Part shown: positions 1 to 64,000 of the stretch, one piece after another
Layout: each line of letters opens with the position of its first letter
How positions within the stretch are numbered: the stretch's first letter is position 1
NCBI GenBank assembly: GCA_027482225.1
Contig: JAIXWD010000006.1
Span: 62,001 to 126,000, forward strand
DNA length: 64,000 bases
Direction of reading: 5' to 3'
Origin: Bacteroidota bacterium
GTDB lineage: Bacteria; Bacteroidota; Bacteroidia; UKL13-3
Notes under the pieces: generated by a model
What the model saw: the letters and a program-made list of their open reading frames with translations, nothing else
The model's database searches: none
What the model was told of the DNA's origin: nothing
Translations under genes and position numbers: made by a program

Positions 1-1750
1 TGTCGTTTTTTAAATTATAAAATTCAACGCTTATTTTACCATCAAATTTTAATACATAAGGATATTGTATGAATTGATATAGGCCACCGTCAAATTGAAT
101 AGCTCCCTTTCCTCCAAAGCTAAAGTATGGTGTTTTTGTAGCGGTGACTTTATTTAAAATTAAAGGCATTATTCCAAGTTGATCAATAGTTTCCTGCACC
201 AAAAATGGTTCATTCTTTTTTTGCATTTTTGCTGCATCAAATATAAAAAGTGGTATGGCATATTTACCTTGTGCTGTTTGGTAATATGTTAACGTATTCT
301 CACTGCTGTGATCGGCAGTAAAAACAAATATAGTATTGCCATACCAAGGCTCTTTTTTAATTGTTTCGAAAAAGTTTCTTATTGCATAATCAGTGTATTC
401 AACTGTAGCGTGAATGGGTAATGGGCCACCTTTAAATTTGTTTTTACACGTTACAGGGACTTGGTATGGATGATGAGATGATAGGGTAAAAACGGTTGAA
501 AAAAATGGCTCATGATTTTCTGATAACTCATGTGCAACGTATTGCAAATATGGTTCATCCGGAATGCCCCAATTTCCGTCAAAGTCTTTTTCCTTGTTCG
601 GATATTCATTAAGTCCGTAATAAGCTCCAGCTTGCGTATTAGCTATAAACCTATCAAAGCTCATGGTGCCGTTTTTACCACCATGATAAAATGAAGTTTG
701 ATAACCACTTATGGCCAGGTAATATCCAATGCTATGTAATTTATTTGTTTGATAAAAGCTATTAATGTAATCGCCTTGTATTAAACTTGGCATTGATGCA
801 GTAATTGCCGGAATGCCTTCAATACTTCGCTTACCATTGGCGTAGGCATTCATATATACCTCGCTATTTTGCATTAGCGAATCTAAAAAAGGAGTATATC
901 CAACACCATGGTTATAAAAACCAACATACTCTTTACCTACACTTTCTAGAATAAAAAGCACTATATTTTTACCTGGTTTTGCTTGTTTATTTAAGTTGGT
1001 ATGGCTTGGGTTGAATAGGTTATTGGCTTCAGTCTCTAACATGTAATATTTCTCTTCAACTCCTTTTTGCTCAATAGTCATTAGCATTTGAAAAGGCGTA
1101 TTTAATGATAATGCCATTAAATCTGCACCAGCAATTTTAGCCGCATCTAAAGTGTTTAAGGGCTTCAATCCAATGCTGCCTCTTGCACCTAAAAAGGACA
1201 AGCCGATTATAATTAGCATCACCAATAACTCAAGTCCTTTATTGGTTTTTGGTGATTTATGTTCTGCTATATTAAGCTTTGGAAATATACGCCAGGTGAT
1301 AATTAAAGTTGTAATAAGTATAAGTAGCAAATACCAATAATCAATTAAATAGATTATTGGCGATACAATTTGTTTGCGTTGTAATTCCATCAATTCAAAG
1401 CCACTTCTTTTCCCACTAAAAGTAAAATAGCCAATGTCTACAAAGTTTAAAGTTAGACATATAATTACAGCCAACATAAACAGTAACTTTATAGCAAATT
1501 GATAAGCTTTTTTATTTCTTATAGGTAAAGGGATTATATGCATCAATATGACCAAACCAAAAGAGTATACTACTGCTGATGTATCAAACCAAATACCCGA
1601 AATAAAAGCTAAAATAATTTTAGTTACTTGTTGTGCTGAAAATATTTGAAAATAGGTAATGAAAAAAAATATTCTGCAAAAAGTATATAAGCCAAAGGCT
1701 AATAGCAGTCTTTTTAAAAGTAAGCTGATGTGCGGCAACTTTATATTCAC
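1..1750 (-). CDS. LTA-synthase-like sulfatase (membrane phosphoglycerol transferase family), C-terminus cut by window edge
   Basis: About 583 residues are visible, running off the left edge without a stop. The N-terminal third is hydrophobic with several predicted membrane helices. It is followed by an alkaline-phosphatase-fold domain with FILESVGKEY (metal-binding Glu), the nucleophile region NGKRSIEGIP (Ser where LtaS has Thr), TLSSHHPY, and the late metal motif FTADHS. This is the LtaS/MdoB-like sulfatase family, whose members transfer phosphoglycerol or phosphoethanolamine-type groups outside the cytoplasmic membrane; the substrate here is unknown. The reading frame stays open upstream of the first ATG (1543) with typical membrane sequence, so a GTG at 1750 or TTG at 1738 is the likelier start. 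It is divergent from murB. Confidence 0.8.
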   Translation of the reverse strand, partial: MNIKLPHISLLLKRLLLAFGLYTFCRIFFFITYFQIFSAQQVTKIILAFISGIWFDTSAVVYSFGLVILMHIIPLPIRNKKAYQFAIKLLFMLAVIICLTLNFVDIGYFTFSGKRSGFELMELQRKQIVSPIIYLIDYWYLLLILITTLIITWRIFPKLNIAEHKSPKTNKGLELLVMLIIIGLSFLGARGSIGLKPLNTLDAAKIAGADLMALSLNTPFQMLMTIEQKGVEEKYYMLETEANNLFNPSHTNLNKQAKPGKNIVLFILESVGKEYVGFYNHGVGYTPFLDSLMQNSEVYMNAYANGKRSIEGIPAITASMPSLIQGDYINSFYQTNKLHSIGYYLAISGYQTSFYHGGKNGTMSFDRFIANTQAGAYYGLNEYPNKEKDFDGNWGIPDEPYLQYVAHELSENHEPFFSTVFTLSSHHPYQVPVTCKNKFKGGPLPIHATVEYTDYAIRNFFETIKKEPWYGNTIFVFTADHSSENTLTYYQTAQGKYAIPLFIFDAAKMQKKNEPFLVQETIDQLGIMPLILNKVTATKTPYFSFGGKGAIQFDGGLYQFIQYPYVLKFDGKISVEFYNLKND

Positions 1751-1756
1751 GCTGAC

Positions 1757-1764
1757 AAATATAG
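1757..1764 (-). promoter_or_regulatory. -7 element of Bacteroidota promoter for the sulfatase gene
   Basis: On the minus strand this reads TATATTTG, an exact match to the TAnnTTTG -7 consensus of the Bacteroidota primary sigma factor. It lies just upstream of the proposed GTG start, so the transcript would have almost no leader. No good TTG element is seen 19 nt upstream. Confidence 0.4.
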
Positions 1765-1818
1765 TATTTGAAAATTTAGCATGGTATTTTAAAAGGCTTT
1801 TGTTTAATTGCCAACGAG

Positions 1819-2835
1819 ATGAATATTCAGCAGAACATATCGCTAAAAGAGTTTAACACATTTGGTATTGATGCCAAAGCAAGGGAGTTTGTTGTTATTA
1901 ATACGGTAGAAGAACTATGTATATTTTGTGCAGCTTTTAATTTAAGTGATAGAAACATTTTGGTGCTTGGTGGAGGAAGTAACGTTTTACTTACTGGCGA
2001 CTTTGATGGCATGGTAATTAAAATGAATTTGAAGGGTATAGAAATGGTTTCAGAAAATGATAACCATGTATGGATAAAAGCCATGGCAGGCGAGGTGTGG
2101 CACGATTTTGTGATGCATTGCATTGATAAAGGTTTAGGTGGGGTTGAAAATTTAAGTTTAATTCCAGGTTGTGTTGGCGCGGCACCTATGCAAAATATTG
2201 GTGCTTATGGTGTAGAAATTAAAGATACTTTTGATAGCCTTGAAGCTGTTGAAATTGATTCTGGTGATATGGTAAAATTTTCTAACATCGACTGTAAATT
2301 TGGATACCGAGAGAGTATATTTAAACAAGAAGCGAAAGGCAAATACATCATATCTTCTGTAACTTTTAAGCTTTCCAAAAATCCTATTTGTAACGTATCT
2401 TATGGTGCGATACAACAAGTTTTGGCTGAGAAAAAAATAACCAATCCAACTGTTAAAGAAGTAAGTGATGCGGTAATTAGTATTAGACAAAGTAAGTTGC
2501 CTAATCCTAAGGTTTTGGGTAATGCAGGTAGTTTCTTTAAAAATCCTGAAATACCTGCCGAGCAGTTTAATGCTTTAAAGGCTGAGCACCCAAGTATTGT
2601 GGGTTATCCTGCAAGTTCGGGTAATATAAAAGTTGCAGCAGGTTGGTTAATAGAACAAGCTGGATGGAGAGGTAAAGTTGTTGGAAATACTGGTTCTCAC
2701 AAAGATCAAGCTTTGGTATTGGTTAACTTTGGTGGTGCCAGTGGAAATGAAATCTGGCAATTAGCAATGGATATCAAAGCGAGCGTGTTTCAAAAATTTG
2801 GCGTTACCATCACACCTGAGGTAAACGTAATTTAG
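1819..2835 (+). CDS. murB: UDP-N-acetylmuramate dehydrogenase MurB
   Basis: MurB reduces UDP-GlcNAc-enolpyruvate to UDP-MurNAc with NADPH and FAD in the cytoplasm, the second committed step of peptidoglycan synthesis. The 338-residue protein has the FAD-binding loop GGGSN (51-55), the IPGCVGAAPMQNIGAYG segment (115-131), YRES (163-166), and GNAGSFFKNP (234-243), which carries the catalytic Ser (about 238). The terminal PEVNVI carries the conserved Glu. Length and the long insertion fit the type I (E. coli-like) enzyme. The ATG at 1819 aligns with the usual MNIQ... N-terminus. It stands alone, divergent from the sulfatase gene and upstream of purH. Confidence 0.96.
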   Translation: MNIQQNISLKEFNTFGIDAKAREFVVINTVEELCIFCAAFNLSDRNILVLGGGSNVLLTGDFDGMVIKMNLKGIEMVSENDNHVWIKAMAGEVWHDFVMHCIDKGLGGVENLSLIPGCVGAAPMQNIGAYGVEIKDTFDSLEAVEIDSGDMVKFSNIDCKFGYRESIFKQEAKGKYIISSVTFKLSKNPICNVSYGAIQQVLAEKKITNPTVKEVSDAVISIRQSKLPNPKVLGNAGSFFKNPEIPAEQFNALKAEHPSIVGYPASSGNIKVAAGWLIEQAGWRGKVVGNTGSHKDQALVLVNFGGASGNEIWQLAMDIKASVFQKFGVTITPEVNVI

Positions 2836-2899
2836 TTGTCTCGTTTAAATTAAAACTAAAAATAGCACTTCGCATCTTAAAAATCCCGATTTCTTACCT

Positions 2900-2907
2900 T
2901 ACTTTTG
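2900..2907 (+). promoter_or_regulatory. -7 element upstream of purH
   Basis: TACTTTTG matches TAnnTTTG, 28 nt upstream of the purH ATG. There is no convincing TTG at the expected distance upstream, so only the -7 half is supported. Confidence 0.45.
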
Positions 2908-2935
2908 CGGCTCCAAAAATCAACCTAATATTTTT

Positions 2936-4459
2936 ATGCAAGAGTCTCGCAAAATCGCTAATGCTTTAATTTCAGTATTTTACAAAGATGGTTTAGATGT
3001 TTTAGCTAAAACCTTACACCAACAAGGAGTAAATATTTACTCAACAGGCGGAACACAAGATTATATTGAAAAATTAGGTATTCCGGTTAACCGTGTAGAA
3101 GATTTAACAGGTTATCCGAGCATTTTGGGTGGACGCGTAAAAACCCTGCATCCAAAAGTTTTTGGCGGAATTTTAGCCAGAAGAAGTAACGAGCAAGATC
3201 AAAAAGAAGTGGCTGAATTTGCCATTCCTTTTCTTGATTTGGTAGTGGTTGATTTATACCCTTTTGAAGAAACCGTAAAAACCACAACAGACGAATCAAA
3301 AATTATAGAGAAGATTGATATTGGCGGAGTTTCATTGATTCGAGCAGCAGCTAAAAATTTTAACGATACACTTATTGTTTGCGATAAAGCTGATTTTTCG
3401 GTTGTTACTGAAATGATTACTAATCAAAACGGAGCAACTACAATTGAGCAACGCAGACAATTTGCTACAAAAGCTTTTCATACCACTTCACATTATGATG
3501 GGTTAATTTTTCAATATTTTGATAAAGAGACCACTACTGCATTTAAAGCAAGTGTTGCTCCTGCTAAAACACTACGATATGGTGAAAACCCTCATCAAAA
3601 GGGGGTATATTATGGACATTTAAACGAGTTGTTTAAGCAAGTTCATGGTAAAGAATTATCATATAATAACCTATTAGATATTGATGCAGCATTAAGTTTA
3701 ATTAGTGATTTTAGTAAGCCAACCGCTGCAATTATTAAACACAACAACCCTTGCGGAGTTGCCACACGTAATACTATTTCTCAAGCATATATTGATGCAT
3801 TAGCAGGTGATCCAACTTCTGCGTTTGGAGGTGTTATTGCAACCAATCAACCTATTGATGAAGCAACGGCTTTAGAAATTGATAAGTTGTTTATGGAAGT
3901 TCTTATTACACCAGGATTTGTTGGTAAAGCTTTAGAAATTTTGCAAAGCAAAAAGAATAGAATATTATTGGTTCAAAATGGTAAGATGCCTTTAGGGAAA
4001 CAATTCCGCAGTTTATTAAATGGCGTGGTAGAGCAAGATAAAGACACCGTTTTATTAACCCCGGAAAATCTAAAACTAGTTACCCAAAAAGCCGCTACCG
4101 AAGAGCAAATTAGTGATATGATGTTTGCTGATATTATTGTTAAACACACTAAAAGTAACACCATAGTCTTAGCAAAAAATAAACAATTGGTAGGAATTGG
4201 TTGTGGGCAAACATCTCGTATTGATGCCTTAAAAGGAGCTATTAGCAAATCAAAAGAATACGGATTTAGTTTACAAGGTGCTGTAATGGCTAGTGATGCA
4301 TTTTTCCCTTTCCCTGATTGTGTGGAGATAGCAGGAACGGAAGGTATAGAAGCAGTTATACAGCCAGGTGGCTCTATTAAAGATGAATTAAGCATCAACT
4401 ATTGCAATGCAAATCAAATAGCGATGTATTTTACCGGAATAAGACACTTTAAACATTAG
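2936..4459 (+). CDS. purH: Bifunctional AICAR formyltransferase / IMP cyclohydrolase PurH
   Basis: Catalyses the last two steps of de novo purine synthesis: formylation of AICAR with 10-formyl-THF and cyclisation of FAICAR to IMP. The 507-residue protein has an N-terminal MGS-like cyclohydrolase domain (STGGT and GGRVKTLHP near residues 35-70) and a C-terminal transformylase domain with the catalytic KHNNPCG motif beginning at residue 268. It ends in the typical TGIRHFKH. Length is normal. The gene appears monocistronic, with its own -7 element and about 150 bases before mreB. Confidence 0.96.
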   Translation: MQESRKIANALISVFYKDGLDVLAKTLHQQGVNIYSTGGTQDYIEKLGIPVNRVEDLTGYPSILGGRVKTLHPKVFGGILARRSNEQDQKEVAEFAIPFLDLVVVDLYPFEETVKTTTDESKIIEKIDIGGVSLIRAAAKNFNDTLIVCDKADFSVVTEMITNQNGATTIEQRRQFATKAFHTTSHYDGLIFQYFDKETTTAFKASVAPAKTLRYGENPHQKGVYYGHLNELFKQVHGKELSYNNLLDIDAALSLISDFSKPTAAIIKHNNPCGVATRNTISQAYIDALAGDPTSAFGGVIATNQPIDEATALEIDKLFMEVLITPGFVGKALEILQSKKNRILLVQNGKMPLGKQFRSLLNGVVEQDKDTVLLTPENLKLVTQKAATEEQISDMMFADIIVKHTKSNTIVLAKNKQLVGIGCGQTSRIDALKGAISKSKEYGFSLQGAVMASDAFFPFPDCVEIAGTEGIEAVIQPGGSIKDELSINYCNANQIAMYFTGIRHFKH

Positions 4460-4606
4460 AAATAGCAAGCTGTTTACTTTATAATTTTTAGCATATTTGG
4501 CTAAAAATAACATGCTGTAAAAAAGGTGGATAATAAGCCACATGAAATGCTAAATATATTTTTATATTGCAAGTTATATATACGCACTTAACGATTTAGA
4601 TAAAAT

Positions 4607-5629
4607 ATGGGAGTTTTTAGCTTCTTAACACAAGATTTAGCTATCGACCTTGGTACTGCTAATACCTTGATAATACATAAGGATCAGGTGGTTGTTGATG
4701 AACCATCAATCATTGCCATCAATCGCAAAACTGGTAATGTTATAGCAGTAGGTAGCCAGGCACAGCAAATGCATGGTAAGGCTCACGAGGATATTAAAAC
4801 AATTCGTCCGCTTAAAGATGGTGTAATAGCAGATTTCAACGCTGCAGAACACATGATTCGCGGAATGATTCAAATGATACCTCAAGGAAGCAAATTAATT
4901 AAGCCACAACAACGGATGGTGATTTGTATTCCTTCAGGCATTACTGAAGTTGAAAAGCGTGCAGTGAGAGACAGTGCAGAACGTGCTGGCGCTAAAGAGG
5001 TTTATTTAATACACGAGCCTATGGCTGCGGCTATTGGTATTGGTATTGATGTTTTTGAGCCAATGGGCAATATGATTATTGACATTGGAGGAGGTACAAC
5101 AGAAATTGCAGTTATAGCTTTGGCTGGTATTGTTTGCGATCAATCCATTCGTGTTGCTGGTGATGAATTTACAGAAGATATTTTAGATTATATGCGCAGG
5201 CAACATAACTTGTTAGTAGGTGAACGTACTGCAGAACGTATTAAAATTGAAGTAGGAGCTGCACTAACCGAATTAGAGAATGCACCACCTGATTTTGCAG
5301 TTAATGGTCGCGATTTGATGACCGGTATTCCTAAACAAATTACAGTTAGCTATAGCGAAATAGCAGCAGCTTTGGATAAATCAATCTCTAAAATAGAAGA
5401 GGCTGTTTTGCGCGCATTGGAATTAACTCCACCAGAATTATCTGCTGATATATACTCAACGGGTTTATACCTTACCGGTGGAGGAGCTTTGTTACGCGGT
5501 TTAGATAAGCGTATTGCTGCCAAAACAAAATTACCTGTTCATGTTGCTGAAGATCCTCTTCGTGCAGTTGTTCGTGGTACAGGCATGGCCCTTAAGAACT
5601 TAAAAAACTTTAAATTTTTAATGACGTAA
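4607..5629 (+). CDS. mreB: Rod-shape-determining actin homologue MreB
   Basis: A cytoplasmic actin-like ATPase that forms filaments on the inner membrane and organises the elongasome. The 340-residue protein shows the phosphate-1 loop DLGTANTLI (13-21), the phosphate-2 motif DIGGGTTEIAVI, and the adenosine loop TGGGALLRGLD near the C-terminus. It is the first gene of a five-gene cell-shape run (mreB, mreC, mreD, mrdA, rodA). A 103-base gap separates it from mreC, while the rest overlap. Confidence 0.96.
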   Translation: MGVFSFLTQDLAIDLGTANTLIIHKDQVVVDEPSIIAINRKTGNVIAVGSQAQQMHGKAHEDIKTIRPLKDGVIADFNAAEHMIRGMIQMIPQGSKLIKPQQRMVICIPSGITEVEKRAVRDSAERAGAKEVYLIHEPMAAAIGIGIDVFEPMGNMIIDIGGGTTEIAVIALAGIVCDQSIRVAGDEFTEDILDYMRRQHNLLVGERTAERIKIEVGAALTELENAPPDFAVNGRDLMTGIPKQITVSYSEIAAALDKSISKIEEAVLRALELTPPELSADIYSTGLYLTGGGALLRGLDKRIAAKTKLPVHVAEDPLRAVVRGTGMALKNLKNFKFLMT

Positions 5630-5732
5630 TTAATACGAAATTTGTAAACTAGAACTTCGTTTTTGAATATTTCAAACATAAATAATCAAGTTGCTTCGAA
5701 TTTCTAAATCAATAATTTCGATTTTTATATAG

Positions 5733-6569
5733 ATGCGCAACCTTATTTTTTTTATATACAGGTATCATGTATTTTTCATCTTCTTTGTATTGGAGATTGT
5801 TGCGTTTATCATCTTATTTCGTTTTAATAATTATCAAAAGGCAAGTTTTCTAAATTATACCAATGGTGTTGCAGGAAACTTTTACAATGGGGTAAGTAAC
5901 ACCCAAGAGTATTTTAACTTAAGAAGAGTTAATGATAGCTTACAGCTAGAAAATGCGCGGCTACGCTCACAGCAAATTACTTCCTATTATCAAAACAACG
6001 TTAGTATTAGTAGCATAAACGACACAGTTTATAAACAACAATATGATTATATATCAGCACAAGTAGTAAATAATTCTGTAACCAAACGTAATAATTACAT
6101 TACTTTAAACCGTGGTAGATTGCACGGAATAGAAAGAGAGATGGGGGTAATTAGTGAAAATGGAATTGTTGGAATTGTAATGAACGTAAGTGACCATTAC
6201 TCTACAGTACTTTCTCTGCTAAATAGTAACTGTAAAATAAGTGCAAAACTAAAAAAAACAGGTGCTTTTGGATCTTTGGTTTGGGATGGCGGAGATCCCA
6301 GATATGCTCGATTGCTCGATGTAAATAAGCATGTTCCAATTAAAGTAGGTGATTTGGTTATAACCAGTAATTTCTCAACCATTTTCCCTGAGGGTTTGCC
6401 TATAGGAAAAATATCAGATAATAGCCTTGATGCAGGTGATAATTTCCATACCATTAATATAGATTTGTTTACTGATTTTAGTACTGTATCAACAGTATAT
6501 GTTATACGCAATTTGTTTAAGCAAGAGCAACAAGCATTAGAACAAACTTTACCAACTGATAAAAAGTGA
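5733..6569 (+). CDS. mreC: Rod-shape-determining protein MreC
   Basis: A bitopic membrane protein whose periplasmic part links MreB to the PBP2/RodA synthase. The 278 residues show one N-terminal membrane helix (about 10-30), a short coiled-coil stretch (about 60-80), and a beta-rich periplasmic domain with the NRGRLHGI and ENGIVGIV segments of the MreC family. Sequence outside the core is weakly conserved, as usual in this phylum. Its TGA stop overlaps the GTG start of mreD by four bases. Confidence 0.92.
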   Translation: MRNLIFFIYRYHVFFIFFVLEIVAFIILFRFNNYQKASFLNYTNGVAGNFYNGVSNTQEYFNLRRVNDSLQLENARLRSQQITSYYQNNVSISSINDTVYKQQYDYISAQVVNNSVTKRNNYITLNRGRLHGIEREMGVISENGIVGIVMNVSDHYSTVLSLLNSNCKISAKLKKTGAFGSLVWDGGDPRYARLLDVNKHVPIKVGDLVITSNFSTIFPEGLPIGKISDNSLDAGDNFHTINIDLFTDFSTVSTVYVIRNLFKQEQQALEQTLPTDKK

Positions 6570-7087
6570 TATTAGAGCTACTTACATACTTGTTAAAGTT
6601 CATTGGTATTATACTACTGCAAGTACTTGTAGTAGATAATGTAGAACTGAGCAGTTACATCAACCCATACATATACATCAGTTTTATTCTGCTACTCCCT
6701 ATAACCATAAAACCATGGCATGCACTATTTTTAGCATTTATTTGTGGTGCTTTTGTAGATGCATTGAGCAGTACACCAGGTTTACATATTGCAGCTAGTG
6801 TTTTGCTTGCTTTTGTAAGAATTCATTACCTACGTTTTGCTACTACCAAAGAAGATACTGAGAGTAGAATCACTCCATCCATGAGTAAAAAAGGTATTGT
6901 ATGGTTTGTATTCTATTGTTTTAGCATGACATTGGTTCACCACACTTTTTTATTTTTTTTAGAGATATATGGGTTTTACGAGTTTTTTAGCACACTATTA
7001 CGTATTATACTTAGTACGTTGGTAACTGTGATGATGATAGTTGTAGGACAATTGTTATTTTACAACACCAAAATAAGTAATGGATAG
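6566..7087 (+). CDS. mreD: Rod-shape-determining membrane protein MreD
   Basis: A 173-residue very hydrophobic protein with about five predicted membrane helices, matching MreD in size, topology and position. The start is GTG, inside a GTGA overlap with the mreC stop, which suggests translational coupling. Identification rests on context and topology, since MreD has few invariant residues. The stop overlaps the mrdA start by eight bases. Confidence 0.88.
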   Translation: MILELLTYLLKFIGIILLQVLVVDNVELSSYINPYIYISFILLLPITIKPWHALFLAFICGAFVDALSSTPGLHIAASVLLAFVRIHYLRFATTKEDTESRITPSMSKKGIVWFVFYCFSMTLVHHTFLFFLEIYGFYEFFSTLLRIILSTLVTVMMIVVGQLLFYNTKISNG

Positions 7088-8942
7088 CACCTCTAAGCAA
7101 AAGGTTTTACTGGCTATATTTTTTTCAATTGCACTCATTTACATTTTGCGTTTAGCAGTGATGCAGTTGTTTGATGATAGTTACTTGCGCTCGGCACAAG
7201 AAAATGTGTTGCAAGAGCAAACCATATATCCAGCACGTGGTTTGGTATACGATAGAAAAGGAGAGTTGTTGGTATACAATGATGCTATCTATGATTTAAT
7301 AGTGATTCCCGAACAAGTAAAAGGTCTCGACACCAACGAATTTTGTCGTGTATTAGGTATTGAAAGAATAGATTTTATTCAGCGGTTCGAAAAGATAAAA
7401 CGTGGCGTAGGTTACGCACCATATCGCCCTTCGGTTTTCGAAAAACAATTAACCATTCCCATTTATGCTGCATTTCAAGAAAAACTGTTCGATTTCCCTG
7501 GCTTTTATGTAGAAGTTCGAACAGATAGAAAATATCAGCATAGCAATGCCGCTCATATTATGGGTTATATTGGGGAGGTTACCGATCGTGATATTGAAAA
7601 AAGTGAAGGCTACTACCGCATGGGAGATTTTAAAGGTATTAGTGGTGTTGAGCGAAGTTATGAAGAAGTATTACGTGGACGTAAAGGTGTTCGTTATGTT
7701 TTGGTAGATAGTAAAAGTCGTACACAAGGAAGATATAAGGAGGGTATGTTTGATACACCTGCAGTAGCTGGGCAAAATATCATCCTAAGTATTGATCAGA
7801 AATTACAAGAGTTGGGTGAACAATTATTAAATAATAAAATTGGTAGTGTTGTTGCCATAGAACCATCAACTGGAGAAATATTAGCACTGATAAGTATGCC
7901 AACCTATGATCCAAATTTATTTGTTGGTAGGCAACGTGGTAATAATTATATGAAATTATTGCGTGATCCATCTAAGCCTTTATTTAATCGTCCACTTGCA
8001 GCACCTTATCCTCCAGGTTCAATTTTTAAAGTATTGATGAGTTTGGTTGGACAGCAAGAGGGTGTTCTTACTCCCAATACCATGTATGGATGTTACGGTG
8101 GATATCACATGGGTGGATTAACTGTTGGTTGTCACCCACACCCATCGCCACTTAATTTACAAGGTGCTGTAGCAGTTTCTTGTAACGCATATTTTTGCCA
8201 CGTATACCGAAGTGTAATTGACAATCCAAAATATCCTAACTCAGAAAGTGCTTATAAAAAATGGTACGACCATATCAGTAGTTTTGGTATTGGACATAAA
8301 TTAGGGGTTGATTTATATGGAGAAGGACAAGGTTTTTTACCGCCATCAACATACTATGATAAAGTATACGGTAGATTCCATTGGAAATCATCAACTACTA
8401 TATCATTAGCAATTGGTCAAGGTGAGTTGGGTATAACACCTTTGCAAATGGCAAATGCAACTGCTGTTGTAGCTAACCGTGGTTATTACATTGCACCACA
8501 TGTGGTTAAAAGAATTGATGGTAAACCTAATCCTAATCCCGAATATAACAAGAAACATTGGGCTAGTGTTGATACGCAGTATTATGGAGTTGTAATTAAT
8601 GGTATGCAAGATGTAATTGAACGAGGCACAGGTAGAGTGGCAATGATTCCGGGTATTGAAATTTGTGGTAAAACAGGTACAGCTCAAAATCCACATGGCA
8701 AAGATCACTCTGTATTTTTTGCATTTGCACCTAAAATTAATCCTAAAATAGCAATAGCAGTTTTTGTAGAAAATGCAGGTTTTGGGGCAACTTGGGCAGC
8801 ACCAATTGCTAGTTTAATGATAGAACAATATTTAACTGGAAAGCACGATACGCGTAAATATATATTAGAGCGCATGCTCAAAGGAAATTTAGTACATAAA
8901 AATGATACAGCAACAGCAGCAACCCAAACCGGCAAGCATTGA
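7080..8942 (+). CDS. mrdA: Elongasome transpeptidase penicillin-binding protein 2
   Basis: PBP2 cross-links lateral-wall peptidoglycan in complex with RodA. The 620-residue protein has one N-terminal membrane helix (about 8-28), the pedestal/dimerisation domain (YPARGLVYDRKG near 50), and a transpeptidase domain with active-site SIFK (Ser314-Lys317), SCN (367-369) and KTG (531-533), all intact. It overlaps mreD by eight bases and rodA by 41 bases, fitting one operon. Confidence 0.95.
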   Translation: MDSTSKQKVLLAIFFSIALIYILRLAVMQLFDDSYLRSAQENVLQEQTIYPARGLVYDRKGELLVYNDAIYDLIVIPEQVKGLDTNEFCRVLGIERIDFIQRFEKIKRGVGYAPYRPSVFEKQLTIPIYAAFQEKLFDFPGFYVEVRTDRKYQHSNAAHIMGYIGEVTDRDIEKSEGYYRMGDFKGISGVERSYEEVLRGRKGVRYVLVDSKSRTQGRYKEGMFDTPAVAGQNIILSIDQKLQELGEQLLNNKIGSVVAIEPSTGEILALISMPTYDPNLFVGRQRGNNYMKLLRDPSKPLFNRPLAAPYPPGSIFKVLMSLVGQQEGVLTPNTMYGCYGGYHMGGLTVGCHPHPSPLNLQGAVAVSCNAYFCHVYRSVIDNPKYPNSESAYKKWYDHISSFGIGHKLGVDLYGEGQGFLPPSTYYDKVYGRFHWKSSTTISLAIGQGELGITPLQMANATAVVANRGYYIAPHVVKRIDGKPNPNPEYNKKHWASVDTQYYGVVINGMQDVIERGTGRVAMIPGIEICGKTGTAQNPHGKDHSVFFAFAPKINPKIAIAVFVENAGFGATWAAPIASLMIEQYLTGKHDTRKYILERMLKGNLVHKNDTATAATQTGKH

Positions 8943-10182
8943 TTGGCTAACACTTGTACTATACTTTGTATTTGTGTTGGGTGGATTACTTTGCATTTAT
9001 GCTTCAGTTTATAAAGAAGATCATCCGATGATTTATGATACATCTATGAATTATGGTAAGCAATTGATATGGATTGGCCTATCTTTATTTATAGGTGTGC
9101 TAATTTTGTTTGTTGATGAAAAGTTTTTTTACGCATTTGCTTATCCTATTTATGGTATTACCCTATTCTTACTTGTAGCAGTGTTGTTAGCTGGTACAAC
9201 TGTAAAAGGATCTAGTTCGTGGATTGAAATAGGAGGATTTAGAATGCAACCTGCCGAGTTTGCAAAATTTGGCGCTGCGTTAGCATTGGCAAAATACCTA
9301 AGTGGATTTAATATTAAGTTTAAAGAGCGAAAAACACAAATCATCGCATTTACAATTAGTTTCTTACCCCTATTTATTATTTTGTTTCAAAACGAAACAG
9401 GCAGTGCATTGGTTTTTGGTTCGTTTATTTTTGTGTTGTATCGTGAAGGTTTGCCAGGATGGATTTTGTTTTTAGGTTTTGCAGTAATCGTATTGAGTAT
9501 ATTGGCGCTTCTTGTTCCTGCATTGTATTTGTGCATTGCCATAGCTGTTTTGGCTGCGTTGTTTACTTTGGTCATCAGAAGAAATCGTCAAAATATATTA
9601 ACAGTTATAGGCGTGGCGGCTATTATGATGATTTATGTGAATAGTGTAGACTATGTTTTTGAAAATGTTTTACAAGCGCATCAAAAATCGCGTATAAACG
9701 TATTATTGGGTAAAGAGGTTGATTTAAAGGGTGCAGGTTATAATGTAATGCAAAGTAAAATTGCAATTGGAAGTGGGGGATTCTTTGGTAAAGGATTTTT
9801 AGAAGGTACACAAAATAAATTTAGGTTCGTGCCCGAGCAAAGTACAGATTTTATCTTCTGTACAATTGGCGAAGAATATGGATTTGCAGGATCACTTCTT
9901 TTTATCGCTTTATACATGTTGCTGCTATGGCGAATTGTTTATTTAGCCGAACGACAACGTTATAAGTTTAACCGTATTTATGGTTATAGCGTGGCATCAA
10001 TTTTATTTTTCCATTTCCTCATTAATATTGGCATGACATTAGGTTTGATGCCTGTAATTGGTATTCCGCTGCCATTTATTAGTTATGGTGGTTCATCGTT
10101 ATTAAGCTTTACTATTTTACTTTTTATATTCATCAGGCTTGATGCAAATAAAGTAAATGAGTTAAGAGGGGCGTTTGATTAG
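8902..10182 (+). CDS. rodA: SEDS-family peptidoglycan glycosyltransferase RodA
   Basis: RodA polymerises lipid II during cell elongation, partnered with PBP2. The 426-residue multi-pass protein (about ten helices) has the SEDS signatures GSSSWIEIGGFRMQPAEFAK, NETGSALV, and the C-terminal GLMPVIGIPLPFISYGGSS. The ATG at 8902 lies 41 bases inside the end of mrdA. The short Gln-rich N-terminus before the first helix makes a slightly later start possible, but no good alternative ATG is seen before the first helix. Last gene of the mre operon. Confidence 0.94.
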   Translation: MIQQQQQPKPASIDWLTLVLYFVFVLGGLLCIYASVYKEDHPMIYDTSMNYGKQLIWIGLSLFIGVLILFVDEKFFYAFAYPIYGITLFLLVAVLLAGTTVKGSSSWIEIGGFRMQPAEFAKFGAALALAKYLSGFNIKFKERKTQIIAFTISFLPLFIILFQNETGSALVFGSFIFVLYREGLPGWILFLGFAVIVLSILALLVPALYLCIAIAVLAALFTLVIRRNRQNILTVIGVAAIMMIYVNSVDYVFENVLQAHQKSRINVLLGKEVDLKGAGYNVMQSKIAIGSGGFFGKGFLEGTQNKFRFVPEQSTDFIFCTIGEEYGFAGSLLFIALYMLLLWRIVYLAERQRYKFNRIYGYSVASILFFHFLINIGMTLGLMPVIGIPLPFISYGGSSLLSFTILLFIFIRLDANKVNELRGAFD

Positions 10183-10188
10183 ATATAT

Positions 10189-10214
10189 CTAAATACATAG
10201 AAAAGTGTATTTAG
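10189..10214 (+). terminator. Weak terminator after rodA
   Basis: A 9-bp inverted repeat, CTAAATACA and TGTATTTAG, with an 8-nt loop and a short T run. The AT-rich stem makes it a weak candidate for ending the mre operon. Confidence 0.4.
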
Positions 10215-10232
10215 TTTAAATCAGCTTTAAGC

Positions 10233-11237
10233 TTATTGTACAGGAAACACAATTTCTGTTAACCATTTTGCTGTGTCTTTTTCCATAAAGGGATCCGACA
10301 GGTACAACTCTCTTGGTGGGCCTGAAGGACGTTTTCCTTTATTTAAAATAAATGTACTCATGTTTTCGTATACTGGTTGCGTATTAGCATATGAACCATA
10401 ATAACTAACTACATAAGCATCGCAACCGATTAGTTGGCCAAATTTTATGTTTTTGTCTGTTGATGATTTATCGCCTGAAAAAGGCATGCCAACAACGAAA
10501 TTGGTTGGGCTGTACCAAATCGTAAATGGAGGTCCAGATACAACAATCTGGTTATTTTTTGCAAATGCATCGAGCTTCATCAAGCTAGCACCTATTTTTA
10601 TCCCTATTTCATTCGCGTTTACATTATCATCTGTTGTATAAATATAGTTCTGTGAAGGTATTTTTAGGAAGTTAACATCATACCCTGCAATCTTTTCTTG
10701 AATTGGTTTTTCCTCACTTATCTTTTTAATACTTGTAAGGCCTTTTTCATAATCTTCACCAATCAAATTGTCCATAAATAAACCAAACCATCTTCCGATT
10801 ATGTTATAGCCCATATCGCTATCCATGGTCCAGATTATTTTTGTTGTTTTGTTTTCTTTTGTAAAAAAGTAGGATGCACTCGATGGGTCCCAACCTTCAA
10901 CCTCTAGCTTGGTAACAATAAGTTCGTTCGGTTTACTTTCTGTAATAGTAAGTTTTCCATTACCCAATTCAGTGTTATTGCTTTTCCATAATATACAGGC
11001 ACCAACACCTGTTTTTAATTCGCTGTAAGTATAAGCTGCATTGGTATCTATTTTATACCAAGGACTCCAATCGTTAAACTTAGTTAAGTCGTTAATTAAA
11101 TTATAAGGAACATCAGGTGTATTATTTACAACAATGCTTCTTTCAATATGAACCTTACTAGGCAAAAATAATCCAACACTAATTATTAGTAGCGCTAAAA
11201 CCAATATGCTAATGCCTATTAACTTTAATATTTTCAT
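10233..11237 (-). CDS. Membrane-anchored SRPBCC and GyrI-like effector-binding domain protein
   Basis: A 334-residue protein with an N-terminal membrane helix (about 5-25), then a START/SRPBCC (polyketide-cyclase-like) domain (about 27-165, starting VHIERSIVVN) and a C-terminal GyrI-like/AraC effector-binding domain (about 180-334, with GPPFTIWY and YLSDP). This fusion recurs in Bacteroidota. Both domains bind small hydrophobic ligands in other proteins, but the ligand here is unknown. It is a single gene divergent from the transglycosylase gene. Confidence 0.75.
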   Translation of the reverse strand: MKILKLIGISILVLALLIISVGLFLPSKVHIERSIVVNNTPDVPYNLINDLTKFNDWSPWYKIDTNAAYTYSELKTGVGACILWKSNNTELGNGKLTITESKPNELIVTKLEVEGWDPSSASYFFTKENKTTKIIWTMDSDMGYNIIGRWFGLFMDNLIGEDYEKGLTSIKKISEEKPIQEKIAGYDVNFLKIPSQNYIYTTDDNVNANEIGIKIGASLMKLDAFAKNNQIVVSGPPFTIWYSPTNFVVGMPFSGDKSSTDKNIKFGQLIGCDAYVVSYYGSYANTQPVYENMSTFILNKGKRPSGPPRELYLSDPFMEKDTAKWLTEIVFPVQ

Positions 11238-11298
11238 TAAGATTTAAAATTTATTGTATGCAAAATAATGTGTTTTTATCGTTTAATTTATAATCAAT

Positions 11299-11306
11299 TA
11301 TCTTTG
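11299..11306 (+). promoter_or_regulatory. -7 element abutting the transglycosylase start codon
   Basis: TATCTTTG matches TAnnTTTG exactly and ends only four bases before the ATG at 11311. With the usual spacing from the -7 element to the start of transcription, the mRNA would begin at or next to the start codon. Confidence 0.45.
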
Positions 11307-11310
11307 CACT

Positions 11311-12303
11311 ATGTTAAATACTAAATACAGATTTTATATTTTATTAACTTTTACTTTAATTCTTTGTGGTGTATTTATACATGCCACTTTAACCGAAGAA
11401 GATAAACAGCAAAGAGAGTTTGAAACGTATTATAAAATTTATTCTTTAGCTGCACCAAATAAATTGGTGTTTGCAGGAGAAGCTGTTCCTATATTAGATT
11501 TTGATGTTCAAGAAAGGTACGATAGAGAAATTTTAACTAATGTGTATTGGCAATCTCAAACTTTATTGATGATTAAACGCGCATATAAATACTTCCCTAT
11601 GATCGAACCTATCCTAGCTCTAAATGGTATTCCTGACGATATGAAATATTTGGTTTTAGCAGAAAGTGGCTTACAAAACTTGGTTTCTCCCGCAGGTGCT
11701 TCTGGGTATTGGCAAATATTAGAAGGTACTGCAAAAAATTATGGATTGGAGATTAGTGCTGAAGTAGATGAGCGCTATCATATCGAAAAATCAACACAAG
11801 CTGCTTGCCTTTATTTTAAAGAAGCCTACAAAGTATTTAACAGTTGGTCGTTAGTGGCTGCATCATATAATATGGGTATTGATGGTGTGCGAAAACAATT
11901 GCAACAACAAGGTGTATCTAACTATTATGATTTGCTTTTAAACACTGAAACCTCGCGCTATGTATTTAGAACTTTAGCAATAAAAGAAATTATGGAACGC
12001 CCAAGTAACTATGGTTTTAATGTTATCAATAAACATAAGTATCAACATATACCAACAGTAAAAGTAAAGGTAACGCGTAGTATTGCTGATTTGACTAAAT
12101 ACAGCTTAGATAATGGCTGTAACTATAAATTAATAAAGGTGCTAAACCCTTGGCTTAAAAGTAAAAGTTTAACAGTAGCACCAGGTAAAATCTATTTTAT
12201 AGAGTTGCCCAAATATAAGATTGTAGCTACAGATTTGGTAGGTAAACTCATAAACGATACTATTGAGTTGAATAATACACACATTCCAGCTAGTATAGAT
12301 TAA
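11311..12303 (+). CDS. Lytic transglycosylase (SLT domain, MltD-like)
   Basis: Cleaves the MurNAc-GlcNAc bond of peptidoglycan in the periplasm. The 330-residue protein has an N-terminal signal or anchor helix (about 7-25) and a GH23/SLT domain with the catalytic Glu118 in LAESGLQN. The family motifs ASGYWQILEGTAKNYGLEI and VAASYNMG follow. The C-terminal 70 residues (from about SIADLTKYSLDNG) resemble a diverged LysM-type cell-wall-binding region (LNPWLKSKSLTVAPGKIYFIELP). Its stop directly abuts the stop of convergent nadD. Confidence 0.88.
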   Translation: MLNTKYRFYILLTFTLILCGVFIHATLTEEDKQQREFETYYKIYSLAAPNKLVFAGEAVPILDFDVQERYDREILTNVYWQSQTLLMIKRAYKYFPMIEPILALNGIPDDMKYLVLAESGLQNLVSPAGASGYWQILEGTAKNYGLEISAEVDERYHIEKSTQAACLYFKEAYKVFNSWSLVAASYNMGIDGVRKQLQQQGVSNYYDLLLNTETSRYVFRTLAIKEIMERPSNYGFNVINKHKYQHIPTVKVKVTRSIADLTKYSLDNGCNYKLIKVLNPWLKSKSLTVAPGKIYFIELPKYKIVATDLVGKLINDTIELNNTHIPASID

Positions 12304-12888
12304 TTACCCTTGTAGTTGGTATAACTTATGTTCCTTAATGTATTTTTCTACCTTTTCGGGAACTAAGTATTTAACAGACTTTTCTGCTTGCAACATTTCT
12401 CTAATATAGGTTGATGAAATGTTTAATAAGGGTACTTCAAAAATTTTAATTTTAGGATGATTAGCTAATAATGGATTTTCATGAAATCCTGCTCTGCGGT
12501 ATACATAAATTTCGTGGTTAGCTATAATTGTTTCATAATCTTTCCATAAATGAAACGACTGTAAATTATCTCCACCAATTATAGGAATAAATGTATCGTT
12601 AGGATGTGTTTTTTGCAGTTCGGCTAGGGTATTAACCGTGTATGATGGTCGTGTTAAATTAAATTCAAAATCACTCGCATTAAAACGTTCATCACCATTA
12701 ATAGCAAGTTTTAACATTTCAAGTCTTGTTCGCTCGTCAAGTAAAGTATCGTTCGCTTTAAACGGGTTTTGAGGAGAAACAATAAACCAGATTTTATCTA
12801 AGTGTGTAAACTGTACAAAGTAATTAGCAATTAGTAAATGACCTGTATGCACGGGATTAAACGAACCAAAAAACAAACCAATTTTCAT
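12304..12888 (-). CDS. nadD: Nicotinate-nucleotide adenylyltransferase NadD
   Basis: Adenylates nicotinic acid mononucleotide to deamido-NAD in NAD synthesis. The 194-residue protein has the nucleotidyltransferase motif GSFNPVHTGHL (8-18; His14 and His17) and the late SSTYIREML motif. It is the third gene of a leftward run yicC-gmk-nadD, five bases after gmk. Confidence 0.95.
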   Translation of the reverse strand: MKIGLFFGSFNPVHTGHLLIANYFVQFTHLDKIWFIVSPQNPFKANDTLLDERTRLEMLKLAINGDERFNASDFEFNLTRPSYTVNTLAELQKTHPNDTFIPIIGGDNLQSFHLWKDYETIIANHEIYVYRRAGFHENPLLANHPKIKIFEVPLLNISSTYIREMLQAEKSVKYLVPEKVEKYIKEHKLYQLQG

Positions 12889-12893
12889 AAAAT

Positions 12894-13496
12894 TTATTTT
12901 TTTAAAAAATCGTTGATTAAATTCTCAGCAACTACTAAAGTCTCTTCAAGACTTTCATTTAATAACACGAATTCAAACTTATCTTCGTACTGTAATTCCT
13001 GTACGGCTTTGTTTACTCGTATCCTTAATGTTTCTTCTGTTTCTGTTGATCGGTAACGTAATCGTTGTTCCAAAACCTCTACACTAGGTGGTTTTACAAA
13101 TACAGCAAGTGCTTTATCTCCAAAATACTTTTTTATATTTAATCCACCCTCAACATCCACATCAAAAATTACGGATTTACCCAATGCCCAAATTCTTTCA
13201 ACTTCTGATTTTAATGTGCCATAAAAATTACCCCCATACACCTCTTCGTATTCTAAAAATGCTTCATTAGCAATACTGCTTTTAAACTCTTCGTGAGTTA
13301 GGAAGTAATAATCTTTTCCATGTTCCTCGTTTGCACGTTTTTTACGTGTACAAGCACTTACAGAAAATACAATTCTCGAATCAATTGATAATAGGTGTTT
13401 AACAATAGTAGTTTTACCCGAACCAGAGGGTGCACAAAAAATTACTACCTTATTAAGTTTAGGGTCAAATGTTAGATTTGGATTTTCGCTATTCAT
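12894..13496 (-). CDS. gmk: Guanylate kinase
   Basis: Phosphorylates GMP to GDP. The 200-residue protein has the P-loop APSGSGKTT (22-30), the GMP-binding SACTRKKRANEEHGKDYYFL region (about 49-68) with EYEEVYGGNFYGT, and DVDVEGG. Length is typical. It sits nine bases after the yicC-family gene and five bases before nadD. Confidence 0.96.
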   Translation of the reverse strand: MNSENPNLTFDPKLNKVVIFCAPSGSGKTTIVKHLLSIDSRIVFSVSACTRKKRANEEHGKDYYFLTHEEFKSSIANEAFLEYEEVYGGNFYGTLKSEVERIWALGKSVIFDVDVEGGLNIKKYFGDKALAVFVKPPSVEVLEQRLRYRSTETEETLRIRVNKAVQELQYEDKFEFVLLNESLEETLVVAENLINDFLKK

Positions 13497-13505
13497 CCTT
13501 TAACG

Positions 13506-14375
13506 CTAAACTATATTGTTAATTTGCTCTTTAATTTTTTCTAGCTCATCTTTCATTTCAACTACACGCTGCTGTATTTTAAAATGATTAGCCTTACTGC
13601 CTATGGTATTAATTTCTCTTCCCATTTCTTGAGCTATAAAACCAAGTTTTTTCCCAGCTGATTTAGTCTTCATAGTTTCAAGGAAATAGCTGCAATGTTG
13701 AATTAATCTTGTTTTTTCTTCACTAATATCTAACTTCTCTATATAATAAATCAACTCTTGTTCAAGCCTATTTTTGTCTAAGTTATCTACTTTTAGTTGA
13801 CTTAGTTCAGAATCTATTCTACCACGTATCGTTTGCATACGCTCTGGTTCTAAAGTTTCAATTTCTTTAACCAAATGCATTATAGCTTGTGTCATTCTTA
13901 TTATTTCGTTGGCTAACATTTCTCCTTCTTTCTGTCTGAATTTTTCAAACTCGGTAAAAGCTAAATTAACCACATGTAATAATGTTTTTACATCTTCCTC
14001 ATTATTTTCATCTTCTATTGGTTGAAATAAATTAGGCATTTGTAATAGGGAAGAGGCCAACATTTGAGGGTTTAAACCTGATGCGTTGCAAACTTGTGTA
14101 AGTTCTTTAATATAAAATGCAGCTACATCCTTGTTAACAGGCATAACCTTATCTTCTGCACGCTTAAATTGTACATTAATATTTACTTGGCAACTACCTC
14201 GTTCAATCAGTTTAGTTAGTTCCTTACGAACTTCATGGTCTTTGCTTTGCCACACTTTGGGCATACGCAGGTTTATCTCTAAAAATTTATTATTTAATGA
14301 TTTAAATTCGGCTTTAATGGAGAAACGATCAGTGTCTACCTCAGCCTGACCATAACCGGTCATTGATCTTAGCAT
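13506..14375 (-). CDS. YicC/YloC-family endoribonuclease
   Basis: A 289-residue protein beginning MLRSMTGYGQA, the signature N-terminus of the YicC/YloC family, and containing the C-terminal DUF1732 region (GKKLGFIAQEMGREINTIGSKA), which is strongly conserved. YicC in E. coli and YloC in Bacillus act as endoribonucleases in RNA turnover. The pairing with gmk is common in bacteria. First gene of the yicC-gmk-nadD operon. Confidence 0.93.
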   Translation of the reverse strand: MLRSMTGYGQAEVDTDRFSIKAEFKSLNNKFLEINLRMPKVWQSKDHEVRKELTKLIERGSCQVNINVQFKRAEDKVMPVNKDVAAFYIKELTQVCNASGLNPQMLASSLLQMPNLFQPIEDENNEEDVKTLLHVVNLAFTEFEKFRQKEGEMLANEIIRMTQAIMHLVKEIETLEPERMQTIRGRIDSELSQLKVDNLDKNRLEQELIYYIEKLDISEEKTRLIQHCSYFLETMKTKSAGKKLGFIAQEMGREINTIGSKANHFKIQQRVVEMKDELEKIKEQINNIV

Positions 14376-14507
14376 AGTGTTTAACTTTGGGCAAAGTTAA
14401 GCTAAACACTTCAAATGACAAACAATGATGTTTGTTCAATACGTTTTAAGTGTGTATTGATTTTAATAATAAAAAGTATATTATGAATGGATACATTGAT
14501 TATAAAA

Positions 14508-14536
14508 AAAGAGCCACAAATTATTTGTAGCTCTTT
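14508..14536 (-). terminator. Terminator downstream of dnaA
   Basis: Read leftward, AAAGAGCTACAAAT and ATTTGTGGCTCTTT pair with one mismatch, followed by a run of T residues. It lies 25 bases beyond the dnaA stop. Confidence 0.7.
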
Positions 14537-14560
14537 AGTTTTTTAGGAAGATATTTTAAA

Positions 14561-15997
14561 TTAAACCAAGTTAATTTTAATTCGCTTACCAATTTCTTCA
14601 ATATCAGATTTAAACTTCTTGTCTGTCTCAATTAAGTCGTTAACAGTTTGGCAAGCATGGATAACAGTAGAGTGATCACGGCCCCCAAAATGCATACCTA
14701 TTGTTTTTAATGAAGCTTTTGTTAAATCTTTTGCATAATACATAGAGATTTGTCTTGCTTGAACAATCTCACGTTTACGGGTTTTTGATTTTACTAAATC
14801 AACTGGTATGGTAAAGTAATCACAAACCAATTTCTGTATAAATTCTATTGAAATTTCGCGTGATGAATTTTTAACGAAATTTTTCAATATCTGTTTAGCC
14901 AATTCAAGTGTAACTTCTTTACGATTTAACGAAGCTTGTGCTAAAAGTGAAACCAATGCGCCACGTAACTCACGAATATTATTATTAATATTATGAGCTA
15001 CATATTCAACCACATCACGACTTAAAGTAATACCATCATTGTACATCATGGTTTCTAATATACTCAAGCGTGTCTCAAAATCTGGTTGTTGTAAATCGCA
15101 TGATAATCCCCACTTGAAACGAGATAACAAACGCTCGTCCATGCCTTTTAAATCTTTAGGTGCACGATCGCTGGTTAATATTATTTGTTTACCTTGTTGG
15201 TGTAGGTGGTTAAATATTGTAAAGAAGATTTCTTGTGTTTTTTGTTTGTTCTCCAAAAACTGCACATCATCCACTATTAATACATCAACGTTTTGGTAAA
15301 AGTTTAAAAAGTCTTGACTGCTATTATTGCGAACCGACTCAACATATTGGTTAGTAAATTTTTCCACTGGTACATACAAAACAACTTTAATCTTACTGTT
15401 TTGTTTAATCATATTACCTATGGCTTGCACCAAATGCGTTTTACCTAATCCTGTTTCGCTAAAAATCATTAACGGGTTAAAAGATGTGCCGCCTGGCTTA
15501 TTAGCAACTGCAAAACCAGCTGAACGTGCCAAACGATTGCAATCTCCTTCAATAAAGGTATCGAAGTTTAATGATGGATTTAGGTTGCTATCTATATTAA
15601 CCTTTTTTAAACCAGGAATAATAAACGGGTTTTTGATATTGCTGCTTAAGTTAAGCGGCATACCAATATTTTGAGTATCTGACTTATGATTATTACTACC
15701 AGGTAAATTAACCACGTATGGATTAGCATTATTGCTGCTATTTTCAACAATAATATTATATTCTAATCTAGAGCCTGGACCAAGTTCTTGTTTCAGGGTT
15801 TTCTTCAGTAAAGTTACATAGTGTTCTTCTAACCATTCGTAAAAAAACTGACTAGGAACTTGTATTGTTAAAATCTTATTATCTAGCTTAACCGGTTTAA
15901 TTGGGTCAAACCAAGTTTTAAAACTTTGGGGTGATACATTGTCTTGAATCAATTTCAAACAGTTATTCCAAACGCTATCGGCAGTTTTATCAATCAT
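14561..15997 (-). CDS. dnaA: Chromosomal replication initiator DnaA
   Basis: DnaA binds origin DnaA boxes as ATP-bound oligomers and melts the origin. The 478-residue protein has domain I (about 1-85), a linker, an AAA+ domain with Walker A SETGLGKT (179-187 region; Lys186), Walker B VLIVDDVQFL and SRFKWG sensor regions. The C-terminal DNA-binding signature GGRDHSTVIHA is present. The first Walker A glycine is Ser here. No dnaN or other origin genes flank it, so it does not mark an origin by itself. Confidence 0.96.
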   Translation of the reverse strand: MIDKTADSVWNNCLKLIQDNVSPQSFKTWFDPIKPVKLDNKILTIQVPSQFFYEWLEEHYVTLLKKTLKQELGPGSRLEYNIIVENSSNNANPYVVNLPGSNNHKSDTQNIGMPLNLSSNIKNPFIIPGLKKVNIDSNLNPSLNFDTFIEGDCNRLARSAGFAVANKPGGTSFNPLMIFSETGLGKTHLVQAIGNMIKQNSKIKVVLYVPVEKFTNQYVESVRNNSSQDFLNFYQNVDVLIVDDVQFLENKQKTQEIFFTIFNHLHQQGKQIILTSDRAPKDLKGMDERLLSRFKWGLSCDLQQPDFETRLSILETMMYNDGITLSRDVVEYVAHNINNNIRELRGALVSLLAQASLNRKEVTLELAKQILKNFVKNSSREISIEFIQKLVCDYFTIPVDLVKSKTRKREIVQARQISMYYAKDLTKASLKTIGMHFGGRDHSTVIHACQTVNDLIETDKKFKSDIEEIGKRIKINLV

Positions 15998-16225
15998 AAT
16001 TAATACTCTTTTCGTTGGTGAAATTGGAGTATTTATTGTTAATAAAAAAATTTTTTTTACGAGAGATTTTGTTTGGAAAACTCAATAAGCTTGTAAGTGA
16101 TTGTATTTGTTGTTTTTTGCTAATTGGATATTAAAAAAAATGCGACATTTTGAATGAAAAATTTTGTTTATAACCACCCCTTTTGTGTTTAAAACTAAAC
16201 TTGTATATACAATTATCAACGCACT

Positions 16226-17173
16226 TTAAGTTTCTTGGTGGTTAATATACATGTTTGCGCCTATACTTGTGTTTACTATACTTTTAGTACTATCAAAGTA
16301 AAAGTCTACTTTGCCTAGTTGTAATCCAGCCCACCCTACTTGGTTGATAATTACGTCTTTATTCAATTGGTTTTTTATAACAATTGGTTTTTGCAAAAAG
16401 GTATGTGTGTGTCCACCCACTATAATATCAATATAGGCTGATTTTTCAGCCAATTTTTTATCGCTTAACTTATCGTTTTGGTATTCAAACCCTAAGTGAG
16501 ATAGGCAAATAACCAAATCACATCCTTTTTGTGTTTTTAGTTCTTGCGCAAGTTTATCTGCTATATCAACTGGATTATGGTATATAATATCGCCATACAA
16601 CTCTTTAGGCACCAGTCCTTCAAGTTCAATGCCCACACCTATAACCCCTATTTTAACTCCCCCTTTTTTAAATATGCGATAAGGCTTCACTTTGTCTGCC
16701 AATAATGTTTTACTAAAATCGTAGTTGCAATTTAATAGTTCAAATTTAGCATGCTGCAATTGGTTAATAATACCCTCAATACCATTATCAAAGTCATGGT
16801 TACCTAGTGTTGCGGCATCATAGCCCATTTCACTCATTAACTTATATTCCAATTCACCTTCAAAAAAGTTAAAATATGGTGTGCCCTGAAAAATATCTCC
16901 TGCATCTAATAGTATTACATGCTCTTCTTCTGCTCTAATTTTTTTAATTAATGCAGCACGTGTTGCTGCTCCGCCCATTCCTGCATATTTCCCGCCATCT
17001 TTAGGGAATGCGTCAATTCGGCTATGCCAATCGTTAGTATGTAAAAGTGTAACCTTAATTAATTCAGGTTTTGCTAAAGCGCTTAAAGGAAATTCGCTAA
17101 GCATGGCAAGTGCACCTAATTTAGCACCAGTTTTTATAAAGCCTCTTCTATTAATTTTGTTTAATGCGTCCAT
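16226..17173 (-). CDS. 5'-nucleotidase/UshA-type metallophosphatase catalytic domain with Tat signal
   Basis: Hydrolyses nucleotides or similar phosphoesters outside the cytoplasm; exact substrate unknown. The 315-residue protein begins with a twin-arginine type signal (NRRGFIKTG, about 8-16, then a hydrophobic stretch to about 35). The calcineurin-like metallophosphatase motifs follow: HTNDWHSR, DAGDIFQG, GNHDFDNG, CLSHLG and GGHTH. It lacks the UshA C-terminal substrate-binding domain, which is encoded by the gene just upstream. The two genes overlap by 23 bases, and the N-terminal RRGF motif lies within about 20 codons of the overlap. Confidence 0.88.
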   Translation of the reverse strand: MDALNKINRRGFIKTGAKLGALAMLSEFPLSALAKPELIKVTLLHTNDWHSRIDAFPKDGGKYAGMGGAATRAALIKKIRAEEEHVILLDAGDIFQGTPYFNFFEGELEYKLMSEMGYDAATLGNHDFDNGIEGIINQLQHAKFELLNCNYDFSKTLLADKVKPYRIFKKGGVKIGVIGVGIELEGLVPKELYGDIIYHNPVDIADKLAQELKTQKGCDLVICLSHLGFEYQNDKLSDKKLAEKSAYIDIIVGGHTHTFLQKPIVIKNQLNKDVIINQVGWAGLQLGKVDFYFDSTKSIVNTSIGANMYINHQET

Positions 17174-17876
17174 TGTTATCGGCTTTAATGGTTTGTTTAT
17201 TTTTTACATAATCAATAATTGCATCCCTTAACTTATAGTTACTACTGTTGCGTTTGCCTTTGGCAAACATGGTTGCGCCATCACCACCATTTGCTACATA
17301 ATCTGTCGTAGCTATAAAATAAGTCTTCGATTCGTTAAAGGGTTCTCCTTTTATTTTTACGTTGGTGGCTTCACCGTTTGCTAACGTCAATTCTATTCCG
17401 CTAACTGGTGCGCCCTTCCATTTTGCTATCCAAGCAAATAATTCTTTGCAGGCATAACCGTCTAATTCAACCACTTCAATCATGTTATCAAACGGCATCA
17501 ACTCATAAATTTTACCAATTGTAATTGGGCCTTGTTGTATATTAGGTATGCGCACACCGCCTGAGTTTAATACACTAAAATCTGCTTTTGCATTATTGTT
17601 TTGTGCATACAATAAACAAGCATCAGCAACAAGGTTACCAAGTGTGCCATCAGGAAGTTCTTTTGTTAATGTATTTTCAGCTTCACCAATTACCTCATTC
17701 ATTTGTGCATCCAATTTTTGTTTGTAAGGTGCAATCATTTTGGCAATGGCACTATCATATAATTGTAAGCTATCAGCAATAACTCGTATGTTGTTATCTG
17801 TGTGTTTGGCAAGTTGATAAGGACCGCTGCATGCGCCAATTAACAATATGCCTATAGCAAACAATATTTCTTTCAT
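17151..17876 (-). CDS. 5'-nucleotidase C-terminal (substrate-binding) domain lipoprotein
   Basis: A 241-residue lipoprotein (lipobox ending at Cys16, LLIGACSG) that matches the C-terminal domain of UshA-type 5'-nucleotidases: LGNLVADACLLYA, LNSGGVR, and TTDYVANGGDGATMF. That domain normally follows the metallophosphatase domain in one chain. Here it is a separate protein encoded before the catalytic half. The pair probably forms one functional enzyme in the periplasm, but this is inference. It is nine bases downstream of the mutase gene in the same direction. Confidence 0.87.
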   Translation of the reverse strand: MKEILFAIGILLIGACSGPYQLAKHTDNNIRVIADSLQLYDSAIAKMIAPYKQKLDAQMNEVIGEAENTLTKELPDGTLGNLVADACLLYAQNNNAKADFSVLNSGGVRIPNIQQGPITIGKIYELMPFDNMIEVVELDGYACKELFAWIAKWKGAPVSGIELTLANGEATNVKIKGEPFNESKTYFIATTDYVANGGDGATMFAKGKRNSSNYKLRDAIIDYVKNKQTIKADNNGRIKQN

Positions 17877-17885
17877 ATTATGTTA

Positions 17886-19436
17886 TTACGCCCTGTATTC
17901 ACCAAAAGTTTTTCGTAATACATCTGCTACTTCTCCTAATGTTGCATATGCTTCAACCGACTCAATAATAGTAGGCATTAAATTGCTGCCATCGTTCGCG
18001 TTTTGCTCTAACTTTGCTAACAATTGTTGAACATTCTTTTCGTTACGTTCGGCTTTAACCTGTGCAATTTTTTCGGTTTGAATTTTTCTAATACTATCAT
18101 CCACCCTAAATAAAGGGGGAGTCACTTCTTCTTCAGCCGTAAATTTATTTACACCAACTATTACCTTTTGGTTGTTTTCAATTTCTTTTTGGTATCGATA
18201 ACTGGCATCAGCAATTTCTTTTTGCATGAAGCCTTCTTCAATTGCGCTTACGGCACCACCCATAGCATCAATTTTTTCGATGTATTTCCATGCTTCCGAT
18301 TCAATTTGGTTGGTTAATTCTTCTACAAAAAAACTCCCTCCCATTGGGTCAACGGTATCAACCACACCACTTTCGTATGCTATTATTTGCTGGGTACGTA
18401 ACGCTATTCGGGCAGCATTTTCTGTAGGTAAACTTAAGGCCTCATCAAAACCATTGGTATGTAAACTTTGTGTACCACCCATAACAGCAGCCAATGCTTG
18501 CAAAGTTACTCGAACTATGTTGGTATCTGATTGCTGCGCTTGTAGAGTACTTCCACCTGTTTGTGTATGGAATCTCAACATTTGTGCCTTAGGATTTGTA
18601 GCGCCTAGTTCTTTTGCCATTTTAGCCCACATCCTTCTTGCAGCACGAAACTTAGCAATCTCTTCAAAAAAGTTATTATGTGCATTAAAGAAAAACGATA
18701 AACGTTGTCCAAACACATTAATATCTAAACCTTTTTCGATAGCTGCTTTTGCGTATGCTTTTGCATTACTTAGTGTAAATGCAATTTCTTGAACAGCTGT
18801 ACTTCCTGCTTCTCTTATGTGGTAACCACTTATAGAAATGGTATTCCATTTTGGAACTTCTTTACTGCAATACTCAAAAATATCAGTAATAATACGCATG
18901 CTCGGTTTTGGCGGATAAATGTAAGTACCACGAGCAGCATATTCTTTTAAAATATCATTTTGTATTGTACCAGATATTTTTTGAATATCAGCACCTTGTT
19001 TTTTAGCTAATGCAATATACATAGCCAAAAGGGTAGATGCAGTTGCATTAATGGTCATCGATGTTGTAATTTTTTCCAACTCAATGCCATCAAATAAAAT
19101 TTCTATATCGCGCAAAGTATCAATTGCTACACCTACTTTGCCTACCTCTCCTTCACTCATTGCATGTGTACTATCGTATCCGATTTGGGTTGGTAGATCA
19201 AACGCCACACTTAAACCCATTGTTCCGTTTGCCAATAAATACTTGTAGCGTTTGTTACTTTCTTCGGCAGTACTAAATCCTGCATATTGACGCATGGTCC
19301 AATGGCGGCCACGATACATATCTGACTGAATACCGCGTGTAAATGGGAATTGTCCCGATAACTCTTCCATTGGAATTGGCGTGTTGTATAAAGAATTGAT
19401 TTCAATTCCTGAATCTGTAATTCTTTTGTCGCTCAT
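17886..19436 (-). CDS. Acyl-CoA mutase large (catalytic) subunit, methylmalonyl-CoA mutase family
   Basis: Adenosylcobalamin-dependent isomerisation of an acyl-CoA, most likely (R)-methylmalonyl-CoA and succinyl-CoA. The 516-residue protein covers only the TIM-barrel substrate domain ([44 protein letters not shown]) and ends before the B12-binding domain. The cobalamin-binding small subunit would have to be a separate gene, not seen in this window. This layout matches the split alpha subunits of archaeal and many bacterial mutases. The 5'-nucleotidase halves follow in the same direction without obvious functional link. Confidence 0.9.
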
Positions 19437-19465
19437 GTTTAAAGTATGAAGGTATAAAACCGTAA

Positions 19466-20011
19466 TTAATCAAATAATAAATGAAACTCTTTACGTATAA
19501 ATTCTAATGCCAAGTTTGTAGGAATACTTTCCTTTTGCATCATGTTTTCAAAAATAGCCTTACTTAAATCTAGCCCAACAGAATTCGGGCCTAAACTACT
19601 ATAAGAAGTATTAATAATATTTATCATCTCTTCTTTGGCAATACGAACCATTTGCCATGATTGTGACGAGACATATACTTGTTGAGATACGTTGTGGTTA
19701 AACTCATTGTTAATGTCTTGAATCAACGCAATTTTTAATTGGGTGGCACTAATGCCTGGATGGCTTACCCTAAAGATGAGGTTGTTCGGGCTCATGCGTT
19801 CCATTAAAATAACAATGCGTTCATATGCTTGTAGTTTTAATGGGGTAATTAACTTATTGGTTTCTACCTTTAATTCGATATGCCTGCGTTGATATTCATT
19901 ATCAAAGAAGTTTTTCAGAATGTATTGCACAATACCAAAAACAACACCAGCTGGAATGATGTATTTTAATACTTCAAGTATTGATAATATATAATCTGTT
20001 GATTTTTCCAT
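19466..20011 (-). CDS. Small membrane-anchored protein of unknown function
   Basis: About 181 residues from the ATG at 20011 ([10 protein letters not shown]); an upstream in-frame ATG at 20044 would add an unlikely 11-residue extension. One membrane helix (about 12-32) is followed by a soluble alpha-helical domain with [10 protein letters not shown] and [16 protein letters not shown] do not recognise a named family with confidence. It lies between the mutase gene and ftsK, transcribed leftward, with about 30 bases to the mutase start. Confidence 0.7.
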
Positions 20012-20161
20012 AATGTCTATTTTTAGTGGCAACCTGCCAACCATGGGCGAATTTAATCACAATAAGCACTTCTGCAAAGCTAGTGTTTCTAAAATATGGC
20101 AATAAAACATAAACCATGTGTAAACGTGGGTAACTAAATACCATTAAGTAACTTGGTAGTG

Positions 20162-20169
20162 TATTTTTG
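20162..20169 (+). promoter_or_regulatory. -7 element of ftsK promoter
   Basis: TATTTTTG matches TAnnTTTG, 10 bases before the ATG at 20180. It falls inside the longer open frame starting at a TTG (20153), which argues that the later ATG is the real ftsK start. Confidence 0.5.
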
Positions 20170-20179
20170 TTATGATAAA

Positions 20180-22822
20180 ATGAAAAAGGCCAAGCAAAAC
20201 ATAATCAGTACAGTAAGTAGCGAACCAAAGGATTTTGAGCGTGAAGAACCAATAGAAATACCCGTTTCGAAAGGAACGAAAAAAAAAGCCGAATCCGCTT
20301 CAGTTAAATTAACTTTTTTAAAAGATGAGCGGTTTTTGAAAATTACCGGTTTGGTTTTCCTACTTACCTCCGTTTTTATGGCTTTTGCCTTCGGTTCTTT
20401 TATTTTTAGCTGGCAATACGATCAAAATATTGCAAAAGGACTGGGTTGGAATGTGTTTTTGCAAAATGATCCTGATGCTGCCGAAAATATTTTAGGTAAG
20501 TTGGGCGCATGGGTAGCCTACATTTTTATGTACAAAGGTTTTGGCATTGCTTCTTTTGCTTTTGTTTTAATATTTGGGTTGATTGGTATAGAGCTCTTAA
20601 CTGATACAACACCATTACCAATCGGTAAAACAATCAGGTATAGTTTTTTTGGTGTGGTTTGGTTATCAGTAACATTAGGTTTAATATTTACTGATGTTTG
20701 GCAAATTTTAGGTGGCGCATTTGGCCACTTTGGTTATTTGTACTTAAAAGGGTTAATAGGAACATCAGGTGCTGCTCTTGGTTTAATATTTTATTTACTG
20801 GTATTTTTAGTGGTGGTATTTAATATCAAATTTTATCAACCCAAACCCAAAGTTGAAGCAACCACACCCGAACAAGTTGATAAACCCGAAAACTTAGGAA
20901 ACATTATATTGAATAGTGCAGCCATAGCAGCACAAGAAGCAGAAGCATCAGACCAATTAAACCCTGATGATTTCATATTAACCGTTAAAGAAAATATTGT
21001 TGAACCTCTAGTTACACCTCAACCCGAAAACGAAAACGATAAAGATATTGAAGAGGATCCTAATGAAGATTTGGAGCTGTTAGTTGAACCTATGGAAGAA
21101 GAGGATGAGAACAATATACCAATTGTGCCAATTATTGCAGCTGGTGCTTTAGTAAGTTCATTAACTCATGCAACCGAAAATGAATTGCCTTCAAGTGCAG
21201 TATTAACAACAGACAGTGGCTTGGTTTTAGAAGTACAAGAAACACCAGAAGAAGATGAAGAAGTTTTAGATAAGTCCGAGTATGGTGGAATAGATACGGA
21301 GTACGACCCAACTTTAGATTATAGCAATTACCAATTTCCAACATTAGATTTACTTAACGATTATGGTGGCGAAAGCAAATCAACAGTGGAAGCAGCCGAG
21401 TTGCAGATAAAAACCAAAATGATTGAAGATACCTTAAAAAATTACAACATTGGTATCAAAAAAATATCGGCAACTATTGGCCCCACTGTTACGCTATACG
21501 AAATAGTACCACAAGATGGTGTGCGTATTGCCAAAATTAAAAACCTTGAAGATGATATTGCATTAAGTTTAGCTGCTTTAGGTATTCGTATTATTGCCCC
21601 AATTCCGGGCCGTGGCACCATTGGTATTGAAGTGCCAAACGAAAAACCTGCCATGGTTAGCATGCGCAGTGCATTGAGTAGTGCACGTTTTCAAAATGCA
21701 GATATGGATTTGCCCATTGCATTTGGTAAAAATATTCAGAACGAAGTATTTGTGGCCGACTTAGCTAAAATGCCTCACTTACTTATGGCTGGTGCTACTG
21801 GGCAAGGTAAATCGGTTGGGTTAAATGCCATCTTAATTTCATTGTTGTACAAAAAACACCCATCGCAAATTAAGTTTGTATTAGTGGATCCTAAAAAGGT
21901 TGAGTTAAGCATTTATAAAACCATTGAGCGCCATTTTTTAGCTAAAATACCTGGTGATGCTGATGCAATTATTACCGATACCAAGTTGGTGGTAAATACG
22001 CTTAATTCGCTTTGTGTTGAAATGGATACACGCTATGATTTGTTAAAAGATGCACAAGTACGTAACCTCAAAGAATACAACGCCAAATTTATAAGCCGCA
22101 GGTTGGTGCCAACCGATAAAATGCCACATCGCTTCTTGCCATACATTGTAGTAGTTATTGATGAGGTTGCCGATTTAATGATGACGGCCGGCAAAGAAGT
22201 AGAAATGCCTATTGCACGTTTGGCTCAGTTGGCACGTGCTATTGGTATTCATTTAATATTAGCTACACAACGTCCTTCGGTAAACGTAATTACGGGTATG
22301 ATCAAGGCAAACTTCCCGGCACGTGTGGCTTTCCGTGTATCACAAAAAACAGATTCGCGTACCATTTTAGATGCAAACGGAGCTGACCAATTAATTGGTA
22401 AAGGAGATATGCTTTACACCGTGGGTAATGATTTGGTGCGTTTGCAATGTGCTTTTGTAGATACACCGGAGGTAGACAGAATAGCAAACTTTATTGGTGA
22501 CCAACAGGGTAAAGAACCATATATTTTACCAGAAGTGAAGAACGAAGAAGATGGTGAAAATGGCCCTGCAGAATTTGACCCACGCGAGCGCGACAGTTTA
22601 TTTGAGGAAGCAGCACAAATTATTGTGCAACACCAGCAAGGATCAACCTCATTGTTGCAACGTAAACTAAACTTGGGTTATAACCGTGCAGGCCGATTAA
22701 TTGATCAGTTAGAACGTGCAGGCATTGTTGGTCCGTTTAAAGGCAGCAAAGCCCGCGAAGTATTGGTAAGTGATATTATGCAACTTGAGGATAGGCTTGC
22801 CACGATACGTGAAAAAGGATAA
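20180..22822 (+). CDS. ftsK: DNA translocase FtsK
   Basis: A septal DNA pump that clears chromosomes from the division site and helps resolve dimers. From the ATG at 20180 the protein is about 880 residues. It has four N-terminal membrane helices, a long acidic Glu/Pro-rich linker, and a RecA-like motor with Walker A GATGQGKSV and Walker B VVVIDEVADLMM. The C-terminal gamma winged helix (GSTSLLQRKLNLGYNRAGRL) reads FtsK-orienting DNA sequences. An earlier TTG start (20153) is disfavoured because the promoter -7 element lies within that extension. Confidence 0.95.
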   Translation: MKKAKQNIISTVSSEPKDFEREEPIEIPVSKGTKKKAESASVKLTFLKDERFLKITGLVFLLTSVFMAFAFGSFIFSWQYDQNIAKGLGWNVFLQNDPDAAENILGKLGAWVAYIFMYKGFGIASFAFVLIFGLIGIELLTDTTPLPIGKTIRYSFFGVVWLSVTLGLIFTDVWQILGGAFGHFGYLYLKGLIGTSGAALGLIFYLLVFLVVVFNIKFYQPKPKVEATTPEQVDKPENLGNIILNSAAIAAQEAEASDQLNPDDFILTVKENIVEPLVTPQPENENDKDIEEDPNEDLELLVEPMEEEDENNIPIVPIIAAGALVSSLTHATENELPSSAVLTTDSGLVLEVQETPEEDEEVLDKSEYGGIDTEYDPTLDYSNYQFPTLDLLNDYGGESKSTVEAAELQIKTKMIEDTLKNYNIGIKKISATIGPTVTLYEIVPQDGVRIAKIKNLEDDIALSLAALGIRIIAPIPGRGTIGIEVPNEKPAMVSMRSALSSARFQNADMDLPIAFGKNIQNEVFVADLAKMPHLLMAGATGQGKSVGLNAILISLLYKKHPSQIKFVLVDPKKVELSIYKTIERHFLAKIPGDADAIITDTKLVVNTLNSLCVEMDTRYDLLKDAQVRNLKEYNAKFISRRLVPTDKMPHRFLPYIVVVIDEVADLMMTAGKEVEMPIARLAQLARAIGIHLILATQRPSVNVITGMIKANFPARVAFRVSQKTDSRTILDANGADQLIGKGDMLYTVGNDLVRLQCAFVDTPEVDRIANFIGDQQGKEPYILPEVKNEEDGENGPAEFDPRERDSLFEEAAQIIVQHQQGSTSLLQRKLNLGYNRAGRLIDQLERAGIVGPFKGSKAREVLVSDIMQLEDRLATIREKG

Positions 22823-22846
22823 ACTAATTTTATATAATTAAATTCA

Positions 22847-22980
22847 GGCGTGCCTCCCGAGGTTACGCTGCGATTCACTTGGGGTCGGGTTATTCGCTGC
22901 AAGTCCTCGCTCATAACTCGCTATGGGTTCACAATCCCGAACTCGCTTCGGGGCTTTCCGCTATTACTCCTCACGCGAGT
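22847..22980. repeat. GC-rich interspersed intergenic repeat, copy 1
   Basis: A noncoding block of about 134 bases, clearly richer in G and C than its surroundings. It contains GGCGTGCCTCCCG, GGGTCGGGTTATTCGCTG and CAATCCCGAACTCGCTTC, ending in an internally symmetric CTCACGCGAGT. It resembles the GGGCGT...GGTCGGGCT...CGCT intergenic elements common in Bacteroidota genomes, and aligns in part with the block at 49704-49805. It follows ftsK with no gene overlapping. Confidence 0.55.
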
Positions 22981-23050
22981 TTAACTTTAAAATCAAGCTT
23001 TCTTAATAATCTTATTTACTCAATTGAGCTAAATTAATTTGTCTCAAATT

Positions 23051-23779
23051 TTAGAATGTAATTCCTGCAATAACACTTAAAGCACCAGAGTTTTCCTTAT
23101 TAATTGAATATGTTGGAGAACCTCTGTAATATGTTACGCTTATAAAGTCTATTTGTTGTATTTCATATCCAATTCCAATATTTATGCTCGTTTTTTTATT
23201 TGTTTTAAAAGTTAAACCAAGTTCTGGATTTATAATTAATCCAACACCTTTCCAGTCATTACTTGCGTCAAATGAATAACCTGCAAGTACCTGAATGTAT
23301 GGTTTTACATTTGATTCTGTTAAATATCTTCTGATATTTAAAAATAGGGGTATTAGGGTTGCCTCATAGTCATTATAATAACGTAAACCTGTTCCACCAC
23401 CAAAACTAAAATTGGAGTTAAGTTGATAGGCAGTGGTTATATTTAGTCGTAATCTATCTATCCCATAATAACCTATACCAATTTGATAACCCAAGTCGAT
23501 TGTTGTGATTGAACTTTTTTTGTTATGTGAGTTACTTTTGGATTTCTCCAAATTAGTTTTTATTTCCTCCTTTGTTAATTTTTCTATTTCATCAAGTGTA
23601 AATACAAATAAACTTTTATCAGCAGTTTCTATCTTGATCGATTTGTTAATTATTTGCTCAATTATAGTACCTCTGATTACACTCCCATTTTTAAGGTATA
23701 CAACATCTTGATAAGTGGTTTGAGCAATTAAATTTAAAGTTAATAAAATTAGAGTTAGTAATGTAATTTGTTTTTTCAT
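23051..23779 (-). CDS. Outer-membrane beta-barrel-like protein of unknown function
   Basis: A 242-residue protein with a clear signal peptide (1-19, ending LIAQ) and a short N-terminal stretch with the repeated Bacteroidota motif DVVYLKNGSVIRGTIIEQ, which also occurs in other secreted proteins of the phylum. A C-terminal half of alternating hydrophobic/aromatic strands ends in Phe (VIAGITF), typical of a small barrel. The catalytic or transport role is unknown. It lies downstream of the 55-residue lipoprotein gene on the same strand, 49 bases from its stop, and may share its regulated promoter. Confidence 0.75.
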   Translation of the reverse strand: MKKQITLLTLILLTLNLIAQTTYQDVVYLKNGSVIRGTIIEQIINKSIKIETADKSLFVFTLDEIEKLTKEEIKTNLEKSKSNSHNKKSSITTIDLGYQIGIGYYGIDRLRLNITTAYQLNSNFSFGGGTGLRYYNDYEATLIPLFLNIRRYLTESNVKPYIQVLAGYSFDASNDWKGVGLIINPELGLTFKTNKKTSINIGIGYEIQQIDFISVTYYRGSPTYSINKENSGALSVIAGITF

Positions 23780-23828
23780 ATTCTTAAATGTTATACGTTG
23801 TTTTGTGTTTTAGTATTTTGATTTACGT

Positions 23829-23996
23829 TTAATCGCAAGAGTAGGAGCTATCAACTTCTGCTTTCCTTAATTCCTCGCCACATTTTTTTTCAGATAGACC
23901 AGTACCCCTTAATGCACAGTCTTTACATTTATTACATGAAGATATTCCTATAAATAATAGCGTCATCGATAGATACATTAGGATTTGATTTTTCAT
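23829..23996 (-). CDS. Small Cys-containing lipoprotein (55 residues)
   Basis: An intact frame of 55 codons starting at the ATG at 23996. It has a hydrophobic signal and a lipobox (GISSC, Cys21), followed by CNKCKDCALRGTGLSEKKCGEEL and a C-terminal SSYSCD. Six cysteines in 55 residues suggest a disulfide- or metal-containing lipoprotein, but no family is recognised. It begins about 60 bases downstream of a strong leftward promoter overlapped by a palindromic operator, and precedes the barrel-like gene. Confidence 0.7.
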   Translation of the reverse strand: MKNQILMYLSMTLLFIGISSCNKCKDCALRGTGLSEKKCGEELRKAEVDSSYSCD

Positions 23997-24053
23997 AGAG
24001 GTATGTGTTGGTTTAAGTTGGTATAAATTTTTTGGTTATAAGAAGCTCAAGTG

Positions 24054-24083
24054 CAAATATAACAAAGTTGACATATGTGTCAA
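24054..24083 (-). promoter_or_regulatory. Consensus Bacteroidota promoter of the lipoprotein/OMP unit
   Basis: On the minus strand a TTG (24081-24083) is followed after exactly 19 nt by TATATTTG (24054-24061). This fits the TTG-N19-TAnnTTTG consensus perfectly and reads toward the 55-residue lipoprotein gene. The start of transcription would be near 24048. Confidence 0.75.
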
Positions 24084-24084
24084 C
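24067..24084. promoter_or_regulatory. Palindromic operator overlapping the divergent promoter
   Basis: GTTGACA-TATG-TGTCAAC, a perfect 7-bp inverted repeat with a 4-nt spacer, covers the -33 element and part of the spacer of the leftward promoter. A further half-site, TGACACA (24093-24099), lies between it and the XRE gene. Position and symmetry fit binding of the XRE-family dimer encoded immediately to the right. Confidence 0.7.
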
Positions 24085-24117
24085 CATAAAAATGACACAA
24101 TTCTTCACTTTCACCAA

Positions 24118-24333
24118 ATGAATCAGGAGGTTTTTCTTAAAAAATTAGGTGAAAACATAAGGAAGACAAGAGTCTCTAAGGGTATGACTCAGGTGGAGCT
24201 AGGTGATTTATGCAATTTTGAAAAATCAAGTATCAATAGAATCGAAGCAGGAAGAACAAATCCAACAGCATTAACATTAAAGGTAATAGCAGAGTGTCTT
24301 CAAGTGAATGTTTCAACTTTCTTTGATATGTAA
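24118..24333 (+). CDS. XRE/Cro-type transcriptional regulator (71 residues)
   Basis: A single helix-turn-helix domain of the XRE/Cro/CI family: ENIRKTRVSKGMTQVELGDLC then SSINRIEAGRTNPTALTLKVIAECL. It has no extra effector domain. It is divergent from the lipoprotein/OMP unit, with a palindromic operator in between, so it probably represses that unit and perhaps itself. It may be unrelated to the downstream HigBA pair, which has its own promoter. Confidence 0.88.
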   Translation: MNQEVFLKKLGENIRKTRVSKGMTQVELGDLCNFEKSSINRIEAGRTNPTALTLKVIAECLQVNVSTFFDM

Positions 24334-24448
24334 AATTTACACTACCCCAAAGGGGTCCAACCATCATGCTATCAAATTTGGCATTTCAAATTGACTAGTA
24401 TTAATTTGATTTCAAAAATTTATAGTTTCTAAATATAGATACTATTCT

Positions 24449-24456
24449 TATATTTG
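24449..24456 (+). promoter_or_regulatory. -7 element of the higBA-type promoter
   Basis: TATATTTG matches the -7 consensus 25 bases before the toxin ATG. It is bracketed by the inverted pentamers GATAC (24438-24442) and GTATC (24456-24460), a possible binding site for the antitoxin. Confidence 0.55.
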
Positions 24457-24480
24457 TATCGTATAACTTTTTAACCTTGT

Positions 24481-24816
24481 ATGAGATATTTTGAAACGAA
24501 ATTCCTTGATGAAGCAGATGAATTTATCGCTAAGCTTGATTTAAAAACGATTAAGAAGATGCTATACAATATCGACTTAGCCGAACAAACAAATGATCCG
24601 AGACTTATCAAAAAATTACAGGGTGATATTTGGGAATTTAGAACTAAGTATGCTGGAATGCAGATAAGACTGCTGGCCTTTTGGGATAAAACAGAAAGTA
24701 AAGATACGCTTGTTGTTGCAACTCATGGTTTTATCAAAAAGGTTGATAAAATTCCTGCTAATGAAATACAGCGTGCAATAAAATTAAGAGAAAGATACTT
24801 CGATAATAAGCATTAG
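24481..24816 (+). CDS. higB: RelE/HigB-family toxin (phage Gp49-like)
   Basis: A 111-residue basic protein of the Gp49/HigB superfamily: an alpha-helical N-terminus, then GDIWEFRTKYAGMQIRLLAFWD and the late VVATHGFIKKVDKIP segment carrying the conserved lysines. Such toxins cleave mRNA, usually in ribosomes. The XRE-type gene starts four bases after its stop, in the toxin-first order typical of higBA. Expression of the pair would be autoregulated by the antitoxin. Confidence 0.85.
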   Translation: MRYFETKFLDEADEFIAKLDLKTIKKMLYNIDLAEQTNDPRLIKKLQGDIWEFRTKYAGMQIRLLAFWDKTESKDTLVVATHGFIKKVDKIPANEIQRAIKLRERYFDNKH

Positions 24817-24820
24817 AACT

Positions 24821-25147
24821 ATGGCCACTAAAAAAATAAAAATACAAACACTTACCGATATGAAGGATAAGTACATCGGTAAAATAGGATCGAATGAACG
24901 CGATAGGTATGAGCACGAACTTCGAATGGATGTGTTAGGAAAAATGATAAAAGCAGCTAGGCAGGAGCGAAATTTAACTCAGGAACAATTGGGTAAGTTG
25001 GTTGGAGTGCAAAAGGCCCAAATATCCAAATTGGAATCGAGTGCGAATAGCGCCACCATTGCTACTGTTTTAAAAGTATTTAAAGCGTTAAAAGCAGAGA
25101 TTCATTTTAATGTGAAGTTGGAAGATCACTTTGTTGAATTGACATAG
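24821..25147 (+). CDS. higA: HigA-type XRE antitoxin
   Basis: A 108-residue protein with a helix-turn-helix domain in its C-terminal half (IKAARQERNLTQEQLGKLVGVQKAQISKLE). A lysine-rich N-terminal part may wrap the toxin. It follows the toxin gene by four bases. The expected role is neutralising the toxin and repressing the shared promoter. Confidence 0.85.
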   Translation: MATKKIKIQTLTDMKDKYIGKIGSNERDRYEHELRMDVLGKMIKAARQERNLTQEQLGKLVGVQKAQISKLESSANSATIATVLKVFKALKAEIHFNVKLEDHFVELT

Positions 25148-25180
25148 GAAGAGTTCAACTCTTCCCAACATCACCCCATA

Positions 25181-25211
25181 AAAAAGCCCCCAATGTTGTT
25201 GGAGGCTTTTT
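25181..25211. terminator. Bidirectional terminator between higA and peroxiredoxin gene
   Basis: AAAAAGCC-CCAA and TTGG-GGCTTTTT pair around a 5-nt loop with one mismatch. A-runs and T-runs on the two sides let it serve both convergent genes. Confidence 0.7.
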
Positions 25212-25231
25212 AAAAGTTATAACTAAAAAAA

Positions 25232-25876
25232 TTAGTGAGTTGATAAGTAACTTGCAATACCTTCTGCAGTATCTTTCAAGCCATCTTTTCCTTTGTTCCA
25301 ATCAGCAGGACAAACCTCACCGTTTTCTTCAAAGTATTGTAAGGCATCAACCATACGTAATGTTTCGTCTACGCTGCGACCTAAAGGTAAATCGTTAACT
25401 ACTTGGTGGCGCACAATACCATTTTTATCTATTAAAAATAAACCGCGGTATGCAACACTGTCTTCGCCTTGGTTACCTATCCAAATCATATCACCATTGT
25501 CATCGTAATTGTAATGGCCTGCCAATACACCATAGTTTAATGCGATGGTTTTGTTTACATCAGCAACCAATGGGTATTTTACACCTTGAATACCGCCATC
25601 GTTTTGTGGGGTATTTAACCAAGCCCAGTGGCTAAATTTAGAATCTATTGAGCAACCTACAACAGCTACATTGCGTGCTTCAAATTCTTCCATTCTGCGT
25701 TGGAAAGCAATAATTTCTGTAGGGCAAACAAAAGTGAAATCTAACGGGTAAAAGAAAAATACCACGTGCTTTTTACCAATAAATTGCTCTAATGAAAAAT
25801 CTTCCACAAACTCGCCACCATTAACTACGGCAGAAGCTTTAAACGAAGGGGCTTTTTTTCCTACTAACATTGTCAT
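25232..25876 (-). CDS. 2-Cys peroxiredoxin (AhpC/Prx1 type)
   Basis: Reduces hydrogen and organic peroxides in the cytoplasm, then is recycled by a thiol donor. The 214-residue protein has the peroxidatic motif FYPLDFTFVCPTE (Cys51) and the resolving Cys189 in GEVCPADW, with the C-terminal helix typical of the typical 2-Cys (Prx1) group. No ahpF lies beside it. The promoter carries an inverted repeat over its -7 element, hinting at regulated expression. Confidence 0.93.
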   Translation of the reverse strand: MTMLVGKKAPSFKASAVVNGGEFVEDFSLEQFIGKKHVVFFFYPLDFTFVCPTEIIAFQRRMEEFEARNVAVVGCSIDSKFSHWAWLNTPQNDGGIQGVKYPLVADVNKTIALNYGVLAGHYNYDDNGDMIWIGNQGEDSVAYRGLFLIDKNGIVRHQVVNDLPLGRSVDETLRMVDALQYFEENGEVCPADWNKGKDGLKDTAEGIASYLSTH

Positions 25877-25902
25877 ATTGTTTAATTTTTATTTAATGTA
25901 TT

Positions 25903-25925
25903 GGTGCAAATTTAACGCTTGCACC
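25903..25925 (-). promoter_or_regulatory. Peroxiredoxin promoter with overlapping inverted repeat
   Basis: The leftward -7 element TAAATTTG (25907-25914) sits within GGTGCAA-N9-TTGCACC, a perfect 7-bp inverted repeat. Because the repeat lies at or upstream of the expected transcription start, it would act as a DNA operator and not as an RNA hairpin. Confidence 0.55.
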
Positions 25926-25969
25926 ATAATCAAAAACTTATTTTTAATTTAGTTATCAATAATTAAAAC

Positions 25970-27625
25970 TTATCCATTCATTGATGCTAAGAACTCTTCA
26001 TTGCTATTGGTGTTTTTCATGTTTTTTAACAATACATCCATAGCTTCTTCAGCATTCATGTCAGCAATGTGGTTGCGCAACACCCAAACACGTTGTAAAG
26101 TTCCTTTATCCATTAACAAATCTTCACGTCTGGTGCTACTTGCCACAATATCAATAGCTGGATAAATACGTTTGTTGGCTAATCTTCTGTCAAGTTGAAG
26201 TTCCATATTACCTGTACCTTTAAACTCTTCAAAAATTACCTCATCCATTTTACTTCCTGTTTCGGTTAATGCTGTGGCAATAATGGTTAAAGATCCACCG
26301 TTTTCAATTTTACGTGCGGCACCAAAAAAGCGTTTAGGCTTGTGTAATGCGTTGGCATCAACACCACCAGATAATATTTTACCCGATGCAGGTTGCACTG
26401 TGTTAAATGCGCGTGCCATGCGCGTAATAGAGTCTAACAAAATAACTACATCATGTCCGCATTCTGTCATGCGTTTGGCTTTTTCTAAAACAATGTTAGC
26501 AAGCTTCACGTGTTTTTCTGCAGGTTCATCAAACGTACTTGCAACAACTTCAGCACGAACACTACGTTGCATGTCTGTAACCTCTTCAGGTCGTTCATCT
26601 ATCAATAAAATAATTAAATAAACTTCTGGATGGTTTTTGGCTATGGCATTGGCAATGTCTTTTAATAAAATGGTTTTACCTGTTTTAGGTTGGGCCACAA
26701 TTAAACCACGTTGTCCTTTGCCTATTGGTGCTATTAAATCAATAATACGGGTTGAGTAAGAAACCGAATTTTTTGATAAGTTTAATTTTTCATCCGGGAA
26801 AAGCGGTGTTAAATGTTCAAATGCTACACGGTCTCTAATTTCTGCAGCGCTGCGTCCGTTTACTGATTCAACCTTAATTAAAGCAAAATACTTTTCGCCT
26901 TCTTTTGGTGGGCGAATGGTACCACGAACTGTATCACCAGTTTTTAAACCCAATAATTTTATTTGCGATGGCGATACATAAATATCATCTGGAGATGGCT
27001 GATAATTGTAATCGCTTGAACGTAAAAAACCGTAACCATCAAGCATGGTTTCTAATACCCCTTCACTACTTACTATGCCTTCTAGTTCTTGTAATAACGC
27101 TTGTTGTTGTTGTATACGTTCGTTGCGTTCGTTACGCTCATTATTGCGTTTTTCTTTCCAATCGTTATTCCCTTTATTCGGGTTATTTTGAGGATTGTTT
27201 GAGTTGTTGTTTTCACTTTCGTTACTCAACTGAATTTCTTCAACACTGTTTTGTGGATCTTGTTGTTTTTCTAAAACGGGTTGAGGTTGTTGTTCCTCTT
27301 CCTGTTTTGTTTCTGCAACTGGAGTTGGTGTAAAATCAATATCATCTAGTAAGCTTTCAGATGAGTTGTCCATCATTCTCTCTTCGCTTTCTATTTTATC
27401 TTCTCCCTTTTTAGGGCGGCCTCTGCGTTTTTTTGGTGAATCGTCAGCACCAGAGTTATTTATTTTTTCGTTCATTTTTATTTGTTCAAGCAATTGCTGT
27501 TGTTCAGTAATTGCATTAATAAGTTCTTCTTTACTCTTTGTATTAACATTAGTTATATTTATTGAAAGAGCTACCTCGCGTAGTTCCGAAATTACCATAT
27601 CGGATAACGTAGTTTTATTGTACAT
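25970..27625 (-). CDS. rho: Transcription termination factor Rho with long disordered N-terminal insertion
   Basis: An RNA-dependent hexameric ATPase that ends transcription. The ATG at 27625 is preferred over a TTG one codon earlier, giving 551 residues. Order: Rho_N SAP-like domain (1-45), a low-complexity Q/N/E-rich region (about 55-175) with an AT-hook-like [10 protein letters not shown] (65-74) and repeated NER motifs, then the cold-shock RNA-binding domain (from about 186). The RecA-like motor has Walker A AQPKTGKT and Walker [12 protein letters not shown]. coli Rho (about 419 residues) lacks the insertion. It is monocistronic. Confidence 0.96.
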
Positions 27626-27953
27626 CAAAAAAAATTAAATTAATAAGATCTTGTTTGATTGCTTTGCTTTGCACTGTTTCCTTTAATTAAACCTAAAAGT
27701 TTTTTATGGAATGTGTTTAAGCAATGGAAGAATTTCCGTTTGCAAGGTAAAAATAAAATCTAATAAGTAAAATATTTTTCTTTTGGCTTGATTATTAACC
27801 TACCACATTATTATTATAAAAGTAAAATTAATGTTCAATTAAGAAAATAAGGTTACTAAATATCCTTTTAAGAATAGCAAATTCATTAGTTAAAACATAA
27901 AAGTATTCGCAAATGTAAGTTTGCTAAATTGCAAGATGATATGTATAAACAAG
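27626..27953. other. AT-rich rho leader region without gene
   Basis: About 330 bases with no coding frame of note. A TACCTTGC sequence on the minus strand (near 27745) could be a weak -7 element, implying a leader of about 110 nt for rho, where autoregulation is common in other bacteria. No clear hairpin-based attenuator is seen. Confidence 0.35.
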
Positions 27954-27983
27954 AAAGCCATGTTGCAATTACAACATGGCTTT
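27954..27983. terminator. Terminator downstream of pdhC
   Basis: A perfect 12-bp stem AAAGCCATGTTG/CAACATGGCTTT with a 6-nt loop, 20 bases after the pdhC stop on the minus strand. Confidence 0.75.
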
Positions 27984-28003
27984 AATAAATTTTGCAGGTA
28001 ATC

Positions 28004-29236
28004 TTATACCAATAATTTTACCGGATTTTCTAATAATTCTTTTAATGTTTTTAAGAATGCAGAACCCACAGCACCATCCACCACGCGGTGATCGCAACTT
28101 AGTGTAACCTTCATAACATTGGCAATTTTCATTTGCCCATTTTCTACAATTACAGTTTCTTTAGCTGCACCTACAGCTAAAATACAAGCATCAGGTGAGT
28201 TAATAATAGCTGTAAACTCATCAATGCCAAACATTCCTAGGTTAGATATGGTAAAGGTGTTACCTTCAAATTCGTTTGGTTGAAGTTTTTTGTTTTTGGC
28301 TTTTTCAGCTAACTCTTTTACTTCAGCACTAATGTGTGATAAACTTTTACTATCGGCAAATTTCACTACAGGAACTATTAATCCATCTTCTATAGCAACT
28401 GCCACTCCAATATTAATATGGTGGTTGTAACGTATTTTATCTCCTAACCAGCTAGCGTTTGCAGCAGGATTTTTGCGCAATGCACCAGCTACTGCCTTTA
28501 TAATAATATCGTTAACAGATATTTTTACAGGGCTGTATTCTAACATAGATTTTCTTGCCTCAATGGCCTTATCCATATTTATACTCATAGTTAAGTAAAA
28601 GTGAGGAGCAGTATGTTTACTTTCACTTAATCTGCGTGCAATTACTTTGCGCATTTGCGATACAGGTACTTCTTCAAAACTTTCTTGACCTATAACAGTT
28701 GGCAAAGTAATGTTGATTTTGCTTCCGCCCTTTGAAGTAGGAGTATATGTTTCAACATCGCGTTTAACAATACGTCCGCCATCGCCACTACCACTTACGC
28801 TATTAATATCAATGCCTTTTTCGTCAGCTATTTTTTTAGCTAAAGGCGATGCTTTAACACGTGAATCGATTGATGTATTTGCAATTGGAGCTGTTGGAGT
28901 TGAGGTAGCATTAGCCGTTGTCTCAATCTTGTTATCTTCTGTTTTTGTAGCGGCAACGGGAGCATTAGCACCATTCAATAAAGCCGAAATATCATCACCC
29001 TTTTGACCAACAATTGCAATAAGAGCATCAACAGGCACACTGCCACCAGCAGGAATGCCAATGTGTAACAAGGTCCCTTTAACATAATTTTCTAGCTCCA
29101 TTGTGGCTTTGTCTGTTTCTACTTCAGCCAAAATATCACCTGGTTTAATATCATCGCCAACTTTTTTTAACCATGATACAATTACACCCTCGGTCATAGT
29201 ATCACTCATTTTGGGCATGCGTATTACTTCTGCCAT
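28004..29236 (-). CDS. pdhC: Pyruvate dehydrogenase E2, dihydrolipoamide acetyltransferase
   Basis: Transfers acetyl groups from lipoyl-lysine to CoA in the 2-oxoacid dehydrogenase core. The 410-residue protein has one lipoyl domain with Lys43 in EVETDKATMELE, an Ala/Thr-rich linker, the peripheral-subunit-binding domain (about 125-165, KASPLAKKIADEKGI), and a catalytic domain ending with the active-site CDHRVVDGAVG. Assignment to the pyruvate complex is by resemblance of the N-terminus (IRMPKMSDTMTEG). E1 is not adjacent, and an E3 gene lies at 36343. Confidence 0.9.
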   Translation of the reverse strand: MAEVIRMPKMSDTMTEGVIVSWLKKVGDDIKPGDILAEVETDKATMELENYVKGTLLHIGIPAGGSVPVDALIAIVGQKGDDISALLNGANAPVAATKTEDNKIETTANATSTPTAPIANTSIDSRVKASPLAKKIADEKGIDINSVSGSGDGGRIVKRDVETYTPTSKGGSKINITLPTVIGQESFEEVPVSQMRKVIARRLSESKHTAPHFYLTMSINMDKAIEARKSMLEYSPVKISVNDIIIKAVAGALRKNPAANASWLGDKIRYNHHINIGVAVAIEDGLIVPVVKFADSKSLSHISAEVKELAEKAKNKKLQPNEFEGNTFTISNLGMFGIDEFTAIINSPDACILAVGAAKETVIVENGQMKIANVMKVTLSCDHRVVDGAVGSAFLKTLKELLENPVKLLV

Positions 29237-29556
29237 ATCTATAATGTGTTTATATTATGTTGTTAATTCAAAAATCAAGCAAAAATAACAATACTATTCA
29301 TTTAAGCTACTCAAACTTAAAATTCTCGAAAATTCAATTTTTGCATCAAGTAACTCTAGTAACTAAGTAATTGGTTATAAATTGGTTTAATGCAATTGTA
29401 AATCTACTCAACAGTTTGAAACGGAATATGACTCAACTGATAAACAATTTATAACCGCTCAGATTAAGCTTTATAAGAATCTAAATACTTGTATTTATTT
29501 TTGGACTTTAACACGTAAAATTTTAAAGATATTCATTAACCATCATCTTTAACTTT
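29237..29556. other. Intergenic region with pdhC promoter element
   Basis: An AT-rich 320-base stretch. On the minus strand TATTTTTG (29280-29287) matches the -7 consensus, about 44 bases before the pdhC ATG. I looked for a remnant of an RluA catalytic domain continuing the gene at 29557 and saw none in this stretch. Confidence 0.4.
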
Positions 29557-30330
29557 TTACAAATTTTCCAGCATGTGAGCTAAAATAGGTTCACATTTTT
29601 CTTTGCAGCATGGGTAAAAAGCGCCATGTTTCCAGTGAATAGATTTGGGTGATTTTCCCCACCAAAACTCAGCTAAGGCGAGGGGTTGTAATTGGTGTAA
29701 AAAGGCGTATTGTAATAGTTTGGGTGCAGCACATTCGCCTGCACCAGCAGGAGGGTTTTTGTATGATGCTTGTTTAAAAATTTCGTTGATATTTTTAAAC
29801 AAGCCTTTTTGGTTAGTGAATGAGTAATGGCTAAAAATTTCTTGTTGTAAACTATTAGAATATTGATGGCGATTTTTTTTAAGAATTTTTATTGCGTCAA
29901 TATTTTCAGGCTCGTAACCTTCCATTCTTTTTATTTCGCTTGTTAACATGTTTAACTCTTGCATTCCAATGGCTAAAAATCCACCCTCTATAAGCAAATC
30001 AAAAATAGGAGGTACAAACTTGGGGTGATTGTTGGAGCCTGCAAGCTTTCCGGAAAATGCCGATAAATATCCAATCTGATTTTCTAAATTTTTAACTACA
30101 AGTACACCAAACATTTTTCCAACTATACTACTTTTCAATGTAATTGCGAAACCAAAATTATGTTCCCAGTCAGTTTGGGTAATGATGTGTTGCTGTAATT
30201 CTTCTGCAGCCAATAAACTCAATGGATGTGGAGCATGATTATCTTTCTGTAAAATAAAATAATCAGGTATTAAATCTGTTTCAATTGCAGTTTTAAAATA
30301 ATTAAATAGTGGTGGATTTATATGAGACAA
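29557..30330 (-). CDS. Stand-alone N-terminal accessory domain of long RluA-family pseudouridine synthases
   Basis: A 257-residue protein that matches the N-terminal half of the long (about 550-residue) RluA-family synthases of Bacteroidota and Vibrio. The signatures are PPAGAGECAAPKLLQYAF, LALAEFWWGKSPKS and the terminal FYPCCKEKCEPILAHML. In those proteins the catalytic RluA domain follows directly, but here the stop comes six residues after HM. The Cys-rich end (CCKEKC) looks intact and the frame is clean, so either this is a maintained free-standing domain or the gene lost its 3' half. No catalytic activity can be predicted. It lies 13 bases after the polyprenyl synthase gene. Confidence 0.75.
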   Translation of the reverse strand: MSHINPPLFNYFKTAIETDLIPDYFILQKDNHAPHPLSLLAAEELQQHIITQTDWEHNFGFAITLKSSIVGKMFGVLVVKNLENQIGYLSAFSGKLAGSNNHPKFVPPIFDLLIEGGFLAIGMQELNMLTSEIKRMEGYEPENIDAIKILKKNRHQYSNSLQQEIFSHYSFTNQKGLFKNINEIFKQASYKNPPAGAGECAAPKLLQYAFLHQLQPLALAEFWWGKSPKSIHWKHGAFYPCCKEKCEPILAHMLENL

Positions 30331-30343
30331 AATAGGACGTTAA

Positions 30344-31309
30344 CTAGCTCATTCTTTCCATCAAATCAATGGCTGTTTGTTTAAGTAATAATGTGTTTTC
30401 AGCAGGTATACTTAGTTGTTTAAGGTGCTTAAAAGCCAATTGTAAATATTGTTCTTTTAATTGCTCGGCTTTGTCGCGTACATTGTATTTTGCATATAAT
30501 CCTAGTAAAGCTTCTATTTTTTCTTCGCTCTTAGCGCCAAGCCAATAGTATAATTCGTCTTTATCTTCACCTGTGGCACTATTTAATGCCTCTATTAATA
30601 AAATTGTTTTTTTGTTGGCAGCAATATCACCGCCAATTTTTTTGCCCACTTTATCACCTTCTCCAAAACTATCTAAAATATCATCTTGTAATTGAAAAGC
30701 TATACCAATGTTTTTACCAAACTCGTATAAATGGTTGGCATCATCAGCATTTGCACCACCAATTAACGCACCAACTTTTAATGCACAACCTAATAGTACT
30801 GCTGTTTTTAAGGTAATCATCTTTAGGTAGTCTTGTTCAGTTACATTGCTTTGGGTTTCAAAATTCATATCCCATTGTTGGCCTTCACAAACTTCAGCTG
30901 CTGTTTTATTGAATACCGAAATTAATGTGCGCAAATCGTTAGTATCTGTTTCACACATCAAATCAGTGGCTTTTATCATCATTAAATCACCCGATAAAAT
31001 AGCTATGGTTTGATTCCATTTGATATGCACTGTAGGTTTGCCACGTCTTATGTCTGCATTATCCATAATGTCATCATGCACCAAGGTGAAATTATGAAAC
31101 ATTTCAATGGCCAAGGCTGCTTTTATTGCTTTTGGTGATTTGCCACCAAACATCTCGTTAGCCATTAAGGTTAAAACAGGGCGTAAACGTTTACCACCCA
31201 ATTGCATAATATATTCAATTGGCTTGTACAACTCTTCTGGTTGTTGTGTATATGAAATATTGGCAATTTCTTGCTCAATCAATGCATATAGTTCTTTGTA
31301 TGTTTTCAA
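30344..31309 (-). CDS. Trans-isoprenyl diphosphate synthase (polyprenyl synthetase)
   Basis: Condenses isopentenyl diphosphate onto allylic diphosphates. The 321-residue protein has the first Asp-rich motif DDIMD (with LVHDDIMDNADIRRG), GGKRLRP near residue 34, and the second motif DDILD. The residues before the first motif (MFHNFTLVHDD) suggest a short-chain (C15-C20) product, but chain length is not certain from sequence. It starts a two-gene leftward unit with the RluA accessory-domain gene. Confidence 0.9.
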   Translation of the reverse strand: MKTYKELYALIEQEIANISYTQQPEELYKPIEYIMQLGGKRLRPVLTLMANEMFGGKSPKAIKAALAIEMFHNFTLVHDDIMDNADIRRGKPTVHIKWNQTIAILSGDLMMIKATDLMCETDTNDLRTLISVFNKTAAEVCEGQQWDMNFETQSNVTEQDYLKMITLKTAVLLGCALKVGALIGGANADDANHLYEFGKNIGIAFQLQDDILDSFGEGDKVGKKIGGDIAANKKTILLIEALNSATGEDKDELYYWLGAKSEEKIEALLGLYAKYNVRDKAEQLKEQYLQLAFKHLKQLSIPAENTLLLKQTAIDLMERMS

Positions 31310-31385
31310 AAAGTGTGATAATTAAAATGTTAAGTCAACAATAACATCAAGTATATAGTTTGTTTAGGTTAATTTATAAACAAGT

Positions 31386-32180
31386 TTATACCGCTACCGG
31401 AGCTTTGATACCCGGATGTGGATTGTAGTTTTCAAATGTAAAATCATCAAACGTAAAATCGAAAATGCTTTTTACATTTGGGTTAATTTGTATGTACGGA
31501 TATGGTCTTGCTTCGCGACTTAATTGTAACTCTACTTGTTCAAAATGATTACTGTAAATATGCGCATCGCCAAAGGTGTGAATAAAATCTCCAACTTCTA
31601 GGTTGCAAACTTGTGCAATCATATGGGTTAATAAAGCGTATGATGCAATGTTGAATGGCACACCTAAAAACATATCGGCACTGCGTTGGTACAATTGGCA
31701 GCTTAGTTTTCCATCAGCCACATAAAATTGAAAAAATGCATGACAAGGCATCAATGCCATATTTGGTAAATCGGCCACGTTCCATGCACTTACAATCATT
31801 CTGCGCGAATCTGGATTTTTTTTGATGGTTTCTATTGCTTCACTTAATTGGTCGATGTGTTTGCCATCAGGAGTTGGCCAACTACGCCATTGGTAACCAT
31901 AAACCGGGCCAAGGTTTCCGTTTTCATCAGCCCACTCATTCCAAATTGTTACACCGTTATCAGTTAAATACTTGGTATTGGTCTCGCCTTTTATAAACCA
32001 CAAAAGCTCGTATATAATGGATTTTAGATGAACTTTTTTTGTAGTGATTAACGGAAAACCTGCTGCTAAGTTAAATCGGATTTGTGCTCCAAAAACACTT
32101 TTGGTTCCAGTTCCAGTTCTATCGCTTTTAAAGCTTCCGTTATTATAAATATGTGCTAATAAATCTTCGTATTGAGTCAT
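31386..32180 (-). CDS. thyA: Thymidylate synthase ThyA
   Basis: Methylates dUMP to dTMP with methylene-THF. At 264 residues it has E. coli length, with the [10 protein letters not shown]-like start ([16 protein letters not shown]), the catalytic Cys in [34 protein letters not shown], and the C-terminal PVAV (the wild-type E. coli end is PVAI). No folA is adjacent. Confidence 0.96.
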
Positions 32181-32451
32181 AAGTAAACCAACTTAAAGTT
32201 ACGAAGTAAAGGAAAGTCTTACTATTGTTTTCCACACGTAATACCAAGAGCAAATTGTTCAACTCCTAACTTGTTAGGTAGTTGTCAAAATCAGAAATTA
32301 AAACTTTAAAGTCAAGTTTTTTGATTATTAATATGGTTGCATTTCTATGATAGTTTTAAATCAATTGGTTAAAATATAATACCAAAACTAAGTTGTGTTT
32401 GATCCAGATTAAATTTTGCCCCATTTCTATTGTGTACGCCACTAATTTAAA
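32181..32451. other. Intergenic region between thyA and ssrA terminator
   Basis: About 270 AT-rich bases with no supported gene or repeat. The thyA promoter must lie at the left end, but only weak matches to the -7 consensus are seen. Confidence 0.3.
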
Positions 32452-32485
32452 AGCCCTCCTTAGTACTATTGTAAAAAGGAGGGCT
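32452..32485 (-). terminator. Terminator downstream of ssrA
   Basis: Read leftward, AGCCCTCCTT and AAGGAGGGCT form a perfect 10-bp stem with a 14-nt loop, followed by TTTT. It begins six bases beyond the mature tmRNA 3' end. Confidence 0.8.
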
Positions 32486-32490
32486 CATTG

Positions 32491-32859
32491 TGGAGCTGCA
32501 GGGATTCGAACCCTGGTCCGGAAATGGAATGGTCAAGCTTTCTACACGTTTAGTTAAGCGTTAATTGTCGAGAAAATTCAGGCCGCAAAACCTGCCAAAA
32601 AATTCCGTAGCCCATTAAGTTCAATTAACCAACAAAGGCGGTTGGCCAAAAGGCTTTTCCTGATGATGCCCCTGATGCAAGCGCGGTTAAGCTAACACTT
32701 GCGAGACAATGGCATGATGCGTAATCTTCCTGATTAGGCAGCCATAGCGAAGTTATTTTCGCCAAATAAAAGTTTGAGCATTAGGTTTAAAGCGCCAACA
32801 TCTCAATGCGCTACGTGCTTACCTGCCAGATGCTCACCCCGTCAATACCGGTCAGCCCC
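32491..32859 (-). ncRNA. ssrA: Transfer-messenger RNA (tmRNA)
   Basis: Rescues stalled ribosomes by trans-translation. The one-piece RNA is about 369 nt. Its 5' GGGGCUG pairs with 3' CAGCUCC (one G-U), there is a T-arm CAGGG-TTCGAAT-CCCTG, and the 5' GGGGCUGACCGG-type start follows the tRNA-like fold. The tag frame (32734-32763) reads GENNFAMAA then TAA, ending in the AMAA type degradation signal. The genomic sequence after the discriminator A is CAA, so the CCA end is not encoded. The gene stands alone between thyA and the DUF6029 gene. Confidence 0.95.
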
Positions 32860-32870
32860 TTTAAGTAAGG

Positions 32871-32878
32871 CAAATATA
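32871..32878 (-). promoter_or_regulatory. -7 element of ssrA promoter
   Basis: On the minus strand TATATTTG, 11 bases before the mature 5' end, implies a precursor with only a few extra nucleotides. No clear -33 TTG is seen. Confidence 0.5.
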
Positions 32879-32950
32879 CAATATAAAGTTACGCGCTATG
32901 GTAATTATTAAGGTTTATTTTTAACTGGCACCCAAGTGGCCACTATGCCA

Positions 32951-32958
32951 TAACTTTG
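32951..32958 (+). promoter_or_regulatory. -7 element of the DUF6029/Omp28 unit
   Basis: TAACTTTG matches TAnnTTTG, about 40 bases before the first gene of the three-gene unit, back to back with the ssrA promoter. Confidence 0.45.
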
Positions 32959-33002
32959 GATACTAGAAAAAAATAGTATTTTAGCTGCCTTTTAATATGT
33001 GT

Positions 33003-34703
33003 ATGATAAAAAGGTTTACAGCGTTATTGTTAATGTCTTTCAACTCTATTTTGGTTTTTTCGCAGGTAACTGCGCCAAGTTTAATAGAGCAAAATGTAAC
33101 CGAAGACAAAGGGCAGTTTTCAGGGAATTTCCAATCTAATTTTCAGGCTTATGTTAAAGACAGTGCCATTGGAGCCAATACCACCCAATACGAAAAGGAA
33201 CTTTCATCAGCTGATGCTTGGTTGTTTTTAAATTATAAATACCGTGGGTTTAATTTAAGTTTACGTTATGATGTATTTAACAATACACCATTGTTCGATC
33301 CTTTTAGGGCTTACACCGAATCAGGTATTGGTTATTGGCAGGTAAGTAAAGACATTGATAAATTTAATATTACCGTTGGTAATTTTTATGACCAGTTTGG
33401 TTCTGGAATTATTTTCAGGGCTTATGAAGACCGCAATATTGGAATTGATTTTTCAATTTTGGGAGCTCGTGTTGTATACAATCCAACAGAAAATACCCGT
33501 ATTAAAGCTTTTACTGGTCAGCAAAAATTTTTATTTGATAGACGTACGCCAGTTATTAAGGGTTTAAATCTTGAGCACAGAATTAACGTTTCAGAAGATT
33601 TTACAGCTGATTTAGGTGCGTCATTTGTTAATCGAACCATCGATCAGGCAACTATGAATACCATAGCATCAACCATAAATAGTTATGCTATTGAAGATCG
33701 ATTTGATCCGAAATATAACGTGTTTGGTTATAATGCATACACAACATTAAGTTATAAAAAGTATAGGTTATATTTTGAATACGCCAAAAAAACTCCGGAG
33801 GCTTTAATGGGTTTGGATCAACGCATGTACAAATCAGATGGAGATGTTTACTATACTTCGTTATCCTATTCAACCAAGGGTGTAGGTATTAGTGCACAAT
33901 ACAGACGTATCAATAATTTCCAATTTCGTACTTCTCCTTTAGAAACAAGCCCGCTTCCATCATACGGTGCATTAATCAATTATTTACCCGCTTTAACCCG
34001 TCAAAATACATATAGGTTGTTAGCTCGTTATAATGCCGTTATACAAGAGTTAGGCGAGAATGCAGTACAGCTAGAAATGACTTTTAAACCCAATAAAAAA
34101 TGGCAAATAAATTTTAATGGTGCAGCTACCACAACATTGCCAGGTATTGATTTTAGCAGAGGTATAAATGTTTTGAAATGGGATACTAAAACTCGTTTAT
34201 TCCGTGAATTTTATATTGATTTTGTTCATAAAGTTAATAATAAATTAAAAGTAATGGGGGGTGTTCAGATTATAGGATACAATCAAACCACCTTTGAATT
34301 AAAAGCTGATGCACCTTTTGTGCAAGCGTATACTCCTTTTGGAGAAATTACGTATAAACTTACTACGCAACGTAGTATCCGAATTGAGGGACAGTATTTA
34401 ATGACAAAACAGGATTTAGGTAATCTAGCTAACTTATTAATTGAATTTAATGTTGCACCACATTGGAGTTTCTCTATAAGTGATATGGTAAACACTAAAT
34501 ATGGAGCATTGAATAAGCCTGTTGCAGGCACAAATTTCAAGTTAGTTCACTACTATAATTTCTTTGTATCATACACACATAAAACTACTCGCATTACAGC
34601 TGCTTGGTTAAAACAAGTTGCTGGCGTAAACTGTACAGGTGGTGTTTGTAGGGTTGAACCTGCATTTAGTGGAGCACGTATAACATTAACAACAAATTTT
34701 TAA
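33003..34703 (+). CDS. Outer-membrane DUF6029-type protein
   Basis: About 566 residues from the ATG at 33003 (an ATG two codons earlier is also possible). A signal peptide (about 1-20, ending VFSQ) is followed by a long beta-strand-rich body with many alternating aromatic strands and a terminal Phe (RITLTTNF), as expected for an outer-membrane barrel. The layout, position before an Omp28 gene, and sequence style fit the DUF6029 family. Function is unknown. A short cysteine-pair segment (VNCTGGVC) lies near the C-terminus. It is nine bases before the Omp28 gene. Confidence 0.75.
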   Translation: MIKRFTALLLMSFNSILVFSQVTAPSLIEQNVTEDKGQFSGNFQSNFQAYVKDSAIGANTTQYEKELSSADAWLFLNYKYRGFNLSLRYDVFNNTPLFDPFRAYTESGIGYWQVSKDIDKFNITVGNFYDQFGSGIIFRAYEDRNIGIDFSILGARVVYNPTENTRIKAFTGQQKFLFDRRTPVIKGLNLEHRINVSEDFTADLGASFVNRTIDQATMNTIASTINSYAIEDRFDPKYNVFGYNAYTTLSYKKYRLYFEYAKKTPEALMGLDQRMYKSDGDVYYTSLSYSTKGVGISAQYRRINNFQFRTSPLETSPLPSYGALINYLPALTRQNTYRLLARYNAVIQELGENAVQLEMTFKPNKKWQINFNGAATTTLPGIDFSRGINVLKWDTKTRLFREFYIDFVHKVNNKLKVMGGVQIIGYNQTTFELKADAPFVQAYTPFGEITYKLTTQRSIRIEGQYLMTKQDLGNLANLLIEFNVAPHWSFSISDMVNTKYGALNKPVAGTNFKLVHYYNFFVSYTHKTTRITAAWLKQVAGVNCTGGVCRVEPAFSGARITLTTNF

Positions 34704-34712
34704 ATTTGAATC

Positions 34713-35639
34713 ATGAAAAAATTTTGCATACTATTTAGCTCTGTTTTGTTGTTAAGTTTGGTGGCCTGCGAAGAAGTTCCACCACTCATAAATTATGAAG
34801 AAAGTAAGTCGCTTAAAGATACTACTTATGTTTTAAATATTGTTCCTGTTGCAGAGCCCAAAAATGTTTTGCTAGAGGACGTTTCTGGTGTTAAATGTGT
34901 GAATTGTCCGGATGCAACTGTTATTGCTAAAAGTATAATGAAAGCCTTTCCTGGTCGTGCGTTTACAACAGTTATGCATCCTAATTTAAATTCTCTATCA
35001 AGTTTCGTTTCTCCAATTACAAAAGCCGGACACGAAAGTAAATATGATTTTAGAACCGATGATGCTAAAGAGATCTTAGAATTATGTGGTATTCCTGGCG
35101 CTTTGCCACGTGGTTTTATTAATAGAAGGAAGTTTAGCGACCAACCAAACCGTTTTATTGGTAGAACCGACTGGTATGTAAAGTGCGAACAAGAAATACT
35201 GGGAACAACTCCTGTTAATATTGATATAGAATCAACCTTTGATGATGCCAAACAAGAAGGTATTGCTAAAGTTAAATTCACTTACACAGCTGCTGTTACT
35301 AATAAACAATACTTTTCCATTTTGTTGATTGAAGACAGCATTATCGATGTGCAAGAATACCAAGATCCAATTACTTTTGAAGTAAAATACAATAATCAAT
35401 ATGTACACATGTTTGTGCTGCGCGATGTGGTAACTTTTGCTCAAGGAGATGTTGTAGCAAAAGATACATCAACTAGTTTTATTCCAGGTCGTGTGTTCGA
35501 AAAAGAATATAAATACACCATGGACGTAAGTGATTTAATTAAGGTTAATCCTAAAAATGCTAAACTATTGGTGTTTGTGCATGAGGGTGTGCCCGATTTA
35601 AATATATTACAAGTAAAAGAAATTCACGTAAAAGACTAA
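34713..35639 (+). CDS. Omp28-related outer-membrane lipoprotein with CxxC thioredoxin-like motif
   Basis: A 308-residue lipoprotein (lipobox LLSLVAC, Cys19, followed by EE as in surface-export signals). The Omp28 family domain starts VLLEDVSGVKCVNCPDAT, with a redox-like CVNC (62-65). The rest is a beta-rich domain. Porphyromonas Omp28 is surface exposed; whether the CxxC is redox active is not known. Its TAA overlaps the ATG of the next gene by one base, so translation is probably coupled. Confidence 0.85.
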   Translation: MKKFCILFSSVLLLSLVACEEVPPLINYEESKSLKDTTYVLNIVPVAEPKNVLLEDVSGVKCVNCPDATVIAKSIMKAFPGRAFTTVMHPNLNSLSSFVSPITKAGHESKYDFRTDDAKEILELCGIPGALPRGFINRRKFSDQPNRFIGRTDWYVKCEQEILGTTPVNIDIESTFDDAKQEGIAKVKFTYTAAVTNKQYFSILLIEDSIIDVQEYQDPITFEVKYNNQYVHMFVLRDVVTFAQGDVVAKDTSTSFIPGRVFEKEYKYTMDVSDLIKVNPKNAKLLVFVHEGVPDLNILQVKEIHVKD

Positions 35640-36250
35640 TGCGGTTTATTTATTTTGTTGTGTTAAGCGCATTGTTTATCTTTATAAATGCATGCTCAAA
35701 TACAGACGATTTAGCCTACACCCAACGCATTATGCAGCAAAGGGCAGCAATTACATATAAGTTTTTAAATCCTGCAACAACACCTTTATCGCAGGCTAAA
35801 CTAGCCAATTTTAAAGGCTTACCATATTATGAGGTAAATAAAAAATATTTAGTTGAAACTACGTTTAATCCAAGCGGAAATCATACCATATTTGCCATGC
35901 CGCACACCCTAAATAGAGCATATGAATATGTTGAAGCTGGAACTTTATCGTTTACACTAAATGGTAAAAACCTACAATTAATGAGCTATATACGCAATGG
36001 CGAAATGGCCGATTCAGTTCAGCTTTTTATTCCGTTTACTGATTTAACGGGAGGTAAAACAACCTATGGCGGAGGACGGTATTTAGATGTAAATGCTACC
36101 CTGAGCAATAAAAAAGTTTGGGTTGATTTTAATTTAGCCTATAATCCATATTGCGCTTATAATGTTAACTTTAGTTGTCCTATTCCACCAAAACAAAATC
36201 ACTTACCTATGGCCATAGAAGCGGGGGAGCAGTATAAAACTGAATATTAG
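35639..36250 (+). CDS. Lipoprotein of unknown function, third gene of the Omp28 unit
   Basis: A 203-residue predicted lipoprotein (LFIFINACSNTDD, Cys19). The body is beta-rich with GGKTTYGGGRYLDVNATL and VWVDFNLAYNPYCAYN; the segment PPKQNHLPMAIEAGEQY near the end resembles DUF1684-type proteins, whose family motif is (L)NFAYNPYCAYN...CPxPPxEN.LP(v)xIxAGE. That match is fairly good, but no function is established. It is co-transcribed with the DUF6029 and Omp28 genes. Confidence 0.75.
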   Translation: MRFIYFVVLSALFIFINACSNTDDLAYTQRIMQQRAAITYKFLNPATTPLSQAKLANFKGLPYYEVNKKYLVETTFNPSGNHTIFAMPHTLNRAYEYVEAGTLSFTLNGKNLQLMSYIRNGEMADSVQLFIPFTDLTGGKTTYGGGRYLDVNATLSNKKVWVDFNLAYNPYCAYNVNFSCPIPPKQNHLPMAIEAGEQYKTEY

Positions 36251-36342
36251 GTAGGCTAATAAATTCAGTAATATTTAGGGAATAATTCTGCAAGCTTTGT
36301 TCAAGATGTGTATATTCGCATCGCTTTAAAATTTAAATTTTT

Positions 36343-37740
36343 ATGAAATACGATGTAACCGTTATAGGTTCCGGCCCTGGAGGCTATGTAGCAGCAATAC
36401 GTTGCGCTCAGTTAGGTTTAAAAACTGCCATCATCGAAAAATATAGCACACTAGGTGGTACATGTTTAAATGTAGGCTGTATTCCATCTAAAGCATTATT
36501 AGATTCATCAGAACATTACCACAATGCAGTGCATAATTTCACTACACACGGTGTCGATATAAAAGGTGAAGTTCAGGTAAATTTAAAACAAATGATTGAA
36601 CGCAAAAATGGTGTGGTTAAACAAACCTGTGATGGTATCGATTATTTGATGAAAAAAAATAAAATTGATGTGTTTCAAGGTGTAGGATCGTTTGTAAACA
36701 AGAACACCATTAAAATTAGTGGCGAGAAAGAACAAACCATAGAAACAGATAAAGTAATTATTGCCACAGGTTCAAAACCATCAACTTTACCGGGTATAGA
36801 TATTGACAAAAAAAGAATTATTACAAGCACAGAAGCTTTAAATATGACCGAAGTGCCTAAACATTTAATTGTTATTGGTGGAGGTGTAATTGGTTTAGAG
36901 CTAGGCTCGGTATACGCACGTTTAGGTGCTAAAGTTACGGTTATTGAATATTCAGGAAGTATTATTCCAACAATGGATGCTGCTTTAGGTAAGGAGTTAC
37001 AGCGTGTTTTACGCAAACAAGGTTTCGATTTTAACTTTAACCATAAAGTAAAAACGGCTACTGTAAAAGGTAAAGAAGTTACGGTAACTGCCGAAAATGA
37101 AAAAGGTGAAATGGTTGAATTTAAAGGCGATTACTGTTTGCTTAGTGTTGGCCGTAGAGCTTATACCAGTGGTTTAGGTTTAGAGAATACTGGCTTAAAA
37201 GTTGATGAGCGTGGAAGAATTGAAACCGATGCACATTTAGAAACAGCAGTTAAGGGGATTTATGCTATTGGTGATGTGGTAAAAGGTGCAATGCTTGCCC
37301 ACAAGGCAGAAGAGGAAGGCGTTTTTGTAGCGGAAATCATTGCTGGTCAAAAACCTCATATTAATTACAACTTAATACCTGGTGTTGTTTATACTTGGCC
37401 AGAAGTTGCTGGTGTTGGGCAAACAGAAGAGGAATTGAAAAAAGAAGGTCGTAAAATCAAGTCAGGTTCATTTCCAATACGCGCATTAGGCCGTGCCCGT
37501 GCTAGTATGGATATTGATGGCTTGGTAAAAGTAATTGCTGATGCAGATACCGATGAGATTCTAGGCGTACATATGATTGGTCCGCGTGCAGCAGATTTGA
37601 TTGCAGAAGCTGTTGTTGCGATGGAGTTCCGCGCAAGTGCAGAAGATATTAGTAGAATGAGCCACGCACATCCAACTTATACTGAGGCGATGAAAGAAGC
37701 CTGTTTGGCTGCCACAGCTAACCGTGCTTTGCATACCTAG
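36343..37740 (+). CDS. lpdA: Dihydrolipoamide dehydrogenase (E3)
   Basis: Reoxidises dihydrolipoyl groups of 2-oxoacid dehydrogenase complexes and the glycine cleavage system with FAD and NAD. The 465-residue protein has the FAD motif GSGPGGYVAA (9-18), the redox disulfide GGTCLNVGCIPSK (about 39-51), NAD motif GGGVIGLELGSV, and the C-terminal HAHPTYTEAMKEA with the catalytic His-Glu. Monocistronic, ended by a UUCG hairpin. Confidence 0.96.
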   Translation: MKYDVTVIGSGPGGYVAAIRCAQLGLKTAIIEKYSTLGGTCLNVGCIPSKALLDSSEHYHNAVHNFTTHGVDIKGEVQVNLKQMIERKNGVVKQTCDGIDYLMKKNKIDVFQGVGSFVNKNTIKISGEKEQTIETDKVIIATGSKPSTLPGIDIDKKRIITSTEALNMTEVPKHLIVIGGGVIGLELGSVYARLGAKVTVIEYSGSIIPTMDAALGKELQRVLRKQGFDFNFNHKVKTATVKGKEVTVTAENEKGEMVEFKGDYCLLSVGRRAYTSGLGLENTGLKVDERGRIETDAHLETAVKGIYAIGDVVKGAMLAHKAEEEGVFVAEIIAGQKPHINYNLIPGVVYTWPEVAGVGQTEEELKKEGRKIKSGSFPIRALGRARASMDIDGLVKVIADADTDEILGVHMIGPRAADLIAEAVVAMEFRASAEDISRMSHAHPTYTEAMKEACLAATANRALHT

Positions 37741-37760
37741 GCAAAAAGAATTTAAAACGT

Positions 37761-37787
37761 AAAGACGACTTCGGTCGTCTTTTTTTA
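37761..37787 (+). terminator. Terminator after lpdA with UUCG loop
   Basis: AAAGACGAC-TTCG-GTCGTCTTT followed by further Ts: a 9-bp stem closed by a stable C(UUCG)G tetraloop. Confidence 0.85.
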
Positions 37788-37935
37788 TGTTTTATAAAGT
37801 TAATAATGACGTGAAATTGCATTGAACAAGTAACTTCTGTTTATTTTTTTCTTGGTAACTGTTATTTAATCTGATTTAGAAGACCAACCTAGATGGGCTG
37901 ATTTTCTGGTCATCCGTATAATTTATCGCTTGCAC

Positions 37936-37965
37936 TTGACAAAGTGGTTTAAAATATTACCTTCG
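37936..37965 (+). promoter_or_regulatory. queA promoter
   Basis: TTG (37936-37938), exactly 19 nt, then TACCTTCG (37958-37965), which has one mismatch to TAnnTTTG. The start of transcription would be near 37971, giving a leader of about 60 nt before queA. Confidence 0.6.
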
Positions 37966-38029
37966 CACCTCATAAAATTATACTATTTTAGCCTAAGTAG
38001 TGCAGTTTTAATTTAAAACATTACCTTAA

Positions 38030-39076
38030 ATGAAATTATCTCAGTTTAAATTTAACTTCACCGAAAGCCTCATTGCGAAGTACCCGGCAGATGTTCGTCA
38101 CGACAGCAAAATGATGGTGCTTGATCGTAAAAAAGGAAAAATCGAGCACAAAGCATTTAGCGATATCCTAAAATATTTTGATGATAGGGATGTAATGATT
38201 AACAACAATACCAAAGTTTTTCCAGCTCGATTATACGGTAGCAAAGAAAAAACAGGTGCTAAAATTGAAGTTTTTTTGTTACGTGAGTTAAATAAAGAAA
38301 TGAAGTTATGGGACGTGTTAGTTGATCCAGCCCGTAAAATTCGTGTAGGTAATAAACTTTATTTTGGAGATGATACATTGGTTGCTGAAGTAGTTGATAA
38401 TACAACTTCTCGTGGACGTACCATTCGCTTTTTGTTTGATGGTGCAGATGAAGAACTTTGGAAATTAATTGAGAAATTAGGCGAAATGCCAATTCCTAAA
38501 TATATGAACCGCCCAGTTGAGAAATTGGATAAAGATCGTTTCCAAACCATTTTTGCCAAACATATTGGTGCAGTATCTCCACCAAGTGCAGGTTTACACT
38601 TTACCAAAGAGCTCATGATGCGTATGGAAATTAAAGGAGTAAACTTTACCGAAGTTACGGTGCACAATGGATTAGGCGCTTTCCGTGCTGTAGAGGTAGA
38701 AGATTTAACCAAACACAAAATGGATAGCGAGTTTTTTGATATTCCATCTGAAACATCTAAAGTGGTAAACAAAGCTTTAGAAGATAAGAGAAAAATTTGT
38801 GCAGTTGGTTCTTCTGTTATGCGTGCCATAGAATCTTCGGTGTCATCAACAGGCAGATTAAATGTAAACAGTGGTTGGACAGATAAATTTTTGTTTCCAC
38901 CTCACGATTTTAAAATTGCCAATTGTATGATTACCAACTTTCACCCGCCTGAATCAACCTTGTTGATGTTAAGTGCTGCATTTGCTGGTCATGATGAGTT
39001 GATGGAAGCATATCAAGAAGCGATTAAAAAGAAATATAAATTTATGGCTTACGGTGATGCACTGTTAATCATATAA
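38030..39076 (+). CDS. queA: S-adenosylmethionine:tRNA ribosyltransferase-isomerase QueA
   Basis: Converts preQ1 at tRNA position 34 to epoxyqueuosine using the ribosyl part of SAM. The 348-residue protein has the family motifs [20 protein letters not shown] near the start, [17 protein letters not shown], and [19 protein letters not shown] near the end. No other queuosine gene is adjacent. Confidence 0.96.
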
Positions 39077-39098
39077 GGTTATAAAAAGATAATAGTTA

Positions 39099-39131
39099 AA
39101 ACGTCCCGAAATACTTCGGGACGTTTTTGTT
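39099..39131 (+). terminator. Terminator after queA
   Basis: A perfect 12-bp stem AAACGTCCCGAA/TTCGGGACGTTT with a 4-nt loop and a following T run. Confidence 0.85.
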
Positions 39132-39161
39132 TTATACCTATTTTATTAATTTGTAATTGTT

Positions 39162-39497
39162 ATGGAATCAACCTTACATCATTTCGAGCAATTAGATATC
39201 AGAACAGGAACCATTAAAGAAGCACGTGTGTTTGAAAAAGCACGTAAACCGGCTTATCAATTGGTGATTGATTTTGGTCAAGAAATTGGCATTAAACAAT
39301 CATCAGCCCAAATTACCCATTTCTACCAACCACAAGATTTAGTGGGCATGCAAGTAATTGCATTGGTTAATTTACCACCGCGCCAAATTGCTGATTTCAT
39401 GAGTGAGTGTTTGGTTTTAGGTTCAGTCAATCAGGATGGAAGTGTTGTGCTACTTCAACCCCAACAAGCGGTTGTTAACGGACTTAAAATAGCATAA
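39162..39497 (+). CDS. tRNA-binding domain protein (CsaA-like)
   Basis: A 111-residue single-domain OB-fold protein like CsaA and the C-terminal domain of methionyl-tRNA synthetase: FEQLDIRTGTIKEARVFEKARKP, IGIKQSSAQIT, and LVNLPPRQIADFMSECLVLG. CsaA has been linked to secretion chaperone activity and tRNA binding; the role here is not established. Small monocistronic gene between queA and the WYL regulator. Confidence 0.88.
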   Translation: MESTLHHFEQLDIRTGTIKEARVFEKARKPAYQLVIDFGQEIGIKQSSAQITHFYQPQDLVGMQVIALVNLPPRQIADFMSECLVLGSVNQDGSVVLLQPQQAVVNGLKIA

Positions 39498-39614
39498 GTT
39501 AACGGAATGGAAGTTGTAGGTTAGATGACTTAAACCCAAGAACTAAAAATGGGTATTTATAAACGGCAATCAATAAACTATTCAACTAATCTTTCCAAAG
39601 TATTACCTTGCACC

Positions 39615-40613
39615 ATGCCTAAAAATAAAAATGCATTTATACGTTACCGCATTATTGATGGGGCTTTACGCAATAAGCATAAACGTTATCCATCTAAACA
39701 AGATTTAATAGAAGCGTGTCAGGGTTTAGGTAGTGTAAGTGCACGTACTATTGATAGTGATATTTACGATATGAAATTTGATGAGGAGCTAGGCTATCAT
39801 GCTCCAATTGAATACGATCGTAAATTACGTGGTTATTATTATACCGATTCTAATTACAGTATTAATAATTTGCCGCTTAAAGATGAAGACTTATATGCGT
39901 TAGAATTTGCTTGTTCATTGCTAAAACAATTTGAAGGAATTGGTCCAATAAAACAGTTTATGCAATCGGTAGAAAAAATAGAAGACTATGTAAATCTTCG
40001 CAGTGTTTATGGCAACGATGATTTTTTACAAATAATTGAAACTGAAAAAAGCCTGAGTCAAAAAGGTAATGAATATTTAAGTCCTCTGTTATTAAGTATT
40101 AAAGAACAGCAAGCGGTTATGATGCATTATCGAGGTTTTGGGCATGTTGAAGTTAAGCACTACCAATTACATCCATATGTATTAAAGGAATACCGCAATC
40201 GCTGGTATGTAACAGGTAAATTGGTTGATAAAAATAGGATTCAAACTTTTGCATTAGAGCGCATCATACAAATACTACCTACATCCACTCATTTTACCCG
40301 CGATACCAGCTTTAATCCAGCTGAGTATTTTAAACATTCATTTGGTATTTCAGTTCACGATTATGAATCGCAACTAATTACTTTGAGCTTTAATCCGAGC
40401 GAAGCCCCTTATATTAAAAGTCAACCCTTGCATCAAACACAACAAATAGTGGTTGATGATGAAAAAGAGTTTAAAATTACAATAGATGTAATTCCATCTT
40501 ACGAATTAAAATCGCAAATATTAAGTTATGGTGATAAAGTAAAGGTAATTGCACCAAGCGAGTTAAAAAATGAGTTGAGACAAACCTTGCAACGTGCGAT
40601 TAAAAATTATTAG
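39615..40613 (+). CDS. WYL-domain transcriptional regulator
   Basis: From the ATG at 39615 (MPKNKNAFIRY) the protein has 332 residues; an upstream ATG at 39549 would add 22 residues without family resemblance. An N-terminal winged-helix-like domain (about 1-75) precedes a WYL ligand-binding domain with the HPYVLKEYRNRWYVTG motif and FALERI. A C-terminal WCX-type extension follows. WYL regulators respond to nucleotides or DNA-damage signals in several systems; the target here is unknown and it is not next to a defence locus. It may be a housekeeping regulator of Bacteroidota. Confidence 0.85.
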   Translation: MPKNKNAFIRYRIIDGALRNKHKRYPSKQDLIEACQGLGSVSARTIDSDIYDMKFDEELGYHAPIEYDRKLRGYYYTDSNYSINNLPLKDEDLYALEFACSLLKQFEGIGPIKQFMQSVEKIEDYVNLRSVYGNDDFLQIIETEKSLSQKGNEYLSPLLLSIKEQQAVMMHYRGFGHVEVKHYQLHPYVLKEYRNRWYVTGKLVDKNRIQTFALERIIQILPTSTHFTRDTSFNPAEYFKHSFGISVHDYESQLITLSFNPSEAPYIKSQPLHQTQQIVVDDEKEFKITIDVIPSYELKSQILSYGDKVKVIAPSELKNELRQTLQRAIKNY

Positions 40614-40676
40614 TTAACGTTAAATAAGCGCCATTTACTTGATTATTCTATTCGTTTTGGATTAATGCAACAAATC

Positions 40677-40708
40677 TTGCGGTAATGCCACATATTTTCC
40701 TATTTTTG
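40677..40708 (+). promoter_or_regulatory. guaB promoter
   Basis: TATTTTTG (40701-40708) matches the -7 consensus, with a TTG at 40677-40679, 21 nt upstream. The -7 element lies 30 bases before the ATG at 40739 and before the alternative TTG start at 40730. Confidence 0.55.
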
Positions 40709-40738
40709 CACGGCAAATAATAGAAGGTATTGTTTGCT

Positions 40739-42211
40739 ATGATAAACGACAAAGCTAAGTTTTACGGTGAAGGATTAACGTTTGATGACGTGTTGTTACT
40801 TCCCGCCTTTTCTGAAGTTCTCCCACGTGAGGTTAGCACTTCAACTCAATTAACAAAAAACATACGTATTAATGTGCCCATTATTTCGGCAGCAATGGAT
40901 ACTGTTACTGAATACAGTTTGGCTATTGCTATGGCACAATCGGGCGGTATAGGTATGTTACATAAAAACATGAGCATTGAGCGCCAAGCCGAAGAAGTTC
41001 GTAAGGTAAAACGCAGCGAAAGCGGAATGATTATGGACCCTGTAACTTTACCTGCAACTGCAACGCTAAAAGAAGCTCATAGAATTATGAGCGAAAATAA
41101 AATAGGGGGCATTCCAATTGTTGATGATAATTTTAAATTGATGGGTATTTTAACTAACCGCGATTTAAGGTTTGAAAAACAATTAAGTAAAAAAGTTACC
41201 GAAGTAATGACTAAAGAAAATTTAGTAACTGCACCTCAAGGAACTGATTTCAAAAAAGCAGAATCTATTTTACAGAAATATAAAATTGAAAAATTACCTG
41301 TAGTAGATAAAAAAGGCAAACTAATCGGCCTGATTACCTACCGTGATATATTGAAAGTAAAAGATAACCCTAATGCTTGTAAAGATAAACATGGCCGCTT
41401 AATGGTTGGTGCCGCAGTTGGTGTTACACCCGAGACGCCTGATCGTATTTCGGCTCTTGTAAAAGCAGGTGTTGATGTAATTACCATTGATACTGCACAC
41501 GGACATAGTGCTTTTGTAATAAATGAAATTAAACGTTTGCGCAAAATGTTTCCTAGTCTTGATATTATTGCAGGCAACGTAGCAACTGGTGAAGGTGCTA
41601 AAGCATTAGTTAAAGCGGGAGTTGATGCGGTTAAAGTTGGCGTAGGTCCGGGTTCTATTTGTACTACGCGTATCATTGCAGGTATAGGAATGCCTCAGTT
41701 ATCTGCTGTTTATGATGCGGCAAAGGCAATTAAAAGTAGTGGTGTACCCATTATTGCCGATGGTGGTATACGTTACAGTGGAGACATCGTTAAAGCACTA
41801 GCGGCAGGAGCTAGTACTGTAATGAGTGGTGGTATTTTTGCCGGAACTGAAGAGTCTCCAGGTGAAACCATCATATTTGAAGGTCGTAAATTTAAATCGT
41901 ACCGCGGTATGGGTAGTATAGAAGCCATGAAAGAAGGCAGTAAAGACCGTTATTTCCAAGATGCCGAAGAAGAAATTGCAAAGCTAGTACCAGAAGGTAT
42001 TGTGGGTATGGTTGCTTATAAAGGCAGTTTAAAAGATGTAATCTATCAATTTACTGGAGGTTTACGTGCAGGTATGGGTTATGTTGGCGCTAAAAACATC
42101 ACCGAATTACAAAAAGCCAAGTTTGTAAAAATAACAGGCGCAGGTGCTAAAGAAAGCCACGCACATGATGTTACCATAACCAAAGAAGCTCCTAACTACA
42201 GCAAAAAGTAA
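40739..42211 (+). CDS. guaB: Inosine-5'-monophosphate dehydrogenase
   Basis: Oxidises IMP to XMP, the first step of GMP synthesis. From the ATG at 40739 it has 490 residues; a TTG at 40730 is less likely. It has the N-terminal catalytic barrel start [12 protein letters not shown], a pair of CBS domains (about 95-215), the catalytic loop GPGSICTTR with the active-site Cys, GGIRYSGDI, and the flap YRGMGS. It ends in a strong terminator. Confidence 0.96.
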
Positions 42212-42228
42212 ATATTTATACTCTAATT

Positions 42229-42264
42229 AAAAGACGGTAACAAACTATGTTACCGTCTTTTTTA
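42229..42264 (+). terminator. Terminator after guaB
   Basis: AAAAGACGGTAAC/GTTACCGTCTTTT, a 13-bp stem with a 7-nt loop followed by Ts. Its presence argues against the long helicase start at 42247, which would lie inside the hairpin. Confidence 0.85.
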
Positions 42265-42321
42265 TTTATATATTACTTCGCAAATACATTGCGAAGTGAA
42301 GGCATAACTTTGAACCCGATT

Positions 42322-45300
42322 ATGAATATAGATTACAACCAAATATTTCAACAAGAGTTTAGCAAACTTAACCCTGAGCAACAAGCAGCTGTTACAACTA
42401 CCGAGGGGCCTGTGTTAGTTATTGCTGGGCCGGGTACTGGCAAAACACAGATATTAGCGGCACGCATTGCAAATATTATTAGTGTATCAGACAACAAAGC
42501 CGAGGATGTATTGTGTTTAACATATACCGATGCAGGCGCTATAGCCATGCGTAAAAGATTGTTGCAATTTATTGGTCCTGATGCTTACAAAGTTGAAGTG
42601 CAAACTTTCCACGCATTTTGTAACATGGTTATTCAAGAAAACCTAGACCATTTTGGGTTGCGTGGTTTAGATGCTATAAGTGAGTTGGAACAAATAGAAT
42701 TTGTGCATCAAATCATTGATGGCTTTCCTAAAAATCACCCACTAAAAAGATACACGGGCGATGTGTATTACGAAACCAAAAAGTTATTGGGTTTGTATGA
42801 GCAAATGAAACGCGAAAATTGGACTACCGCATATTTACACCAACAAGTGGATTTGTACTTGGAGGATATAAAAACACGTGACGAATACATCTACAAGAAA
42901 ACAACAAAATACGGTAAAGCTGGCGATTTAAAACAAAAAGTATACGATGCTGAAGTAAACCGCATGTTGCAACTAAAGGCAGCTGCTGATACTTTTGATA
43001 CATATCAAAATATACTTAAAAAACACGGCCGTTACGATTTTTCAGATATGATTTTGTGGGTGATTGAGGCTTTTAATCAAAAGCCAGATATGTTAAGTCA
43101 GTACCAAGAAAAATACCAGTATTTTTTGGTGGATGAATACCAAGATACAAATGGCGCACAAAATGAAGTATTGCAATTATTAATTCAGTATTGGGATAGC
43201 CCAAATGTATTTTGTGTGGGTGATGACGATCAATCCATATACCGATTTCAGGGTGCCAACGTGGAGAATATACAACACTTTAAAAAATTATATCAAACAC
43301 AAGGGTTAACTGAAATTTCGTTGGTAGAAAACTACCGCAGTACACAATTTATTTTAGATGCAGCTAAAGCCCTAATCAGTAACAATAAAGTTAGGCTTGA
43401 TCCAAATAAAACATTAGTGGCAAAGAATTCACTTTATGCTAACTTATCTATTAAACCAACATTAATCGAATATTACAATTTGGCACATGAAGCAGTTGGT
43501 ATTGCGTTACAAATAGAAAGTTTAAAACAACAAGGAACCAAGCTTAGTGAAATTGCCGTAATATACCGAAAACATTCTCAATCAGAGGATATTATTAAGT
43601 ATTTACAGGCCAAAAAAATTGGTGTAAATGCCAAAAAGAAAATAGATATTTTACATGAGCCTTTAATAAAAAAGATTGTACAAATGCTGCGTTATATATC
43701 GGCAGAAAACCACAAAGCCAATACAGGCGAAGCTTTTATTTACGAGTTGTTACATTTCGACTTTTTTAACATTCCTCCAATAGAAATTGCACGTATATCT
43801 GTAAATGTATATAGCAAAAATTTTAGCGAACGAAAAACCACATGGCGCGAAGAAATAAGAAATGCTATCCATAAAAAACCAACTGATTTATTTACACAAG
43901 AACTGCAACAAGGCAAAGAATTAGCCTATGCATCAAAAGTAATTGAAGGTTGGATTAGGGATGGCCAAAATTTAACTACACAACAGTTAATCGAACGCAT
44001 CATAAATGAAAGTGGCTTATTGGCGCAATGTTTAACTGGGGCTGATAAAAGATGGAACATGCAGTTGTTACATACATTTTTTGATTTTGTAAAAAGTGAA
44101 TGTAGTCGTAAACCTAAAACCACCGTTAAGCAATTATTAGAAACCATCGATTTAATGTTGAGTCAAAAAGTGGCATTACCTGCCCAACTTATTGCCTTTG
44201 CGGATGATGGTGTAAATTTTTTAACCGCACATTCATCAAAAGGATTAGAGTTTGAATATGTGTTTATGATGGGTTGCACTACCAAAGTTTGGGAAAAATC
44301 AAGCAATAATTTAGACTTTAAATTACCCGATAATGTTTTTACCGATACAGAAAATATAGGAGGAGAGGATGAAGATGCTGAAAGCCGCAGGTTGTTTTAT
44401 GTGGGCATGACGCGCGCTAAACGCGAATTAAATATCAGTTATGCTAAGTTTGACAATAAAGGAAAAGACCTAGAAAAAAGTCGTTTAGTTGCAGAACTTG
44501 AAACACATGCGCATTTACAAACTCAGTTTGTTTCATTACCTGATGAGCAGATGATTGATTTTACACTATTTGTATTACAAAATCAAAAAGCACAAGCACC
44601 TGCAAGTTTATTTGATAACGAATTTGTGGAAGAATTGCTTCAGAAATACTCCTTAAGTGTAACGCATTTAAATAACTATTTAAAATGCCCTACTGCATTT
44701 TATTTTAACAATTTAATTCGTGTGCCTGCCCCTTTAAGTGCAGCCATGACATTTGGTAGTGCGGTACATTATGCATTAGAAATGTTATTTAGAAACATGA
44801 ATATCCATACCGAAAAACAGTTTGCTGGGGTAGAGGATTTTATGAAAGATTTTAAATGGTACATGCGTAGGTTTGAAGATTCATTTACAGAAATTGAATT
44901 TAAACGTAGGATAGAATACGGTGATGAAATATTACCGAATTTTTATGATACATATATTAGTCAGTGGAATAAAATTACCAGTATTGAGCGCAGTTATCGC
45001 AATGTTGTTATGGATGGTGTACCATTAAATGGTAAATTGGATAAAATTGAATTTGATGGCAACAATGTAAATGTAGTTGATTATAAAACTGGTCAGTTTG
45101 AACGTGCAAAAACAAAATTTGGACCACCAAATAAAGAGCGTGTAGAAAAGGCAAAAGGCGAAGACAAAGATGTACAGTTTGAAGATGAATTTGGTGGAGA
45201 TTATTGGCGTCAAGCTGTGTTTTATAAAATATTAATTGATGCCGATAAAAATACTACTTGGCAAATGAAAAGTGCCGAGTTTGATTTTGTTGAGCCAGAT

Positions 45301-45525
45301 AAAGCCACCGGGAATTATATTAAACAACCTGTACTCATAACCAATGATGATATAGAAATTGTGAAGCAACAAATTACATCAACTTACACCAAAATTAAGG
45401 CAAAAGAATTTAGCCAAGGATGCGGTAAAGATGAATGTATGTGGTGCGATTTTGTGAGTACATACTATAACAATCACTTGCCTGTAATAGGCGGTTTGTC
45501 AGCGAATCGTGAGGAGGGTTTTTAA
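42322..45525 (+). CDS. UvrD/AddA-like DNA helicase fused to a PD-(D/E)XK nuclease with Cys cluster
   Basis: A 1067-residue protein from the ATG at 42322. The superfamily I helicase part has Walker A GPGTGKT (36-42), motif II DEYQDTN (271-277), GDDDQSIYRFQGA, ENYRST, FLTAHSSKGLEFEYVF and VGMTRAKREL. The C-terminal nuclease has GKLDKIEF and DYKTGQ (Asp920, Lys922). Four cysteines, C789 (YLKCPTAF) and C1034, C1039, C1042 (CGKDECMWC), frame the nuclease as in AddB/Cas4 iron-sulphur nucleases. The likely role is DNA end processing in recombination repair. The stop overlaps the convergent gene by four bases. Confidence 0.88.
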   Translation: MNIDYNQIFQQEFSKLNPEQQAAVTTTEGPVLVIAGPGTGKTQILAARIANIISVSDNKAEDVLCLTYTDAGAIAMRKRLLQFIGPDAYKVEVQTFHAFCNMVIQENLDHFGLRGLDAISELEQIEFVHQIIDGFPKNHPLKRYTGDVYYETKKLLGLYEQMKRENWTTAYLHQQVDLYLEDIKTRDEYIYKKTTKYGKAGDLKQKVYDAEVNRMLQLKAAADTFDTYQNILKKHGRYDFSDMILWVIEAFNQKPDMLSQYQEKYQYFLVDEYQDTNGAQNEVLQLLIQYWDSPNVFCVGDDDQSIYRFQGANVENIQHFKKLYQTQGLTEISLVENYRSTQFILDAAKALISNNKVRLDPNKTLVAKNSLYANLSIKPTLIEYYNLAHEAVGIALQIESLKQQGTKLSEIAVIYRKHSQSEDIIKYLQAKKIGVNAKKKIDILHEPLIKKIVQMLRYISAENHKANTGEAFIYELLHFDFFNIPPIEIARISVNVYSKNFSERKTTWREEIRNAIHKKPTDLFTQELQQGKELAYASKVIEGWIRDGQNLTTQQLIERIINESGLLAQCLTGADKRWNMQLLHTFFDFVKSECSRKPKTTVKQLLETIDLMLSQKVALPAQLIAFADDGVNFLTAHSSKGLEFEYVFMMGCTTKVWEKSSNNLDFKLPDNVFTDTENIGGEDEDAESRRLFYVGMTRAKRELNISYAKFDNKGKDLEKSRLVAELETHAHLQTQFVSLPDEQMIDFTLFVLQNQKAQAPASLFDNEFVEELLQKYSLSVTHLNNYLKCPTAFYFNNLIRVPAPLSAAMTFGSAVHYALEMLFRNMNIHTEKQFAGVEDFMKDFKWYMRRFEDSFTEIEFKRRIEYGDEILPNFYDTYISQWNKITSIERSYRNVVMDGVPLNGKLDKIEFDGNNVNVVDYKTGQFERAKTKFGPPNKERVEKAKGEDKDVQFEDEFGGDYWRQAVFYKILIDADKNTTWQMKSAEFDFVEPDKATGNYIKQPVLITNDDIEIVKQQITSTYTKIKAKEFSQGCGKDECMWCDFVSTYYNNHLPVIGGLSANREEGF

Positions 45526-45896
45526 GCCAAGAAATCTGAAAAATCTCTTTTTAGTTCTAAAAATAAATCAAAAAATATAGCTACATGATCTCGTAGCCTC
45601 AAGTGCATAAGGCTTACCTGATCTCTAAGCTTTGGAGTAGGGTAGGCTTTTAGTTTTTTAATGTTGTTTTCATGTTGTTTCAAATCATGCTTTAATATCT
45701 CAATCACTTCACGCTGGTATACAAATTGGTTTTGGAAGTGTATGACATTTTGTGCAAAATATTTTTTGTAGAATGTTGGCGTAAAATCTGCCAGTTGATC
45801 TTGCATGTTAGCTAACTCCAAATTGTAAAACTCAATTTCATTTAGCCAATGTTTGTACTCCAAATCGTGGGATACTTTTACTTCAGTTGTAGCCAT
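45522..45896 (-). CDS. Small coiled-coil protein of unknown function
   Basis: A 124-residue soluble protein rich in Lys, Glu, Gln and Leu, predicted mostly helical and likely coiled coil (QREVIEILKHDLKQHENNIKKLK). It has no signal peptide or recognised domain. It converges on the helicase gene with a four-base overlap of the stops. Its regular frame and unbroken length make it a likely real gene. Confidence 0.65.
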   Translation of the reverse strand: MATTEVKVSHDLEYKHWLNEIEFYNLELANMQDQLADFTPTFYKKYFAQNVIHFQNQFVYQREVIEILKHDLKQHENNIKKLKAYPTPKLRDQVSLMHLRLRDHVAIFFDLFLELKRDFSDFLA

Positions 45897-46050
45897 AACG
45901 ATAGATTAGTTTTATTGAGGAGCATGAAGGTAAAACCATAAGTTGTTAAAAACAAGTATTTTATGTTAAATTTTTAATTTGGTGTAAAAAGTTAATTGCC
46001 TGAAAAGCCGTAAATTGACAAATATCCTGTGTATGGGGCCGTAATTCTTA

Positions 46051-46058
46051 TATTTTTG
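46051..46058 (+). promoter_or_regulatory. -7 element of fumC
   Basis: TATTTTTG matches the -7 consensus, 23 bases before the fumC ATG. The nearest upstream TTG (46015) is too distant to be its -33 element. Confidence 0.4.
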
Positions 46059-46081
46059 CGCCACTTAATAAAAAATCACAC

Positions 46082-47476
46082 ATGGAATTTAGAATTGAAC
46101 ACGACACCATGGGCGAGGTAAAAGTACCTGCCGACAAATACTGGGGCGCGCAAACAGAGCGTTCACGTAATAATTTTAAAATTGGTCCTGAGGCTAGTAT
46201 GCCCAAAGAAGTGATCCATGCTTTTGCCTATTTAAAAAAGGCAGCAGCTCATGCTAATTGCGAATTAGGGGTATTGCCTACTGATAAAAGGGATTTAATT
46301 AGCACTGTTTGTGATGAAATTTTAACTGGTAAATTAGATGGTGAATTTCCATTGGTAATTTGGCAAACTGGCAGCGGTACGCAAAGTAACATGAATGCCA
46401 ACGAGGTAATTGCATACCGTGCACATGTACTTAACGGTGGTAAGTTAACCGATGATGTGAAAGCATTACATCCTAATGATGATGTAAATAAATCTCAATC
46501 ATCAAATGATACTTACCCAACGGCTATGCATATAGCTGCATATAAAATGGTGGTTGAAATAACCATTCCAGGTATTTTGAAATTACGTAACACTTTAGCT
46601 AAAAAAGCTGAGGCATTTAAAGATATTGTAAAAACTGGTCGTACGCACTTTATGGATGCTACACCTTTAACTTTAGGTCAAGAGTTTGGTGGTTATGTGC
46701 AACAATTAGACAACGGTGTACGTGCATTAAACAACGCTTTAGAAATGGTTAAAGAATTAGCATTAGGAGGAACCGCAGTTGGTACTGGTTTAAATGCTCC
46801 TAAAGGTTATGATGTATTGGTAGCACAAAAAATTGCAGAATTTACTGGACATCCTTTTATCACTGCACCAAATAAATTTGAAGCTTTGGCAGCGCATGAT
46901 GCCATGGTTGAATTGAGTGGTGCATTAAAGCGCGTGGCTGTTAGTGCAATGAAAATTGCCAATGATATTAGAATGTTATCATCTGGTCCGCGCAGTGGCA
47001 TTGGCGAAATTGTTATTCCTGATAACGAACCTGGCTCATCAATTATGCCGGGTAAAGTTAATCCAACCCAACCTGAGGCTATGACCATGGTTGCAGCACA
47101 AGTTATGGGCAACGATGTAGCTGTTTCAATAGGTGGCAGTAATGGTCATTTTGAGTTAAATGTATTTAAGCCACTAATTGCGGCTAACGTATTACAAAGT
47201 GCCCGTTTAATAGGTGATGCTTGTGTGAGCTTTAACGATAAATGTGCTGAAGGTATTGAACCAAACAACGAAATTATTAAACGCCATTTAGAAAATAGCT
47301 TAATGTTAGTTACTGCACTTAATCCTCATATTGGATATGAAAAGGCAGCAAAAATTGCTAAAACCGCACACAAAGAAAACAAAACATTACGTGAAGCTGC
47401 GATACAGTTAGGTTACCTAACAAATGAGCAATTTGATGCTTGGGTTAAGCCAGAAAATATGGTTGGCAATTTGTAA
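46082..47476 (+). CDS. fumC: Class II fumarate hydratase
   Basis: Interconverts fumarate and malate in the TCA cycle. The 464-residue protein has the class II signatures [42 protein letters not shown], and the superfamily signature [16 protein letters not shown]. Length matches E. coli FumC. Monocistronic with strong terminator. Confidence 0.96.
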
Positions 47477-47503
47477 ATCAACTGATTTATTTAAACTTAA
47501 ACG

Positions 47504-47541
47504 AATAACGCGGGCTACCCTTGGGTAGCCCGCGTTATTTT
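47504..47541 (+). terminator. Terminator after fumC
   Basis: A 17-bp perfect inverted repeat (47504-47520 with 47523-47539; core GCGGGCTACCC/GGGTAGCCCGC) followed by TT-rich DNA; the strongest hairpin in the window. Confidence 0.9.
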
Positions 47542-47557
47542 ATTATACTTGCCAATC

Positions 47558-48193
47558 ATGCAAATGCTAGACCCTATTTGGAAAGGAATATTAACAGGAT
47601 TGTTATTTACATTAACATTCGGTACCGTATTCTTTTCATTGATTCAAACCAGTGTAAAAAGAGGGTTTAACAAAGCACTATTTATTGCTTTAGGTGTTTT
47701 GCTCAGCGATGCTTTGTTTATTGCTATTACGGTTTGGGGAACTTCCTTTATTGCTGACGAAATAAAAAAGTTTGACATGGAAATTCGTATTTTAGGTTTT
47801 GCTTTTTTGGTTATTTTAGGTATTCGTTCAATGATAAAAAAAGAGGTTGATCATACTAATGATGCCGCACCAACAGAACGCAAAGGAATATTATATTTTA
47901 TTAAAGGTGCCATGTTAAATAGCCTCAATCCTATGGTATTAATTAGCTGGATGGGAGTAACTACTTACGTTGAAACAGTAGTAAAATTTGACCATAATAA
48001 CACCATCTTTTTTTTTATGATCGTGCTCGCTACGATGCTTACCACCATGATTGGTATTGTATACTTTGCAGGTAAATTGCGTCATGTATTATCTGCTCAA
48101 AACATGCATCGGTTAAATGTTTTTAGCGGAATTATTTTTCTTGTTTTCGCTTTAGTAATTCTTTGGCCAGTAACCGGTTTGGGTAGTTTTTAA
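47558..48193 (+). CDS. LysE-family amino-acid exporter
   Basis: From the ATG at 47558 (a TTG three codons earlier is disfavoured) the protein is 211 residues with about six membrane helices. Family features include FTLTFGTVFFSLIQTSVKRGF near the start, GVLLSDALFIA, and MLNSLNPMVLISWMGV near residue 125. LysE/RhtB proteins export amino acids; the substrate cannot be read from sequence. Starts 17 bases after the fumC terminator stem. Confidence 0.85.
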   Translation: MQMLDPIWKGILTGLLFTLTFGTVFFSLIQTSVKRGFNKALFIALGVLLSDALFIAITVWGTSFIADEIKKFDMEIRILGFAFLVILGIRSMIKKEVDHTNDAAPTERKGILYFIKGAMLNSLNPMVLISWMGVTTYVETVVKFDHNNTIFFFMIVLATMLTTMIGIVYFAGKLRHVLSAQNMHRLNVFSGIIFLVFALVILWPVTGLGSF

Positions 48194-48321
48194 GATAGGT
48201 TATTGGTTGAAAGGTTTGATGTTCAGAACTTAAACTTGAATTGATAATTTGTTTCCTCACTTCATTATTAGCTACGCTGATTTTTGTTTCGTGCTTCGTA
48301 TTTCGATTTTCGAATTTCTTT

Positions 48322-49344
48322 CTAATTCCAAACTTTTGTTCCCTCGGTACAGTTGGTACAAATATCAATTTCCTTGCGGCTTTTTAATATGGCGTTTCTA
48401 AAGTTATTGTACCTATCGCTGTGCCAAACTTCGTTAAAGGTTTGTGTACTTACATCTCCAAAACGGTGTGTGGCATCCTTATCAAAACAACAAGGAACCA
48501 CAAGGCCATCCCAGGTAATAACACTACCACGCCACATTCGCCAACATTGATTTAGTAGTTTGTTTTTTATTTGATAAGTTCCGTCAGATAGTTTTTCGTA
48601 ACGGCTTAAATCTTTGTTTTCGGGTATAAAATTATCGCTGGTTTGATAATCATATATTTGTGCAGTTTTAATACCCAACTCATCAACCCCAACTTGTTTA
48701 GCTAACTTTTTTATTTCGGGTAATTGGTGTTCGTTGTGTTTAAAAACGATAAACTGCCAAATGATATGAGGCGTTTTACTTTTTAATTTCTTTTTCCAAA
48801 ATAAGAGTCTTTCTGTGCCCTCAATTACTTTTTCAACATTACCCCCAATACGGTATTTTCCATAGGTATCTTGAGATGTTCCGTCAATAGAAATAATCAA
48901 CCTATCTAAGCCACTTTCAACTGTAGCTTTAGCCATTTCATCGGTAAAATAATGGGCGTTACTACTTGTAGCAGTATAAATATTTTTTTGAGCAGCATAT
49001 TTTACAAACTCTAAAAATTGTTTATTTAAAAATGGTTCACCTTGAAAGTATAAAATTAGCCAAACCAACTCTTGATGGTTTTCATCAATTATTTTTTTAT
49101 ACAAAGGTAAATCTAACATTCCGGTGTTACGTGTAAATTCCCTCAAACCGCTTGGACATTGCGGACATCGTAAGTTGCAACTTGTAGTTGGTTCAATTTC
49201 TAAACTTGTTGGTTTTGCATTTATAAAAGCCTTTCCCATAGTTTTAGAAATATAGTAGCTAGCCATTAACTTTACGTAGTTCCAAATACGTTTGTTGTTT
49301 AGCTTTGATATAAAGTTGATACCGTCTGTTAAATTTTTATTCAT
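48322..49344 (-). CDS. Radical SAM/SPASM-domain protein
   Basis: From the ATG at 49344 (a TTG four codons earlier is less likely) the protein is 340 residues. The radical SAM cluster is CNLRCPQC in LEIEPTTSCNLRCPQCPSGL. YFQGEPFLN and ISIDG follow. The C-terminal SPASM-like auxiliary cluster includes CCFDKDATHRFGDV and CTNC. This family includes peptide-modifying and sugar-modifying enzymes, and no small peptide substrate gene is evident beside it. It is a single gene without operon partners. Confidence 0.88.
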   Translation of the reverse strand: MNKNLTDGINFISKLNNKRIWNYVKLMASYYISKTMGKAFINAKPTSLEIEPTTSCNLRCPQCPSGLREFTRNTGMLDLPLYKKIIDENHQELVWLILYFQGEPFLNKQFLEFVKYAAQKNIYTATSSNAHYFTDEMAKATVESGLDRLIISIDGTSQDTYGKYRIGGNVEKVIEGTERLLFWKKKLKSKTPHIIWQFIVFKHNEHQLPEIKKLAKQVGVDELGIKTAQIYDYQTSDNFIPENKDLSRYEKLSDGTYQIKNKLLNQCWRMWRGSVITWDGLVVPCCFDKDATHRFGDVSTQTFNEVWHSDRYNNFRNAILKSRKEIDICTNCTEGTKVWN

Positions 49345-49526
49345 GAACGTGAACAATAATACACTTTTATAAGCTATCTATTTATATTTACTGGCATACT
49401 TATAAATGTTCTTTACCTTGTTTGGGTTGAATTTTAAAACTTTACTATTCTAATGATAAAAAACTTTGCACAAAAAAAACTTTACTTATATTTGCTACCC
49501 GCTATGGTAACAGTCGTTGCCAACAT

Positions 49527-49606
49527 GCCCAGATGGCGGAACTGGTAGACGCACTAGTCTCAAACACTAGCGAGAAATCATGCCGGTTCGATTCCGGCTC
49601 TGGGTA
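49527..49606 (+). tRNA. tRNA-Leu (anticodon CAA)
   Basis: An 80-nt cloverleaf. The acceptor GCCCAGA pairs with TCTGGGT (closing G-U), the anticodon stem CTAGT/ACTAG holds the loop CTCAAAC with CAA at 49561-49563, a longer variable region fits a class II tRNA, and the T-arm is GCCGG-TTCGATT-CCGGC. Discriminator A; CCA is not encoded. It reads UUG codons. Confidence 0.94.
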
Positions 49607-49611
49607 CATTT

Positions 49612-49650
49612 AAAACCACTTGATAATGAATAATTTCAAGTGGTTTTTTT
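49612..49650 (+). terminator. Terminator after tRNA-Leu
   Basis: A perfect 12-bp stem AAAACCACTTGA/TCAAGTGGTTTT with a 12-nt loop and a following T run, six bases past the tRNA. Confidence 0.85.
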
Positions 49651-49703
49651 ATCAAAAAACATCTTCTTTATAGTGTAATCTTCAATCAATTCATCTCTAC
49701 ATT

Positions 49704-49805
49704 TGGGCGTTCCCGTTCTATCGTATTGCGCGGTCGAGCTTTTGCTGTATGTCCTTATTCTGCTGCACCTCATTTCGGTAATTCCTTTTCCGAATCTTCG
49801 GAACT
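49704..49805. repeat. GC-rich interspersed intergenic repeat, degenerate copy 2
   Basis: Starts GGGCGTTCCCG, and has GGTCGAGCTTTTGCTGTATGTCCT, which aligns with GGTCGGGTTATTCGCTGCAAGTCCT of the copy at 22847. The order and spacing of the conserved blocks agree with the first copy, but the rest has diverged. It lies between the tRNA-Leu terminator and the T9SS gene terminator, where nothing else is coded. Confidence 0.45.
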
Positions 49806-49887
49806 CTATAGCTGATTTTTGTTTTACATTGATTTTAATCGGTAGAAAACAAGCACGTAATTCCAAAATTCTGATTTGGTGCAAATA

Positions 49888-49920
49888 AAAAGGGCGGTTA
49901 GATTTTCTAACCGCCCTTTT
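49888..49920 (-). terminator. Terminator of the T9SS protein gene
   Basis: A 15-bp perfect stem (AAAAGGGCGGTTAGA/TCTAACCGCCCTTTT) with a 3-nt loop, 21 bases past the stop at 49942. Confidence 0.85.
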
Positions 49921-49941
49921 GGGGTCTCTATACTATATGTA

Positions 49942-51768
49942 TTATTCTTTTATAAGTTTACTAAAGTTATCTGTACCATTAACAGTTGTTTTAATGGTAT
50001 AAATACCTTTTGGTAATGTAGTAATATCCATGTCAGCAAAATTACTGCTAACATACTTTGCCATTACTGTTTGACCTAAAGCATTGTAGATTGTTACCTC
50101 TTGAATAGTATTGCTCGCAGTTATGCTAAAATTGTTATTAGCAGGATTAGGGTAAATTCCAATCGTCTCTGCATTAACCTTAGATACTCCTGTTTGTGTT
50201 TTTTTACTGAACAAAACATTATCAATGTAGGCAATTGATGTGCCCGAAGGAACACTTGCAAAAACCAATTGAGCAATATTTGATTTGGTAGTTAATCCAG
50301 CAAAATCAGCAAGAGAAACCGCTACGTGATTCCACGCATTTAAAGTTGGTGTTAAAGTTAGTTCATGTTCTTTATCATCACCACCACCAAATGCGCCATC
50401 AGCACCGAAATCAACTAATTTGTATTTGAAGGTGGTAGAGTTAGGTGTCCACAAATCAAACTCAAATGTATCCATGGTTGTAACGTTTAATTTGTTTGTA
50501 ACTGTTTCTACTCCAGCATAATCTAATCCGGTGTATTTTTTTACATCGTTAGATGCAATTTGAATATCAGTAAGTGTAGCAGCTGACCATGATGTTCTCC
50601 AAGTATCAACATTAACATTGGTATAAGCATTACTAAACAATGAAATAACATCGGCTGCTAATTTTGTTGGTGTAGGTGCAGCAGTGGTTGGCTCAGCATA
50701 TACGGGTGCTTTACTAAACATTACGTTGTCAATGTATACAACAGAAGTACCTGAAGGCACGCTAGCAAAAATAAGTTGTGCAATGTTAGATTTAGTTGTA
50801 AGACCTGTGAAATTAGAAATTGGCACTGCTATATGATTCCATCCATTTAACGTTGGAGTAACAGTAAGTTCGTGATTTTTATCATCACCACCATCAAATT
50901 TACCATCAGCACCGAAATCAACTAATTTGAACTTAAAGGTAGTAGAATTTGGTGTCCAAACATCAAATTCGAATAGATCCATAGCACTAATATTAATCTG
51001 GTTTTGTACCATTTCAATACCAACAAAATCTAATCCTGAGTATTTTTTCACATCATTGTTTGCAACTTTTATATCAGTAAGTGTAGCTGCTGACCATGAA
51101 GTTCTCCAAGTATCAATATTAACATTGGTGTAAGCATTACTGAATAAAGAAATAACATCAGTAGCCGGTTTAGTTGGGGTAGGTGCAGCAACCGTTGGTT
51201 CAGGTAAAGCATTACCAGCCGAGAAGGTTATGTTATCAAAGTAGGCTACTACATTTGATGTTCTACCTGATAAATTAAAGTCTGGGAAAATAGCAATTTG
51301 GCTGATACCTGTTGAAGATGGCTCACCAATTTTTCCAGAGAAATTGAATGTTAATTCTTCCCATTCGTTTATTTTAGTATTGGCCACTTTAATCTCGCCT
51401 GAAGATGCGTTACTATCTGTCACGAATTTGATTCCAACATCGCTGATAACTGATTTGTAAACCATAATTTTTACAATTGAATTTGATGCAGATAAAGTAA
51501 ACTTACCTATATCGCCTTTCAATGACTCGCAACCCGCCCAGGGCCTTCCGGCTTGCAAAGCAGTGAATTTTGCAACTTTGGTAGAGGTGTTAGGTGCAAC
51601 AGCACTTGGATTGTTTACAACTTGCAATGCTGGATTTGAGTCATTCTCAAAAGTTGTCCAGGTCCAGCTTGCACCCTGCCCGCCCAATTCAAAGTTAATT
51701 GGGGCGTTTTGTGAATACCCTATACAAAAAGTAAGTAAGGATAAACTAAAAGTAATAATTTTTTTCAT
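49942..51768 (-). CDS. T9SS-secreted protein with tandem carbohydrate-binding-like repeats
   Basis: From the ATG at 51768 the protein has 608 residues; a longer frame to 51813 lacks a signal sequence. Signal peptide (1-20, ending IGYSQ); a first beta-sandwich domain (about 22-185); two tandem domains of about 165 residues (187-353 and 356-522), each opening with PTPTKxAxDVISLFSN and ending YIDNVMFSK or YIDNVLFSK; and a C-terminal type IX sorting domain (about 530-608, IYPNPANNNFSI and LPKGIYTIKT). No catalytic domain is visible, so it is probably a surface or released glycan-binding protein. The same PTPTRPQADVKSIFSD domain occurs in the lipoprotein at 61664. Confidence 0.85.
   Translation of the reverse strand: MKKIITFSLSLLTFCIGYSQNAPINFELGGQGASWTWTTFENDSNPALQVVNNPSAVAPNTSTKVAKFTALQAGRPWAGCESLKGDIGKFTLSASNSIVKIMVYKSVISDVGIKFVTDSNASSGEIKVANTKINEWEELTFNFSGKIGEPSSTGISQIAIFPDFNLSGRTSNVVAYFDNITFSAGNALPEPTVAAPTPTKPATDVISLFSNAYTNVNIDTWRTSWSAATLTDIKVANNDVKKYSGLDFVGIEMVQNQINISAMDLFEFDVWTPNSTTFKFKLVDFGADGKFDGGDDKNHELTVTPTLNGWNHIAVPISNFTGLTTKSNIAQLIFASVPSGTSVVYIDNVMFSKAPVYAEPTTAAPTPTKLAADVISLFSNAYTNVNVDTWRTSWSAATLTDIQIASNDVKKYTGLDYAGVETVTNKLNVTTMDTFEFDLWTPNSTTFKYKLVDFGADGAFGGGDDKEHELTLTPTLNAWNHVAVSLADFAGLTTKSNIAQLVFASVPSGTSIAYIDNVLFSKKTQTGVSKVNAETIGIYPNPANNNFSITASNTIQEVTIYNALGQTVMAKYVSSNFADMDITTLPKGIYTIKTTVNGTDNFSKLIKE
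50203..51210 (-). repeat. In-gene tandem duplication encoding two near-identical domains
   Basis: Two segments with a period of 169 codons (about 507 bases) encode closely similar 165-residue domains. Stretches such as DVISLFSNAYTNVN and VDFGADG are identical. The similarity extends to DNA level, which points to a fairly recent internal duplication. Confidence 0.8.
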
Positions 51769-51824
51769 ATTTAGATTTTTTAGTGTTTGTAGTTGCAATA
51801 TCGTAAAAAACACTTAAAGTAAAT

Positions 51825-51839
51825 AATACTATAAGTATT
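51825..51839. promoter_or_regulatory. Palindrome between the T9SS gene and the Nudix regulator
   Basis: AATACT-ATA-AGTATT, a perfect 6-bp inverted repeat in the 105-base divergent region. It is a candidate operator for the adjacent regulator. It is AT-rich and could be chance. Confidence 0.35.
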
Positions 51840-51873
51840 TTTTTAAATGAATTTTCTATAACATATTTGTGTG

Positions 51874-52599
51874 ATGAAAATTCCTAATCCTTACTACATA
51901 TCTGACTATAAATTACCATTAATTGAATACTTTGTTTTTGGCTTGTCCGTTGATTGTGTGGTTTTTGGGTATCATGAAGGCGAGATTAAAGTATTATTAA
52001 TACAGAGAGAAGCGGAGCCATATAGGGGACATTGGGCTTTAATTGGTGACCTTGTTGAGCCTGAACAAAACTTGCATGATGCTAGCAATAACGTGTTGGA
52101 AAAACTTACTGGGTTAAAAAATATCTTTATGAAACAATTTTTTACTTTCGGAAGTTTAGATAGGCATCCATTGGGAAGGGTGGTTACAGTTGGTTATTTT
52201 TCACTGGTAAAAAGTATTAGTTATCATCCCATAGCTTCTTCTTGGGCAAAATCTGCAGAGTGGTTTAATATCAATGATTTACCAGAATTAGCTTTTGATC
52301 ACCATACTATTTTATTAAAAGGCATTGAGACGTTAAAAAATGAGGTTCGACATAAACCTATTGGTTTTGAACTATTGCCAAGTAAGTTTACCTTGTTAGA
52401 CTTGCAGCTACTTTATGAGGCGTTACTTGGATATAAATTTGATAAGTCTAATTTCAGGAAAAAAATTCTAGAAATGAACATACTAAAACCGCTTAATGAG
52501 GTAAAGGATAATGTATCTCACAGGCCGGCCAAACTTTTTAAATTCGATGAGAAACGATATAGACAATTAGAAAAAGAAGGTTTTTCGTTCGAACTCTAA
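51874..52599 (+). CDS. Nudix-type transcriptional regulator (NrtR/AraR-like), catalytically inactive Nudix box
   Basis: About 241 residues from the ATG at 51874 (a GTG one codon earlier is possible). An N-terminal Nudix domain (about 25-150) is joined to a C-terminal winged helix (about 160-240; KFTLLDLQLLYEALLG and NFRKKILEMNIL). This is the layout of NrtR and of the Bacteroidota AraR-type sugar regulators. The Nudix box reads GDLVEPEQNLHDASNNVLEKLTG, where the REXXEE catalytic core is NNVLEK, so hydrolysis is unlikely and ligand sensing is expected. Position next to the glucan genes suggests it controls them. Confidence 0.85.
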   Translation: MKIPNPYYISDYKLPLIEYFVFGLSVDCVVFGYHEGEIKVLLIQREAEPYRGHWALIGDLVEPEQNLHDASNNVLEKLTGLKNIFMKQFFTFGSLDRHPLGRVVTVGYFSLVKSISYHPIASSWAKSAEWFNINDLPELAFDHHTILLKGIETLKNEVRHKPIGFELLPSKFTLLDLQLLYEALLGYKFDKSNFRKKILEMNILKPLNEVKDNVSHRPAKLFKFDEKRYRQLEKEGFSFEL

Positions 52600-53029
52600 T
52601 CAGCAATTATCTATTCGTTGACATGAAAAGCATACAAACCAAAAGGCTTAATTAAACAACAGTATGCTATTTTATTATTCAGCAAATTGGTATTGACACC
52701 CGTTTGCATGATCAAATTTATTTCTATTTGGTTATACTCTTTGTCCATACTAATCCGTGCACCTGCTATTGTTTTTATTTTTTAAATGTGCAATTTCAAG
52801 AACTAATATGTTTCCACCTGTACATGAAAATGTACTAATCCATCCTGTATGGGGTATAATAATGGCTATTCTTCTTTCCATTTGTTCTTTAGATAAACTT
52901 CATCAACTCATTATTTCTGCATAAGGACTGGAATATTATCCATGTTTACCTGAATTGAACTGAGTAGTAAATAAGGAAACAATTTCATCTTTTAACTAAA
53001 CTGTTTAGATGACCATTCAGGTAATTAGA
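52600..53029. other. Gene-free region between regulator and symporter
   Basis: About 430 bases with no intact gene. A 13-base palindrome CTAAACTGTTTAG lies at 52996-53008, 21 bases past the symporter stop. A 46-codon frame on the minus strand beginning MDKEYNQIEIN is seen, without recognised similarity; it could be debris of a lost gene or noise. No strong terminator is seen. Confidence 0.35.
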
Positions 53030-54460
53030 TTATACAGATATTTCTCTGCCTTTATGGTCAAGTAATTGTTTCTTTATTTCATTGGCTTTTTTTTCTGTAA
53101 GATCATAATTCCACATCACCCACATGGCAATTAAGGTTCCCATAATGGGTACACCTGAGAAAAACAACCTTAGTCCTGTAACAGCTCCTTCAGGTTGAAT
53201 AGGTGCACCGGCTTTAAATGCAACAGCCGACATAATTACACCTGTTAATAATCCAGCTATTGCAAAACCAAATTTTACCATCCACCAGTAAATAGCTCCA
53301 AAAATGCCTTCTCGTCTTTTGCCGGATTCCAATTCATCCATATCACAAACATCAGCTGTCATCGACATCATTAATGTAAATAAACTACCAATTCCGAAAG
53401 AGAAGAACGGCAGTGCAAATAAAAATAAATAAGGTTTTCCAGGTATAAAGAGAAACCATAACAAAATATATCCTAAAACTGAGATTCCTTGACAAATCAA
53501 AAAGGCTATTTTTTTCTCTAGTTTTTTTGCAATCCAAGCAACTGTAGGAATAACAATAAATGCTGTAGCTAATGCACCTCCACATCCGAAAAGAGTAGGC
53601 CAAATACCTGCAGCAGCGCTATCTCCATCAAATAAATAATAAACAACAATAAAAAAAGTAAAGCCGGCAACTGTATTAAACGCGTTAAAAATTAAAAAAG
53701 TTGCTATGCATAATTTTCTAAATGGTTTGTTAGCAAATGCCTCTTTAAAACTTATTAAAATCTCTTTAAAACTTCCACCTATTGTTTTATAAGTAAGTGG
53801 CTTCAATGAATCATCAAATTTAGTTGATTTACTTTTAATAAAAATAGCCGGAACCATTGCTAAAAGCATAAATATTATACCAACCCAAATTGCCAGTGTT
53901 CGAGTTGCAGTATCAGCATTGGGAAACCAAGTTGGATCATACATGATTACCCAAAACCAAGGAGCAATTACCCAAGCAAATTGTCCAATCCATTGTGAGA
54001 TTGCCATGATGCTGGTGCGTTCGTGAAAATCATCACTCATCTCGTAACCCATAGCAACATAAGGCACACTGAAAATAGAAAGGCCGATGTGAAAAACAAG
54101 TGAGAAGATAAGAAAAAAAGTGAAGTTGTACATAACGCTATCTTCTCTATACAATTGCCACATAACAATAAATGCGATACCCATAATAATGGAACCCACA
54201 AACACATATTGTCTCCGCCTTCCCCAAACTGATTTGGTATTATCTGAAATGAATCCCATTATCGGATCAAAAAATGCATCTACAATTCGTGGCACAAAAA
54301 ATAATACGCCCCACATCCAAGATGGCATTCCTAAGTTCTCAACCAACACAACCATAAAGATACCTAGTGCTGCAGGAAACATCTGATTGGCAAGCATTCC
54401 GAGTCCAAATGCAATTTTTTGACTCATTGGTACTTTATGTGATAAATTGTTATTAGACAT
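53030..54460 (-). CDS. GPH-family (MelB-like) MFS sugar:cation symporter
   Basis: A 476-residue polytopic protein with about twelve membrane helices, of the glycoside-pentoside-hexuronide:cation symporter family. Features include GLGMLANQMF near the start, the loop DPIMGFISDNTKSVWGRRRQYV (about 66-87), and the second-half ADVCDMDELESGKRREGIFGA. It probably imports oligoglucosides produced by the glucanases across the inner membrane; the substrate is inferred from the operon. Last gene of the GH149-GH17-GH30 operon, two bases after the GH30 stop. Confidence 0.9.
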   Translation of the reverse strand: MSNNNLSHKVPMSQKIAFGLGMLANQMFPAALGIFMVVLVENLGMPSWMWGVLFFVPRIVDAFFDPIMGFISDNTKSVWGRRRQYVFVGSIIMGIAFIVMWQLYREDSVMYNFTFFLIFSLVFHIGLSIFSVPYVAMGYEMSDDFHERTSIMAISQWIGQFAWVIAPWFWVIMYDPTWFPNADTATRTLAIWVGIIFMLLAMVPAIFIKSKSTKFDDSLKPLTYKTIGGSFKEILISFKEAFANKPFRKLCIATFLIFNAFNTVAGFTFFIVVYYLFDGDSAAAGIWPTLFGCGGALATAFIVIPTVAWIAKKLEKKIAFLICQGISVLGYILLWFLFIPGKPYLFLFALPFFSFGIGSLFTLMMSMTADVCDMDELESGKRREGIFGAIYWWMVKFGFAIAGLLTGVIMSAVAFKAGAPIQPEGAVTGLRLFFSGVPIMGTLIAMWVMWNYDLTEKKANEIKKQLLDHKGREISV

Positions 54461-54462
54461 AC

Positions 54463-55971
54463 TTATTTATTATTTATGATAATTGTTTGTAATGCTTTGG
54501 CATCAATAGTAATCACTTTTGTGTTGTTGTCGAGTTGGATGGAAACATGGTAAGGCTCATCTGTTGGATTAAATAACGCCACAACTACACTTCCATCATG
54601 ATTTTGAATTGCAGTAGTCATCACCTCTTTATGGTTAACTTCACAACCAATTTTAACTGCACCCGGTCGCATAAACTTACTGAAATGTGCCATTACGTAA
54701 TAAATTGGTGTAAAGTAAACTTCATCATTTTCGGTATCAACAATAACTGGTGCTACACACCAATTTTTAAACCAATTAGGGCCACCTTGCGTATTTAAAA
54801 CCATATTCCAATCAATCCAGCCATTTACATAATTGTTCAAGCAACCTATGATATCACTTGCATACCTATTTATCGGAGCATATTTTGGGTGTAAATATTT
54901 TTCTTTTTCACTTGCCCAATCCCAACCCCAATCTGTAGCTTCTTTTGCCCAATACCAAGCATCATTTCGCCATTTAGGAACTTCGGAATCAATACAACCT
55001 TCGGTTTGTATTAAATATTTATTTGGCGATTTTTTATGAGCATATTGTAACGTTAACGGAAAATAATCAAAGGTGCTTTCATACCAATGCACAGCCGTTC
55101 CTGCAAAATATTTTGATGATTTTTCATCTCTATACATTTCATCTACCCATTCTTTTATTCCCCCTCTATTTTGATCATAGCCTAAAATATTTACCTCACC
55201 ACAGCCTTTTTTTTCAAGTGTTGGACCTAAATGGTTTTGAACAAAATCGGTCATTTCTTTGGGTGAAAACAAAGTACTTTCCCAATTATTGCCATTTCCA
55301 TGCGGTTCATTTATAACAGTTACCCCCCAAATATTTATCCCTTCTTTTTGGTAAGCAGATAAATATTTGGTAAAATACAAAGCGAATGCATCATAATATT
55401 TAGGCAACAGTTTTCCGCCAACAAAACTTTTATTTTCTTTCATCCATGGCGGAACTGTCCAAGGTGATGCTATAATTTTAAAACCTGCTTTAGAAATATT
55501 TTGAGCATCTAAAATCATAGGAATCAAATCACCCTTATCATCCGCTATGTTAAAATGCTTTAAATCTAAATCGTTCTCTATTTTGGCATATGTGTAATTA
55601 TTTAATGAAAAATCGCATGAAGCAATGTGTGTTCTGGTTAATGAATAATTTGCTCCTTTTTCACTGAAATAAGCATCAAGTATTTTCTTCCTATTTGGTT
55701 TGCTAACTTTATTTAATAAATACGCAGAAGCTTCTGTAAATGAACCTCCAAACCCAATAATTGTTTGAAACCTATTATTAGGATTGATATTGATAGTTAT
55801 TGTTTTTTCTGCAGGTTTAAAATCTTTTAGTAAAGTTAACGCATTCCCACTTTGTGAAGTTTCATAAACTTCTAATGTTATTTTTTTGGTATTATTACAT
55901 TGAAGATGAATGCAACAAATCATTCCGCATAAAAGGTTTTTAAAGAATAAATGATGTTGCTTCCTATCCAT
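54463..55971 (-). CDS. GH30-family glucosidase/glucanase lipoprotein
   Basis: A 502-residue secreted hydrolase with a hydrophobic N-terminus and likely lipobox (HLQC, near Cys25). The GH30 features are IIGFGGSFTEASA (residues about 70-82), acid/base Glu222 in VTVINEPHG, and nucleophile Glu324 in IQTEGC, with the C-terminal beta-domain. GH30 includes beta-1,6-glucanases and beta-glucosidases; in this locus trimming of 1,6-linked branches of laminarin is plausible but unproven. Five bases lie between the GH17 stop and this start. Confidence 0.9.
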   Translation of the reverse strand: MDRKQHHLFFKNLLCGMICCIHLQCNNTKKITLEVYETSQSGNALTLLKDFKPAEKTITININPNNRFQTIIGFGGSFTEASAYLLNKVSKPNRKKILDAYFSEKGANYSLTRTHIASCDFSLNNYTYAKIENDLDLKHFNIADDKGDLIPMILDAQNISKAGFKIIASPWTVPPWMKENKSFVGGKLLPKYYDAFALYFTKYLSAYQKEGINIWGVTVINEPHGNGNNWESTLFSPKEMTDFVQNHLGPTLEKKGCGEVNILGYDQNRGGIKEWVDEMYRDEKSSKYFAGTAVHWYESTFDYFPLTLQYAHKKSPNKYLIQTEGCIDSEVPKWRNDAWYWAKEATDWGWDWASEKEKYLHPKYAPINRYASDIIGCLNNYVNGWIDWNMVLNTQGGPNWFKNWCVAPVIVDTENDEVYFTPIYYVMAHFSKFMRPGAVKIGCEVNHKEVMTTAIQNHDGSVVVALFNPTDEPYHVSIQLDNNTKVITIDAKALQTIIINNK

Positions 55972-55976
55972 ATTGA

Positions 55977-57257
55977 TTAATTTATTTTGTATGCAGGTAA
56001 TTCAGCTACTTTCAGCAACTCTTCTTTTTTACCCCCATAGGTTTTAATGATAGGTTTTTTATCTCTTGTTAGTGTCTTAAAAGCTCCTTGATCGACTTTT
56101 TCCCACATGGCATATTTTGCTTTACCATCAACCGTAAATAAGCCAAAATGATTTTCTGAACCGTTTGGGTTTGTTACATCTTTCCATTTTTCATCAAATG
56201 CCTCAAAATAAAAACAGGTTATTTTTTCCTTTGTTGTCCAGTCTCTCACCAATTGATAATAAATGGCTGATTTGTATTCATCACATGCCCTCGAACCATT
56301 TTTTCCGTAATAACCATCAGAGTTTGATGCCCAACCGGTTTCCCCGATATGAATAGGTTTATCCACTCCAATTGATTTCATGTAATTATAAACATTATGA
56401 TATTGTGCCTTGGCATGAGTTATAGAATGCCACATGAGAGAATCTATTTTAGCTTGGTTACTTAATGTGTTTTCTTCTTCTGTTAATTTCCAAAACACTG
56501 GATTGTAATGGGTATCATGCATAGGATAAGTATGTATTGAAACAAAATCTACTGCTTGATATAGTTTGGTTAAATCTTCAACATGATAAGTAGTATCGCC
56601 ACCACCCCATGATGCGAAATTATCAGAGGAGGTAATCCATAAATCTTTGGGTAGGCCATTTTTTTTTTTTAGTTGTTGAAGATGGTTTACCCATTTTAAA
56701 ATAATTTTAGGTGTTACGTAATAACTTATTGCCCACTTAACCATAGCCTCGTTACCCACGGAAATCATTTTCACAATTTGAGGATATTTATTGGCTAAAT
56801 CTACTGCTCTTTTAATTTCGGAATTATTCGATACTTCATTTTCTTTCTCATGTTTGGGTAAAGCAGTTGTCCATGCATTTTCACATTCAATCCAAGCACC
56901 AAGCATCACATACATTTCGAAACTAGCATCCTCAGTTTGTAGTTCCTTTATGGCTTTCAATAAATTACTTGCCTCTGCATAGTGCGTGTTATAAGTACGA
57001 AGTAACTTGATGCCCGTTGCATGAAGTATTTTTATATCTTCCTTTATTTGGGTAATACTTGGTTGTGAATCTCTGTTGTTGGTGCGATAGCCACCGTAAC
57101 AAATTGCCAGGTAGTTTGTATCCCCTAAAATTTGTGCTGCTGTTTTGGGGTTACCAACCGTTTTTTCTGTTTCTTTTTTCTTTTGCGACAAGCCACAAGA
57201 AACTAAAATAATAGTTAAGTAAACAAATAGGCCGTATGGTAACCCAATTTTTTGCAT
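55977..57257 (-). CDS. GH17-family endo-beta-1,3-glucanase lipoprotein
   Basis: A 426-residue protein with a lipobox (IILVSC, Cys21) and a GH17-type barrel: the YGGYRTNNRDSQPSI start, acid/base Glu170 in SVGNEAM, and nucleophile Glu306 in HIGETGWAS. Bacterial GH17 enzymes hydrolyse beta-1,3-glucans such as laminarin. It probably acts at the cell envelope on oligo- or polysaccharide. It sits between the GH149 and GH30 genes, with four to five base gaps. Confidence 0.88.
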   Translation of the reverse strand: MQKIGLPYGLFVYLTIILVSCGLSQKKKETEKTVGNPKTAAQILGDTNYLAICYGGYRTNNRDSQPSITQIKEDIKILHATGIKLLRTYNTHYAEASNLLKAIKELQTEDASFEMYVMLGAWIECENAWTTALPKHEKENEVSNNSEIKRAVDLANKYPQIVKMISVGNEAMVKWAISYYVTPKIILKWVNHLQQLKKKNGLPKDLWITSSDNFASWGGGDTTYHVEDLTKLYQAVDFVSIHTYPMHDTHYNPVFWKLTEEENTLSNQAKIDSLMWHSITHAKAQYHNVYNYMKSIGVDKPIHIGETGWASNSDGYYGKNGSRACDEYKSAIYYQLVRDWTTKEKITCFYFEAFDEKWKDVTNPNGSENHFGLFTVDGKAKYAMWEKVDQGAFKTLTRDKKPIIKTYGGKKEELLKVAELPAYKIN

Positions 57258-57261
57258 GTTG

Positions 57262-60200
57262 TTATTTTAGAATTGATGAATTAATAAACACCGTGATTTG
57301 GACAATCTCACCAGTTCTACTGAAAATGTGCGAGCTTGTTTCTTTGTTTAAATAAAGGGATTCGTGCCTGCTTAAACGTCCATTTAGATGTTCAATTTCC
57401 ATGTAACTCTCAGTTGATAAACGATAAATGATTGGCACTTGACAAATGGTAAAACACAATGAACCGGGAACAGGTTTTGTTATTTTATGTTCATTATTTA
57501 CAGTTACATATCTGAATATCCTTTCTTCACTTGTAAACTCATCTTTAAGGAGTAAACACGGTTTAAAGTATAAAATTCCATCTGCTACAAAAACACCTAG
57601 CTCACCAAATCTACTTAGTATGTCTTCTTTTACTTGGCCGGTCATGCCGGGCTGTTGGGCGCCTTTATTACTTGGTGTGTGCGAGTATGGGTCGGTTGGG
57701 AATGCACCATATAATTTTGGAGATTTATGTACCCCAACACCTGCGTTTATTTCGTAATAGTGATCCAATAATTTACCTATTACCTCTTTCGACTCTCCTG
57801 CTTCAATAGCTTGTAGACATACCTCTTGAACTGCTAATTGCAATTTAGATACCATGTGCCAATAAATAGAACCAAGCCCTTCGTATCCATAAAAAGTACC
57901 CGAGCGCCCTGTAAATGATTTATGGTCGAACACATCCTCAAAAATAGCAAGCACTTGTTGTTGCTCTTTATCAAGTAGTGTAGCATATTTAGCAGTATCA
58001 AGTTTTAACAAGGCATCACTTAGATCCGCAGCATTTTTAAAATTACCATTAAAACGATAATCACCATTAATGTCTTGCTCAACAATTGATTTATCGCCTG
58101 CGGCAAGCATCATCTGCAACAACTCCGATTGTTGTACTGCTTGTTTTAGTAATTTATTTTTTGCTAAAAACTTCGGTAATGCCTTGTTGGGATAAAGTAA
58201 ATAACTGTATTGATCATGGCGGAAAAGTCTGCTATTTTTCATGCTATCCAACAATGCAAGACTATCTTCAGCACTTAAATAACCGGAACTCAACACAGCT
58301 ACTTGTCCTTCCAACATTTCGCTCAGGTAAGAAATAGTAACTTTTTTATCTCCATCTACACTCATCAAATTGTAGGCATGATACATGTTATCTACACGTT
58401 TATTTGCTTTGATAGTATGTTCAATAAATAATAAACTGACTTTAACAAATGCCTTTAGTCTGCGGTAGGAAATGGTTCGCTTTTCGCCCCAAAACGATTG
58501 CTTGTAAATATGTGTTCTGTAATCGCTGGCTGCTTCACCTAAACTATCTAATAGTTCTTTTCGCTTCTCATCGTTTATTTCACCATCAAATAAATGAGTA
58601 TTCTCTTCAAATGTGGCATGTACCTTTTTAAAGAATATGATTAACTCATTCGATAATTCAACGCGTTCCTCATTGGTTTGTTCAATCAATTTCTCAAAAA
58701 ATACTAAGAATCTTCGGAGGTAATAAAGCGTAACCATAGAAACCCCGTTTCCCACCAATGCATTATTCGCATCATTCCATTCCGGACGTTGGGTGTTCAT
58801 CCAAATTCCACCACCGGGAATAAAGTTTGAAAGTTTTGACAGGACTGTAGCAAGTATCTTTTCTATAAAATTTACCGTGTGAATTTTATCGTTTTGATTA
58901 AGTAAAAGAGTAGCATCAGCACCAATTATATCTCGTTTTGTACGGATTGCTGAATCCAACTTCTCATCAAACTCAATAGTATTTTTTGCATTCTTTAAAA
59001 TGTCTTGATATTTTTTAATTTTATATGGTACATTGGCATACACAAATAAGTCGTCATTAAACTGACTGCTTAGTTTACCCGGATAATACTTCTCGTTTAG
59101 CTCTAAAAGTTTAAGTAAATATATAATTTGGTGATCGCCCCAATATCCAATGTACGACCAAGGATTATCATGCTCTACGGTTTCCCAATCAAACCCACCT
59201 TTAGTAAGCCTGTATGGATTGTAGCCTTCAAATGTTGTTGCATTTAAAAACCGATGAATCATGCTGCGTGTAAAAGCAGGAAATGATATAGACAAAGCCT
59301 CCCAATTTTGAAAAATATCTCTCCAGTTGCCTTCATAATCTAAAACCTTAGAGTGGTCAACTGCACTTCTGGTATTAATTGAAAATTTATTCCAAGGTCT
59401 GCTAGGATCGCCATGTCTTCGGCTGAATTTTAGCGGTAGATATTCGGTACATAAACGATGAAAATTTTTATCATCAACCTGAGCAACTAATTTTTCCAAA
59501 TCAAAAACAGTGAATATTTCATTCAACCCGTCTAATAATGTTTTATGAGTTTCATAAACGTTTTTATTAGCAGCAGCGATGCAATTAATAAGGTCCCACT
59601 TTTCTATTTGATAGTTGTGATCAAAAATTCCACCACGCATGATGTTAAACAAGGTATTTGAAAAATGCCTGGTATCTCTGTAAACATCATTAGATAACTG
59701 AATACCATCAGCAGAGGCATTTAGTTCAATAAGTCGTTTTGATCCTAACTCAATATCTTGCTCTATTTGTTGTTGAAGATTAGGATTGGTTTTAATTTGA
59801 TGAATAAGTTCAACAACATTGGCCTGACTTTGATTCACATCAGCAACAATTAACCACTGCTTCTCGCTTTTGGGTGATATTATAATTTTTTGATTAATGA
59901 AATACGACCCTCTTTCAGCTTTCACATCTTCCTCTTGTTCGATATCCTTCCCATTTCTAAAAGCATTTAGTTGTAAAGATGATAATAGGTGTTTTGGATT
60001 TTCTAATCCAAGCGACCAAGCAACATTAGCTTTTAAAGCTTCACTTGGCTCTGCTCTATCAACAATAATAGCACTAAGTGCAAAAATACCTAATCCGGTT
60101 TCTGTGTCTAACTCGTTTCGTTTGTATGCATCAACCAGATTACTTGTAGCATTTTGCAAGTCGCTACCTACACCATCGGGCATAATATTTTGTATACCAT

Positions 60201-60714
60201 CAAGTATGCTTATCTGTAGTATTTGGTTTCCGATATTTTCGATGGTAGATTTTCTTGCAAATCCGTATACGTTACTTGTGTTCCATTCGTATCGGAATTT
60301 TAATGAAAAATCATGGTTGATTTCTTCGAAGATAATTTTGTTACCTATAGCGTTTTTATATAGGTTCCTTGAGATTTGATATAATCCTGATTGACGTTCC
60401 GAAAACGGTTCCCAAATATGTGTTTTATCTTGTTGGGTGATTTGAAATATTGATTTGGAACCGGTTATGTCGTATGACTCTGTAATTTTATCTGCAGTGT
60501 AATATGGAAATAATGCATACTCAGCGTTTTTCCTTCCTGCCGTAACTCCACCATTACTTGCTATAAACAACCAATGATTTGAATCACTAACTATACTCAT
60601 AAAAAACGAACGTATATCATCATGATTAGAAATACAGAAGAAATTCTCTCCCTTTATTTTTAATCTTTTTATTTGAACCTCAGTTTCTTGTTTACCTTGT
60701 TTTTGACTTGACAT
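57262..60714 (-). CDS. GH149-like beta-1,3-glucan phosphorylase
   Basis: A 1150-residue cytosolic protein (no signal peptide) of the GH94/GH149 phosphorylase type. The N-terminal beta-sandwich (about 1-330) contains DSNHWLFIASNGGVTAGR and FPYYTADKI. The (alpha/alpha)6 catalytic part contains KFSRRHGDPSRPWNKFSI and LDYEGNWRDIFQNWEAL, with the acidic residues of the expected catalytic Asp. GGGIWMNTQRPEWNDANNALVGNG follows. Length and motifs match GH149 enzymes, which phosphorolyse beta-1,3-oligoglucosides to glucose-1-phosphate. Catalytic assignment is by family resemblance. First gene of the four-gene operon. Confidence 0.78.
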   Translation of the reverse strand: MSSQKQGKQETEVQIKRLKIKGENFFCISNHDDIRSFFMSIVSDSNHWLFIASNGGVTAGRKNAEYALFPYYTADKITESYDITGSKSIFQITQQDKTHIWEPFSERQSGLYQISRNLYKNAIGNKIIFEEINHDFSLKFRYEWNTSNVYGFARKSTIENIGNQILQISILDGIQNIMPDGVGSDLQNATSNLVDAYKRNELDTETGLGIFALSAIIVDRAEPSEALKANVAWSLGLENPKHLLSSLQLNAFRNGKDIEQEEDVKAERGSYFINQKIIISPKSEKQWLIVADVNQSQANVVELIHQIKTNPNLQQQIEQDIELGSKRLIELNASADGIQLSNDVYRDTRHFSNTLFNIMRGGIFDHNYQIEKWDLINCIAAANKNVYETHKTLLDGLNEIFTVFDLEKLVAQVDDKNFHRLCTEYLPLKFSRRHGDPSRPWNKFSINTRSAVDHSKVLDYEGNWRDIFQNWEALSISFPAFTRSMIHRFLNATTFEGYNPYRLTKGGFDWETVEHDNPWSYIGYWGDHQIIYLLKLLELNEKYYPGKLSSQFNDDLFVYANVPYKIKKYQDILKNAKNTIEFDEKLDSAIRTKRDIIGADATLLLNQNDKIHTVNFIEKILATVLSKLSNFIPGGGIWMNTQRPEWNDANNALVGNGVSMVTLYYLRRFLVFFEKLIEQTNEERVELSNELIIFFKKVHATFEENTHLFDGEINDEKRKELLDSLGEAASDYRTHIYKQSFWGEKRTISYRRLKAFVKVSLLFIEHTIKANKRVDNMYHAYNLMSVDGDKKVTISYLSEMLEGQVAVLSSGYLSAEDSLALLDSMKNSRLFRHDQYSYLLYPNKALPKFLAKNKLLKQAVQQSELLQMMLAAGDKSIVEQDINGDYRFNGNFKNAADLSDALLKLDTAKYATLLDKEQQQVLAIFEDVFDHKSFTGRSGTFYGYEGLGSIYWHMVSKLQLAVQEVCLQAIEAGESKEVIGKLLDHYYEINAGVGVHKSPKLYGAFPTDPYSHTPSNKGAQQPGMTGQVKEDILSRFGELGVFVADGILYFKPCLLLKDEFTSEERIFRYVTVNNEHKITKPVPGSLCFTICQVPIIYRLSTESYMEIEHLNGRLSRHESLYLNKETSSHIFSRTGEIVQITVFINSSILK

Positions 60715-60741
60715 GATTTGCTAACTACTTCACCATTTATA

Positions 60742-60759
60742 TTGTGTTTAAAAACACAA
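60742..60759. promoter_or_regulatory. Palindrome upstream of the GH149 operon
   Basis: TTGTGTTT-AA-AAACACAA, a perfect 8-bp inverted repeat 28 bases upstream of the GH149 ATG. It could be an operator for the locus regulator. It is short and lacks a T run, so a terminator function is unlikely. Confidence 0.45.
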
Positions 60760-60812
60760 ATTCATTCAATAATATTGATTGTTATTTTCTCTAAGTATTT
60801 AAATCAAGTGAA

Positions 60813-61628
60813 TTAAAATTCCTTATAAACCCTAACGTAATCAATTGTCATGGCTCCTGGGAATGGAGTATTCTCGTTAGGCGGGCCAACAAAATTTCCT
60901 CCAACTGCTATATTTAGTAAGATAAAAAATGATTGATCAAAAACCCATTCACCGGATGCATCAGCCGGAGTAACTCTTTTATACAGGTAATTGTTTACAA
61001 AAAAATCAATTTTATCCTTGTTCCATTCAACTGCATAAGTGTAAAAATCGGCATCAAATCGGCCATTTTGTAATGCGTAAGTAGAACTTACGGCTTGTCC
61101 GCCAGAGTATCCAGGACCATGAATTGAACCATAAGTTATATTAGAGAATTTCCCTTTTTGCTCCATGATATCAATCTCACCACAAGTTGGCCAACCAATA
61201 GTTCTGATATTATTACCCAACATCCAAAATGCTGGCCAAATACCTGAACCAGTTGGTGTTTTGATTCGAGCTTCTATTTTACCATATTTTTGAGCGAACA
61301 AACCTTCCGTTTTTAATCGTGCAGAAGTGTATCTGCCCGCATTATCTTTTAATGCCCTTATTACTAAATTGCCTTTACCGTCTAACATTACATTTTGACG
61401 ATTGTTGGTATATGTTTGAAGTTCATTATTTCCCCATCCATTTTGTCCTGTACCAAGGTCGTATGTCCATTTCAAGGCGTTTGGTGCTGTTCCTGAATCA
61501 CCATCAAACTCATCACTCCAAATCAATTCAAATTTTCTTTCTTGTAAAGTTTGTATCGGCTCCACTTCACATCCTGAAAGTGCGACAAGTGTAGTACCTA
61601 AGTATATTGTTTTATTTAAAAAATTCAT
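60813..61628 (-). CDS. GH16-family laminarinase lipoprotein
   Basis: A 271-residue lipoprotein (LVALSGC, Cys20, followed by acidic residues typical of surface export) with a GH16 jelly roll. The catalytic EIDIME is intact: nucleophile Glu151, Asp153 and acid/base Glu156, in the laminarinase-type signature with the extra Met. WSDEFDGDSG, GSGIWPAFWML and AVEWNKDKIDFFVN also fit. Endo-cleavage of beta-1,3- or mixed-linked glucans is expected at the cell surface. It is downstream of the glycan-binding lipoprotein. Confidence 0.93.
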   Translation of the reverse strand: MNFLNKTIYLGTTLVALSGCEVEPIQTLQERKFELIWSDEFDGDSGTAPNALKWTYDLGTGQNGWGNNELQTYTNNRQNVMLDGKGNLVIRALKDNAGRYTSARLKTEGLFAQKYGKIEARIKTPTGSGIWPAFWMLGNNIRTIGWPTCGEIDIMEQKGKFSNITYGSIHGPGYSGGQAVSSTYALQNGRFDADFYTYAVEWNKDKIDFFVNNYLYKRVTPADASGEWVFDQSFFILLNIAVGGNFVGPPNENTPFPGAMTIDYVRVYKEF

Positions 61629-61663
61629 TACTTCAAATTTTAATAGTTGATGCTAAATGAAGA

Positions 61664-63073
61664 CTACTTGTAGAAATAAATATTATCAAGAATAAAGTTA
61701 GGCCCACCGGTAATAATAATTGCTCCTAAATTACCCTTTTGATTGAGAATAGCTCCATTCAGCGGAATTTCAAAAGATTTCCAAACTCCAACTTGAAAAC
61801 CACTCAGAGTGGTTCTTAAATCTTTATCATCACCCATCGGGTTACCGGTATTTACATCTGTTTCAATGGTTTTATTTCCCCCTATATCTCTTATTTGAAT
61901 ACCAATGGTGGTTGATGCATTTTCCACATAAGCATCTATATGAAGAAATCCTAAGGTTGATGCATCTATTGTGTTTCCGGTGAACATGATTCCTGTATAA
62001 TTATTATTACTGTATTGCGCTACCTTTCCTGTGCTTGTAGTGAGAATTTCTGCCAACGTAGTAGAACCTCCAAAGCCCGGGGTAAAATTACTTTCTGTAG
62101 CATTGGTATACGTATCACTAAAAATGGACTTCACATCAGCTTGTGGGCGAGTAGGGGTTGGTGCATTTACTAAATCTCCTTTGCAATCTATAGTTAATTT
62201 GCCTTTTGCCGCAACACCATTAACAGTAGCAGTAATATCTGTTATTCCAATTTCTAATACGGTTACCACGCCATTATCATCAACTTTTGCAATTTTAGGG
62301 TTAGAACTTGTAAATGTAAAATAATATGATGAGGAAAGTACTTTTACATCTTGTCCAGTAACCAAATTAAACGTATTACTTACGCCTGTTATGTTAATGG
62401 TTGAACCAATAAACGCCTTGACGGTGCTTGTTTTTCCATCAAAAATATTAGGAGATGGTGTACCTACATTACCTAGTTTTTCAAACTTTATTTCATCAAA
62501 CCAAAGTGCATAACCTAAACCATTGGTGCCCTGAGTTCCCGCTGCAAACCAGAACATGCCTCTTTCATTTGTTAGTTTAGAGGGATCAGGAATTGGGATA
62601 ATTATTTTAGTCCAATTGGTTCCTACATTCACATTTTGAATAGAAACCCTGTTTTTATCTCCAAGATAGTCGATTCCAAAACCCACATCGCCTAGTTTTA
62701 CCCCAGTAGATGCCTTTACATAAAAAGTTAGCGCATCATAACCTGTAAGATTCCTCCCTGCACCATCAATTCTAAAAATCGCCCCCGCATAAGTACCTGT
62801 TGGATCTGTATTATTGGGTACATCAATTCTTATGGAGGCATTACTTTCAAAACCTTCCTTTGTATCTACTGAAAATACATCCGGTTTTGCGTCTGCGAAC
62901 GGAAAATAAAAATTTGAGCCTAAACCGATAAAGTTATCCGTAAAAATTGCAGCTGTTTTTGCAAAAGTGGGTAATACGGCATCATCAGATAACTTTCTTT
63001 CGCATCCCAATTGAAGAATTAAAGTGGCAGATACGATAAATATAATCTTAGTTCTTTTACCTAGAGTATTCAT
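61664..63073 (-). CDS. Glycan-binding-type surface lipoprotein
   Basis: A 469-residue lipoprotein (LQLGC, Cys24, then ERK). N-terminal beta-sandwich (about 45-205), a BIG2-like Ig domain (about 220-300; ITATVNGVAAKGKLTI), and a C-terminal domain (about 305-469) that opens PTPTRPQADVKSIFSDTYTN and is homologous to the tandem domains of the T9SS protein at 49942. No catalytic residues. It probably binds glucan at the surface, as SusE/F-type or surface glycan-binding proteins do. It lies just upstream of the GH16 gene. Confidence 0.75.
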   Translation of the reverse strand: MNTLGKRTKIIFIVSATLILQLGCERKLSDDAVLPTFAKTAAIFTDNFIGLGSNFYFPFADAKPDVFSVDTKEGFESNASIRIDVPNNTDPTGTYAGAIFRIDGAGRNLTGYDALTFYVKASTGVKLGDVGFGIDYLGDKNRVSIQNVNVGTNWTKIIIPIPDPSKLTNERGMFWFAAGTQGTNGLGYALWFDEIKFEKLGNVGTPSPNIFDGKTSTVKAFIGSTINITGVSNTFNLVTGQDVKVLSSSYYFTFTSSNPKIAKVDDNGVVTVLEIGITDITATVNGVAAKGKLTIDCKGDLVNAPTPTRPQADVKSIFSDTYTNATESNFTPGFGGSTTLAEILTTSTGKVAQYSNNNYTGIMFTGNTIDASTLGFLHIDAYVENASTTIGIQIRDIGGNKTIETDVNTGNPMGDDKDLRTTLSGFQVGVWKSFEIPLNGAILNQKGNLGAIIITGGPNFILDNIYFYK

Positions 63074-63105
63074 ATTTTCTCTTATTAATATGGTATAGAA
63101 TGTCG

Positions 63106-64000
63106 TTAGTTGTTAATATTTATTTGGATATAAGTGCGTATTTCCCATTCGTTGCCGTTCGGGAATCCAATCGCATTAGGGTTTGGTACGTATTGTCCTA
63201 AACTATTCATTGATAAGATAGGAGAGTACCTATTAGAGTATCTGTTTAACGTACGATAGGTTCCTCTTATACCAATTTTACTTCCTGGCATCATAAACCA
63301 ATCAGGTTTACTTACTTCAAATGACCAATCCCCAATTAGCTGAAGTGGGAATGTTTGGTTAAAATCTCTGTGGTAATCAAATGGTCCCCAATCATCAATT
63401 TTTGCAATCGTCATTAGTTTCATTTTACGGTATATAGTTCTAACGTCAATTCCATATCTTTTGATTGTCCTGGTATCACTGCCATTTGCTTGCCCATTAC
63501 CAAAATATACATTACTAATAAAACCCAATTCGGAATTCACTTTAGAAACTATCCTTGCATTAAATTCCCATAAGTCTTGAGCAGGTGCAGAGCCAGGAAA
63601 CACAAATGTGGTACGGCCATTCCCAAGTATACCAATAGCGGCATCTTGTAAAGTTGGAAGATGACGATATACAAATCCAGTACTCATTGCAAACTTGGCA
63701 TCTTCCATCCTATCATTATCCCACTCATACATCCAAGTTGCAGGTGTAGGATCATAGCTAAGTAAAATTTCACCAGCCATTGTTTCTCTATTTCCTCTTA
63801 CAGAAAAAGGATCGTCTAGGATATTTCTTGGTCGAGCAGGCGCTACAAAATTAGGCCCAATTGGACCCACTAACGGTTTCTGATATAAGAAATTAGGTGC
63901 AACTTGTAACTTACCTATGTTATAGGTAAATCCAGTAAGCGCATTATACATATTTCCGCTTCCTACATCCTTTAGTATCCAACCTGTAAAGGTTTTGGTT
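63106..64000 (-). CDS. C-terminal part of a large outer-membrane/barrel protein, cut by right edge
   Basis: An open frame continuing past the right edge; the internal ATG at 63951 is not a start since the frame is open to base 64000. About 298 residues are visible, rich in aromatic alternating strands (WMYEWDNDRMEDAKFAMSTGFVYRHL, TIAKIDDWGPFDYHRDFNQT), ending IQININN. The composition fits the C-terminal strands of an outer-membrane barrel. It is the gene before the glycan-binding lipoprotein, so it probably belongs to the glucan locus; no specific family is assigned. Confidence 0.6.
   Translation of the reverse strand, partial: TKTFTGWILKDVGSGNMYNALTGFTYNIGKLQVAPNFLYQKPLVGPIGPNFVAPARPRNILDDPFSVRGNRETMAGEILLSYDPTPATWMYEWDNDRMEDAKFAMSTGFVYRHLPTLQDAAIGILGNGRTTFVFPGSAPAQDLWEFNARIVSKVNSELGFISNVYFGNGQANGSDTRTIKRYGIDVRTIYRKMKLMTIAKIDDWGPFDYHRDFNQTFPLQLIGDWSFEVSKPDWFMMPGSKIGIRGTYRTLNRYSNRYSPILSMNSLGQYVPNPNAIGFPNGNEWEIRTYIQININN

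Follow-up and report, generated by a model that had tools for sequence, protein, structure and literature searches.

Laminarin is a major storage carbon of algae. Laminarin loci of marine Bacteroidota have been described from several sides: GH30, GH17 and GH16 recur in them (PMC6298971, PMC6794258), a GH149-GH0-GH30_1-GH17 arrangement is on record (PMC10108472), and individual laminarin loci are reported for Formosa (PMC6246565) and Muricauda (PMC13188888). A precedent of another kind comes from cellulose. The C-domain of Cytophaga hutchinsonii CHU_1279 (PMC12016534) binds cellulose and is, according to the authors, a possible new CBM family; the presence of the protein counted for more than its cellulose binding.

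The window (the whole stretch of DNA that was analysed, 64,000 nucleotides of contig JAIXWD010000006.1 from a Bacteroidota bacterium) holds the enzyme set of a canonical laminarin PUL (GH16/GH17/GH30 with GH149). The four enzyme genes and a GPH symporter gene sit between a lipoprotein gene and the gene of a T9SS protein, whose parts are given further on:

53030-54460, minus strand: GPH-type MFS sugar symporter (PF13347, 214.9 bits)
54463-55971, minus strand: GH30 glucanase/glucosidase (PF02055, 264.2 bits)
55977-57257, minus strand: GH17 beta-1,3-glucanase (PF00332, 32.6 bits against 28.2)
57262-60714, minus strand: GH149 beta-1,3-glucan phosphorylase (NF058639, 1756.9 bits against 1150)
60813-61628, minus strand: GH16 endo-beta-glucanase (PF00722, 80.2 bits)
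61664-63073, minus strand: SGBP-B-like surface lipoprotein, predicted (ORF list, orthologue alignment, Foldseek)
61667-62161, minus strand: C-terminal copy of the repeat module in the lipoprotein (genome search, VIA)
62201-62326, minus strand: Big_2 Ig-like linker domain of the lipoprotein (PF02368, 29.3 bits against 22.8)
62444-62968, minus strand: N-terminal module of the lipoprotein, CBM4/CBM11-like fold (VIA)
63106-63999, minus strand: C-terminal part of a 1039-aa protein that continues beyond the window (rest in L004:1107-4226)

(A side observation on the symporter: at other loci, L041:6792-9140, L042, L043 and L049-L052, it measures ~782-784 aa as against 476 aa in the window, and the extra part may represent an MFS-GH17 fusion such as has been reported for Formosa.)

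The T9SS protein is secreted and non-catalytic. Its listed open reading frame begins with GTG at 51813 (49942-51813, 623 aa); the likely start, read from the sequence, is instead the ATG at 51768 (MKKIITFSLSLLTFCIGYSQ), which gives 608 aa and an MKK... signal-like N-terminus. On that reading its parts, and those of the divergent promoter region, are:

49942-51768, minus strand: non-catalytic multimodular protein, predicted to be T9SS-exported (ORF list, start read from the sequence)
49945-50157, minus strand: T9SS type A C-terminal sorting domain (TIGR04183, PF18962)
50197-50676, minus strand: repeat 2, CBM11-like module (repeat comparison)
50704-51183, minus strand: repeat 1, CBM11-like beta-sandwich module (repeat comparison, AlphaFold, Foldseek/VIA)
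51199-51705, minus strand: N-terminal module, homologue of the laminarin-binding CBM X584, PDB 8QX6 (hmmsearch)
51812-51836, unstranded: ACTTAAAGT...ACTATAAGT, candidate twin operator of the divergent promoter (pattern search)
51871-52599, plus strand: NrtR/AraR-like regulator of the Nudix family, oriented divergently to the T9SS gene (PF21906, 88.5 bits; PF19368, 53.9 bits)

The sorting domain scores 47.5 bits with TIGR04183 (cut-off 23), which places it in that family, and 46.7 bits with PF18962 (cut-off 27). The candidate operator, ACTTAAAGTAAATAATACTATAAGT, separates the T9SS gene from that of the NrtR-like regulator; its pattern recurs at 8 further loci, two of which (L005 and L122) are apparently one contig.

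The initial annotation had described the T9SS protein by two domains, nearly identical, with a period of 169 codons, at 50203-51210. The account by two domains is incomplete: a third, divergent module (residues 37-205) was overlooked, and the protein carries three modules in a row, one of X584 type and two repeats. The tandem pair itself is real and its period exact, but the position was off by about 30 bases: the 169-codon units are 50677-51183 and 50170-50676 on the minus strand, and their folded cores, ~160 residues each, are 50704-51183 and 50197-50676. "Nearly identical" is too strong. Repeats 1 and 2 agree at 124 of 169 residues (123 of 165; 78% across the 158 residues over which repeat 2 was compared with repeat 1), at 371 of 495 bases, and in only 73 of 165 codons, and because so few codons are alike the duplication must be taken as old. 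A tree built from 79 copies places each of the two repeats with its positional counterpart in three congeners (supports 100/94 and 99/92); this grouping by position and the codon divergence together rule out a recent duplication. Elsewhere in the same tree (L059, L089, L039, L078, L120, L033, L124) copies cluster by protein, which points to repeated independent duplication or to homogenisation.

The diverged copy that had been placed at the C-terminus of the lipoprotein is indeed there: a search of the whole genome places it at residues 305-469 (31% identity, E 2.8e-11). With the two in the T9SS protein it brings the count for the genome, which measures 2.72 Mb and is 99.92% complete, to three, and no further copy was found. 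The statement that the module always follows a Pro/Thr linker fits these three, but is too general: among 230 distinct copies from the fetched loci, PT occurs within the first five residues of 202. The 12-residue junction before the module has a P+T content of 49%, against 16% across the whole proteins. (A phage or viral origin of the module was considered and set aside, a scan of viral contigs with repeat 1 having found no relative.)

What kind of module is it? Given repeat 1 with an alignment of 41 family members, AlphaFold returned a confident beta-sandwich (pLDDT 95.9, pTM 0.91) built almost entirely of strands; comparison of this model with CBM families, which the initial annotation had proposed as a check, gave CBM11, CBM30 and CBM29 as the best PDB fold matches. 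Foldseek places three CtCBM11 entries first (E 1.9e-7 to 3.7e-7, TM 0.66), of which two contain bound beta-1,3-1,4-glucan, followed by CBM30, CBM8 and CBM29. VIA assigns Z scores of 12.8 to CBM11, 12.8 to CBM29, 12.3 to CBM30 and 11.6 to the laminarin-binding X584, with agarase N-domains, CBM29, CBM11, CBM8 and CBM30 tied at about 12-13; the superposition on CBM11 covers 142 residues at an rmsd of 3.4 and 16% identity. (VIA rows outside the CBMs, a complex I assembly factor and Eph receptors, were taken to share the fold only, and not as relatives.) Since CBM29 and CBM30 score as well as CBM11, the fold does not point to CBM11 in particular: going by the model, the repeat can be assigned firmly to the CBM-like beta-sandwiches and only weakly to CBM11 specifically. 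The model also shows repeat 1 folding confidently in isolation, and in relatives the family is attached to a carbohydrate-active enzyme (GH81), both as in CBMs generally; the module in the window is not joined to any enzyme in the same polypeptide.

At the level of sequence the connection to CBM11 is faint. The window repeats match no Pfam or NCBIfam model above its cut-off; the best Pfam match of repeat 1 is CBM11 (PF03425), at 17.9 bits against a cut-off of 27 (15.6 against 27 for the whole T9SS protein). Weak PF03425 matches at E<=1 occur in 11 of 41 copies (best E 5e-4), and a four-copy relative, L116, passes just over the cut-off as a whole protein with 27.7 bits. Searched against the PDB, the repeat 1 sequence alone has no match at E<=10, and 8QX6 is absent from the 16 matches of the repeat profile at E<=10; the best of these, kinases, were taken as chance, and CBM11 appears there at 0.15. 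That the family is "not yet named" is accordingly right for Pfam and NCBIfam, and in the literature on laminarin-binding CBMs (CBM101-105, X584/8QX6) we recognised no paper that names it, but its sister module X584 already has a solved structure. Aromatic residues at positions 26, 30, 53 and 76 are kept in 40-41 of 41 copies, and it is these that one would first expect to stack against sugar rings. Position 53, invariantly aromatic, falls on CtCBM11 Tyr53 in a weak HMMER alignment, and D101/H104 on Asp99/His102; Tyr53 and Asp99 are residues that we take to contact the ligand. In that same weak alignment Tyr152 is not retained, and the repeats have no counterpart of the CtCBM11 insert, which presumably bears Arg126/Asp128/Tyr129.

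A connection to laminarin comes from the overlooked N-terminal module. A profile of 24 orthologous domains, picked from 55 listed in the fetched loci, has one PDB match at E<=10 by hmmsearch: 8qx6_A (E 8.6e-9, profile positions 16-157), an entry titled "Novel laminarin-binding CBM X584" that probably stems from Zuhlke et al. 2024 (Environ Microbiol e16624). This module and the repeats are remotely akin (hhalign probability 85%, E 6.5e-6), and they keep company elsewhere: repeat modules and X584-type modules occur in one polypeptide at eight of 23 loci (L136, L138, L140-L145) retrieved from genomes of Flavobacteriaceae, the family of the Tenacibaculum record L102, that were selected for likeness to 8QX6 (53 of 397 match). 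A ninth such polypeptide, L134, is the same protein as L102.

How far does the association with glucan breakdown extend? A profile search drawn across the phylum finds the repeat-module family in 49 of 296 genomes and 30 of 140 genera. Within 147 genomes (the set of relatives and the source genome), 18 have both the module and GH149, 8 the module only, 3 GH149 only and 118 neither (Fisher p 3e-14, uncorrected for kinship). The module has GH16 nearby at 33 of 79 loci, as against about one GH16 per genome (138 matches in the 147 genomes), and GH149 nearby at 14 of 79; these 79 loci are listed under Bacteroidota or under bacteria without a name, many of them from related Flavobacterium species and so not independent, and several lie on short contigs. 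That the module always stands beside glucanases is ruled out: 46 of the 79 loci lack GH16 in the stretch available, and many single-copy T9SS relatives sit away from any glucanase. In the first two sets of loci, 157 ORFs match at least one of the three profiles made for the modules, and none of these ORFs also matches GH16. Copies number 1-4 per protein. (In genus g14, L044:11445-15377 and L045, the gene with the tandem modules has a GH3 enzyme in its vicinity in place of GH16/GH149; a CBM30-like protein, 27.7 against 27 bits, is in the same neighbourhood.)

The fusions of the module do not all speak for one ligand. A further 12 stretches, chosen for long proteins, hold 14 module ORFs, 12 of which were scanned with Pfam. 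GH81 is an endo-beta-1,3-glucanase family, and in two of the 12 scanned proteins (L155 and L164) three modules follow a GH81 domain on its C-terminal side. Other module proteins contain CBM20- or CBM48-like domains (L160, L162, L163) or CBM48/AMPK1-like domains (L033, L087, L118), and some copies accompany LTD domains. Two large module proteins, L156 and L165, have a subtilase (S8) domain. The proposal of the initial annotation that these are beta-glucan-binding modules can be retained for glucan binding, a prediction with good backing from the CBM11/30/29-like fold, the X584 neighbour module, the laminarin-type operon and the GH81 fusions, but not as "beta-glucan" for every copy: with copies beside CBM48/CBM20-like domains and in subtilases, the term may not fit all of them, and specificity may vary. 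The repeat module appears, from its sequence and its model, to represent a family of CBM11-like, putative glucan-binding modules unnamed in Pfam and NCBIfam.

We put at roughly three in four the probability of the following reading: the repeats are CBM11-like CBMs, the T9SS protein serves for multivalent capture of laminarin, and the lipoprotein is its SGBP-B-like partner. What the analysis shows directly is the repeats, their predicted fold, the homology of the N-terminal module to a laminarin-binding CBM of solved structure, the operon and the GH81 fusions of relatives; glucan binding with laminarin as the ligand, surface location, and action by avidity are what we infer. The T9SS protein would reach the outside of the cell, either on its surface or beyond it, and would hold laminarin (beta-1,3-glucan) chains by three candidate sites strung on Pro/Thr linkers; the lipoprotein would be its membrane-anchored partner and would offer two more, in the CBM4/11-like and the CBM11-like module that its Ig spacer carries. 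Several sites acting together would give a firm hold on soluble laminarin near GH16. Glucan so concentrated for GH16 on the outside would next be trimmed by GH17 and GH30, enter by symport and undergo phosphorolysis by GH149. As to the lipoprotein, Cys24 in its LGC motif is invariant in 12 of 12 orthologues, although the lipobox of the window copy is not canonical. Its model (pLDDT 81.4) has SGBP-B, 7kwb, as best Foldseek match (E 1.8e-8); in VIA its N-domain matches CBM4-2 (residues 16-177, Z 11.7) and CBM11 (residues 17-179, Z 11.6), and its C-domain CBM30 (Z 12.8) and CBM11 (Z 12.1).

Might the family bind glycans, but not mainly beta-1,3-glucan, with members differing in preference (mixed-linkage glucan, cellulose, alpha-glucan)? 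The copies in the window could then bind mixed-linkage or cell-wall glucan released alongside laminarin. CBM11, the nearest fold, was after all solved with beta-1,3-1,4-glucan, cellulose is the ligand of the CBM11-like domain at the C-terminus of CHU_1279 (PMC12016534), and some module copies share polypeptides with CBM48-, AMPK1- or CBM20-like domains; set against a locus of GH17, GH30, GH149 and GH16, an X584 module next door and the GH81 fusions, we consider this unlikely. That the repeats bind no glycan and act as spacers or assembly domains joining the T9SS protein, the lipoprotein and the outer-membrane barrel is less probable still, for while like folds occur in protein-protein domains, subtilase fusions exist and the presence of CHU_1279 outweighed its cellulose binding (PMC12016534), the 1-to-4 copy number with repeated independent duplication suits avidity, the aromatic positions are kept across distant copies, and GH81 fusions are found.

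The absent SusD may be the stranger part of the finding. The SusD families PF07980 and PF14322 have no match in the 99.92% complete genome (the control matched in Bacteroides ihuae), and the 21 TonB-plug matches of the genome include none in the window, those on its contig lying at 15.9 and 44.1 kb, outside it. The SusC/SusD pair of the canonical laminarin PUL was not found here, and the laminarin locus may lack such a pair. The 1039-aa protein, which adjoins the lipoprotein gene and is matched at 13 of 79 loci, has a weak GH2-type TIM-barrel match at its N-terminus (PF02836, E 0.0092, below the cut-off); its C-terminus, read by eye, is probably an outer-membrane beta-barrel. One can imagine a SusD-free capture of laminarin in which T9SS arrays of one X584-type and several CBM11-like modules, the lipoprotein with its copy of the latter and the 1039-aa protein replace SusC/SusD, and in which avidity is tuned as tandem duplication adds modules to the arrays or takes them away; this is a tentative and, on balance, doubtful proposal. 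That the presence of CHU_1279 mattered more than its binding counsels caution about reading the window proteins as capture devices.

Found widely across the phylum and often in glucan loci, the module bears on many "hypothetical" T9SS proteins; its series of one to four copies is a natural test of avidity tuning. The locus also bears on how Bacteroidota without SusD might hold and import laminarin, an algal carbon store.

Set beside the described systems, the window locus has GH16, GH30, GH17, GH149 and an MFS transporter in common with "variant B"/"variant 1" of the laminarin PUL of marine Bacteroidota, and differs from them in that its genome has no SusD match and the window no TonB plug. 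CHU_1279 (PMC12016534) is likewise SGBP-B-like, with two CBM-like domains, of which the C-domain is CBM11-like, and a cluster without SusD; it belongs to a cellulose system. SGBP-B of Bacteroides thetaiotaomicron (7kwb) is the top Foldseek match of the lipoprotein model, but the TM-score is low (TMq 0.24) and the domain arrangement unlike. CBM11 of Clostridium thermocellum Lic26A-Cel5E (CtCBM11; 1v0a, 6r31, 6r3m) is the best Foldseek match of the repeats over ~142 residues; the repeats differ from it by their 16% identity, sub-cut-off Pfam score and missing insert. The repeats themselves are without a sequence match to X584 (8QX6) at E<=10; they share its fold (Z 11.6, VIA), and the N-terminal module beside them is its homologue in sequence.

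Follow-up and report, generated by a model that had tools for sequence, protein, structure and literature searches.

A predicted glucanase-barrel fusion protein heads a probable SusC/SusD-independent beta-1,3-glucan operon in a Bacteroidota bacterium

Results

Gene content of the locus

The window analysed was a stretch of 64,000 nucleotides from contig JAIXWD010000006.1 of a Bacteroidota bacterium, and the features found in it are given in Table 1. A preliminary description, made from the sequence alone, had placed four contiguous genes with gaps of 2-5 bases at 53030-60714, ie a GH149-like phosphorylase, GH17, GH30 and a symporter. All four genes are indeed carried by the minus strand, with 4, 5 and 2 bases between neighbours, but the boundaries were too narrow. 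Together they make up only the downstream half of a run of seven genes, in the order 1039-aa fusion, Big_2 lipoprotein, GH16, GH149, GH17, GH30 and GPH, with successive gaps of 32, 35, 98, 4, 5 and 2 bases. The fusion, lipoprotein and GH16 genes, upstream on the same strand, are the outer-membrane half of the operon, which had been missed; the 5' end of the fusion gene is outside the window. An adjoining susC/susD pair, by which a classical PUL is recognised, was not present among the neighbouring ORFs.

Table 1. Features of the operon and its downstream flank, in window coordinates unless marked otherwise. Genes of the operon are listed in the order of transcription.
Feature	Position	Strand	Basis or remark
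Fusion protein, C-terminal part inside window	63106-64000	-	Whole gene G000:C17:125106-128225, 1039 aa
Big_2 lipoprotein, probable surface glycan-binding protein	61664-63073	-	PF02368; locus co-occurrence
GH16 endo-beta-1,3-glucanase lipoprotein	60813-61628	-	PF00722, LSGC lipobox, EIDIME motif
GH149 beta-1,3-glucan/oligoglucan phosphorylase, cytosolic, 1150 aa	57262-60714	-	NF058639, 6HQ6, active-site residues
GH17 endo-beta-1,3-glucanase lipoprotein, 426 aa	55977-57257	-	PF00332, 6fcg, LVSC, GNEA/GETGW
GH30, glucosylceramidase-like (GH30_1 type), 502 aa	54463-55971	-	PF02055 2e-78, PF17189, PDB relatives
GPH/MFS_2 inner-membrane oligosaccharide symporter, 476 aa	53030-54460	-	PF13347 2e-63
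NrtR/AraR-type Nudix winged-helix transcription factor	51871-52599	+	PF21906 3e-25, PF19368, PF00293 above cut-off
Weak 21-bp operator-like palindrome TTAAAGTAAATAATACTATAA	51814-51834	.	Between regulator and T9SS gene
T9SS-secreted protein, true start probably about 51768	49942-51813	-	PF18962

Phosphorylase, hydrolases and symporter

A profile search, which had been proposed as a check on the 1150-aa protein, placed it squarely in GH149. The NCBIfam model NF058639 matched residues 10-1144 with 1756.9 bits (E=0) against a cut-off of 1150. The characterised and crystallised Pro_7066 (6HQ6) matched over the full length in phmmer, and was the sole strong solved relative. The active-site residues published for Pro_7066 are all kept: R465-D466 (the sugar-phosphate RD motif) and W646-N647-D648 (the catalytic WND), both located by way of the numbering of the structure paper, and E945 and H953, which correspond to E951 and H959 in that paper. 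Of the surface-site residues, Y987 and E988 are retained and D984 replaces Glu. Catalytic Glu residues had been reported for the operon; these are found in GH17 (GNEA and GETGW) and GH30 (NEPHG and QTEG), but the catalytic residue of GH149 is an Asp, D648. No signal peptide is visible in the sequence of GH149, in agreement with the apparently cytosolic location originally given. At the level of sequence the phosphorolytic reading of the operon is supported, and two phosphohexomutase-family genes elsewhere in the genome are one possible route for the glucose-1-phosphate. The remark that GH149 enzymes are often labelled hypothetical holds for the plasmid records examined, but NCBIfam now has a GH149 model. 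A plasmid origin of the gene was considered and rejected, the 10 matching plasmid records, mostly from Vibrio, all being below 60% identity and not relevant here. On an Emticicia plasmid (NC_018743.1) the annotation splits GH149 (L129:6699-10126) into two overlapping hypothetical proteins, which points to a frameshift or a sequencing error.

The GH17 protein is close to FbGH17A of Formosa (6fcg, 4e-172), is above the cut-off for PF00332 and has a good lipobox, LVSC. A lipobox had also been assigned to GH30, where it is only likely, because the hydrophobic N-terminus carries a poor one (HLQC) and relatives have ..IQC, ..TRC, MSC or MAC. The two enzymes had been taken together as secreted glucanases; this stands for GH17, but GH30 looks more like a beta-glucosidase of the GH30_1 type. 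It matches PF02055 (2e-78) and PF17189, and its closest PDB relatives are glucosylceramidases, which fits GH30_1. Members of GH30_1 have been described as beta-1,6-glucosidases (PMC13188888), and the GH30_1 enzyme FbGH30 of Formosa is a debranching exo-enzyme (PMC6246565). By analogy, the GH30 described here is a probable exo beta-1,6-glucosidase with a debranching role.

The PDB chains closest to GH16 are beta-1,3-glucanases and laminarinases. The symporter matches PF13347 above cut-off (2e-63), and TIGR00792 with 194.5 bits, under the cut-off of 231. It is unfused and the genome holds a single GH17, so that GH149 may be the main cytosolic oligosaccharide route in this organism. A longer symporter of 777-792 aa was observed in the relatives L033 (1972-4320), L034, L035, L036, L038, L061, L082 and L099. 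The one tested, that of L033, is an MFS-GH17 fusion, and the GPH-GH17 form of sister genomes is 782 aa long. Such a fusion occurs in Formosa (PMC6246565) and in the sister species, but not here.

The fusion protein

Pfam and NCBIfam gave no real family for the 1039-aa protein. It was modelled from an alignment with AF2 (pLDDT 78, pTM 0.55; the relative placement of its two domains is not fixed by the model). Residues 20-395 form a GH158-like domain of clan GH-A. The top Foldseek match of the model was BuGH158, and the predicted enzyme domain aligned to GH158 laminarinases with Z of 25-26.5 in VIA-align; at the sequence level the match to 9oro (GH158) was weak and partial, with E about 3e-4. 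Residues N167, E168 and E269 do not vary among 80 full-length aligned sequences, the closest of 573 matching stretches in GTDB genomes; judged by motif and by place in the strands, their counterparts in BuGH158 are the catalytic N136, E137 and E220. The two proteins have the TIM-barrel fold and the catalytic Asn/Glu/Glu in common (6PAL, PMC7157763), at about 15-21% identity in structural alignments. In contrast to BuGH158, the fusion has no C-terminal Ig-like domain; in the model the TIM domain leads through a helix (400-431) into an outer-membrane barrel.

The barrel region, residues 434-1037, contains 24 predicted strands, antiparallel and amphipathic, a few of them with low confidence. The inside/outside alternation over the 24 strands was 2.79, compared to 1.17 +/- 0.17 for controls (maximum 1.83) in 2000 draws of segments from the protein's own N-terminal domain. 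Foldseek matches included the outer-membrane barrels FepA, BtuB and MOMP, and the C-terminal domain is predicted to be an outer-membrane beta-barrel of about 24 strands. In the model short turns and long loops mostly alternate, with strand 1 entered from the side of the short turns; the simplest placement of the GH domain would then be the periplasm.

Occurrence of the fusion in other genomes

Bacteroidota commonly carry full-length relatives of the fusion: an essentially full-length copy was present in 27 of 296 sampled genomes of the phylum, and relatives were not found in viral contigs. Among the GH149-bearing genomes, ie that of the window and its relatives, 10 of 11 have it. Gene neighbourhoods were counted in the 51 loci for which no less than 7 kb of upstream and 8 kb of downstream sequence was available: GH16 was present in all 51, the Big_2 lipoprotein in 47 and GH149 in 43, and GH17, GH30 and MFS in 36, 32 and 30, respectively, these last being undercounted where the locus ends early. 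In a record of Bacteroides finegoldii (L130, NZ_OY725931.1) the fusion is followed by a hypothetical protein, GH16 and, farther on, BglX, and GH149 is not nearby. That order points to a core of fusion, lipoprotein and GH16 with variable terminal enzymes. Although titled as a plasmid, the same record includes rpsA and a gene for valine-tRNA ligase, and so looks like a chromosomal piece.

The adjacent regulator

A Nudix regulator gene accompanies the locus in several relatives. The Nudix regulator AraR of Bacteroides, which shares the Nudix-like domain and winged helix with the protein described here, is sugar-responsive (PMC4666351), which makes a similar role plausible here. The effector and target differ, and the link to beta-glucan is one that we infer. 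The protein would probably act as a repressor of the operon. A 21-bp palindrome, TTATAGTAAATTTAACCATAA, lies at G000:C17:128298-128318, 73 bases ahead of the fusion gene. It is the sole perfect match in the genome to a consensus from several relatives, own site included, and most close relatives carry the motif upstream of their own fusion genes. The regulator and this palindrome are a candidate regulator-operator pair. The second palindrome, TTAAAGTAAATAATACTATAA, was the top match in the window and its position is kept in relatives, but its score is near the random maximum; allowing its three mismatches, it is one of 18 places in the genome compared to 22 for the control, and alone it is not significant.

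Beyond this palindrome, the gene for a T9SS-secreted protein adjoins the Nudix gene in relatives too. A domain to which Pfam assigns no family occurs twice in its product and is shared with the Big_2 lipoprotein; residues 47-161 of the product gave a weak match to a PKD protein (8qx6). It is a candidate co-regulated glucan-binding protein.

Discussion

Proposed mechanism and its alternatives

The reading we favour, and hold to be rather probable, is that of a seven-gene operon for beta-1,3-glucan of the laminarin type which works without SusC/SusD; we infer its substrate, transport route, topology and regulation, and likewise the binding of glycan by the Big_2 lipoprotein. Glucan would be bound and cut by GH16 and the lipoprotein, at the surface or in the periplasm. 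Fragments would pass through the fusion's barrel of about 24 strands, with the GH158-like domain cutting at its periplasmic mouth, and would be shortened and debranched by periplasmic GH17 and GH30. The GPH symporter would import the oligosaccharides, cytosolic GH149 would convert them to glucose-1-phosphate by phosphorolysis, and a phosphohexomutase could yield glucose-6-phosphate, with the Nudix-type repressor controlling the operon.

The barrel could instead serve to anchor the protein and not as a pore, in which case this would be an ordinary laminarin locus supplied by a TonB-dependent receptor whose gene lies elsewhere, and the fusion only a barrel-anchored enzyme. Published GH149 loci do show this enzyme set, the genome has 21 TonB-plug domains, any of whose proteins could be a glucan importer, and one relative (L113) has SusC and SusD side by side with the fusion. 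That relative is the only one of the 51 loci with SusC/SusD nearby, as judged with one query pair, which could miss divergent ones. The genome itself (99.9% complete) gave no SusD with PF07980 and PF14322, although several relatives carry SusD elsewhere in theirs. About 24 strands is also far more than an anchor needs, and short turns on the side of the N-terminus put the GH domain in the periplasm. Three stand-alone homologues of the GH domain (50-57% identity) are lipoprotein-like and lack a barrel; one of them, in L123, sits in a SusC-SusD-GH16-GH149 locus, and the pairing of a barrel-less lipoprotein with SusC/SusD suggests from gene content that the barrel takes the place of SusCD. We regard the ordinary locus as somewhat unlikely.

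The substrate could be a mixed-linkage or fungal beta-1,3/1,6-glucan in place of algal laminarin, with no change to the mechanism. Many carriers are non-marine by their record titles (ponds, reactors, Chryseobacterium), and branched fungal glucans would be possible substrates of GH30_1 and GH16; on the other hand, GH17 closely resembles FbGH17A, which is active on laminarin, and beta-1,3 linkages are required by GH149. We give this substrate roughly a one-in-three chance at best. That GH149 works in the synthetic direction, building a beta-1,3-glucan store from glucose-1-phosphate, is highly improbable: phosphorolysis can be reversed in vitro, and EgP1 builds oligosaccharides up to DP 12, but the gene runs in the same direction as those of exported glucanases and of an importer, in an order conserved across Bacteroidota, and no glucan synthase was seen in the operon.

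The SusCD-independent operon may also be one instance of a widespread Bacteroidota route to beta-1,3-glucan, in which a glucanase-barrel, partnered by GH16 and the lipoprotein, couples diffusion across the outer membrane to cleavage on the periplasmic side. This wider proposal is tentative, at slightly less than even chances.

Comparison with published loci

Loci combining GH149 with GH16, GH17, GH30_1 and MFS are already published for Bacteroidetes, and the four-gene operon first reported is of this described kind. Kuhaudomlarp 2018 places Bacteroidetes GH149 both in PULs and in susCD-less clusters, with GH16, GH17, GH30_1 or GH3, and MFS_2 in related Alteromonadales or type II GH149 clusters (PMC5827456). 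The phosphorylase family and the neighbours GH16, GH17 and GH30_1 are common to the present operon, which differs from those PULs in its lack of susCD; the excerpted text of that paper makes no mention of a fusion gene. The variant-B/1 laminarin PUL of Formosa has an FbGH17A-like GH17, GH30_1, MFS, GH16 and GH149 (PMC6246565, PMC10108472). SusCD is characteristic of it and absent here, although one NS4 genome in that work is also without SusCD. During blooms in the North Sea, expression of such loci is high (PMC10108472). The laminarin PULs of Muricauda share GH17, GH30_1, MFS, GH16 and GH149 with the operon, and contain in addition a gene called GH2; their regulator is of the LuxR type (PMC13188888), compared to Nudix here.

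A keyword search of the full texts of articles found no published GH-barrel fusion in laminarin loci. The fusion may nevertheless have been noticed before under the names GH0 or GH2. An unclassified GH0 is listed in marine laminarin loci (PMC10108472) and may be this protein, and a homologue in another record is annotated as a glycoside hydrolase family 2 TIM barrel-domain containing protein. The unexpected feature here is the enzyme-barrel fusion predicted, on the model, as the product of the first gene of the operon, in a genome without detectable SusD.

Significance

Few algal sugars are as abundant as laminarin, and explanations of how Bacteroidota take it up rely almost wholly on SusC/SusD. 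If the fusion does replace SusCD, it would account for sugar import by CAZyme clusters which lack susCD, and would give a name and a mechanism to a gene annotated as GH2 and possibly to the GH0 of marine loci. GH149 would provide the ATP-saving cytosolic end of the route. Carriers which can be cultured, Flavobacterium for example, allow each step to be tested.
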